The notes under the pieces were generated by a model. The model did not search any database and was not told where the DNA came from. It worked only from the letters and a program-made list of their open reading frames with translations. A stretch of DNA of 35,439 nt from assembly GCA_025936675.1 (NCBI GenBank), contig JAICSX010000021.1, positions 1-35,439 on the forward strand. Reading direction: 5' to 3'. A program made the position numbers and the translations under genes. This document shows positions 1-35,439 of this stretch, one piece after another (the stretch's first letter is position 1; each line of letters starts with the position of its first letter). This DNA comes from Sphingomonas sp. Its GTDB lineage: Bacteria > Pseudomonadota > Alphaproteobacteria > Sphingomonadales > Sphingomonadaceae.

Positions 1-588
1 AACACCGGCAGCTTCGTCTTTGCCGCCTATGGCCTCTGGCTAGCCCATCGACTTCCCTCAGGGAAGCAGGCCGCAGCGCTGCTCCTCGCGCTTGGCGGAG
101 CGGGGTTGCTGATGAGCGGCAGCTACGAACTTTCGCCCAAGCACTTCACCGGCGATCTCCTGACTCTGCTTGGCGGCCTGATGTACGGCGGCTACCTCAT
201 CTTCATCGAGCGTGCGCGGACCGAGCTCGAGCCCTTGCCGCTGTTGCTGCTTGCGACCCTGTTCGGGATTCCGCTGCTGCTGGCGATCAGCTTCGGGCTC
301 GGCGAGCAGATCTGGCCGCACAATTGGACACCGCTGATCATCTTCGCGCTGTCGAGCCAGGTGCTCGGCCAGGGGCTGCTCGTTTACTCGATCGGCACGC
401 TTCCGCCGCTCGTCGTCGGCTTGGGACTCCTAACGCAGCCGGCGATCTCCGCGACGGTCGGCTGGTTCGCTTATGGCGAGAGATTATCTGCGATGGACGT
501 GGTCGGTGCAGTCGGCATCGCAGCAGCGCTGGTGATCGTCCGGCTGCCCGATCGGGGCTTGCGCGCACCCGACGAGCCGCCCAGTTGA
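1..588 (+). CDS. DMT-family transporter (EamA domain), 3' part only
   Basis: The frame is open from base 1 to the TGA at 586-588, so the 5' end lies outside the window. The visible 195 residues are very hydrophobic, alternating membrane helices with short charged loops (for example HRLPSGKQ and ERARTELEP). This fits the second EamA repeat of a ten-helix drug/metabolite exporter of the inner membrane. A short charged tail (RLPDRGLRAPDEPPS) ends the protein. COQ9 starts 5 nt downstream, so the two may be cotranscribed. The substrate cannot be deduced from sequence. Confidence 0.8.
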   Translation, partial: NTGSFVFAAYGLWLAHRLPSGKQAAALLLALGGAGLLMSGSYELSPKHFTGDLLTLLGGLMYGGYLIFIERARTELEPLPLLLLATLFGIPLLLAISFGLGEQIWPHNWTPLIIFALSSQVLGQGLLVYSIGTLPPLVVGLGLLTQPAISATVGWFAYGERLSAMDVVGAVGIAAALVIVRLPDRGLRAPDEPPS

Positions 589-593
589 GCCGC

Positions 594-1247
594 ATGGAGT
601 CTCCGAGTCCGCTCGAGAAGCTGCGCCGCCAGCTCGCGCTCGTCGTTGGCGAGAATGCCGTGTTCGACGGCTGGAGCCGCGCCGCGGTCGATAGCGCCGC
701 TGCGCAGCTCGGGCTCGATCCCGTTCAGGCGCGGCTCGCCATGCCGAAGACGCAGGCCGGGTTGATCGACACGTACATCCGGGAAGTCGACCGTGCGCTC
801 GAAGCGTATTTCACGCCGAAGCGCCTGGAAAAGATGAAGATCCGCGAGAAAATCCGCTCGCTGATCTGGCGCCGGCTGGAAATCATGGGCCCGGCGCGAG
901 AGGCGATTCGAAGCGCGCTCGCCATCCTCGCCATGCCGCAGAATGTCCCGACGGCGCTGAAGGCCGGCTGGCGCACCGCGGACGTGATGTGGCGCATTGC
1001 CGGCGATACGAGCACCGATTTCAACCATTACACCAAGCGGATGACGCTCGGCGCGGTTTACACGTCGACGTTGCTTGTGTGGCTCGACGATCAGAGCGAA
1101 GACTGGACCGAGACGGCCGGCTTCCTCGATCGCCGGATCGACGACGTGATGAAGATCGAGAAGCTGAAGGCCGAATGGCGCGGCTCCTCTGCCCAGCGCC
1201 TAAGCGTCACCCGCTTCCTCGGTCGCCTGCGTTATCCGCCTAGGTAG
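594..1247 (+). CDS. COQ9 family protein (ubiquinone biosynthesis accessory)
   Basis: This is a 217-residue protein starting at the ATG 5 nt after the transporter stop. An upstream extension in the same frame is rejected because it overlaps the transporter gene. The C-terminal two thirds are helical, with segments such as IREKIRSLIWRRLEIM, DVMWRIAGDTSTDFNHYTKR and LDRRIDDVMKIEKLKA. These match the COQ9 family (TetR-like fold with a C-terminal lipid-binding half). Known family members bind isoprenoid lipid and assist the COQ7 hydroxylation step of ubiquinone synthesis; the role here is inferred from the family. No strong Shine-Dalgarno is visible, consistent with coupling to the upstream gene. 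Confidence 0.85.
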   Translation: MESPSPLEKLRRQLALVVGENAVFDGWSRAAVDSAAAQLGLDPVQARLAMPKTQAGLIDTYIREVDRALEAYFTPKRLEKMKIREKIRSLIWRRLEIMGPAREAIRSALAILAMPQNVPTALKAGWRTADVMWRIAGDTSTDFNHYTKRMTLGAVYTSTLLVWLDDQSEDWTETAGFLDRRIDDVMKIEKLKAEWRGSSAQRLSVTRFLGRLRYPPR

Positions 1248-1304
1248 AGCTACGTAGTTCAATCTCGAGCCGAGGGCTGTACTTTGCTCTGGCAAAGCAG
1301 AGCC

Positions 1305-1323
1305 GTTAATGATAATCACTCGC
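1305..1323 (+). promoter_or_regulatory. Fur box upstream of feoAB
   Basis: The 19-mer GTTAATGATAATCACTCGC matches the classical Fur consensus GATAATGATAATCATTATC at 15 of 19 positions, including the full central ATGATAATCA run. It ends 4 nt before the feoA ATG. It most likely mediates iron-dependent repression of feoAB. Just upstream, 1282-1303 holds short interlocking inverted repeats (CTTTG/CAAAG and GCTCT/AGAGC) that could be part of the promoter or operator. Confidence 0.8.
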
Positions 1324-1327
1324 AACA

Positions 1328-1609
1328 ATGAACGCGCCGTTCCAGCCTGAGCAGACCAGCCTCGACCGCCTGGCGGTCGGCACACAGGCGCGTGTTTGTT
1401 CGATTGACTGGGATGCGCTCGACGAAGCCGAGGGTTGCCGCCTCAGGCACTTCGGCTTCGACGAGGGTGTCACGGTCGAGCCGCTGCACCTTGGTCCGTT
1501 TGGTCGCGACCCGATTGCCATCCGTGTCGGGCGAATGACGGTCGCGATCCGGCGTGCACACGCGGGCGCAATTCGCGTTCAGCCGATCCAAGCCCACCCG
1601 ATCCGGTGA
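1328..1609 (+). CDS. feoA: FeoA, ferrous iron transport protein A
   Basis: This 93-residue protein has the FeoA SH3-like pattern. It has a conserved early segment (LDRLAVGTQARVCSIDWD), the 'RLRHFGFDEGVTVEPLHLGPFGRDPIAIRVG' block corresponding to the usual R-L-x-x-x-G-[FL]-x-x-G-x-x-V motif, and a terminal MTVAIRRAHAGAIRV strand. FeoA is a small cytoplasmic partner of the FeoB iron permease. A Fur box lies immediately upstream and feoB overlaps the 3' end by 4 nt (GTGA), so the pair is an iron-regulated, translationally coupled operon. The protein is slightly longer than the usual 75-85 residues because of a short N-terminal extension. Confidence 0.9.
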   Translation: MNAPFQPEQTSLDRLAVGTQARVCSIDWDALDEAEGCRLRHFGFDEGVTVEPLHLGPFGRDPIAIRVGRMTVAIRRAHAGAIRVQPIQAHPIR

Positions 1610-3462
1610 ACCACCTTCCGCTCGTTGCCGTCGCTGGCAGTCCGAATGCCGGCAAGAGCGCGCTGTTTAATGCGCTGACAGGAGCGCGGCAGAAGGTCGG
1701 CAATTATCCGGGCGTCACCGTGGAACGCCATTCAGGCCGGCTCACGCTGGCCGACGGCCGGCCTGTCGAGATAGTCGACCTGCCCGGTGCATACAGCTTG
1801 GAGCCAGCGAGCCCCGACGAAGCCGTCACTCGCGATGTTCTACTGGGAAAGCAGGCGGGCGAGCGCCAGCCCGACGCTTTGGTCATCGTCCTCGACGCAT
1901 CCAATCTCGACAACCATCTCCGCTTCGCGTTGCAACTGATCGAGCTCGGCCACCCAACGATTGTCGCGCTGAACATGGTTGATCTAGCGAAGCGCGACGG
2001 ACTCGAGCTGGACTCGCACCGCCTGGCAGCCGAGCTGGGCGTTCCGGTCGTTGAGACGGTCGCCGTTCGCCGTCGTGGCATTGTCGAGCTGCAGGCGGCG
2101 CTCGACGACATGCTCTCCGCGCCGTTCTGCGGGGTCCACAAGCATGTGAAGAGCGACCTCGTGCATCTCCAGCGCCGGGCGCGCGAGATCGCGACCGCGA
2201 CAGTGGTCAGCGAGACGCCGGTCCGGCGCTGGACTCACCGGTTGGACGGCGTGCTGCTCCACCCGATCGTCGGGCCGATCATACTCGCACTGATCATGTT
2301 CGTGATGTTCCAGGCGGTTTTCGCCTGGAGCCAGTTGCCGGTCGCGTGGATCGCCGACGGTGTCGCCTGGCTATCGAATGCCGTTTCGGGCGCGCTGCCC
2401 GATGGTTTTCTCCGGTCGATGCTCGTCGACGGCGTGATCGCGGGCGTCGGCGCGGTGATCACTTTCCTGCCGCAAATCCTGATCCTGTTCTTCTTCATCC
2501 TGCTTTTGGAAGGCACCGGCTACATGGTTCGCGCCGCCTTCTTGATGGACAAGCTGATGCATGGAGTCGGGCTGTCGGGGCGCGCCTTCATTCCGCTGCT
2601 GTCGAGCTTCGCCTGCGCAGTCCCTGGGATCATGGCGACTCGCACGATCGACGATCCCAAGGACCGCTTGACGACGATCCTGGTGGCGCCGCTGATGACC
2701 TGCTCCGCCCGCCTTCCGGTCTACACGTTGATCATCGCCGCCTTCATCCCGAACCGGCAATTGGCCTGGGGTGTGGGCCTGCAGGGCGTCGTGATGTTCG
2801 GCCTGTACATTATCGGAATCGCCGGGGCCTTGCTCGCGGCGCTCGTGCTCCGGCGTGGTATCCTAAAGGGTAGCGGCGGCGGCTTCATGATGGAGCTTCC
2901 CAAATATCAATGGCCGCCGCTCAAGGACGTCGCTCTCGGCATCCTCACCCGCGCCCAGATCTTCCTGAAGCGCGCGGGCACGATTATCCTTGGTACGACG
3001 ATCATCCTCTGGGCGCTCGCCAGCGTGCCGCAGGCCGGCCCGGGCCAGAAGCAGAGCGAAGTCTCGATTGCCGGCCACATCGCCACCGGCATCGAAACAG
3101 TCGTGAGGCCCATCGGCTTCAACCATGACATCAGCCTTGCCCTGCTACCGGCGATGGCGGCGCGCGAAGTCGCCGTCAGCGCGATCGCGACCGTCTACTC
3201 GATCGATTCGCCGGACGAGCAGGCCGGTGCAGAGAAGCTTCAGCAAAATCTTCAGCATCGCTGGTCACTGGCGACGGCGCTCGCCTTCCTCGCCTGGTTC
3301 GTGTTCGCGCCGCAGTGCATCTCGACGATCGCCGTCACGCGCCGCGAAACCAACGGCTGGAAGTGGCCGCTTTTCATGGTGACTTATCTATTCGCACTGG
3401 CCTATCTCGCGGCAGGAGCGACCTATTGGATTGCGGTCGCAGCGGGACTCGGAGGAACGTGA
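1606..3462 (+). CDS. feoB: FeoB, ferrous iron transporter with N-terminal GTPase
   Basis: I place the start at GTG 1606, which overlaps the feoA stop as GTGA; the reading frame is open further upstream, but that part overlaps feoA. The product is 618 residues. The G domain is intact: G1 GSPNAGKS (about 11-18), G2 Thr in NYPGVTVE, G3 DLPG (about 58-61) and G4 NMVD (about 123-126). It is followed by a helical spacer and the polytopic Gate/core membrane domain, with FeoB signatures [18 protein letters not shown] and [12 protein letters not shown], whose Cys residues are conserved in the family. It imports Fe2+ across the inner membrane. It is near the short end for FeoB and lacks a long C-terminal soluble tail. 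ssb begins 1 nt after its stop codon. Confidence 0.95.
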
Positions 3463-3463
3463 C

Positions 3464-3949
3464 ATGGCGGGCGTGAATAAGGTTATCCTGGTCGGCAATC
3501 TGGGCGCGGACCCCGAAGCCCGCTCGCTCAACAACGGCGGCGAAGTGGTGAACATGCGAGTCGCCACTTCCGAGCAATGGAAGGACAAGGACGGCAACCG
3601 CCAGGAGCGGACCGAGTGGCACCAGGTCGTGATCTTCAACGAGAACCTCGGCCGGGTCGCGAAGAACTATTTGCGCAAGGGGAGCAAAGTCTATCTCGAG
3701 GGGCAGATCCAGACCCGCAAGTGGCAGGATCAGTCGGGCAATGACCGCTATTCCACCGAGATCGTCCTGCAGCGCTTCCGCGGCGAACTCGTGCTGCTCG
3801 ACAGCCGTGAAGGGGCCGGAGGCGGCCGTGGTGCATTCAACGAGGACTTTGGTGGCGATGATTTCGGCGGCGGTTCTTCACAGCGCACTCAATCGCGGCC
3901 GCAGCCCGCGGCCTTCGACAGCGATCTGGACGACGACGTCCCGTTCTAG
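3464..3949 (+). CDS. ssb: Single-stranded DNA-binding protein
   Basis: This 161-residue SSB has the canonical OB-fold start ([20 protein letters not shown]) and the family segments [27 protein letters not shown] and a Gly-rich linker. It ends in the acidic tip DDDVPF, which recruits replication and repair partners. The ATG lies 1 nt after the feoB stop and its Shine-Dalgarno (GGAGG, 3451-3455) is inside the feoB coding sequence. No intergenic promoter is therefore possible; any private promoter must lie within feoB. The 3' end overlaps the convergent DUF177 gene by 4 nt. Confidence 0.95.
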
Positions 3950-4467
3950 AAATCGCTACCCTTCTTGAGAGCTGCCAGAGCGGCGAACGGACTGGCCTGC
4001 TCTTCCGTCAGCGCACCCGCTTCCTTGAGCGCGGCATCGGCCGCCGCACTTCGCGGATAAGGATCCACGCTCAGACCCAGCGTATCGGCAACCGCGCCGC
4101 CTAGGTCGATCGCCGCGCCGTCGTAGAAAACCACGTCGCAATCCGATTCGCCAAGCTCGATCTCCTCGTCAGGTCCGCTCGCCGGCGGCTCGGGGCAAAA
4201 GAGAAGCGCGAATGGTTCATCCACATGCGCGGCGATCGGCTCGCTAGTGACGACGCAAGCCTGCTCGAGCGCAGCAACCAGCCGTCCTTCGGCCCGCACG
4301 ACCTCGCCTGACTTCGACAGCGTGACATGCGCCTCGAGACGATTGATCGAGGAGAGGCCGAGCCTTTTCGCAACCGACTTCAGTTCGGCATCGTCGGCAG
4401 TGAGGTCGATGCGCTCGCCGTCACGGATTTGATCCAGGCGAATGTGATGAGCGAAACGGTCGATCAT
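3946..4467 (-). CDS. DUF177 (YceD-like) family protein
   Basis: This 173-residue acidic protein matches the DUF177/YceD family. It has an N-terminal beta-rich part ([29 protein letters not shown], where the family usually has C-x-R-x-L), a central acidic stretch, and the conserved D-x-G-x-x-x-D-x-LxLxxxPYPR ending ([21 protein letters not shown]). The E. coli homologue is linked to 23S rRNA accumulation; in many bacteria the gene is next to rpmF, but not here. Its ATG overlaps the TGA of the upstream chaperone gene (ATGA), so the two are coupled. It converges on ssb with a 4-nt overlap. Confidence 0.8.
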
Positions 4468-4976
4468 CGAATTTCGCCCTCCAGCAGTGTCTCGAGCGGT
4501 GCGGCGTCGAGTCTCGTCCAGAGCTCACGCAGCGCTTCAGCGGCATAGCTCAGAGGCTGAGGGTCGACTGTCTCCTTGTACAAGCTCTCGCCCGTGGCCG
4601 CAGTCCAATCTGCATTGTCGGCAACCGTGCTGCGCCACAATTCGGTCCGGCGCGCGAGCATGCCCACCAGCTTGCGAACCACTTTCCCGAGCGTCGGATC
4701 GCCGAGGCCGAGCTCACGATGCTCGCTTTCCATGACCGTGATGAACCGCTCGGTCAGCGCCACGGACGCGCGATTGCCCGCGTCGTCCTCTCGTTCCAGC
4801 CGCACGAGCGCGAGCGCGGTAACGGTCGCAAGAACCGCGAACCGGCCGTCGAGTGTATCTGCAACCGCACCTTCGACATACCAGGCGCGCCGCCGGGCTT
4901 CCTCGGTCAGGGCCCCGAACAGCGCCTCACCGCTTGGCCGTTCAGCCGTTAATCCCCGGAACAGGAAGGCCAGCAT
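4464..4976 (-). CDS. Ubiquinol-cytochrome c chaperone family protein
   Basis: The product matches the ubiquinol-cytochrome c chaperone (CBP3-like) family: an all-helical 170-residue protein containing WYVEGAVADTLDGRFAVLATVTALALVRLE, ALTERFITVMESEHRELGLGDPTLGKVVRKL and a C-terminal YAAEALRELWTRLDA helix. I choose ATG 4976 over an upstream start at 5045. It is preceded by AAAAGGACCT (a good Shine-Dalgarno) and gives the family-like beginning MLAFLFRGL. Family members assist biogenesis of cytochrome b in the bc1 complex. It is followed by the DUF177 gene with an ATGA overlap. Confidence 0.85.
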   Translation of the reverse strand: MLAFLFRGLTAERPSGEALFGALTEEARRRAWYVEGAVADTLDGRFAVLATVTALALVRLEREDDAGNRASVALTERFITVMESEHRELGLGDPTLGKVVRKLVGMLARRTELWRSTVADNADWTAATGESLYKETVDPQPLSYAAEALRELWTRLDAAPLETLLEGEIR

Positions 4977-5121
4977 AGGTCCTTTTACGCCTCGAGCTGC
5001 GATTTGGCTGGAGCTCGCGCTTGCGTCGCTCCGTCTCTCCCGCATATTGAGGCCCGGGCCCCTTCACGCAAGGCGGCTGTCCCGGCGCGAGTATGAGCGT
5101 CTCAAGCAAAGGTTCTTTTGA

Positions 5122-5598
5122 ATGAAGCGTGCGGCGATGACGACCATGACTTTGGCGGCAGCCATGCTGCTAGCGGGCTGCGCCCAGATGCACGCGCACA
5201 AGGGCATGGTCCTGGATCCGCGCCTTGCGAGCTCGGTCCAGCCGGGGGTCGACAATAAGGACAGCGTCGAAAAGCTGCTCGGACGGCCGAGCTTCGTCGG
5301 CGAGTTCACGCCGAACGACTGGTACTATGTCTCGCGCGACACCAACCAGATCGGCTTTCGCAATCCGCGGGTTACCAAGCAGACGGTGATGCTTGTCCGC
5401 TTCGACCAGAAAGGGAATGTCGCTTCCGTCCAGCGCACCGGCAAGGAGCTGGTGATGAACGTTCACCCCTACGGCAAGCAGACCCCGACGCTGGGCCGCA
5501 AGCGCAGCTTCTTCCAGGAACTTTTCGGCAATATCGGCGCTGTGAGTACTGGCGGCACTCCGGGCGAGGGTGGCGGAGGCAACGGCCCCGGGCAGTAG
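5122..5598 (+). CDS. bamE: BamE-type outer membrane assembly lipoprotein
   Basis: This 158-residue lipoprotein has a lipoprotein signal ending in LLAGC (Cys20). The mature part carries the SmpA/OmlA (BamE) domain: VQPGVDNKDSVEKLLGRPSFVGEFTPNDWYYVSR followed by VMLVRFDQKGNVASVQ. BamE is an outer-membrane lipoprotein subunit of the BAM complex that folds beta-barrel proteins. The C-terminus is a Gly-rich low-complexity tail (GGTPGEGGGGNGPGQ). The gene is divergent from the bc1 chaperone gene across about 145 bp. A small GC hairpin (5599-5612) follows the stop but has no T-run. Confidence 0.88.
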   Translation: MKRAAMTTMTLAAAMLLAGCAQMHAHKGMVLDPRLASSVQPGVDNKDSVEKLLGRPSFVGEFTPNDWYYVSRDTNQIGFRNPRVTKQTVMLVRFDQKGNVASVQRTGKELVMNVHPYGKQTPTLGRKRSFFQELFGNIGAVSTGGTPGEGGGGNGPGQ

Positions 5599-5639
5599 GC
5601 GCGCTTCCGCGCAGCAGCTGTTTCGCTTAAGCGTCGTTC

Positions 5640-6407
5640 ATGGACGCTACGCCGGCCGGCATGACCTATGCCGATTACCTCGATCTGAAGGACTTGCTCG
5701 GCGCACAGAAGCCGCGCTCGGACCATCACGACGAGATGTTGTTCATCATCATCCACCAGACCAAAGAGCTGTGGATGAAGGAAATGCTGCACGAGCTGCG
5801 GTTCGCGACGCCCCTTGTGGAGCAGGGCCGCTTCGCCGAGGCTTACAAGGTGATGGCGCGGATCAGCCGGATCCAGGCGGTCATGACTTTGTCGTGGGAC
5901 GTGCTGTCGACGCTCACGCCGGTGGACTACCTCCAGTTCAGGAACGTGCTCGGCACGGCGTCGGGCTTTCAGTCGCCCCAGTTCCGTGAGATCGAGTTCC
6001 GCCTCGGCCTCAAGGAGCCCAATTTCGTCAATCACTATCCCGAAGGCAGCGAGGAGCGCGCGGTGCTGCAGCGGGCGCTAAACGAACCTAGCCTCCGCGA
6101 AGCCGCCCTTGGTGCACTGGAGCGAGCCGGGTTTGATTTGGGCGACCGCTCCGAGGAAGCAATCGCCGCCGCGTGGCTTGAGGTTTACCGGGCACCCGAC
6201 CGCTGGTTCGATCTTTACGAGCTCGCCGAGAAGCTGCTCGATATCGACGACGCGATGGTTGCGTGGCGGCAGAAGCATGTGCTGACCGTCGAGCGGATCA
6301 TCGGCAACAAGCCTGGCACCGGCGGTTCGGCCGGAGCGCCATACCTCCGCAAGACCCTGGAGAAGCGACTGTTCCCGGAGTTGTGGGCACTGAGGACCGC
6401 TCTTTGA
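5640..6407 (+). CDS. kynA: Tryptophan 2,3-dioxygenase
   Basis: This 255-residue haem dioxygenase opens tryptophan to N-formylkynurenine, the first step of the kynurenine pathway. Family motifs are all present: TYADYLDLKDLLGAQKP; FIIIHQTKELWMK with the active-site His39; LQFRNVLGTASGFQS with the substrate carboxylate-binding Arg101; and WRQKHVLTVERIIG with the proximal haem ligand His213, followed by GTGGSAGAPYL. Length is normal for bacterial TDO. No clear Shine-Dalgarno precedes the ATG; a 10-bp palindrome (CGCTTAAGCG, 5624-5633) lies just upstream. The stop overlaps the next gene (TTGA). Confidence 0.95.
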   Translation: MDATPAGMTYADYLDLKDLLGAQKPRSDHHDEMLFIIIHQTKELWMKEMLHELRFATPLVEQGRFAEAYKVMARISRIQAVMTLSWDVLSTLTPVDYLQFRNVLGTASGFQSPQFREIEFRLGLKEPNFVNHYPEGSEERAVLQRALNEPSLREAALGALERAGFDLGDRSEEAIAAAWLEVYRAPDRWFDLYELAEKLLDIDDAMVAWRQKHVLTVERIIGNKPGTGGSAGAPYLRKTLEKRLFPELWALRTAL

Positions 6408-7561
6408 GCTTCAAACGGCTGTTTAGCCGCAGCCTCGAAGCGGATCCCACGCGGCTGCACTTTGCTGCCCATAGTCATCACCTCTGGCCCGACGCCAGCT
6501 ACGAAGGCCACGTGCAGGCGTGGACCGATGCTGCGCGCCTCGCCGATCGCAAGTGGGACAAGGTCATGGATGAGGTGTGGCCGGCCGCGCAGCGCGAGGT
6601 CGCCGCCGAGCTTGGGACGAGGCAGCCGGGCGCGATTGTCTTTGCCCCGAATACCCATGAGCTGCTGCTTCGCCTGATGGCGGCGGTTTCAGAAAACTGG
6701 CCCATCAAGGTGCTGACGAGCGACGGTGAGTTCCACAGCGCTCGGCGGCAGTTCGCGCGTTGGGAGGAGTCCGGAGCCGTAGTGCTCGAGCGCGTTCCAC
6801 TCGAACCGTTCGAGACATTTTCGGATCGCTTTCTTGCGGCAGCGCAATCTGACGGCCACGACTTCATCTTCGTCAGCCAGGTCATGTTTGGGAGCGGCCT
6901 GGTCTTCGATCGTGTCGATGAATTGGCTGCGTTCGCCAAGCCCGAGGGTCCTTGGGTGGTCATCGACGGTTACCATGCCTTCATGGCCCTCGAGAGGCCG
7001 TTCGGTACCGCCGGGGCCGCATCGGCTTTCTATATCGGCGGAGGCTACAAATATGCGATGTCCGGTGAGGGCTGCGCGTTCATGTATGCTCCACGCGGCT
7101 ATTGCGAGCGGCCGAGGATCACCGGCTGGTTCGCCGAATTCGAAGATTTGAGCTTGCCTCCGGGAAGCGTCGGCTATGCGAAGGACGCGCGCCGCTTCCT
7201 CGGGGCGACGTTCGACCCGTCCGGCCTTTATCGTTTCACTGCAGTCCGCCGCATGCTCGCGGAGAATGGCCTGACGACCGAGCGAATCTCCGCCCATTGC
7301 GCGGCACTTCAGCAGCGCCTGCTCGGATCAATCGGCAACACGGCACTCGCGAATGCGGAGCTGCTCAACCCGCTCGACAAAAGCCCACACGCCCGCTTTC
7401 TCGCCTTCCGCAGCCCGAATGCTGAGCGCTGGTATGCCGAACTGAAGGCGAAGAACTGCATCACCGACGTGCGTGGCGACGTGCTGAGGGTCGGATTCGG
7501 AATCTATCAGGACGAGGCCGACGTCGATCGCCTCGCCTCGCTATTGGGGAAGCTCAATTGA
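6404..7561 (+). CDS. Kynureninase-like PLP enzyme (class V aminotransferase fold)
   Basis: The start is set at TTG 6404, which overlaps the dioxygenase stop as TTGA. GTG 6383 is a possible alternative, and no ATG occurs until about residue 55. The 385-residue product has a fold-type I PLP layout: VVIDGYHAF with the pyridine-binding Asp188, then the Schiff-base lysine in GGGYKYAMSGEG (Lys216), which resembles the kynureninase YKYLNGGPG motif. Kynureninase splits kynurenine (or 3-hydroxykynurenine) into anthranilate and alanine. The position between TDO and a transporter supports this role. The N-terminal AAHSHHLWPD differs from classical kynureninases, so the substrate is inferred. No kynurenine formamidase gene is in the window. 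Confidence 0.75.
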   Translation: MSFKRLFSRSLEADPTRLHFAAHSHHLWPDASYEGHVQAWTDAARLADRKWDKVMDEVWPAAQREVAAELGTRQPGAIVFAPNTHELLLRLMAAVSENWPIKVLTSDGEFHSARRQFARWEESGAVVLERVPLEPFETFSDRFLAAAQSDGHDFIFVSQVMFGSGLVFDRVDELAAFAKPEGPWVVIDGYHAFMALERPFGTAGAASAFYIGGGYKYAMSGEGCAFMYAPRGYCERPRITGWFAEFEDLSLPPGSVGYAKDARRFLGATFDPSGLYRFTAVRRMLAENGLTTERISAHCAALQQRLLGSIGNTALANAELLNPLDKSPHARFLAFRSPNAERWYAELKAKNCITDVRGDVLRVGFGIYQDEADVDRLASLLGKLN

Positions 7562-8820
7562 ACGCACATGCCGATCTGCGCCGGAGCAACGCCTCGCTCC
7601 TCCTCGCGCTTCTGCTGCTGGCCTACATCTTCAACTATCTCGACCGGCAGATCCTCGGCATCCTAGCCGGGCCGATTATCACCGAGCTTCACTTCACCGA
7701 CAGGCAATTTGGAGCTCTCAGCGGCCCGCCTTTCGCCCTACTATACTCGGCGCTTGGAATCCCGTTTGCCTATCTCGCCGATCGAACCAGCCGCAGCCGT
7801 GTCATCGCCGCCGCAGTGGCTGTCTGGAGCGCCTTCACTGGAGCCTGCGGCACCGCGATCACGTTCTGGCAATTCTTCGTGTTCCGGATGGGTGTGGGCG
7901 TCGGCGAGGCCGGCGGAGTCGCTCCATCCTATGCGCTGATCGCCGATTACTTTCCGCCTGACCGGCGAGCACGGGCGCTGGCGATCTTCTCGCTCGGAGT
8001 CCCCATCGGCCTTGCCCTTGGGACACTGATAGGCGCCTATATCGCAGCGGCGATCAGTTGGCGCGCCGCCTTTTACACGATGGGCGTGGCGGGGATCGTG
8101 CTTGCCCCGATCATGCTGATTTTCGTGCGCGATGCCGCGAAGCCCGCGCCGAGCATAACTTCCGCGCCGATCGGGCAAGTGTTTCCGATGATCGCCGGCA
8201 AACCCGTGTTCTGGCTGCTCGCCTTCGCTGCTTCCTGCAGCTCTCTTTCGGGTTACGGCCTCGCCGTCTGGACTCCCTCGGTGCTCGAGCGGAGCTTCCA
8301 CATGGGGCTGATCCCACGCGGGCAATTCATGGCTTCGGTCGTATTCATCGGGGGATGCATTGGGGTCTACGGCGGGGGCTGGCTCGCCGACCGGCTCGGC
8401 CACCGCGATCGCGGCTGGTATGCGAAGCTTCCGGCGATCGCTTGGCTAATCACAGCCCCCACCTTCGCGGCGGGATTGCTCGCGCCGAACCTTTGGGTCG
8501 CATGGCCGCTGCTCTTGATCCCAAACGCACTCAATATCCTGTGGCTGGGTCCAGTGATCACGGCCGTCCAGCACCTTGTGCCGCAGCGTATGCGAGCAAC
8601 CGCCTCGGCGAGCTTCCTACTGATCAACAACCTCATCGGGCTCGGTGTCGGGCCGTACCTGATCGGCGCGATCTCCACCGCCCTCAAGCACAGCTACGGC
8701 ACGGAGGCGCTCCGCTACGCAGCCGTTGCAGTCACCGCCTTCTATCTCCTCGCTGCTCTGCTGATGACTTTCTGCGTTTCGAAGCTGAGGACGAGCTGGG
8801 TCGAGGATCAGGCGGCCTGA
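7558..8820 (+). CDS. MFS transporter, spinster-like
   Basis: This is a 420-residue major facilitator protein with about twelve hydrophobic segments. It opens with the spinster-type motif YIFNYLDRQILGILAGPI, has an RxSRSR loop between helices 2 and 3, and shows the GEAGGVAPSYALIADYFPPDRRARALAI block typical of this subfamily. The start is TTG 7558, overlapping the previous stop as TTGA, the second such junction in this operon. Its position implies import of tryptophan or export/import of a kynurenine-pathway metabolite, but the substrate is not readable from sequence. No Rho-independent terminator follows. Confidence 0.85.
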   Translation: MNAHADLRRSNASLLLALLLLAYIFNYLDRQILGILAGPIITELHFTDRQFGALSGPPFALLYSALGIPFAYLADRTSRSRVIAAAVAVWSAFTGACGTAITFWQFFVFRMGVGVGEAGGVAPSYALIADYFPPDRRARALAIFSLGVPIGLALGTLIGAYIAAAISWRAAFYTMGVAGIVLAPIMLIFVRDAAKPAPSITSAPIGQVFPMIAGKPVFWLLAFAASCSSLSGYGLAVWTPSVLERSFHMGLIPRGQFMASVVFIGGCIGVYGGGWLADRLGHRDRGWYAKLPAIAWLITAPTFAAGLLAPNLWVAWPLLLIPNALNILWLGPVITAVQHLVPQRMRATASASFLLINNLIGLGVGPYLIGAISTALKHSYGTEALRYAAVAVTAFYLLAALLMTFCVSKLRTSWVEDQAA

Positions 8821-8903
8821 AGTCTGTCTAACTATCTGAACGAACAAGAAATTTCAGGTTCAGCCTAGTGCGCTAAGGTGCAGGTTCCAGTCGTTTAAGC
8901 GTT

Positions 8904-8928
8904 GGAACGGTGCAGCGAACGGACCGTT
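8904..8928 (+). promoter_or_regulatory. EcfG-type general stress response promoter
   Basis: GGAAC (8904-8908) is followed after exactly 16 nt by CGTT (8925-8928). This is the published consensus for EcfG, the alphaproteobacterial general-stress sigma factor (GGAAC-N16/17-CGTT). Transcription would begin near 8935, just ahead of the strong Shine-Dalgarno AAAGGAG (8940-8946) of the Gly/His/Tyr-rich protein gene. Confidence 0.65.
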
Positions 8929-8953
8929 TTTCCCGTTCGAAAGGAGATTTCTC

Positions 8954-10459
8954 ATGCGCAGGCTATTCCTCGCGGCAGGCGTCGCGGCCCTTGCTATCGC
9001 GACCCCCGCACTCGCGGGGCCTGGCGGCCACGGCGGTGGCGGAGGCAATCCTCATGGCGGTGGAGGCGGTGGTCCCCACGGCGGTGGTGGCCCGCACGGC
9101 GGCGGAGGCGGACCTCCGGCGTTCGCTGGAGGTGGCGGAGGCGGTCACGGCCACGGCGGTGGCGGAGGCTTTGCCCCGATGATGACGCGCGGACCGGGTG
9201 GCGGTCACGGCCACGGCGGGGGCGGCTTTGCCCCGATGATGACGCGCGGTCCAGGTGGCGGCGGTCATGGCCATGGCGGCGGTCATCAGCAGGCTCGCGC
9301 CTTCGGTGGTGGTCAACACGGTCATGGTGGCGGCCATCAGCAGGCTCGTGCGTTCGCGGGTGGTGGCCACGGATATGGCGGCGGCCATCAGCAGGCTCGT
9401 GCCTTTGCCGGCGGCGGTGGACATGGCCACGGCGGTCAGCAGGCGGCTCCCGGCTTCCGGCGTCAGCAGGCGCAGATCGCGCAGCGTCAGCACATCCGCG
9501 GCGACGTTGGCGGCCGCGCGCAGCAGCAGGCGATCGCTCAGCAGCAGAACGCTCTCGCAGCACGCAACCGGGGCGCCCAGTTCGCGCAGGTCAACAATGA
9601 CTATGCGAACGCTTTCTACGGCAATGGCGGTGGACGCGGCGTGATCAACGGCTGCCCCCCGGGCCTGGCCGCCAAGAACAACGGCTGCATGCCTCCAGGT
9701 CAGGCACAGAAGCTTCTCGGCGCTCCGCTTGCTACGGCGCAGAGCTATGGGCCGATGTACGCGCTCCCGCAGTCGCTGAGCTACCTCTACCCGGAGACGC
9801 CGGATTATTATTACCGATACGGGGACGGATATCTCTACCAAGTCGATCGGACTGACAATCTGATCGCCTCGCTGATCCCGCTCCTCGCTGGCGGCTATAT
9901 GCCGGGGCAGTACCTCCCGGCGGCCTACATGCAGAGCTATGTGCCCGATTATTACGGGTTCAACAGCTTCTATCCGGCGAGCTACAGCTATGGCGGCAAC
10001 GGCTACGACAACCTCTGCAACCGCTACGGCTATGGCGTTGTCTACCAGGTCGATTGCTATAGCGGGATGGTCGTCAACGTCGTCCCGCTTTACGCAGGCG
10101 GCTACGGCGTCGGCCAGATGCTTCCGACGGCGTACAGCTACTACAACGTGCCGGTGCAATATCGTTCGGTCTATTACGACACGCCCGATTACAACTACTG
10201 GTATGCTCCGGGTGCGATCTATCAGTACGATCCGCGCTCGAGCATGATCACGTCGGTGGCGGCGCTTCTGTCGCCAGGGTTCACGGTCGGCCAGCAGCTT
10301 CCGATGGGCTACGACGTCTACAACGTGCCCTATGCCTATCGCGCCACTTACTATGACTCGCCGACGGCCTGGTACCGTTACAACAACGGCTACATCTACC
10401 AGGTCGACCCGACGACCATGTTGGTGACGGCGGTGGTTGCGTCGTTGCTGAATTCGTAA
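8954..10459 (+). CDS. Secreted Gly/His-rich protein with Tyr-rich tandem repeats
   Basis: This 501-residue exported protein of unknown function has a signal peptide at residues 1-21 (cleavage after ATPALA). Residues 22-161 are Gly/His low complexity, with HQQARAF three times and FAPMMTRGP twice. A Gln/Ala-rich stretch follows, then CPPGLAAKNNGCMPPGQA (234-251), the two-Cys motif also common in RcnB-like periplasmic proteins. Residues 282-501 hold three and a half copies of a roughly 60-residue Tyr-rich module with the core YRYG-x-G-Y-x-YQVD and AGGY-x-x-GQ-x-LP. Histidine clusters suggest metal binding and the Tyr repeats suggest a beta-rich envelope or matrix protein; both are inference. An EcfG-type promoter precedes it. 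Confidence 0.8.
   Translation: MRRLFLAAGVAALAIATPALAGPGGHGGGGGNPHGGGGGGPHGGGGPHGGGGGPPAFAGGGGGGHGHGGGGGFAPMMTRGPGGGHGHGGGGFAPMMTRGPGGGGHGHGGGHQQARAFGGGQHGHGGGHQQARAFAGGGHGYGGGHQQARAFAGGGGHGHGGQQAAPGFRRQQAQIAQRQHIRGDVGGRAQQQAIAQQQNALAARNRGAQFAQVNNDYANAFYGNGGGRGVINGCPPGLAAKNNGCMPPGQAQKLLGAPLATAQSYGPMYALPQSLSYLYPETPDYYYRYGDGYLYQVDRTDNLIASLIPLLAGGYMPGQYLPAAYMQSYVPDYYGFNSFYPASYSYGGNGYDNLCNRYGYGVVYQVDCYSGMVVNVVPLYAGGYGVGQMLPTAYSYYNVPVQYRSVYYDTPDYNYWYAPGAIYQYDPRSSMITSVAALLSPGFTVGQQLPMGYDVYNVPYAYRATYYDSPTAWYRYNNGYIYQVDPTTMLVTAVVASLLNS
9017..9436 (+). repeat. Low-complexity GGC/CAC-rich region encoding Gly/His repeats
   Basis: About 420 bp encode residues 22-161, made almost only of Gly and His with embedded repeats. 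FAPMMTRGP starts at 9170 and 9227 (57-bp period), and HQQARAF starts at 9284, 9335 and 9386 (51-bp period). The exact periods and near-identical DNA indicate recent tandem duplication, and the region is prone to length variation. Confidence 0.85.
9797..10456 (+). repeat. Three and a half Tyr-rich protein repeat modules
   Basis: Diverged repeats are centred on residues 287-325, 358-394, 416-453 and 474-501. Each begins with an aromatic strand, then (Y)QVD or YQYD, a hydrophobic strand, then GGY/GF-x-x-GQ-x-LP-x-x-Y. The last copy stops after the hydrophobic strand, at the C-terminus. DNA identity is low, so these are old protein repeats rather than recent DNA duplications. Confidence 0.75.
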
Positions 10460-10538
10460 AATCCAGCGTTCGGCTCGGCTTGGGAACTCAATCCCGCGCC
10501 GGGCCATTTCGTTTAGAGAACAAAAAAGGAGGCAGGGT

Positions 10539-11147
10539 ATGAACACCCGCTCAATCGCGCTTGGCCTGGCGGCTGCAGCGCTCATTGCGACCGGCGGCTG
10601 CAGCAAGAAAACCGGGAACGGCAACTCGGCGGCGCCCGAGGCCCAGACCAAGCAGGCCCAGAAGATCGCCGGTACCAAGACGATCGCTGCCGGCCTCGCG
10701 CCGACGAGCCGCTTCATGGCAGCGGCAAAGGCTGCCGGGCTCGACCAGACCCTCGCGGGCCCCGGGCCCTACACCGTCTTCGTTCCGGACGACGCGGCGT
10801 TCAACGGCGCACCCGCGGGCACGTTCGACCCCAAGCCGCAGAACAGGGCGCAGATCACCGGCATCCTGACCAACCTCATCCTCCCCGGGACGGTGATGGT
10901 CGCGGACATTGAAAAGTCGATTGACAACGGCAAGGGCAAGACACTGCTCGGCACCATGGCGGGAAGCACGCTCACAGCCACCAAGGATGGCGGCAAGATC
11001 GTGCTGACCGACTCATCGGGCCACAAGGCGACGATCACTGGGGGCGACGAGCAATATACGAACGGCGTGGTCCACCACATTGATGCGCTGCTGATGCCGG
11101 CCAAGCCTGCCAGCGGCCCGGCCGTGGGGCAGAAAGTGGGTAAATAG
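10539..11147 (+). CDS. Fasciclin (FAS1) domain lipoprotein
   Basis: This 202-residue lipoprotein has a signal peptide ending IATGGC (Cys21). A Lys/Ala-rich linker leads to one FAS1 domain (about 43-190) with the family segments TSRFMAAAKAAGLDQTLAGPGPYTVFVPDDAAF and YTNGVVHHIDALLMP. FAS1 domains mediate adhesion or matrix contacts at the cell surface. A strong AAAAAAGGAGG precedes the ATG. It follows the Tyr-repeat protein in the same direction by 79 bp, and both being envelope proteins suggests a shared surface role. An upstream GGAAC at 10486 does not have CGTT at promoter spacing, so I do not call an EcfG promoter. Confidence 0.88.
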   Translation: MNTRSIALGLAAAALIATGGCSKKTGNGNSAAPEAQTKQAQKIAGTKTIAAGLAPTSRFMAAAKAAGLDQTLAGPGPYTVFVPDDAAFNGAPAGTFDPKPQNRAQITGILTNLILPGTVMVADIEKSIDNGKGKTLLGTMAGSTLTATKDGGKIVLTDSSGHKATITGGDEQYTNGVVHHIDALLMPAKPASGPAVGQKVGK

Positions 11148-11274
11148 CCGCAACATCTTGCGTACCGGCGCTTGACCGTACGCCATATGAGCCTTGCGTA
11201 TCATTCCACTTCCGCCCGCCAAACGGCTCGCTATAACCACGGTTTGACCGTGGCGACGATGGGGCTGAAGCGAC

Positions 11275-12378
11275 ATGAAAGCGACGATTGAGCGGGCGAC
11301 TCTCCTCAAGAGCTTGGGCCATGTCCAATCGGTCGTGGAGCGCAGGAACACGATTCCTATCCTTTCCAATGTGCTGATGGAGGCGCGTGAGGACGGGTCG
11401 CTGCGGCTGATGGCAACCGACCTAGACCTCCAAGTCGATGAAACGGTGCCGGCGAATGTCGCTAAGTCCGGCGCGACGACCGTTCCGGCGCACACCTTCT
11501 TCGATATCGTGCGCAAGCTTCCCGAAGGCAGCCAGGTCGAACTGACCGCGGCCGAAGGAAAGATGCAGGTGGTCGCGGGCCGCTCGCGCTTCAACCTCTC
11601 GACGCTCCCGCGCGACGACTTCCCGGTGATTGCCGAGGGCGAGCTTCCGACGAAGTTCGAGCTTCCCGCAGCCACCCTCCGCCAGATCATCGAGAAGACG
11701 CGCTTCGCCATCTCGAGCGAAGAGACCCGTTATTATCTGATGGGCATCTTCCTCCACGTCATCGACGACCAGATGCGTGCGGCGGCGACCGACGGCCACC
11801 GGCTCGCCAGGGTGACGGTGCCGAAGCCCGACGGCGCCGACGGGATGCCCGACGTGATCGTTCCCCGGAAAGCCGTGACCGAACTCTATCGGCTGCTCGA
11901 GGAGCTCGAGGGCACTGTCGAGATTTCGCTGTCGCCGACCAAGATCCGCTTCGGGCTCGGCACCGCAATCCTCACCAGCAAGCTGATCGACGGGACCTTC
12001 CCCGACTACAATCGCGTGATACCGACCGGGAACGACAAGCTCCTGAAGCTCGACCCGAAGAGCTTCTCGGCGGGAGTCGACCGCGTGTCGACCATCGCAT
12101 CCGAGAAGACTCGGGCGGTGAAGATGAGCGTTGACCGCGACAAGGTCACGCTATCGGTCACGTCGCCCGAGAACGGGGTCGCGACCGAGGAAGTCCCCGC
12201 GGACTACGGTTCGGACAATCTCGAGATCGGCTTCAACGCGCGCTACCTGCTCGACATTCTCGGAGAGATCGACGGCGACACCGTCGAGGTCCACCTCGCC
12301 GACGCCGCCGCGCCGACCTTGCTGCGCGAGAATGACAAGTCCAACGCGCTCTACGTCCTGATGCCGATGCGGGTTTAA
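11275..12378 (+). CDS. dnaN: DNA polymerase III beta subunit (sliding clamp)
   Basis: This 367-residue protein is the standard clamp length. It starts MKATIERATLLKSLGHVQSVVERRNTIPILSNVL, contains RSRFNLSTLPRDDFP and AATDGHRLARV, and ends with the C-terminal family motif YVLMPMRV. The homodimer rings DNA and tethers polymerase III. The leader has a perfect 6-bp hairpin (CCACGG-TTTGA-CCGTGG, 11237-11253) between the likely promoter region and the start codon. recF follows 30 bp downstream in the same direction. dnaA is not in the window. Confidence 0.97.
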   Translation: MKATIERATLLKSLGHVQSVVERRNTIPILSNVLMEAREDGSLRLMATDLDLQVDETVPANVAKSGATTVPAHTFFDIVRKLPEGSQVELTAAEGKMQVVAGRSRFNLSTLPRDDFPVIAEGELPTKFELPAATLRQIIEKTRFAISSEETRYYLMGIFLHVIDDQMRAAATDGHRLARVTVPKPDGADGMPDVIVPRKAVTELYRLLEELEGTVEISLSPTKIRFGLGTAILTSKLIDGTFPDYNRVIPTGNDKLLKLDPKSFSAGVDRVSTIASEKTRAVKMSVDRDKVTLSVTSPENGVATEEVPADYGSDNLEIGFNARYLLDILGEIDGDTVEVHLADAAAPTLLRENDKSNALYVLMPMRV

Positions 12379-12408
12379 CCGGCACGCCGACCTGCTAGTC
12401 CGGGGCGA

Positions 12409-13467
12409 ATGGTTGCCGTCTCGCGCCTCACGCTGACCGACTTCCGCTCTTACGTCTCGACGACCATGGAGCCGCAGCATGGCTTCGTCCTGCTCTCCGG
12501 CGAGAATGGCGCAGGCAAAACCAACCTGCTCGAAGCAGTCTCGATGCTGACGCCGGGACGCGGGCTGCGCGGCGCGGCCCTGTCGGAAATGGCGCGGCAG
12601 GGAGGCAGCGGCGGCTGGGCGGTCGCGGCCAAGCTCGGCGAAACCGACATCGGAACGGGGACACAACCGAATTCTGCCGAACGCCGTCAAGTGCGGGTCA
12701 ATGCGGCGCCCGCGTCGGTCAACTCGCTCAGCGAGTGGCTGTCGGTTCTTTGGCTGACACCCGCGATGGACCGCTTGTTCACCGCCAGCGCGGGCGATCG
12801 CCGCCGATTTCTCGACAGGCTTGTCCTCGCGCTGGAGCCGAGCCATGCGCACCATTCAACGCGTTACGACGCGGCGATGCGCGCCCGAAACAAGCTCCTC
12901 GCCGATGAGCGATGGGACGAGGCCTGGCTCGCCTCGCTGGAGCTGGCGATGGCCGAGCATGGCACCGTGATTGCGGCAGCCCGTGATGGTGCTGTGCAGG
13001 CGCTCGAGCAGCGGCTGGCAGACGCACCGGAAGATGAATTCGCCAGCGCCGCCCTTGCGCTCGAAGGCTGGTCGAGTGGCGAGCTTTCAACCATGCTTGC
13101 TGCAAACCGCGCGCGCGATGCAGCGGCTGGCCGCGCCACCGAAGGACCGCATCGCCAGGATCTCGCGGTTACGCATCGCGCCAAGCAGATGCCGGCGGCC
13201 TTGTCCTCGACCGGCGAGCAGAAGGCCCTGCTGCTCGGCCTCGTACTCGCGCATGCCGAGCTGGTGGCTGAGCGCCGCGGCGCGCCGCCGATCCTGTTGC
13301 TCGACGAAGTCGCCGCGCACCTCGATCCGAAGCGCCGCGCTGCCCTCTTCGCGCGCCTCGAAGGACGCGGGCAGGTGTGGATGACGGCGACGGAAGCCTC
13401 GCTTTTCGACGGAATCGGCTCGGCATCGCGCTTCCATGTCTCGCCAGGAACGGTCGATCCGACTTGA
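12409..13467 (+). CDS. recF: RecF, DNA replication and repair ATPase
   Basis: This 352-residue SMC-like ATPase has its Walker A motif GENGAGKT at about residues 31-38, RecF-type lid sequences ([31 protein letters not shown]), the ABC signature region [14 protein letters not shown] and a Walker B motif [12 protein letters not shown] near the C-terminus. RecF loads RecA at gapped DNA with RecO and RecR. It is arranged in the common dnaN-recF order, probably in one operon, while gyrB lies about 10 kb away rather than adjacent. Confidence 0.95.
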
Positions 13468-13595
13468 GGTGGACTTCTTAAGCATTCGCCCCTATGTTGC
13501 ACCGCAGCACGAGGCGCTTATCAGAAGCGGCGTGAAGGTTCCGAACGGAAGTTCGCGAACAGCCCGCGCCTCGATTTTCTTGCTCTCCCATTCAC

Positions 13596-13642
13596 GCGGG
13601 GCGCTTTTTAGACCCCGCTGGCGCGCGCCTTTTTCGCGCGCC
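13596..13642 (+). promoter_or_regulatory. Two tandem GC hairpins in the helicase leader
   Basis: GCGGGG (13596-13601) pairs with CCCCGC (13613-13618) around an 11-nt loop containing TTTTT. GGCGCGCG (13620-13627) pairs over 8 bp with CGCGCGCC (13635-13642) around a loop CCTTTTT. Both lie 24-70 nt before the helicase ATG, and only a weak TTGGA stands in for a Shine-Dalgarno. They could be a leader control element or a weak terminator for recF. Confidence 0.5.
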
Positions 13643-13665
13643 CGCAAAGTTTGGAATTTTACTCA

Positions 13666-15294
13666 ATGTCATTCATGTCCCTGGGGCTTTCGAAGCCCCT
13701 TCTCGATGCGCTTGCGGCGAAAGATTACGCCGAAGCGACACCGATCCAGCGCCAGGCGATCCCTACGGTCCTAACTGGCCGCGACCTCCTCGGCATCGCC
13801 CAGACGGGCACCGGCAAGACCGCGGCCTTCATGCTGCCCTCGCTCGACCGCCTCGCGGCAGCGAGGAGCTTCGCCAAGCCCGGCCAGGTCCGGATGCTGG
13901 TGCTCGCCCCGACCCGCGAGCTCGCGGCGCAGATCGCCGCGAGCGCGCAAGCCTACGGCAAGTTCATGCACCTCTCCGTCGGAGTCGTCTTCGGCGGCGT
14001 TCCCAACTCGAAGAGCGTTCGCACCGTCGCGCGCGGACTCGACGTGCTCGTCGCGACTCCGGGCCGCCTGCTCGATCTCATCGACCAGCGCGCGCTGAGC
14101 TTGCGCGAGCTCGAGATCCTCGTCCTCGACGAGGCCGACCAGATGCTCGACCTCGGCTTCATCCACGCGTTGAGGCGGATCGTCGCGCTCGTTCCGCCCA
14201 AGCGGCAGACCCTGTTCTTCTCCGCGACCATGCCGCGGGCGATCAAGGAGCTCGCCGACAAGTATCTCACCAATCCCGCCGAAGTCTCGGTCACGCCGGC
14301 GGCGACCACGGTCGAGCGGATCGAGCAGAGCGTCACCCTGGTTAACCAGGCCGAGAAGACGGCGCTGCTGGCGATGATCCTCAAGTCCGAGGCGGTCGAG
14401 CGCGCGCTCGTCTTCAGCCGCACCAAGCAAGGTGCCGACAAGATCGTCCGTCAGCTCGAAGCGGCTGGTATTTCAGCCGGCGCCATCCACGGCAACAAGA
14501 GCCAGGCGCAGCGCGAGCGGGCGATTGCCGCGTTTAAATCGGGCGACATGCCGGTACTCGTCGCGACCGACATTGCCGCGCGCGGGATCGACATCCCGGG
14601 CGTCAGCCATGTCGTGAACTTCGACCTCCCCGACGTTCCCGAGCAATATGTCCACCGCATCGGCCGCACTGCGCGCGCCGGCGCCGGCGGAATCGCGATT
14701 GCGTTTTGCGCTCCCGACGAACGTGGCAACCTCCGCGACATCGAACGCACGACGCGGCAGCGAATTGCTGTCACGCCGTTGCCCGCAGATTTCACGGCAA
14801 CGGCCGAGGTGTTCAAGCGGCTCAAACCCGCCCCGAAGGCCCAGCCGCAGCGGCACGAGCGGACGCATACCAAGGCCGACCGCCGCCACGATGGCCAACG
14901 CCGGAAGAACCGCAACAATGGCCAGCAGCGCCACCCGCAGCGCGGAGACGGCCATCATGCCCATCGTTCCGACGCGCGCGACCACAACGGCCAGCGCCGC
15001 GACGACCAGCGCAATGACGGGGCGCGGTCGCCCTATCGCCCCGAAGCGTACCGCGAGTCAGGGTCTGAGCGTGGCCCGAACCGGCCCGAGGGCGGCCAGC
15101 GTCAGTCGCAGCCAAGCCAGGGCCGTGACGCCTATCGCTCGAAGGGCGGCCAGCCGAAGCGCAAGTTCGGTGGGAGGCGGCCGTCCTGGAGGACACAACC
15201 GCGCTCGGGGGTAAGACGGGCGGCAGGGCGCCAATTACGGCGTTGTGGCCAATGTCTGTTTCCGACCCATTCCGGACATAAGGGCAGCGACTGA
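13666..15294 (+). CDS. DEAD-box ATP-dependent RNA helicase (probable 3' frameshift)
   Basis: All DEAD-box motifs are intact: Q motif PTPIQRQAIP, motif I AQTGTGKT, PTREL, TPGR, DEAD, SAT, VFSRTK, ATDIAARGID and HRIGRTARAG. A long basic His/Gln/Arg-rich tail (from about residue 390) follows and probably contacts RNA. It belongs to the RhlE-like group. The start is ATG 13666 (MSFMSLGLSKPLL); a TTG 15 nt upstream is less likely. The literal frame runs to the TGA at 15292-15294. However, the last 40 residues are Cys-containing and unlike the tail, whereas a one-base deletion near 15172 would give a natural Gly/Arg-rich ending and stop at 15214. Confidence 0.9.
   Translation: MSFMSLGLSKPLLDALAAKDYAEATPIQRQAIPTVLTGRDLLGIAQTGTGKTAAFMLPSLDRLAAARSFAKPGQVRMLVLAPTRELAAQIAASAQAYGKFMHLSVGVVFGGVPNSKSVRTVARGLDVLVATPGRLLDLIDQRALSLRELEILVLDEADQMLDLGFIHALRRIVALVPPKRQTLFFSATMPRAIKELADKYLTNPAEVSVTPAATTVERIEQSVTLVNQAEKTALLAMILKSEAVERALVFSRTKQGADKIVRQLEAAGISAGAIHGNKSQAQRERAIAAFKSGDMPVLVATDIAARGIDIPGVSHVVNFDLPDVPEQYVHRIGRTARAGAGGIAIAFCAPDERGNLRDIERTTRQRIAVTPLPADFTATAEVFKRLKPAPKAQPQRHERTHTKADRRHDGQRRKNRNNGQQRHPQRGDGHHAHRSDARDHNGQRRDDQRNDGARSPYRPEAYRESGSERGPNRPEGGQRQSQPSQGRDAYRSKGGQPKRKFGGRRPSWRTQPRSGVRRAAGRQLRRCGQCLFPTHSGHKGSD
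15165..15214 (+). other. Likely frameshift and true end of the helicase gene
   Basis: Removing one G from the GGG run at 15172-15174 converts the reading to KFGGGGRPGGHNRARG followed by TAA (15212-15214). Such Gly/Arg endings are typical of this helicase group. The unshifted frame instead reads through a dispersed repeat element at 15251-15282. This is either an assembly error or a real mutation. If the gene ends at 15214, bases 15215-15537 (about 320 bp) hold no gene, only the repeat. Confidence 0.6.
15251..15282. repeat. Dispersed intergenic repeat with inverted ends, copy 1
   Basis: The element starts AATGTCTGTTTCCGACCCAT and ends CCGGACATAAG, so ATGTCTG and CCGGACAT form imperfect inverted ends. 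Its first 23 bases match the element at 22320-22342 at 19 of 23 positions. Similar TGTCCGC...GGACATT remnants are scattered in intergenic DNA of alphaproteobacteria (recalled, not searched). The rest of 15283-15537 shows no recognisable feature. Confidence 0.5.
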
Positions 15295-15537
15295 TAAGCG
15301 CCCATTGAGGTCACCTCGAGTGTAGAACCAGCGACCTGAAACCGGTCAGTCATTCAGCTTCTAAGCAAATGGCCAAAGTGCGCCCTTAGCTGCCGTTCGC
15401 CGCTCCGCTGCTTCCCTGGAGGTTGCTTCAGTCGCCGAATGTTCCCGGCTTTAAAGCACGTCGCCACGACCGTTATCCGCGTACCGACGTCTGCGACCCG
15501 CCCGGTGTGTGCTTGTGGCAATCAAGCTATCCGAGTC

Positions 15538-15735
15538 TCACCCGCCGTGGTTCCCGCCGATGATCTGATCGAGGCGGGCAATCCTGGCCCGCACGTTGTC
15601 CGCTCTGTCGGGAATCAATTCCCGTTGGATTCCGTGTCGCTCACGCTTGGCCCGGTGGCGTTCACGATCCGCCTCATAAGCCTCAAGAAGGGATTGCAGC
15701 CTCGCCCGCTCCACCTTCGCTTCCCGCTCGTTCAT
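15538..15735 (-). CDS. Small charged coiled-coil hypothetical protein
   Basis: The 65-residue product is dominated by Arg, Glu and Ala (NEREAKVERARLQSLLEAYE, then ERHRAKRERHG). It probably forms one long helix or coiled coil, with a final RARIARLDQIIGG segment. I recognise no family. It is the last gene of a same-strand cluster of five small genes and starts 64 nt after the 174-residue gene. A GAGGA sits 11 nt before its ATG, a slightly long spacing. Confidence 0.55.
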   Translation of the reverse strand: MNEREAKVERARLQSLLEAYEADRERHRAKRERHGIQRELIPDRADNVRARIARLDQIIGGNHGG

Positions 15736-15799
15736 AAACCAAGCATCCTCGCGTCAACGACTAGGGAACCTCATGCGACCGACCCTGCGACGGCTTCCG

Positions 15800-16324
15800 T
15801 CACTCGTGGTTTTCGCCGTCGAGCTCGTCCAGGATGCGCTCGGTCTCGGCAATCAATCGAAGTCTTTCTGGTTCACGAATGCCGGCGTTCGCCAAGCCGC
15901 CTGCCAGTACCGATGCCGCCTTCTCCTCCGAGATTTGCCGCAATCGTCGATCGATGATCTTCAGCCTCGCGAGGATGCTCTCATCGTTCATGATGGTCTC
16001 CGTGTCGCTGGCCGGCGCGCTGGGCGCTGGCCGATCATAGGTCGTGGAAAGGACCGCGCCGGGGACCGGCGTGTTGCGCTTGATGAAGGCTTCTGCCTCG
16101 CGCATCGAAGCAAAGGAGTGTTCGGTCGTTTCTGATAAATGATGGGTGAGAGTGACGACATACGGCAGCTCTGCTTCTGGCCTGCGCATTACACGCCCGC
16201 CGGTTGAGCTCATGTGGCCACCCTCATTGTCCCAGGCATGCTCGTCCTGCCTCAACTGCGCCTCCTCGGCGGCAGTGCGGAAGACAGTGAAGCTCGTATC
16301 TTTCGAGCTGCCGGAACTTGGCAT
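15800..16324 (-). CDS. Hypothetical protein, 174 residues
   Basis: The start is placed at 16324, where GGGAG sits at good spacing. An in-frame ATG at 16384 would run through the 48-codon gene upstream. The first half contains a compact segment VVTLTHHLSETTEHSFASMREAEAFIKRN. The second half is helical and charged (DESILARLKIIDRRLRQISEEKA, then LRLIAETERILDELDGENHE). No catalytic motif, signal peptide or membrane helix is visible. Such proteins recur as ORFans in sphingomonads. The function is unknown. Confidence 0.65.
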   Translation of the reverse strand: MPSSGSSKDTSFTVFRTAAEEAQLRQDEHAWDNEGGHMSSTGGRVMRRPEAELPYVVTLTHHLSETTEHSFASMREAEAFIKRNTPVPGAVLSTTYDRPAPSAPASDTETIMNDESILARLKIIDRRLRQISEEKAASVLAGGLANAGIREPERLRLIAETERILDELDGENHE

Positions 16325-16343
16325 GACGTTTCTCCCGAGCCGA

Positions 16344-16490
16344 TCACGGACCGTGAAGCTTGATGCTTCGCCTGACTGCGGCATCGAGCGATCGCTCCTC
16401 GGCCGCAGAATTTTCGATTCGACTCAGCGCTTCTTGCTCCAGCCGCACGCTGCGGCCTTGGTCGCTCTCGGGCCGACGTTTCTTGGACAT
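16344..16490 (-). CDS. Small hypothetical protein, 48 residues
   Basis: An ATG-started frame of 48 codons fits exactly between its neighbours: it begins 3 nt after the stop of the MbcA-like gene and ends 19 nt before the next start. The product is basic then acidic (SKKRRPESDQGRSVRLEQEA and IENSAAEERSLDAAVRRSIK) and probably helical. The tight packing and coherent helical composition support it as a real gene; the function is unknown. No separate Shine-Dalgarno is obvious, consistent with coupled translation. Confidence 0.5.
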   Translation of the reverse strand: MSKKRRPESDQGRSVRLEQEALSRIENSAAEERSLDAAVRRSIKLHGP

Positions 16491-16493
16491 GCG

Positions 16494-16775
16494 CTACGCC
16501 CTCGGTGTCATTTGCTTGAGTAAGGCTTCGACACGGGCCAACCCCTCGTCGCTCTCGATTGCGAGATGGAGCGGCTGACCTTCCACTACGGCGTGCGGAG
16601 TGTTCAGGAATGCAATCACCGGACCCGGTTCACCAAAGTGACGCCATGCCGATTGCACGACGCTAGCCTGGCGCCGCGATTCCTCGGGTGTGGGGAGTGC
16701 AATCCTGCTGTACTTGCGAAATGCCATGCCGCGGCGCGCAGCCGGCTTGGCCTCTGGCGCATGCGGCGTGCTCAT
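16494..16775 (-). CDS. MbcA/ParS/Xre-type toxin-binding domain protein (orphan antitoxin-like)
   Basis: This 93-residue protein's C-terminal half (about 43-90) fits the DUF2384 pattern of MbcA/ParS/Xre antitoxins: AWRHFGEPGPVIAFLNTPHA, then GQPLHLAIESDEGLARVEALL. That domain normally binds a RES-family toxin. The N-terminus (PTPEESRRQASVVQSAW) is helical and too short for a full Xre HTH. No RES-domain or other toxin gene is nearby, so it is either an orphan or works with the unknown neighbours. A GGAG lies 8 nt before the ATG, which overlaps the upstream stop as ATGA. Confidence 0.6.
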   Translation of the reverse strand: MSTPHAPEAKPAARRGMAFRKYSRIALPTPEESRRQASVVQSAWRHFGEPGPVIAFLNTPHAVVEGQPLHLAIESDEGLARVEALLKQMTPRA

Positions 16776-16930
16776 CGGGCGCGCTCCAACAGGGCGGCTC
16801 GGGTTCGCAAAATCTGGTCAGCATATTCTCTGGCGAACTGCTCATGCGCTCGCCTGTCCCGCAATGACATCGCGCGTTCCGCAATCAACGATGGAAAGGG
16901 CTGCGTTTGCACCGGCGGAATGCGATCCAT
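16772..16930 (-). CDS. Small hypothetical protein, 52 residues
   Basis: This is the first gene of the minus-strand cluster. It is preceded by GGGAG at 8 nt from the ATG, and its TGA overlaps the ATG of the MbcA-like gene (ATGA). The product runs MDRIPPVQTQPFPSLIAERA then a highly charged helix RDRRAHEQFAREYADQIL. No family is recognised. Strong initiation signals plus exact overlap make it a credible gene. The 130 bp on its upstream side (16931-17060) contain no other gene, and I could not identify a clear promoter there. Confidence 0.6.
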   Translation of the reverse strand: MDRIPPVQTQPFPSLIAERAMSLRDRRAHEQFAREYADQILRTRAALLERAR

Positions 16931-17060
16931 GATTTAGTCTCCCATTTCTGTAAGCGGGAGCGCCTCATGTCTCTCGGCCGCTGGCGCCTACGAGTTCAGA
17001 TGGCCAGCGATGCTTCCTACATGGGAACGCAGATGCAAATTACTAGGCCGCTGATGGAGC

Positions 17061-17156
17061 TCAGGAGAAGGCGAGGCCCAGCGCGGATCCTACGACGATG
17101 ACGGTGAGGATGAACGGCACGAACGACCGCCATCTTGGCTGAACTGTGTCTTCCAT
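17061..17156 (-). CDS. Putative 31-residue single-span membrane protein
   Basis: A short frame encodes MEDTVQPRWRSFVPFILTVI followed by VVGSALGLAFS. This is an N-terminal charged segment (basic just before the helix) and then one clear hydrophobic helix of about 19 residues. AAGGG lies 8 nt before the ATG, a good Shine-Dalgarno. It is downstream of csp1 on the same strand with a 129-bp gap that contains a GC-rich inverted repeat after the csp1 stop. The function is unknown. Small size limits confidence. Confidence 0.45.
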   Translation of the reverse strand: MEDTVQPRWRSFVPFILTVIVVGSALGLAFS

Positions 17157-17285
17157 GGAGTCTGCCCTTCTGGCCAATGAGTATCGGCTCACCCGGACGG
17201 CGAGGGCCGAGGCCACTCAGCCGCCATCCGGGATCGGCCCCGAACGCGTTACAGGACAGGCGGAAGCGAGGCTCCCGCCGGCCGG

Positions 17286-17495
17286 TTAGATCGTCTGAAG
17301 GTTGAGCGCGCAGGGCACGCGTTCGCTGTTCTGCCCGACATCATAGCTGAGGCGCTGACCGACCGTCGGGGCAACATTCTTGTCCCACTGGATCCCGCTC
17401 GTTTCGAAAGGAAGGTCATTCCCGCCGGCTTCCTGCTTGATTTCGCCGTGGCCCTTGATCGTGTCGAACGACTTGACGGTTCCAAAATATTTCAT
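17286..17495 (-). CDS. Divergent CspA-family cold shock protein (csp1)
   Basis: The 69-residue product has one cold-shock OB fold: MKYFGTVKSFDTIKGHGEIK, then GQRLSYDVGQNSERVPCALNLQTI. The RNA-binding motifs are degenerate. RNP-1 is KGHGEIK instead of KGFGFI, and the RNP-2 position reads LPFE instead of VFVH, so several stacking aromatics are absent. It may bind a different ligand or act as a structural paralogue. SD AAGGA precedes the ATG. The leader is about 108 nt and begins with the shared element described at 17571-17603. Confidence 0.82.
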   Translation of the reverse strand: MKYFGTVKSFDTIKGHGEIKQEAGGNDLPFETSGIQWDKNVAPTVGQRLSYDVGQNSERVPCALNLQTI

Positions 17496-17570
17496 GGTGT
17501 GTTCCTTGGTTCGCAGAGCCGGAATGGCCGCTGCCGCTAGGAGACGTGAAGGATGGGCATAGGAGCGACT

Positions 17571-17603
17571 TAGCGCCAAGGACCGTCGATTGCGACTGGT
17601 AGC
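17571..17603 (-). promoter_or_regulatory. Shared cold-box-like leader element, csp1 copy
   Basis: On the minus strand it reads GCTACCAG-TCGC, 3 nt, CGACGGT, 4 nt, GGCGCT. It starts 7 nt downstream of the -10 box, so it should be the very 5' end of the csp1 mRNA. Matching copies precede csp2 and the IF-1 gene. A second block shared with csp2 lies nearer the start codon (17523-17543 here, 19308-19331 for csp2). Confidence 0.7.
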
Positions 17604-17610
17604 CCGCAAA

Positions 17611-17639
17611 CAGATAGGCCAATATTCGCCGATGTGCAA
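17611..17639 (-). promoter_or_regulatory. csp1 promoter
   Basis: On the minus strand, TTGCAC (17639-17634), 17 nt, TATCTG (17616-17611). The csp2 promoter has the same architecture and spacing. An upstream TTATTTTCCA tract is also shared between the two, which points to common ancestry of the whole promoter. Confidence 0.6.
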
Positions 17640-17707
17640 TGATCGTGGAAAATAAAACTGAAAATATGAAAATATAAATCCAGACTCCCTCATAGTAATC
17701 AGCAGAT

Positions 17708-17731
17708 TTCATCCCATCTAGGATGGATGAA
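17708..17731 (+). promoter_or_regulatory. Inverted repeat before the 72-residue gene
   Basis: TTCATC-C-CATC / GATG-GATGAA around a TAG loop gives a 10-bp stem with one bulge. It ends 9 nt before the Shine-Dalgarno AAAGGAGG. It could be an operator or a leader hairpin. The flanking DNA (17640-17700) is notably AT-rich. Confidence 0.4.
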
Positions 17732-17754
17732 GTGAATAAAGGAGGAGAAGCGCC

Positions 17755-17973
17755 ATGTTTGGGTTTACTAGTGCAGATAGTTCTGAAACCGTCGCCCGCA
17801 AGAAAGTTCACATGGCTGAAGCGCGAGAGCGCTGGCCCTTCCTGACCCACTTCGACGCATCCACGATCAAGAACGAGCGCCAGCTTGAGACCATGGTGAA
17901 GGAACGGTGCTCGCGATCGCAAGAGGATGCCGAGGCTGACGTGCGCGAGTGGATGCAGAACAAGGAGTTCTGA
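17755..17973 (+). CDS. Small hypothetical protein, 72 residues
   Basis: A very strong Shine-Dalgarno (AAAGGAGGAG) precedes the ATG. The protein is mostly helical and charged: ARKKVHMAEARERWPFLTHF, then RQLETMVKERCSRSQEDAEA and the end DVREWMQNKEF. I recognise no named family; the W-P and terminal WM-x-x-K-x-F features recur in small stress-associated ORFans of sphingomonads, from memory. It is divergent from csp1 across 259 bp and leads a three-gene cluster. Confidence 0.7.
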   Translation: MFGFTSADSSETVARKKVHMAEARERWPFLTHFDASTIKNERQLETMVKERCSRSQEDAEADVREWMQNKEF

Positions 17974-18272
17974 TAATCTCCGAATATCGGGAGCCCGGGC
18001 GTGCTTCGCCAAATGCCGTTCCCACCGAAGGGCCAAGCGCTCATATTGTGCGGTGTTGGCACGAGTGGGAGTTCGACGGTTCGGATCGGCGCATAATCCT
18101 CTGCCTGGAAACGACACTGGAGTTGAGGCCGGGCGCCGAAGGCTTCGATCCACTTCTGCTCGACGAGCTGATTGCGGAAGCGACGGATTTGATGCGCGCA
18201 AGTGTCAGTCCGATCAATTCCATACGGATCGTTCCGCAATCGGTCCCGACAAGCGATAGGACGCAGCGTTAG
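17949..18272 (+). CDS. Hypothetical protein, 107 residues
   Basis: The only in-frame ATG overlaps the previous gene by 25 nt; a GTG at the Val in HIVRCWHEW is a later alternative. The protein has a coherent alpha/beta pattern: HEWEFDGSDRRIILCLETTL, then FDPLLLDELIAEATDLMRAS and INSIRIVPQS. Two competing frames here (plus 17927 and minus 17808) have implausible composition. The next gene starts directly after its TAG. The function is unknown. Confidence 0.6.
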   Translation: MDAEQGVLIISEYREPGRASPNAVPTEGPSAHIVRCWHEWEFDGSDRRIILCLETTLELRPGAEGFDPLLLDELIAEATDLMRASVSPINSIRIVPQSVPTSDRTQR

Positions 18273-18545
18273 GTGCCCAGGGTCAATCTGACAGTCCTCG
18301 AGCCTGGTGCGTTGCCGACTGACGATCGAGGTGAAGATTGGGGTGAGTGGGATTTCACATCATTACCCCAAGCCGGAGATCACATTGAAATGGAACGCAA
18401 CGACCGGAAGGAGACATTGCAGGTCCGGCGAGTAATCCACTTTGCAGCGCAGCACCCGCTTCCGCGATCGGAAACGCCGTATCGGCAGCGCAAGCAACCT
18501 TCCATTCGCATCATTGCGCTAAGAGTCATTGCAGACGAGGTTTGA
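18273..18545 (+). CDS. Hypothetical protein, 90 residues
   Basis: The start codon is GTG immediately adjacent to the previous stop (0-nt gap). The product is beta-rich: VNLTVLEPGALPTDDRGEDW, GDHIEMERNDRKETLQVRRVIHFA and a terminal SIRIIALRVI strand, suggesting a small barrel-like domain. It has no signal peptide or membrane helix. The tight linkage indicates cotranscription with the two genes upstream. The function is unknown. Bases 18546-18689 downstream contain nothing I can name. Confidence 0.6.
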   Translation: MPRVNLTVLEPGALPTDDRGEDWGEWDFTSLPQAGDHIEMERNDRKETLQVRRVIHFAAQHPLPRSETPYRQRKQPSIRIIALRVIADEV

Positions 18546-18689
18546 CCAGGGCGCGACCGATCGTTGAGCCAACCTGTACGGCGCGATAGGTTGTTGTAAC
18601 TGCTTCCGGGTAGATACGTGAACTGACCTTAGTCCATCATTTCGAGCACGGCAGCGTATGCCACCTTGTCGAACGGTCGAAAGCACTGT

Positions 18690-18983
18690 TCAGATTCGCG
18701 GCGTTCGGCGCTCGCACGTAGGGAAGCCCATTTGGGCTGGTTCTTCTTGAATATCATCTTCATTTGAAATCGATGCGGCTTCAGCCGCTTTCCTCTTTTG
18801 ATCTTCGATGCGCAGCCGTTCGCCGCGCTGGGCCTTATCCGCGAGAACGGACCAGGCAGCTTCGGACCGGCGGCAACGCTCGCGCACATGGTGGAGCGTT
18901 GCCGCTTCCGCCTCAACCCGCGCTTGTTCAGCGCGGGCGAGGAAGAATTGCAGATTTGAGCTGCGGACGATCGGCCCTGCCAA
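18690..18983 (-). CDS. Small helical hypothetical protein, 97 residues
   Basis: The start is TTG, 2 nt after the csp2 stop, with no in-frame ATG before the C-terminal part. The product is a long charged helix: SSNLQFFLARAEQARVEAEA, then TLHHVRERCRRSEAAW and LADKAQRGERLRIEDQKRKA. It appears to be cotranslated with csp2. I recognise it only as a sphingomonad-type ORFan. An overlapping frame (18629-18916) is rejected for composition. Confidence 0.6.
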   Translation of the reverse strand: MAGPIVRSSNLQFFLARAEQARVEAEAATLHHVRERCRRSEAAWSVLADKAQRGERLRIEDQKRKAAEAASISNEDDIQEEPAQMGFPTCERRTPRI

Positions 18984-18985
18984 GG

Positions 18986-19279
18986 CTATTCGCCCTGTTG
19001 GTCATTCGCCGGCTCGGATTGCAGTTCGTCGGTCGCGGGCTGAGCTTCGCTCGCCTCCGGCTGAGTGGACTCTTCGGCGTTCTTGAGATTTACCGCGCTC
19101 ATCTTGCCGCGATTGTCTTGCTCGATGTCGTAGCTGATGCGCTGGTTCTCGCGGAGGCTGCGCATTCCAGCCCGCTCGACGGCGGTAACGTGAACAAAGG
19201 CGTCATTGCCGCCGCCATCGGGTGCGATGAAGCCGTAGCCTTTGGATTCATTGAAGAACTTTACGGTTCCGGTAGTCAT
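18986..19279 (-). CDS. CspA-family cold shock protein with acidic tail (csp2)
   Basis: This 97-residue protein has a canonical cold-shock domain at residues 1-67: TTGTVKFFNESKGYGFIAPD (RNP-1 KGYGFI), AFVHVTAVE (RNP-2 FVHV) and NQRISYDIEQ. An acidic Glu/Gln/Pro/Ala-rich tail of about 30 residues (AEESTQPEASEAQPATDELQ) follows, which single-domain Csps usually lack. It should bind single-stranded RNA/DNA and act as an RNA chaperone. SD AGAAGGA precedes the ATG. The roughly 113-nt leader starts with the shared element. A helical ORFan follows 2 nt after its stop. Confidence 0.9.
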   Translation of the reverse strand: MTTGTVKFFNESKGYGFIAPDGGGNDAFVHVTAVERAGMRSLRENQRISYDIEQDNRGKMSAVNLKNAEESTQPEASEAQPATDELQSEPANDQQGE

Positions 19280-19357
19280 TTGGATTTCCTTCTAAGGCGA
19301 GGCCGCAAATCGGCCCGCTTCCTGCTAGGAGCGAAAAGAGAAGGAAAAGGAGCCGCA

Positions 19358-19392
19358 AAGCGCCCGAATACCGTCAGTTTGCGACTAGTAGC
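19358..19392 (-). promoter_or_regulatory. Shared cold-box-like leader element, csp2 copy
   Basis: On the minus strand: GCTACTAG-TCGC, 4 nt, TGACGGT, 5 nt, GGCGCTT. It begins 7 nt after the -10 box, exactly as in csp1. In this copy GTCGCAAA can pair with the TTTGCGGC just downstream over 8 bp (one G-U), enclosing the TGACGGT core in the loop. Confidence 0.7.
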
Positions 19393-19399
19393 AGCGCTA

Positions 19400-19428
19400 T
19401 ACATAGGCGCATTCCCAAATAATTGTAA
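19400..19428 (-). promoter_or_regulatory. csp2 promoter
   Basis: On the minus strand, TTACAA (19428-19423), 17 nt, TATGTA (19405-19400). Same spacing and same distance to the leader element as the csp1 promoter; TTATTTTCCA lies upstream in both. Confidence 0.6.
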
Positions 19429-19567
19429 GTCATCATGGAAAATAATCTTGGCGCTAGGTAAAATCATTCCATTGTGATAAGCTTAGTCATCGCGTGGATT
19501 TTCTTGCCGTAGGCCCACCCGACTGAGAGACCGAACGCGCTCCCGCTTACGAAGATGGGAGCGTTCC

Positions 19568-19729
19568 ATGGATCTCAATTATCTCTATCGGCGACATCAA
19601 ATTTCGCTGTTCATGGCGGAGAACGGGTCTACCGAACAGGTTCGCCGGACGCACGGCGAGTTTGCTGAACTCTATGCTGCGCGCATCGCCGACGCGAGGC
19701 AGTGGCACACGCTGTTGCGAGCCGCATGA
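19568..19729 (+). CDS. Micro-gene 1, 53-residue hypothetical protein
   Basis: This is the first of six overlapping small genes. GGGAG lies 6 nt before the ATG. The product is MDLNYLYRRHQISLFMAENG, then a helix ending ELYAARIADARQWHTLLRAA. The opening D-L-N-Y-L-Y-R-R-H-Q looks conserved among sphingomonad small proteins (memory, not searched). Its TGA overlaps the next ATG (ATGATG). No promoter of a recognised class is evident in 19430-19567, which it shares with the divergent csp2. Confidence 0.65.
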   Translation: MDLNYLYRRHQISLFMAENGSTEQVRRTHGEFAELYAARIADARQWHTLLRAA

Positions 19730-19902
19730 TGCAACAGCCATCACGCTCCGAAGCGGCGGATGAGCTTCGCGAGCAGGCCGCGTCGTGCCGAAGGCTTGCG
19801 CGACGAGCGCGGACTAATGGTGGGTCCTCGGCGCTCAAGACTGTCGCCGAGCAATTCGATGACGACGCACGGCGTATCGACCCGTTCAGCGAAAGGCGAT
19901 GA
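19726..19902 (+). CDS. Micro-gene 2, 58-residue hypothetical protein
   Basis: It starts within an ATGA overlap with micro-gene 1. The product contains AADELREQAASCRRLARRA and ALKTVAEQFDDDARRID. The pattern LRxQAxxCRRLAxxA...A-L-x-x-x-A-x-x-(F/Y) is common in small soluble alphaproteobacterial proteins of unknown role. It is probably two helices. Its stop overlaps micro-gene 3 as ATGA. Confidence 0.65.
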   Translation: MMQQPSRSEAADELREQAASCRRLARRARTNGGSSALKTVAEQFDDDARRIDPFSERR

Positions 19903-20057
19903 GCATCATGCCAGGAACCAATAGCGACGCAGTGCCGCAGTCAGAGCTTGATCGTTACGGGATAGAGCGCGTGCCCGCCGTAGTCTTCCTTTGGGGTGGT
20001 TATCGCTACTCCAACGCACGCGACGCGATCGCCGCCGCAAAGCGGAACGCCAAATGA
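19899..20057 (+). CDS. Micro-gene 3, 52-residue hypothetical protein
   Basis: It starts at the ATGA overlap with micro-gene 2 and ends at the ATGA overlap with micro-gene 4. The product has a polar N-terminus and then a compact motif LDRYGIERVPAVVFLWGGYR followed by YSNARDAIAAAKRNAK. This reads as a strand-turn-helix unit with conserved-looking Trp-Gly-Gly-Tyr-Arg-Tyr. The function is unknown. It was found by direct translation of the junctions. Confidence 0.6.
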   Translation: MSIMPGTNSDAVPQSELDRYGIERVPAVVFLWGGYRYSNARDAIAAAKRNAK

Positions 20058-20302
20058 GTTCGTCACGGCGAAAGCCAGAGGATTCAGTCGACGGATGCCG
20101 AGCTTTGGCGGCCTCGGACCGCGAGCGCGCATCAACGGCCGCCAACGGCCATGTCCGTGCCACGTTCGAACGCAGCGCCGAGGCGTGGAGCGCCAGGGCA
20201 AGTTTGCTTGACGGTCTTGAAACCAGCTTCGACGCGCGCGTCGCGAGCCTGACGCCGCGGACGAGGAAGCACCGCGCAACCGAAGACAGACAAAATGGCT
20301 AA
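20054..20302 (+). CDS. Micro-gene 4, 82-residue hypothetical protein
   Basis: ATG 20054 is chosen because it overlaps the preceding TGA; the frame is open further upstream but that part overlaps micro-gene 3. The product is helical: DGCRALAASDRERASTAANG, then HVRATFERSAEAWSARASLL, ending in a basic tail. I recognise no family. It overlaps the next gene by 8 nt. Confidence 0.62.
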   Translation: MSSSRRKPEDSVDGCRALAASDRERASTAANGHVRATFERSAEAWSARASLLDGLETSFDARVASLTPRTRKHRATEDRQNG

Positions 20303-20417
20303 AGGACAGAAGCGCTCGAACAAGGAGGCGCGCAAGCCGAAGGCGAAGGCGAAGACTCCGAAGAATTCAAACGCCTCTCAACCATCCAGAAAATTGCTCG
20401 GGATTCGCGGCTCATGA
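20295..20417 (+). CDS. Micro-gene 5, 40-residue Lys-rich protein
   Basis: The product MAKGQKRSNKEARKPKAKAK then a short Ser/Pro-containing tail is strongly basic. Proteins beginning MAKGQxRSNxE with Lys/Pro repeats are frequent small ORFans in Alphaproteobacteria (memory). A nucleic-acid- or ribosome-associated role is possible but unproven. It starts 8 nt inside micro-gene 4 and ends in an ATGA overlap with micro-gene 6. Confidence 0.6.
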   Translation: MAKGQKRSNKEARKPKAKAKTPKNSNASQPSRKLLGIRGS

Positions 20418-20650
20418 AGATCGAAGGAAGCATCCGCTCCAATCTCATCTCGGCCATCACCAGCGTGCGGCGCTGGCAGGGTCGTCCGGTGCACAAGGAT
20501 ACGCTCAACTATTGGCATGCGGTTCTCGACCAAGGCCGTCGAGTTGAAACAGGCCCGTTGGGCGAGCCTGTGGCCGATTTGGTCGCGCAACTCGAAATTG
20601 AGTTGGCCCTGGTCCGCAAAGACCGGGCAATAGCATCGCGTTCCCATTGA
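20414..20650 (+). CDS. Micro-gene 6, 78-residue hypothetical protein
   Basis: This is the last member of the chain; ATG 20414 overlaps the previous TGA. The product KIEGSIRSNLISAITSVRRW, then VHKDTLNYWHAVLDQGRR and ETGPLGEPVADLVAQLEIELAL is well-formed alpha-helical protein with conserved-looking Trp/Tyr/His. No family name is known to me. No terminator is seen before the IF-1 leader. Confidence 0.65.
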   Translation: MKIEGSIRSNLISAITSVRRWQGRPVHKDTLNYWHAVLDQGRRVETGPLGEPVADLVAQLEIELALVRKDRAIASRSH

Positions 20651-20692
20651 TTTGAAATATCTTTCCACCCGGGACATGCGTAACGACTACTA

Positions 20693-20725
20693 GCTACCAG
20701 CCGCTATTGACGGTTTCAGGCGCTT
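20693..20725 (+). promoter_or_regulatory. Shared cold-box-like leader element, IF-1 copy
   Basis: GCTACCAG-CCGC, 3 nt, TGACGGT, 4 nt, GGCGCTT. Block order and spacing are the same as the csp1 copy, and the distance to the IF-1 ATG (115 nt) is close to the 108 and 113 nt seen for csp1 and csp2. The promoter is less clear: TAACGA (20681-20686) is the candidate -10, without a good -35. Confidence 0.65.
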
Positions 20726-20807
20726 CCCGCGCTCTCTCCCTCCGTATCGCCAGCTAGCCACGAGCTGTCCGCTAAAGGGCGTCTCGGCCAACGAGGAGAA
20801 TGCGCCA

Positions 20808-21071
20808 ATGGCTAAAGAAGAGCTGCTCACCATCGAAGGGGTGGTCGACGAGATACTGCCGGACGGGCGCTTCGGCGTCATGCTCGACAATGACTGCCGA
20901 ATCATCGCCTATACCGCCGGGAAGATGCGCCGTTACCGGATCCGCTCGATCGTCGGCGACCGCGTTCACGTGGAAATGACGCCATACGATTTGTCCAAGG
21001 GACGGATCGTCTACCGCGAAAAGATCGGAGGGCCATCTGCAGGCCCACGGCGACGGAATTTTCGCCGGTGA
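20808..21071 (+). CDS. infA: Translation initiation factor IF-1, paralogue with basic tail
   Basis: This 87-residue OB-fold protein starts with the IF-1 signature [20 protein letters not shown] and continues [36 protein letters not shown]. Canonical IF-1 is about 72 residues; this one has an extra basic tail ([14 protein letters not shown]) and several core substitutions ([10 protein letters not shown] for the usual VLAHTSGK). It is therefore probably a second, specialised copy. IF-1 binds the 30S A site. A GAGGAG precedes the ATG. The leader carries the element shared with csp1 and csp2, and the desaturase gene overlaps its stop. Confidence 0.88.
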
Positions 21072-22159
21072 CACCGCTTCGATCCACTGTCGCCCTTGAG
21101 TCGATAGGCGATATGCCCAGCTTCGCCGCCAAGTCCGAATTCTGGACCGAGTTGCGGATTCGTGGCAGCGAATATCTCGCATCGCAGGGCCGGCCGTCGA
21201 CGGGAGATCCGCGTGCGTTAAGGCAAGCGGCGGTGATCCTGCTGTGGTTCGCTCTTTCGTACGGCGCATTGCTCTGCGCCACGAGCCTCGGTTTCGCTCT
21301 GCTCGCAGCTTTCTCCTGCGCTTTCGCCGCCGCTGCCGTCGGCTTTGGCGTTTTTCACGACGCCAATCATGGCACATTGTTTCGCCGGTCCGAAGGCAAC
21401 GTTCTGGCTGCGAGATTATGTTCGATACTGCTCGGGCCTTCGCGCCATTTGTGGGTTCGCAAGCATGGCTATCATCACCGCCACGCCAACGTCTTCGGGT
21501 GGGATGACGATCTCGAGACGCGCGGACTCCTTCGATTGTCCCCCGCTTATGCCTGGCAACCTCGCTTTCGACGCCAGGAGCTGAAGGCAATTCTCTACTA
21601 CGGCCTGAACACGATGGAATGGGTCTTCTGGAAAGACTTCCGCTCCGTCGCGAAGGGTCGGCTAAACAAGTGGCACCCTCTGAAACTGGACAGGGAGCAA
21701 GAAATCGAGTTCGTCATTTGCAAGGCACTCTATCTGATCCTCCTTTTTCTCCCGCCCTTCATCATGTTGCCGTTCTGGTGGGCAATCGCGGCGTTTATCC
21801 TGTTTCACCTGGTTTTCGGCTGGGTGCTGGCCGCCGTCTTCCAGGTTGCGCATCTCACGCCGGGCATGGGGTTCGACGGCGTTCGCGCCGGTGACGACTG
21901 GGCAATGCATCAGGTCCGCACTAGCGCGAATTTCGCGACGCATTCGCGGTTCATCACCTGGTTTACCGCCGGACTAAACCACCAGCTCGAACATCATCTT
22001 TTTCCGAATGTGGCGCACACACATTATTCGGGCCTGCGGCCGATCGTCCGCGCCGTCGCACAACGTCATGGATTGGAATGCCACGAACTGGGCAGCTTAC
22101 CGTCTGCTGTCGGTCAGCATTTTGCACTGCTCAAGAGTCTCGGTACCGTGACCCTATGA
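21068..22159 (+). CDS. Membrane fatty acid desaturase
   Basis: The GTG start overlaps the IF-1 stop (GTGA), giving 363 residues; ATG 21113 would drop 15 residues. The three His boxes of membrane di-iron desaturases are present: HDANH (97-101), HGYHH (133-137) and QLEHH (306-310). Hydrophobic segments lie at about 52-95 and 217-262. This matches the acyl-lipid/acyl-CoA front-end desaturase group. It inserts double bonds into membrane acyl chains, classically raising fluidity in the cold. Translational coupling to an IF-1 whose leader matches those of two csp genes strongly suggests cold induction. Confidence 0.9.
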
Positions 22160-22319
22160 AGTGTAGCCGCTCGAAAATGGGCGGACGCAGGAATTCCGTA
22201 CCGCGGGTTGGCGATCCATTTGGCATCATAGCGGCACGCGGGAACGGCGAGAGAGTGGCGATCGTGCTCCCAGCCGAAAGTCCGCTTCAGGCCAGAGTTC
22301 GTCATTGGCCCCGGGAGGT

Positions 22320-22364
22320 AATGTCCGCTTTCCACCCATTCCTGCCGTAAGGATCATTGCGGAC
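22320..22364. repeat. Dispersed intergenic repeat with inverted ends, copy 2
   Basis: It begins AATGTCCGCTTTCCACCCAT and ends CATTGCGGAC, so the ends GTCCGC/GCGGAC are inverted. Its first 23 bases match copy 1 (15251) at 19 of 23. It lies in the 260-bp gap between the desaturase and DUF1993 genes; degraded pieces (CCGAAAGTCCGCTTCAGGCC, 22274-22293) sit just upstream. Confidence 0.5.
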
Positions 22365-22419
22365 AGTCGCCGAAGCTCTCATGGCGAGAAGAGGTCCCAA
22401 CGGCATAGGAAGTGACGCG

Positions 22420-22932
22420 ATGAGTTTCGGCATGTGGGAAGCATCGGTGCCTGTCTTCGTCAATTCGCTCACGAATATGCGTGCTTGGCTCGAAAAGGCT
22501 GCACAAGAGAAGAGCGAAGCGACACTCCTGGATGCGCGGCTTGCGCCAGACATGAGGCCGTTGCCTGCCCAGTATCAGATGGCGTCGGACTCAGCGAAGA
22601 ATGCGCTCGCGCGCCTCACTGGCACGGACGCTCCGTCGATGCCCGACACCGAAAAGTCATTCGCCGAGCTTAGAGATCGATGCGACCGAACCATCGACTA
22701 TCTCAAGAGCTTCACACCCGAGAGCCTATCGGAAAGCGAAGATCGCGAAGTTGTCATCAAATTCCCGAACGGGTCCGGCTATCGCTTCGCAGGCGGCCGA
22801 TATCTGACGGGCTTTGCGCTTCCCAACTTCTTTTTCCACGTCACGACTGCATACGCGATTCTCCGCAATGCGGGTGTGTCGGTGGGCAAGCCAGACTTTC
22901 TGCAGCACTTGGGCCCTCCAGCCCTCGACTGA
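22420..22932 (+). CDS. DUF1993 domain protein
   Basis: This 170-residue protein begins MSFGMWEASVPVFVNSLTNM. ATG 22420 is chosen because AGGA lies upstream and the extension to 22357 has unrelated composition. The sequence fits DUF1993 (DinB-like four-helix bundle): LDARLAPDMRPLPAQYQMAS, then FAELRDRCDRTIDYLKSF and a C-terminal LPNFFFHVTTAYAILRNAGV. Members are cytoplasmic with unknown biochemistry. It stands alone between the desaturase and gyrB. Confidence 0.8.
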   Translation: MSFGMWEASVPVFVNSLTNMRAWLEKAAQEKSEATLLDARLAPDMRPLPAQYQMASDSAKNALARLTGTDAPSMPDTEKSFAELRDRCDRTIDYLKSFTPESLSESEDREVVIKFPNGSGYRFAGGRYLTGFALPNFFFHVTTAYAILRNAGVSVGKPDFLQHLGPPALD

Positions 22933-23039
22933 AGCTCCCGCCGTTTCGACCTAGCGGCAGCTTTCTACCCAAGGCAGACATAAGAAATCCTGTCCTGCAC
23001 GGTCCCTCCTCTGCCAGCTCGAAGCCGTGAGCGCAGACT

Positions 23040-23064
23040 CACGCGCGTACGCACGTGCGCGCGC

Positions 23065-23067
<3 letters not shown>
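23040..23067. repeat. 28-bp alternating purine-pyrimidine (Z-DNA-prone) tract
   Basis: Fourteen consecutive pyrimidine-purine steps (CA, CG, TA and TG only) run without interruption. CACGCGCG (23040-23047) and CGCGCGTG (23060-23067) are inverted repeats flanking the palindrome CGCACGTGCG (23050-23059). It abuts the predicted -35 box of gyrB. Such tracts form Z-DNA or cruciforms under negative supercoiling. Confidence 0.75.
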
Positions 23068-25603
<2,536 letters not shown>

Positions 25604-25637
25604 GAACCATATAGCGGCAAAGGCTATTGGCGCTGGC

Positions 25638-26402
25638 ATGAGCAGCGGGCCCTGCATCACGCTGGCGAGCTACAATATGCACAAGGCCGTCGGGCTCGAC
25701 GGCAAGCGTGACCCGCACCGCGTGCTGAAGGTGCTTCAGGAGATCGACGCCGACGTCGTTGCTTTGCAGGAGGCCGACAAGCGGATCGGCGGTCGCGGGT
25801 CGACGGTGCCGCACGAGCTCATCGACAGCCACGGCATGTACAAGCCGGTGCATCTCGGAGTCCGGCACAAGCGCATGTTCGACAAGGCGCGCAAGCACAC
25901 CGACCGCCTGTTGAAGATCAACACGCGCAACATCGGCTGGCACGGTAATGCGATCCTGGTGAAGCGCCATGTCGGGGTGCTCGATTGCGCGGCGATCGAC
26001 CTGCCGACGCTGGAGCCGCGCGGCGCCGTCATCGCCGAGCTTCTGATCGGCGAGCGGCCGCTGCGGGTGGTCGGCATGCACCTCGATCTGTCGGGGCTTT
26101 GGCGGCGGCGGCAGGTGCGTGCGATCCTCGAAGCAATTGCCGAGCGGCCCCAGAAGATGCCGACGGTGCTGATGGGGGACACCAATGAATGGCGGACGGT
26201 CGCCGGCTGCCTCAACGACCTCGAGCCGGAATTCCACATCGCTCCGACGGGCCCTAGCTTCCATGCTCGCCACCCGGTGGCGCAGCTCGATCGGATCATC
26301 GTGCACCGCGACCTCAATGTCGAAGCAGCGGGCGTTCACATGAGCGCCGCGGCGCGTCGTGCCTCCGATCACCTGCCGATCTGGGCGCGGGTCTCCGCTT
26401 AG
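25638..26402 (+). CDS. Endonuclease/exonuclease/phosphatase family protein
   Basis: The product is 254 residues starting MSSGPCITLASYNMHKAVGL. Catalytic motifs of the EEP superfamily are all visible: Asn in SYNMHKAVG, Glu in ALQEADKR, GMHLDLSG, GDTNEW and the terminal SDHLP. It probably hydrolyses phosphodiester or phosphoester bonds with Mg2+; whether the substrate is nucleic acid or lipid is not readable. There is no signal peptide, so it is probably cytoplasmic. It follows gyrB by 34 bp and converges with rpoN (4-nt overlap). Confidence 0.85.
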   Translation: MSSGPCITLASYNMHKAVGLDGKRDPHRVLKVLQEIDADVVALQEADKRIGGRGSTVPHELIDSHGMYKPVHLGVRHKRMFDKARKHTDRLLKINTRNIGWHGNAILVKRHVGVLDCAAIDLPTLEPRGAVIAELLIGERPLRVVGMHLDLSGLWRRRQVRAILEAIAERPQKMPTVLMGDTNEWRTVAGCLNDLEPEFHIAPTGPSFHARHPVAQLDRIIVHRDLNVEAAGVHMSAAARRASDHLPIWARVSA

Positions 26403-27853
26403 CCGGCGATCTTTCGCAATCGACGCCGCTGGATCGATGAGCCGATCCCCATCGATTCGCGATATTTCACTACGGTGCGGCGGGCGCAGTCGAAGCCCCT
26501 TTGCTTCAGTAGCGCGGCGATCGCGTCGTCGCTGAGGATTTCGGTTTCTGCGTCGATCAATTCCTTGATCGCCGCCTTCACCGCTTCCGCCGCGGCGCCT
26601 TCGCCCTCGGCCGACTGAACGCCGGAACCGAAGAAATATTTGAGCTCGTGGAGGCCGCGGTCGGAAAGCAGATATTTGTTGGAGGTGACTCGGCTCACGG
26701 TCGATTCGTGCATGCCGATCGCTTCGGCCACTTCGCGCAGCGTCATTGGCTTCATCGCCGATACACCGCGCTCGAAGAATCCCTGCTGCCGCTTCACGAT
26801 CTCCGAGACGACCTTGACGATGGTTCGGGCGCGCTGGTCGAGCGCCTTGACCAGCCAGTTGGCGCTCTGCAGGCATTCGCTGAGCCAGGCCCGCGAGGCC
26901 TTGTCCTGCGGTCCGGACTTGAGCTCCTGGTAGTAGCGGCGGTTGACCAGTAGCCGCGGCAAGGTCGCCTGGTTGAGCTCGACCGCGAAGCCGGCGCGGG
27001 TGCGGCGGACGAACACGTCGGGCGTGACGTCTTCGCTCGACTGCGCTGAAAAGCGACAGCCAGGCTTCGGGTCATACGCTCTCAGCTCGCGGATCATGTC
27101 GGCGAGATCCTCATCGTCGACGCCGCAAATGCGTTTGAGGTCAGCGGTCCGCCCTTTTGAGAGAAGATCGAGGTTGTCGATCAGCCGCGCCATCGCCGGA
27201 TCGTACCGGTCGGCGGCCTGGGCCTGCAGCGCGAGGCATTCGGCGAGCGACCGTGCCCCAACTCCGGCAGGCTCAAGGCCTTGGACGAGTGACAGCGCCT
27301 CCTCGACGAGAACAAGCGGCGCGCCCGAGAGCTCCGCGATCTGTTCGAGCGAAACGGTCAGATAACCAGTCTCGTCGAGCGTCTCGGCGATGATCCGGGC
27401 GAGGTCGCCGACTGGTCCCGACGCGCCGTGCAGCTGGTCGGTCAAATGCTCGGCGAGCGACGCCGCCGAATATTGAACCCTATCGAAATCGAAGGCCTCG
27501 TCGCCGCCTGATGATGTCACGACGTCAGAAAAGCTGTCGGTCTCGAGCGCTTCGGACTGCCAGTCGACGTCGAGCGGACGGTCATCGTCCGCTTGGCCCA
27601 TGATGAGGTCGTCCGCGCCGGGATCGTCGGGAGCCTCCTCGCTGTGCGTTTCATCTTCAGCAAAATCTCCCGACGGCTGCTCCTCGGGCTCGTCGGAGCG
27701 CGCTTCGAGCAAGGGGTTCTTCGCCAATTCCTCGGCGAGGAATGCGTCCAGCTCGAGATTGCTGAGCTGGAGCAGCTGGATCGCCTGCCTGAGCTGGGGC
27801 GTCAGGACCAATTGCTGCGATTGGCGGATGCTTAATGACGGGCCCAGGCCCAT
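26399..27853 (-). CDS. rpoN: RNA polymerase sigma-54 factor
   Basis: This 484-residue sigma-54 has a Gln/Leu-rich region I (LSIRQSQQLVLTPQLRQAIQ), an acidic region II, and a core-binding/HTH part (LREVAEAIGMHESTVSRVTSNKY). It ends with the RpoN box ARRTVVKYRE shortly before the C-terminus. It directs enhancer-dependent transcription. It lies 12 nt downstream of lptB at the end of the lpt unit, a common arrangement in proteobacteria. Only a weak ACGAG precedes its ATG. Confidence 0.96.
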   Translation of the reverse strand: MGLGPSLSIRQSQQLVLTPQLRQAIQLLQLSNLELDAFLAEELAKNPLLEARSDEPEEQPSGDFAEDETHSEEAPDDPGADDLIMGQADDDRPLDVDWQSEALETDSFSDVVTSSGGDEAFDFDRVQYSAASLAEHLTDQLHGASGPVGDLARIIAETLDETGYLTVSLEQIAELSGAPLVLVEEALSLVQGLEPAGVGARSLAECLALQAQAADRYDPAMARLIDNLDLLSKGRTADLKRICGVDDEDLADMIRELRAYDPKPGCRFSAQSSEDVTPDVFVRRTRAGFAVELNQATLPRLLVNRRYYQELKSGPQDKASRAWLSECLQSANWLVKALDQRARTIVKVVSEIVKRQQGFFERGVSAMKPMTLREVAEAIGMHESTVSRVTSNKYLLSDRGLHELKYFFGSGVQSAEGEGAAAEAVKAAIKELIDAETEILSDDAIAALLKQRGFDCARRTVVKYRESMGIGSSIQRRRLRKIAG

Positions 27854-27865
27854 GATAATTACTCG

Positions 27866-28639
27866 TTACAGCGCGAAGCTCTCGCCGAGGTAAAGGCGCC
27901 GGACCTCCTGGTCGGCCACCAACGCTTCGGGAGTGCCGGCGAACAGGACTTGCCCGTCGTAGATGATGCAGGCGCGGTCGACGATATCGAGCGTCTCGCG
28001 GACATTGTGATCGGTGATGAGGACGCCGATCTCGCGGCTCTTCAGCTCGCGCACCAGCTCGCGGATATCGGAGATCGAGATCGGGTCGATCCCCGCGAAG
28101 GGCTCGTCGAGGAGCATGATCGAGGGGTGCGCCGCGAGCGCACGCGCAATCTCGCACCGCCGCCGCTCGCCGCCCGACAGCGCCATTGCGGGAGAATCGC
28201 GGAGCGCGGTTAATCCGAACTCGCCGAGCAGCTGTTCCAAGCGGTCGGCACGCGCTTGCTTGTCCGGCTCGGCGGCCTCGAGCACCGCCATGATATTCTC
28301 TTCGACGGTCATGCCGCGAAAGATCGAGGTCTCTTGCGGCAAATAGCCGAGGCCGAGGATCGCTCGGCGGTACATCGGCAGCTCGGTGATGTCCTGCCCG
28401 TCGAGGAAGATGAGGCCGCTGTCCGGTTTCACCAGACCCATGACCGAATAGAAACAGGTCGTCTTGCCGGCGCCGTTCGGCCCAAGGAGGCCGACGACCT
28501 CGCCACGATGGACGTCGAGGCTGACGTCATGGAGCACAGCGCGCTTATCATAGGACTTGGCGATCGAGCGCACTTCGAGGCCGCCATCCGTCGCCCGCGT
28601 CTTAGCGGCGGGGCGCACCAGTGCGGCGTTCTCGTTCAC
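27866..28639 (-). CDS. lptB: LPS export ABC transporter ATP-binding protein LptB
   Basis: This 257-residue ABC ATPase has Walker A GPNGAGKTT, Q-loop region YLPQETSIFRGMTVEENI, signature LSGGERRR and Walker B IMLLDEPFAGIDP followed by the H-loop LITDHNVRE. LptB powers extraction of LPS by LptFG and transfer through LptC and LptA. The start is GTG 28639, with one nucleotide between it and the lptA stop. A roughly 20-residue N-terminal extension precedes the ABC core. Confidence 0.95.
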   Translation of the reverse strand: MNENAALVRPAAKTRATDGGLEVRSIAKSYDKRAVLHDVSLDVHRGEVVGLLGPNGAGKTTCFYSVMGLVKPDSGLIFLDGQDITELPMYRRAILGLGYLPQETSIFRGMTVEENIMAVLEAAEPDKQARADRLEQLLGEFGLTALRDSPAMALSGGERRRCEIARALAAHPSIMLLDEPFAGIDPISISDIRELVRELKSREIGVLITDHNVRETLDIVDRACIIYDGQVLFAGTPEALVADQEVRRLYLGESFAL

Positions 28640-28640
28640 C

Positions 28641-29195
28641 TTATTTCTGCTGCTGCCGCTGAGGAACCGTGAAGTGACCGGTCACCCGGCCTCCGCTGGA
28701 ATTGACGCCGGGCGGGCCGCCATCGACAACCGCTCGCCCCGAATCGAGATCGATGACGAGCCGCTGACCGCTCACCTGATTGTTCTCGCGGTCGAGCTGG
28801 ACGTTGCCGATCAGCGTGATGAGCTTTCGATCGAGATCGTAGATGCCCATGTCGCCCTTGGCCGTCTCGGAAGGGCTTTTCACGACCACGCCGCCAGCCG
28901 CATCGAGGCGGTGGATCTGCACATTGTTGCCGCCGGTCCCGCCGGAATAAGCGACCGTCAGTCGCGGCGTATCCAGAGTCAGGTCCTGCTGAACCGCATG
29001 GACGTTGCCGGCGAACACGGCCCGATCGGCGCGATCCTGGACTTCGATGCGATCGGCGCTGACGTCGACCGGCGCATTGCTGTTGTGACCCTTGAGCGCC
29101 GAAACAGGCTGCTCCTGCTTGACCTGCGCGGCGGCTGCCGTCGCCAAGGCAGCAGTCAGTGCAAGGATGATGCCAGTCTTGTGCACGCCCATCAT
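28641..29195 (-). CDS. lptA: LPS transport periplasmic protein LptA
   Basis: The 184-residue product has a signal peptide (GIILALTAALATAAAAQ) and an OstA/LptA domain: PVDVSADRIEVQDRADRAVF, AGNVHAVQQDLTLDTPRL and DRKLITLIGNVQLDRENNQV. This is the beta-jellyroll periplasmic bridge for LPS. The C-terminus is Gln-rich. Its ATG overlaps the lptC stop (ATGA); a second ATG follows directly and is an alternative start. Confidence 0.92.
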   Translation of the reverse strand: MMGVHKTGIILALTAALATAAAAQVKQEQPVSALKGHNSNAPVDVSADRIEVQDRADRAVFAGNVHAVQQDLTLDTPRLTVAYSGGTGGNNVQIHRLDAAGGVVVKSPSETAKGDMGIYDLDRKLITLIGNVQLDRENNQVSGQRLVIDLDSGRAVVDGGPPGVNSSGGRVTGHFTVPQRQQQK

Positions 29196-29830
29196 CTGAC
29201 CGCCCCTTGGATGATTTTCAAGCGAGCACCGCCATCCAGCACCACGACTTTGTCGTTGAGGTTGGCCTTAATGTGCCCGGCCTGGAACTGACCGAGGCGC
29301 ATCGCGCCCTCGGCCGGCCCCTGGCTCGCAAGCTGTCGGTCGTCGAGATCGACCAGGACGTTGCTCGTGCTGAGCTGAAAGCCATCGCTGCCCGCCACCT
29401 TTACGGGCCCGTCGACTGCGACCTTGTGCGTATCGATATTGTACCGGCCCTGGTTGGCGACGATCATCAGCGGCCCCTGCGGCTGGCTGAGTTGCGCGCG
29501 CACCCCGCGAATGTCGACCACCGGCGAATCCGAGCTTCGCTGCACCGCCTGCTTCGCAATCATGACGAACTGCTGGCCCTTGTTATCGGTGCCCGTGTAA
29601 CGCGGCGCTTCAACGCGCATGCTTTCGGGGGTCGTCTTCACCTTCTTCTTGTCGAGAATGAAGCTAACGTCGCCCTTCTTCTCGAGCGGCGCCACGGTAA
29701 GGATCGCAACGAGGATCCCGACGGCGCTCGGCAGCAGGATTTTGGCCCAGCGCACGATTCGATCGTGGCCACTTCCCGGCTCTGCCCAGCGCTGCTTGAC
29801 GACGCGGTCGCTCGTCGTTGCCTCAGCCAT
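29192..29830 (-). CDS. lptC: LPS export protein LptC
   Basis: The 212-residue product has one N-terminal transmembrane helix (AKILLPSAVGILVAILTVAP) and a periplasmic LptC domain with PRYTGTDNKGQQFVMIAKQA, QGRYNIDTHKVAVDGPVKVA and VVVLDGGARLKI. LptC is the bitopic inner-membrane component passing LPS from LptBFG to LptA. Its ATG shares one base with the rnd stop (TGATG), and its stop overlaps lptA, so rnd-lptC-lptA are translationally coupled. Confidence 0.92.
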   Translation of the reverse strand: MAEATTSDRVVKQRWAEPGSGHDRIVRWAKILLPSAVGILVAILTVAPLEKKGDVSFILDKKKVKTTPESMRVEAPRYTGTDNKGQQFVMIAKQAVQRSSDSPVVDIRGVRAQLSQPQGPLMIVANQGRYNIDTHKVAVDGPVKVAGSDGFQLSTSNVLVDLDDRQLASQGPAEGAMRLGQFQAGHIKANLNDKVVVLDGGARLKIIQGAVR

Positions 29831-30453
29831 CAGCCGTCGTGCGCGAAGATGTCCTGCTCGGGCCAGCCGGCGATATCGAGCAGCGCCCGCGTGGGCAGGA
29901 AATCGAAGCAGGCCCGCGCGAGAGCCGTGCGGTCTTCACGGGCCAGGCGTTCGTCAAGCTTCTCCTTCAGCTGGTGGAGATAGCGAACGTCGCTGGCTGC
30001 GTAATCGCGCTGCGCGTCCGTAAGATCGTCGGCACCCCAGTCGCTGGTCTGCTGCTGCTTCGATAAATCGATGTTCAGCAGTTCCTTGACGAGGTCCTTG
30101 AGGCCGTGCCGGTCCGTGTAGGTTCGAACCAGGCGCGATGCGGTGCGGGTGCAATAAACGGGCCCAGCCATGATACCGAGGTACGCCTGCATGATCCCGA
30201 GGTCGAAACGCGCGAAATGGTAAAGCTTCAGCCGATTCGAATCGCCAAGCAGCGCCTTCAGAATCGGCGCTGAATAATCGCTTCCCTTCCTGAAATGGAC
30301 GAGATGCTCATCGCCTTTGCCATCGGACAATTGCACGACGCAGAGCCGGTCGCGGCCGGGCATCAGTCCCATCGCCTCGGTATCGACGGCAATCGGACCA
30401 TCCGCGAATCGCACTTCGGCGGGGAGGTCGTCATGATGCAAAAGGACCGTCAT
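29830..30453 (-). CDS. rnd: Ribonuclease D-type 3'-5' exonuclease
   Basis: The start is ATG 30453, preceded by GAGGAG at 5 nt; the frame is open to 30609 but the extension has unrelated basic composition. The 207-residue product has DEDDy exonuclease motifs: AVDTEAMGL (Asp24, Glu26), HFARFDLGIM, and QRDYAASDVRYL (Tyr and Asp). It lacks the HRDC domains of the longer E. coli RNase D, which is usual for short alphaproteobacterial forms. It acts on RNA 3' ends. It heads the rnd-lptC-lptA-lptB-rpoN unit. Confidence 0.9.
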   Translation of the reverse strand: MTVLLHHDDLPAEVRFADGPIAVDTEAMGLMPGRDRLCVVQLSDGKGDEHLVHFRKGSDYSAPILKALLGDSNRLKLYHFARFDLGIMQAYLGIMAGPVYCTRTASRLVRTYTDRHGLKDLVKELLNIDLSKQQQTSDWGADDLTDAQRDYAASDVRYLHQLKEKLDERLAREDRTALARACFDFLPTRALLDIAGWPEQDIFAHDG

Positions 30454-30664
30454 TCTCACTCCTCGGCAAAGCTTCGCTCGCGCTTTAGTCTGCTTGCGTG
30501 CCGCCTTGCCAGCCCTGCCTACAATCGAGTCACTAGAGGCGCGCACTTTTTTCATGTAAGGGCCTGAACAGTGCGTGAGTGAATTACGCGCCATGACCGG
30601 TTGCGCCATTTGGCCCGAGCGCGTTGGTTTGTGGGGTAGGCGGGCTCAGATATTCGGACGGTGC

Positions 30665-31438
30665 ATGGGTTTCGATAGAGGGCGCAAGGGGGACCGCGGT
30701 GGCCGCGGCCGCGATAAGCGCGACAGTTTCGGCGGCGACGAGGGCAATTTCGGCGATCTCGGCTATCAAGAACGCGGCGGCTTCGGCGGTCGTGGTGGCG
30801 GTGCCGGTGGCGGTTACGGCGATCGCGGCGGCTTCGGCGGCGGTGGTGGCAATTTTGGTGATCGCGGCGGCTTCGGTGGCGGCGGCGGCGGATTCCGCGG
30901 CGGCGGTGGCGGCGGTGGTTTTCGCGGCGGCGGCGGTGGCGGAATGCCTCCCCAGGTCGTCGGCGAAGGCAAGGGCGTCGTCAAATTCTTCAACCCGCAA
31001 AAGGGCTTCGGCTTCATCGTCCGCGATGACGGTGGTGAGGACGTGTTCGTCCACATCTCGGCGGTCGAGCAGGCCGGGCTGACCGACCTCGCGGACGGCC
31101 AGCCGCTCGAGTTCACGCTGGTCGATCGCGGCGGGCGGATCTCGGCGACCAACCTCCGAATCGAAGGCGAGCCTATGGCGGTTGAGCGCGCCGAGCGCGG
31201 CCCGCAGCGTCAGCTGACCGGCGAGAAGGCCAGCGGCACGGTCAAGTTCTTCAACGCGATGAAGGGTTTCGGCTTCATCCAGCGCGATGACGGACAGCCC
31301 GATGCCTTCGTTCACATCTCTGCTGTCGAGCGTGCGGGAATGCCGACGCTCAACGAGGGCGACCGGCTCGAGTTCGAGCTCGAGGTCGACCGCCGCGGCA
31401 AATATGCGGCAGTGAACCTGCAGCCGAAGAGCGAATAG
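30665..31438 (+). CDS. Double cold-shock-domain protein with RGG/Gly-rich N-terminus
   Basis: The start is placed at ATG 30665 (MGFDRGRKGDRGGRGRDKRD). The frame is open back to GTG 30575 but that stretch looks non-coding. The product is 257 residues: an Arg/Gly/Phe-rich disordered region (1-92, with repeated GDRGGFGGGG), CSD1 (about 100-162, KGVVKFFNPQKGFGFIVRDD and DVFVHISAVE) and CSD2 (about 189-252, GTVKFFNAMKGFGFIQRDD and DAFVHISAVE). Both CSDs keep intact RNP-1 and RNP-2. It is probably an RNA chaperone. The Shine-Dalgarno is weak. TACAAT at 30520-30525 is a possible -10 without a good -35. Confidence 0.88.
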   Translation: MGFDRGRKGDRGGRGRDKRDSFGGDEGNFGDLGYQERGGFGGRGGGAGGGYGDRGGFGGGGGNFGDRGGFGGGGGGFRGGGGGGGFRGGGGGGMPPQVVGEGKGVVKFFNPQKGFGFIVRDDGGEDVFVHISAVEQAGLTDLADGQPLEFTLVDRGGRISATNLRIEGEPMAVERAERGPQRQLTGEKASGTVKFFNAMKGFGFIQRDDGQPDAFVHISAVERAGMPTLNEGDRLEFELEVDRRGKYAAVNLQPKSE

Positions 31439-31458
31439 TTTTTCCGATAGGGGGCGAA

Positions 31459-31493
31459 GGGCCGAGGGAGCGATCCCCCGGCCCTTTTCTTTT
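31459..31493 (+). terminator. Rho-independent terminator after the double-CSD gene
   Basis: GGGCCGAGGG (31459-31468) pairs with CCCCCGGCCC (31475-31484), a 10-bp stem with one A-C mismatch around AGCGAT, followed by TTTTCTTTT (31485-31493). It is the clearest terminator in the window and lies between the convergent double-CSD and carboxypeptidase genes. Confidence 0.88.
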
Positions 31494-31495
31494 GC

Positions 31496-33037
31496 CTACA
31501 TCGCGCTCGCGTAAAAGGCCACGAGATCGGCCTTGAGCTTCCGCGCCGAGGGCGGGTCGATATACATCATGTGGCCCGCCGAATAATAAGTGTAGCGGAT
31601 GTTCGCCTGAAGCTGCGGCTCCAGCGCCATGTGCTTGAACTCATATTCAGCGCCGTGGAAAGGGGTCGCGAGATCGTAGACGCCGTTGACCGACAGCACC
31701 TTCATCCGCGGGTTCTGCCGCATCGCGTCGGCGAGATCGACGCTGGTGTCGGCGATCTGCTGTCTGCCATCGGCGCTCTTGTGCTGGAAGCTCCAGCCGC
31801 CGCCCTGCGTCTGCGCGTAATTGTTGGGCCGATAGGTGAGCGGCGACCGATAGCCGAGATCGCGGAACAGATAGTCGTTCAGCGCCCCGACGAATCCGCC
31901 GGTGATCGCGCTGCCCTGCGGGTCGTAGTCGGCCGAATCGCCGACCTGGTCCGGCTCGGTGCCCAGGAATCGCGAATCGATCCGGCCGATGATCTCGTGA
32001 CGGTCGCGCAGCAGCTCACGCCGGAACCGGCCGGGATCAACCCGAAGGTTGGAACGGACGATATAGTCCGCCGAAAGGCCGGTCAGTTGCGCCATCTGCT
32101 GGGCGACCTGCTGCTTCTCCTCAGGCGTGATCATGTTGCCCTTCTGGAGCGCTGTCGCATAGGGCCCGCTCGCGAAGTCGCGCGCCTGCTGTAGGAACGC
32201 ATCGAGCGGTGGCTTGCCTGGGATCTTGCCATGGTACCAGGCGTCTGCCGCATAGGTCGGCATGAAGTTGATCATCGACTGATCGCCCTGGAAGTCGGCG
32301 AAGCTCAGCACCGTCGACATGAAGGTGATGCCGTTGAGCTGGACTCCGGCGTTCAGTAGCGAATCCGAGAGCCCGGCAGCGCGCGTCGTCCCGTAGCTTT
32401 CACCGATGACGAACTTGGGGCTGTTCCAGCGCTGGTACTTGGTCAGGTAGCGCTGGATCGTCCGCGTGAAGGCGTCGATGTCATTGTCGACGCCGAACAG
32501 ATCCTTGGGCTCGGCCTTGCCGAGCTCGCGCGAGAGGCCGGTGGTCGGCGCGTCGATGAAGACTAGGTCGCTGATGTCGAGCAAGGTGTCTGGGTTCGGC
32601 CCGTAGCGGAACGGCGGGCCGGGGATCGTCTCCGGATTCGATGCGTCGACCTTCATCGGGCCGAACGAGCCCATGTGCAGCCACATCGTCGAGGAGCCGG
32701 GGCCGCCGTTGAACAGGAAGGTGACCGGCCGCGCCCTCCCCGCCGAGGGCACGGTGTAAGCGACGTAGAACATGCTTGCGATCGGTTCGCCCTTGTCGTT
32801 GCGGATCGTCAGGTGGCCCGGCGTCGCAGTGTAAGCGAGCACTCGCCCATTCAGCGAGATGGACCGCTGCACCGGCTGCGCGTCTTCCTCGACGCTTGCC
32901 TTGACCGTGTCCTTGTCCTCCTTCGGCGCGTCAGTCTTGGAATCCTTCGACGGAACATCGCCGGCGGCTGCCTGGCCAGCGGCAAAAGCGGGCGCGCTCA
33001 GCACGAGCGCAATCGCGAGCAGTGACGAACGCATCAT
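31496..33037 (-). CDS. Secreted S10-family serine carboxypeptidase-like protein
   Basis: The start is ATG 33037, overlapping the amidohydrolase stop (ATGA). The frame stays open far upstream but only as a shadow of that gene. The 513-residue product has a signal peptide (SSLLAIALVLSAPAFA) and a charged linker. The alpha/beta-hydrolase body has the oxyanion segment FLFNGGPGSS, nucleophile Ser214 in GESYG, an Asp in VNGVYDLATP and His in SAGHMMY. S10 enzymes release C-terminal amino acids from peptides. With the upstream secreted amidohydrolase it likely forms a periplasmic peptide-scavenging pair. Confidence 0.9.
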   Translation of the reverse strand: MMRSSLLAIALVLSAPAFAAGQAAAGDVPSKDSKTDAPKEDKDTVKASVEEDAQPVQRSISLNGRVLAYTATPGHLTIRNDKGEPIASMFYVAYTVPSAGRARPVTFLFNGGPGSSTMWLHMGSFGPMKVDASNPETIPGPPFRYGPNPDTLLDISDLVFIDAPTTGLSRELGKAEPKDLFGVDNDIDAFTRTIQRYLTKYQRWNSPKFVIGESYGTTRAAGLSDSLLNAGVQLNGITFMSTVLSFADFQGDQSMINFMPTYAADAWYHGKIPGKPPLDAFLQQARDFASGPYATALQKGNMITPEEKQQVAQQMAQLTGLSADYIVRSNLRVDPGRFRRELLRDRHEIIGRIDSRFLGTEPDQVGDSADYDPQGSAITGGFVGALNDYLFRDLGYRSPLTYRPNNYAQTQGGGWSFQHKSADGRQQIADTSVDLADAMRQNPRMKVLSVNGVYDLATPFHGAEYEFKHMALEPQLQANIRYTYYSAGHMMYIDPPSARKLKADLVAFYASAM

Positions 33038-34335
33038 TGTCCTTTCATCGGGATGGGATTGCCTTCGACCATGACATAATCGACGCGCTGAACAGCAGTC
33101 GGATCGACCAACGGGTCTCCCTCGACTGCGATCAGGTCGGCCGACTTGCCCGCATCGAGGGTGCCGGTTTCGGAAGATAGGTCCATGAGGTCTGGGCCGC
33201 CCTTGGTCGCCGCGATCAGCGCATCGCGCGGGCTCATTCCGCCCTTGGTGACCATCAGCGCCAGCTCCTTGTTCGCGTCGGTGTGCGGGGCGACGGCGCT
33301 GTCGGTGCCGAGCGCGATCTTGACCCCGTTGCGATAGGCGAGATTGAGGCCCTTGCCCCACGCCGCGAAGGCCTGCTTCGCCTTGATTTCGGACGCAGGC
33401 GCGAGCTTTCCGGTACCGATCAGGCTCGCAGCACCGTTGAAGGCCAGCAAAGTCGCGACATAGTAAGTGCCGCGCGCCTTCATGTCCTTGACGCCCTGCT
33501 CGTCGATGAAGGTGCCATGCTCGATCGAATCGACGCCGTCGCGGACGGCTGCGTCGATGCCCTTCGTGCCATGGGCATGGGCCGCGACCTTCAGCCCATT
33601 GAAATGGGCCATGTCGCAGATCGCCTTCATCTCCTCGTCGGTGAAATGCTGCTCGAGACCCCGGCTGCCGGGGTCGAGCACGCCGCCGGTCGCCATGATC
33701 TTGATCCAGTCGACGCCAGCGGCAGCGAGCTGGCGAACGACTTTCTGGCATTCCTGCGCGCCCGTGCAGACCGAAGGTTCGAGATGCGCTTCGTCGAACG
33801 CTTCTGCGATCTCGGGGGGAAGACCGGTCGTCGGGTCGGCATGGCCGCCGATGATCGACAGCGGCTGTCCGGCGACCTTGATTCGCGGTCCCGGGAAGCG
33901 CCCCTCCGCGACAGCATCGCGGATCGCGATCACCGCGCTCGTATTGCCACCAAGGTCGCGCACGGTGGTGAAGCCGCCGCGTGCCATTTCGAGCGCGTGC
34001 GTGAGGCCAACCGTCGTCTCGTAGGGGACCGAATATTTCTTGGTGTAGCGGTTGTACCAGGGCTGGCCGCTGGTGCCCGTCAAATGGACGTGGGCATCGG
34101 TCATGCCGGGCATGACAGTGCGGCCGCGTTCGTCGACGACGATCGCTCCGGTGGGAGCGGTGAAGCCGGATTCGATCCGAACGATCCGGCCGTTCTCGAC
34201 GATTACAGTTGATTGTCCGCGCTCCGGCTGAGCAGCGTCGACGATCAGGTGCCCTGCCTGGATTGCATAAGTTGCGGCATTGGCCGAGGCAGCCATCGCC
34301 AGCGCGGCCGCGCCGGCGAGCAGAGTGTTGAACAT
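33034..34335 (-). CDS. Secreted amidohydrolase family protein (prolidase/dipeptidase-like)
   Basis: The 433-residue product has a signal peptide (1-21, ending SANA-A). Metal ligands of the binuclear amidohydrolase superfamily are visible: DAHVHL (His82, His84), the bridging Lys in WIKIMATGG, HAHG, SIEHGT and the final Asp in LGTDSA. This set resembles bacterial Xaa-Pro dipeptidases and related amidohydrolases; the exact substrate is inferred from context with the S10 peptidase. A strong GGAGGGGGA precedes the ATG. It is coupled to the peptidase gene by an ATGA overlap. Confidence 0.9.
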   Translation of the reverse strand: MFNTLLAGAAALAMAASANAATYAIQAGHLIVDAAQPERGQSTVIVENGRIVRIESGFTAPTGAIVVDERGRTVMPGMTDAHVHLTGTSGQPWYNRYTKKYSVPYETTVGLTHALEMARGGFTTVRDLGGNTSAVIAIRDAVAEGRFPGPRIKVAGQPLSIIGGHADPTTGLPPEIAEAFDEAHLEPSVCTGAQECQKVVRQLAAAGVDWIKIMATGGVLDPGSRGLEQHFTDEEMKAICDMAHFNGLKVAAHAHGTKGIDAAVRDGVDSIEHGTFIDEQGVKDMKARGTYYVATLLAFNGAASLIGTGKLAPASEIKAKQAFAAWGKGLNLAYRNGVKIALGTDSAVAPHTDANKELALMVTKGGMSPRDALIAATKGGPDLMDLSSETGTLDAGKSADLIAVEGDPLVDPTAVQRVDYVMVEGNPIPMKGQ

Positions 34336-34385
34336 TGGATCCCCCTCCGAAGAGGCGCACAGGCTTAGCGCCGTTTACGGTGGCT

Positions 34386-35439
34386 TCAAGTTACCATCGC
34401 CTGGAGCGTTGCCACCCGGTCGGCCTCAGCCGCCGGTTTGTCGATCCGAATGCGGCTGATCCGCGGGAATCGCATTGCTAGCCCCGACTTGTGCCGCGTG
34501 CTTTTGTGGATCGAATCGAAGGCGACCTCGAGCACCAGGCCCTTTTCCACCTCCCGCACGGGGCCGAAACGCTGGACAGTGTGGCCGCGAATCCAGCGGT
34601 CGAGCCACTTCAGTTCCTCGTCCGTAAAGCCGAAATAGGCCTTGCCGACGGGCAACAGCTCGCCTTCCTCGGTCCAGCAGCCGAAGGTGTAATCCGAATA
34701 GAAGCTGGAGCGCTTTCCCGATCCGCGCTGCGCGTACATCAGCACGCAGTCGGCGGTCAGCGGATCGCGCTTCCATTTATACCACAGGCCCGTGCGTCGC
34801 CCGGCGACATAGGGGCTATCGCGCCGCTTCAGCATGATGCCCTCGATCGCAACATCGCGGGCGTTAAGCCGCAGGTCTTCTAGCTCCTTGAAGCTCTGCG
34901 CTTCGATCAACTGAGAGACGTCGAACCGTCCGGCATCCAGCCTCGTCGCGAACGACTCGAGGCGGACGCGGCGCTCCTCCCATGGCAGCTCACGCAGGTC
35001 CTCGGCACCGTCAAACAGCACATCGTAGAGCCGGACGAACGCGGGATAGCTGCTCAGCATCTTGCTGCTGACTTTCTTGCGGCCGAGCCTTTGCTGGAGC
35101 GCGTTGAAGCTCGCCGCGGATTCGACCTCGAGGCCCGAGCCTTGCGCTTCTCCGCGAACCAGCAACTCGCCGTCGAGCACGCCGACGTCGCGGAACGCCT
35201 CAGCAACGTCGGGGAAGCTGCCGGATATGTCATCGCCGGTCCGGCTGTAGAGTCGGGTCTCGCCGCCGGCGTGGACCAGCTGCACGCGGATCCCGTCCCA
35301 TTTCCACTCGGCCGCATAATCGTCCAGCGAGACCTTTGTCTCCTCGAGCGGATGGGCGAGCATGAAGGGTCGGAACACCGGCACGTCGCATGCCGTCGGC
35401 TGCTCGCCGCGGCCTTCCGCCCAGTCGAACAGCTCGGTG
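34386..35439 (-). CDS. ATP-dependent DNA ligase, 5' part missing
   Basis: The frame is open to the right edge, so the start lies beyond the window; 351 residues are visible. The adenylation motif I is EWKWDGIRVQL with the catalytic Lys. It is followed by SRTGDDIS (motif Ia), VLDGELLV (III), ARDVAIEGIMLKRRDSPY (IV) and TGLWYKWKRDPLTADCVLMY (V), then the OB domain. This is the bacterial ligase type that usually sits in a DNA-repair cluster with an Lhr-type helicase, a metallo-exonuclease and a phosphoesterase; those partners would lie outside the window. Confidence 0.92.
   Translation of the reverse strand, partial: TELFDWAEGRGEQPTACDVPVFRPFMLAHPLEETKVSLDDYAAEWKWDGIRVQLVHAGGETRLYSRTGDDISGSFPDVAEAFRDVGVLDGELLVRGEAQGSGLEVESAASFNALQQRLGRKKVSSKMLSSYPAFVRLYDVLFDGAEDLRELPWEERRVRLESFATRLDAGRFDVSQLIEAQSFKELEDLRLNARDVAIEGIMLKRRDSPYVAGRRTGLWYKWKRDPLTADCVLMYAQRGSGKRSSFYSDYTFGCWTEEGELLPVGKAYFGFTDEELKWLDRWIRGHTVQRFGPVREVEKGLVLEVAFDSIHKSTRHKSGLAMRFPRISRIRIDKPAAEADRVATLQAMVT

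Follow-up and report, generated by a model that had tools for sequence, protein, structure and literature searches.

The window, the whole analysed stretch of 35,439 bases (Sphingomonas sp., contig JAICSX010000021.1), carries two cold-shock-domain genes on the minus strand, csp1 and csp2, and a gene for an IF-1 paralogue (infA) followed by a fatty acid desaturase gene on the plus strand (Table 1). The product of csp1 is divergent and has 746 relatives. The GTG start of the desaturase gene overlaps the stop of infA (GTGA), so the desaturase is possibly encoded on the same mRNA as the IF-1 paralogue.

The same 5' element lies in front of csp1, csp2 and infA, as the first-pass annotation had claimed. 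The window contains exactly three matches to the pattern GCTACYAGNCGC-N2..6-YGACGGT, none of 100 dinucleotide shuffles contains any, and GGCGCT follows YGACGGT in all three copies. The start codon lies 108 nt (csp1), 113 nt (csp2) and 115 nt (infA) from the start of the element. The motif copies were located correctly in the annotation, and only their 3' limits had been drawn one base too far; the true ends are 17572, 19359 and 20724. The promoter-like boxes of the two csp genes (TTGCAC-N17-TATCTG-7 nt and TTACAA-N17-TATGTA-7 nt) are also as first described, 7 nt before the element, and a generic promoter scan flagged neither of them. No promoter at this spacing was found for infA, for which none had been claimed. 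Within the window, the element was not found before any helicase or free-standing desaturase gene: it is absent from the helicase leader (13440-13700), and the fourth-best match of the covariance model R1 (described below) has E=0.13. An Rfam scan of 16500-21500 with E up to 10 returned sub-threshold matches only. One of these was CcsR1, with 24.3 bits at 18865-18949 on the minus strand.

Table 1. Features of the three leaders and their genes (P0 to P4, modelled pairings; SD, Shine-Dalgarno sequence; helices and probabilities are predicted)
Feature	Coordinates	Strand	Evidence
csp1 element copy	17582-17603	minus	pattern match
csp1 leader, whole, 108 nt	17496..17603	minus	R1 72.7 bits over 17501-17603
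csp1 P1 hairpin (ACC.A.GUCG-CAAU-CGAC-GGU)	17582..17600	minus	MFE; P1 probability 1.0
csp1 anti-SD UCCUU, consensus position, short	17549..17553	minus	
csp1 SD AAGGA	17503..17507	minus	
csp1, divergent cold-shock-domain protein, 69 aa	17286..17495	minus	PF00313 25.4 bits, under the 27-bit cut-off
csp2 element copy	19370-19392	minus	pattern match
csp2 leader, whole, 113 nt (element start to start codon)	19280..19392	minus	R1 76.1 bits over 19285-19392
csp2 P1 sequence (ACU.A.GUCG/..GACGGU)	19370..19389	minus	conserved columns in alignments A4, A5
csp2 P2 region, containing GGCGCT	19349..19364	minus	double-sided changes across leaders in 4/4 modelled pairs
csp2 anti-SD tract UUUCCUUCU (P3 5' strand)	19339..19347	minus	pairs with AGAAGGAAA in duplex and MFE
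csp2 UAGC, complement of 5'-terminal GCUA (P0)	19324..19327	minus	
csp2 P4, GC-rich hairpin in the anti-SD to SD interval	19297..19318	minus	MFE
csp2 SD AGAAGGAAA (P3 3' strand)	19285..19293	minus	duplex and MFE
csp2, cold-shock domain protein, 97 aa	18986..19279	minus	PF00313 75.1 bits
infA element copy	20693-20714	plus	pattern match
infA leader, whole, 115 nt	20693..20807	plus	R1 40.4 bits over 20693-20799; copy outside the training set
infA P1 sequence, one mismatched pair (AGCCGC for AGTCGC)	20696..20714	plus	P1 probability 0.0
infA anti-SD UCUCC, partner of GGAGA in the SD	20735..20739	plus	duplex; P3 probability 0.43
infA SD GGAGA	20795..20799	plus	duplex
IF-1 paralogue, 87 aa	20808..21071	plus	PF01176 70.6 bits
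Fatty acid desaturase	21068..22159	plus	PF00487 109.1 bits

The distribution of the leader was followed in relatives by pattern and by model. The pattern matched 35 times in 30 of 296 genomes of the order, compared to 8 matches for the reversed pattern, and a csp gene lay 110-133 nt downstream in 28 of the 30 loci that were fetched. R1 was trained on alignment A4. Of the 37 type A leaders in A3, A4 keeps 27; ten, including infA of the window, were left out for alignability. A larger alignment, A5, was built from 99 chosen sources. In the family, R1 gave 30 matches in 24 of 149 genomes, 28 of them csp, with one locus (L197) re-read as a csp gene and another (L185) as a csp pseudogene. In the nearest genus, it gave 83 matches, some of them training members, in 47 of 61 genomes, with up to six leader copies per genome. 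Of these matches, 76 were classified together, six belong to the family set and one, cut by the contig end (L340), is unclassified; 73 of the 76 precede a csp gene. The leader was also found before the IF-1 paralogue with desaturase and before one unrelated lipoprotein-like gene, and its length among relatives is 104-133 nt.

The converse search started from the genes. The P1 motif, with up to one substitution, was present 110-165 nt upstream of 23 of 34 cold-shock-domain frames, where about 2.6 were expected (0.077 per 260 nt); this count covers frames <140 aa in 19 genomes, so that two-domain proteins do not figure in it, nor does at least one csp gene whose frame is longer. A regular-expression search upstream of 80 IF-1 loci yielded no convincing match. 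Type B, a variant form (GCTNACGTCGC..GCGACGG), and csp-linked copies were recognised afterwards, by reading the sequences, and the type B pattern gives false positives, since neither a csp nor an IF-1 gene was present at 8 of the 30 loci fetched. Taken together, the comparisons support a conserved 5' leader common to csp genes and the IF-1 paralogue in sphingomonads. Enrichment before other csp and infA genes, the absence of which had been named beforehand as a refutation, was looked for and found. The description of the regulon as local does not hold, since the leader is widespread in the genus and, as variants, occurs elsewhere in the order.

A conserved pyrimidine tract in the leader is complementary to the SD, and the flanks of the tract co-change with those of the SD. 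Among 101 distinct leaders, 57 double-changed cells were counted, compared to 10.7 after shuffling (reached in 0 of 500), with slid controls giving 5-23. Double-sided changes occurred in all four P2 pairs and all seven P3 pairs of these leaders, in an alignment fitted to the model. RNAalifold had returned a poor structure for the first type A alignment, with the SD columns misaligned, and the result improved after trimming at the SD. The duplex between the SD and its upstream region was more stable with the native partner (-13.0 kcal/mol) than with swapped ones (-11.0 kcal/mol, 0 of 5000), and the reversed-SD control also had a small native excess (-11.7 vs -11.25). The native partner ranked 11th of 54 at the median, first for one leader and last for csp1. 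This swap test included three leaders judged spurious (L083, L110 and L057), which the flank tests exclude, and the window copy as its sole IF-1-only leader.

A perfect 5-nt SD complement is absent in 13 of 52 leaders, infA of the window included, so that 39 of the 52 were usable in the flank test with a 5-nt core, and 51 with a 4-nt core. Beyond the 5-nt core, 101 of 195 flank pairs were formed, compared to 79.5 in controls (0 of 5000), or 96 compared to 81.5 under the other tie rule (21 of 5000). The result was weaker with the 4-nt core (26 and 114 of 5000). An earlier, blind anchoring had mis-anchored several leaders, and the left tie rule there gave 30 of 5000. Within these limits of the swap and core tests, the leaders contain the conserved, co-changing SD complement expected of an SD-sequestering translational leader. 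Folding predictions agree with this: at 30°C the SD core was unpaired with a probability of 0.14, compared to 0.33 when the upstream sequence was mononucleotide-shuffled, and at >0.5 it was paired with nt 40-70 in 86 of 104 leaders and with any partner in 93. The predicted SD exposure was flat between 10°C and 45°C (0.13-0.15), and equilibrium folding therefore provides no cold switch.

Among the window leaders, csp2 has a predicted P3 probability of 1.0. In csp1, the SD is paired in the MFE structure with UCCUUGG at 17576-17582 instead, and the consensus P3 has a probability of 0.0. The 5' part is predicted to form two hairpins in about half of the leaders and another fold in the rest, csp2 of the window included. 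In these csp2-like leaders (53 of 104), P2 is not predicted to form: the probabilities are 0.05 for P1, 0.01 for P2 and 0.93 for another helix, and no covariation above shuffles was detected for this alternative helix. For csp2 itself, the values are 0.01 for P1 and 0.99 for the alternative; its 5' end is thus probably not folded as P1, with AGUCGCAAA predicted to pair with UUUGCGGCU (19351-19359).

The 5'-terminal GCUA is complementary to a UAGC that closely follows the anti-SD tract (P0). In the alignment, 97.8% of P0 cells were paired, compared to 97.3% after shuffling, with G-C changed to A-U in two leaders; the count of double-changed pairs was reached by 100 of 500 shuffles and the covariation score by 6 of 500. 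The support for P0 lies mostly in invariant bases. In 66 of 71 non-redundant leaders, the probability of P0 at 30°C was 0.81 in the isolated 5' domain, compared to 0.45 with the interior shuffled, and 0.09 in the full leader. P0 was weak in types B and C (0.47 vs 0.30 in 21 leaders of up to 140 nt; four more had no candidate site). Because the nested P0 and P3 exclude each other, the leader can be in an ON (P0) or an OFF (P3) state.

We read the leader as a cis-acting element that acts through this P0/P3 switch on the translation of csp genes and, in the window, of the IF-1 paralogue with its desaturase, and assign this reading a probability of roughly 0.6. What the computations give is the conservation of the leader, its linkage to genes, its place behind promoter-like boxes, the complementarity to the SD with flanks that co-change, and the competition between P0 and P3; that the leader controls translation and acts as a switch, that temperature is the signal and that Csp feeds back are what we infer. 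In the full-length leader, the pyrimidine tract would hold the SD in P3 around the GC-rich hairpin P4 (OFF). In the nascent leader, the 5' GCUA would pair with UAGC and close a 5' domain. This domain would include the anti-SD tract together with the 5' helices, either P1 and P2 or, in csp2-like leaders, the other helix, and the SD would stay free (ON). ON would be favoured by the slowness of transcription and refolding at low temperature, as well as by Csp bound to the pyrimidine tract. A bolder version is tentative and has the odds against it: a leader family without a match here in Rfam 15, in which the first four nucleotides of the mRNA would act as a co-transcriptional anti-sequestor, cold-slowed refolding would prolong ON, and the whole would be a portable cassette. 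A description of the leader was absent from the titles and abstract beginnings among the matches listed, in a coverage that mostly excludes subscription journals. The P0 and P3 pairings are short, so a handful of mutants would be enough to test them.

The strongest alternative, to which we give somewhat less than even odds, is an autogenous, protein-controlled leader with no temperature switch, where Csp (or S1) on the pyrimidine tract and the 5' element would tune translation or decay. The tract is indeed pyrimidine-rich, and the sequence of the 5' element is kept also in leaders predicted to fold otherwise than as P1, as expected of a protein site. According to PMC9947658, CspA binds preferentially to single-stranded RNA, and an action on its own mRNA has been suggested, which agrees with this alternative, whereas stable regions of cspA were not unwound by CspA binding. 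Autogenous control alone also leaves the co-changing SD flanks and the GCUA/UAGC match unexplained. It is improbable that the leader serves only mRNA stability, with a structured 5' end that blocks decay and SD complementarity as a by-product of pyrimidine-rich sequence: the conserved element does directly follow the promoter-like boxes, but pairing in the flanks outside the SD core exceeds that in swapped and slid controls. Still less credible is a regulator-bound DNA element in the initially transcribed region (an operator or promoter-escape signal); strong sequence conservation and an almost constant spacing to the -10-like box would suit it, but the compensatory changes in P2 and P3 and the link to a distant downstream SD are features of RNA. 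A heat-melting thermometer of the ROSE or fourU type, with an SD helix opening as temperature rises, would fit the predicted pairing of the SD core but was judged the least probable of all, given the temperature-flat accessibility, the cold-shock type of the genes and the lack of any Rfam thermometer family at gathering score in the stretches scanned.

The preferred P0/P3 switch can be set beside known systems. In ROSE and fourU thermometers, the SD lies in a cis helix that melts on heating. A cis helix around the SD is likewise predicted here, but the sphingomonad leader differs in the proposed competing 5' pairing, the temperature-flat prediction and the missing Rfam match, and it is unlikely to belong to that class. 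The enterobacterial cold box, UGACGUACAGA, which was found in cspA of MG1655, also lies near the 5' end of a csp mRNA. The window copies have only YGACG in common with it and lack the remainder of the 11-nt box, and R1 does not match E. coli cspA; the earlier reading of the element as a cold box is not supported.

Of the cases in which mRNA structure controls csp translation, that of E. coli cspA is arguably the best studied. Its leader family, RF01766, resembles the sphingomonad leader in being a long csp 5' leader with two competing folds; in the latter both folds are predictions, and equilibrium folding predicted no temperature dependence. Around the sphingomonad leader, csp genes lie directly downstream and promoter-like boxes just upstream, at what may be the 5' end of the mRNA. 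RF01766 scored 15.2 bits (E=1) at 19163-19413 on the minus strand, compared to a gathering score of 78, which places csp2 outside the family; the other two window leaders had no match among those listed, and the csp leaders in 12 loci gave none. In MG1655 cspA, an SD complement (CCTTTAA/TTAAAGG) can be seen in the sequence, although the duplex program favoured another site. The sphingomonad leader is shorter than that of cspA, and its 5'-terminal bases may serve as the anti-sequestor. PMC9947658 describes two conformers of the E. coli leader, one with the SD hidden.

Through the sphingomonad leader, an additional IF-1 gene and perhaps a desaturase are linked with csp genes, and R1 provides a searchable model for a csp regulon in this group. 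We read the leader as working like the two-state translational switch of E. coli cspA, outside RF01766 and without the cold-box sequence. Such a sequence-unrelated leader with a cspA-like layout, from an order of the Alphaproteobacteria, would independently support the control of csp translation by mRNA structure.

The pattern GCTACYAGNCGC-N2..6-YGACGGT matched the window exactly three times and was absent from 100 shuffles. As the first-pass annotation had claimed, it is followed by GGCGCT and begins 108, 113, and 115 nt ahead of csp1, csp2, and the IF-1 paralogue (infA), respectively; the 3′ limits given there for the copies were one base too long. The promoters of csp1 and csp2 also matched the earlier description, and no promoter was found before infA at the csp-type spacing. 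The stop codon of the IF-1 paralogue and the GTG start of a fatty acid desaturase gene overlap (GTGA), so one leader may serve both genes. This desaturase had no relatives at E ≤1e-10 among ORFs of ≥100 aa in loci L001–L080. The csp1 product lies below the Pfam cut-off. Its 746 relatives (120 of them listed) form a large divergent group in which the RNA-binding motifs appear altered (KGHGEI and LPFE); those usual for cold-shock proteins are KGFGFI and VFVH. A further cold-shock-domain frame (MPPQVVGEGKGVVKFFN...) has no leader and is preceded by a glycine-rich coding sequence.

Positions of genes and leader features in the window and of one leader at a compared locus
Feature	Position	Strand	Pfam
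csp1	17286-17495	minus	weak PF00313
csp2	18986-19279	minus	PF00313
Alternative 5′ helix of csp2 (predicted)	19351-19389	minus	
IF-1 paralogue (infA)	20808-21071	plus	PF01176
IF-1 paralogue with overlapping desaturase gene	20808-22159	plus	
Further cold-shock-domain frame	30943	plus	
Type A leader at locus L133	1501-1620		

A covariance model (R1) was trained on 27 of the 37 leaders with the window-type element (type A), leaving out window infA. R1 scored 76.1 bits at csp2, 72.7 at csp1, and 40.4 at infA, and the next match in the window had E=0.13. In the family Sphingomonadaceae, R1 gave 30 matches in 24 of 149 genomes, and in the nearest genus 83 matches in 47 of 61 genomes (six per genome at most), counts that include some training members. 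Of the family matches, 28 preceded csp. The remaining two stood before a csp gene at L197 and, at L185, before a csp pseudogene interrupted by early stop codons. The proposed linkage to csp was borne out in the genus, where 73 of the 76 classified matches stood directly before a csp gene. In all of these but L297, which has a 5′-truncated leader and falls outside this range, the element began 104–133 nt ahead of the start codon. The other three classified matches were L253 (before a lipoprotein-like gene), L305 at 71, and L324, the last two of which may be damaged csp starts. When sampling started from the genes (34 cold-shock-domain frames of <140 aa, 19 genomes), the motif of the 5′ hairpin P1, with ≤1 substitution, was found 110–165 nt upstream of 23 frames, where ~2.6 were expected from the background rate. 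On one contig, probably a plasmid (L308, G398:C2), the leader, csp, and IF-1 paralogue occur together. Among the 61 genus genomes, the window IF-1 paralogue was present at >80% identity only in G001 and G398.

The exact pattern occurred at 35 places in 30 of 296 Sphingomonadales genomes (reversed-pattern control, 8), and a csp gene lay 110–133 nt downstream in 28 of the 30 loci examined. The exceptions were L139, which looks like a chance match, and L133, identical in sequence to L253, where a complete type A leader precedes a small lipoprotein-like gene (MTRLQALAVAAVYTFALGGC...) and not csp. The pattern of a variant form, type B, matched 47 places in 40 of 296 genomes (control pattern, 7); 22 of 30 loci examined stood before csp or IF-1 and 8 before neither. 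In L145 and L149, the leader and IF-1 gene are kept, and the short open frame between them (MPFGT...) seems to be a reduced csp gene. In the set of 80 IF-1 loci, drawn from among the matches listed (at least 80), the window-type element preceded csp in Sphingomonas (L001), Qipengyuania (L021), and Altererythrobacter (L026). Elsewhere in the Sphingomonadales, forms related to it stood ahead of csp, csp-infA, and infA.

A pyrimidine tract in the leader is complementary to the Shine-Dalgarno sequence (SD; pairing P3), and its flank varies by lineage, with both strands changing in step (e.g., CCUUCAGUUU/AAACUGAAGG, CUUUCACG/CGUGAAAG, CCUUUGUCCC/GGGAUAAAGG, and UUCUUUCCAUUUCGC/GCGAAAUCGAAGGAA). In 37 type A leaders, the SD paired better with its own upstream region than with those of others (−16.6 vs −14.6, 0 of 10,000), as it did in a mixed set of 55 leaders that covered several types and included three spurious ones (−13.0 vs −11.0 kcal/mol swapped, 0 of 5000). 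Against this, the native partner in the latter set had a median rank of 11th of 54 and came first only once, and the reversed control gave a small native excess too (−11.7 vs −11.25). Outside a 5-nt core, 39 leaders formed 101 of 195 flank pairs vs 79.5 swapped (0 of 5000) under one tie rule and 96 vs 81.5 (21 of 5000) under the other; with a 4-nt core, the excess in 51 leaders was weaker (26 and 114 of 5000). In 101 distinct model-aligned leaders, 91.1% of cells were paired, and 57 were double-changed, compared with 10.7 after shuffling (0 of 500) and 5–23 after sliding, in a structure-fitted alignment that favours the model. Of 104 leaders, 86 were predicted to pair the SD core with nt 40–70 at >0.5, and 93 to pair it with any partner; the unpaired probability of the core was ~0.14, vs 0.33 with mononucleotide-shuffled upstream sequence. 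In the window, csp1 fits the consensus anti-SD poorly, as its predicted SD partner directly follows P1; infA has a mismatch in P1, and its consensus P3 was predicted at only 0.43.

The sequence of P1 (ACC.A.GUCG-N4-CGAC.GGU) hardly varies, and the second 5′ hairpin, P2, shows compensatory changes (GAGGGC..GCCCUC, GCUUCC..GGAAGC). Single-sequence folding separated two classes. The first (51 of 104 leaders, including window csp1 with P1 at 1.0) was predicted to form P1 at 0.55 and P2 at 0.53. In the second (53 of 104), which is csp2-like with TTGCGG in the P2 region, these values were 0.05 and 0.01, and AGUCGCAAA was predicted to pair with UUUGCGGCU in place of both hairpins (0.93; 0.99 in window csp2). 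infA fell into neither class. Covariation of this alternative helix did not exceed that of shuffles. The 5′ element may have two uses, or its conserved sequence may serve a protein.

The 5′-terminal GCUA is complementary to UAGC just past the anti-SD strand (pairing P0). P0 was paired in 97.8% of cells, with several wobbles and, in the two leaders L178 and L304, A-U in place of G-C; shuffled columns paired nearly as often (97.3%) because these bases hardly vary. Covariation support was modest (6 of 500 on score, 100 of 500 on pair counts). P0 crosses P3, so the two are alternatives in nested form, with a pseudoknot holding both being possible. In the isolated 5′ domain, which stands for the leader before SD transcription, P0 reached 0.81 at 30°C vs 0.45 with shuffled interior, and in the full leader 0.09 (66 leaders); the signal was weak in the variant types B and C (0.47 vs 0.30, 21 leaders). 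The best predicted fold of infA changed from P0 at 10°C to sequestered SD at 30°C, and those of csp1 and csp2 sequestered the SD at both temperatures. We propose a leader acting on translation, in which the early fold (P0) would be ON and the late fold (P3) OFF. Equilibrium folding showed no temperature response from 10 to 45°C, so a cold response would require kinetics or a protein.

No Rfam 15 family reached its threshold in window 16500-21500 or in the csp leaders of 12 loci; RF01766 scored 15.2 bits at csp2, with a threshold of 78. R1 had no match at E ≤1 in MG1655 cspA or nine non-sphingomonad loci. On the features tested, the leader is not a member of the RF01766 family. No published description of it was found among the matches listed, in literature mostly outside subscription journals. 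According to two sources on E. coli (PMC9947658, PMC6511846), cspA mRNA transcribed in the cold adopts an active form with exposed SD, the closed form conceals SD and AUG, and IF1, IF3, and CspA increase in the cold. By analogy with E. coli, csp and IF-1 would be sensible joint targets of one leader in sphingomonads. In the outline of its predicted working, the sphingomonad leader is like that of E. coli cspA.
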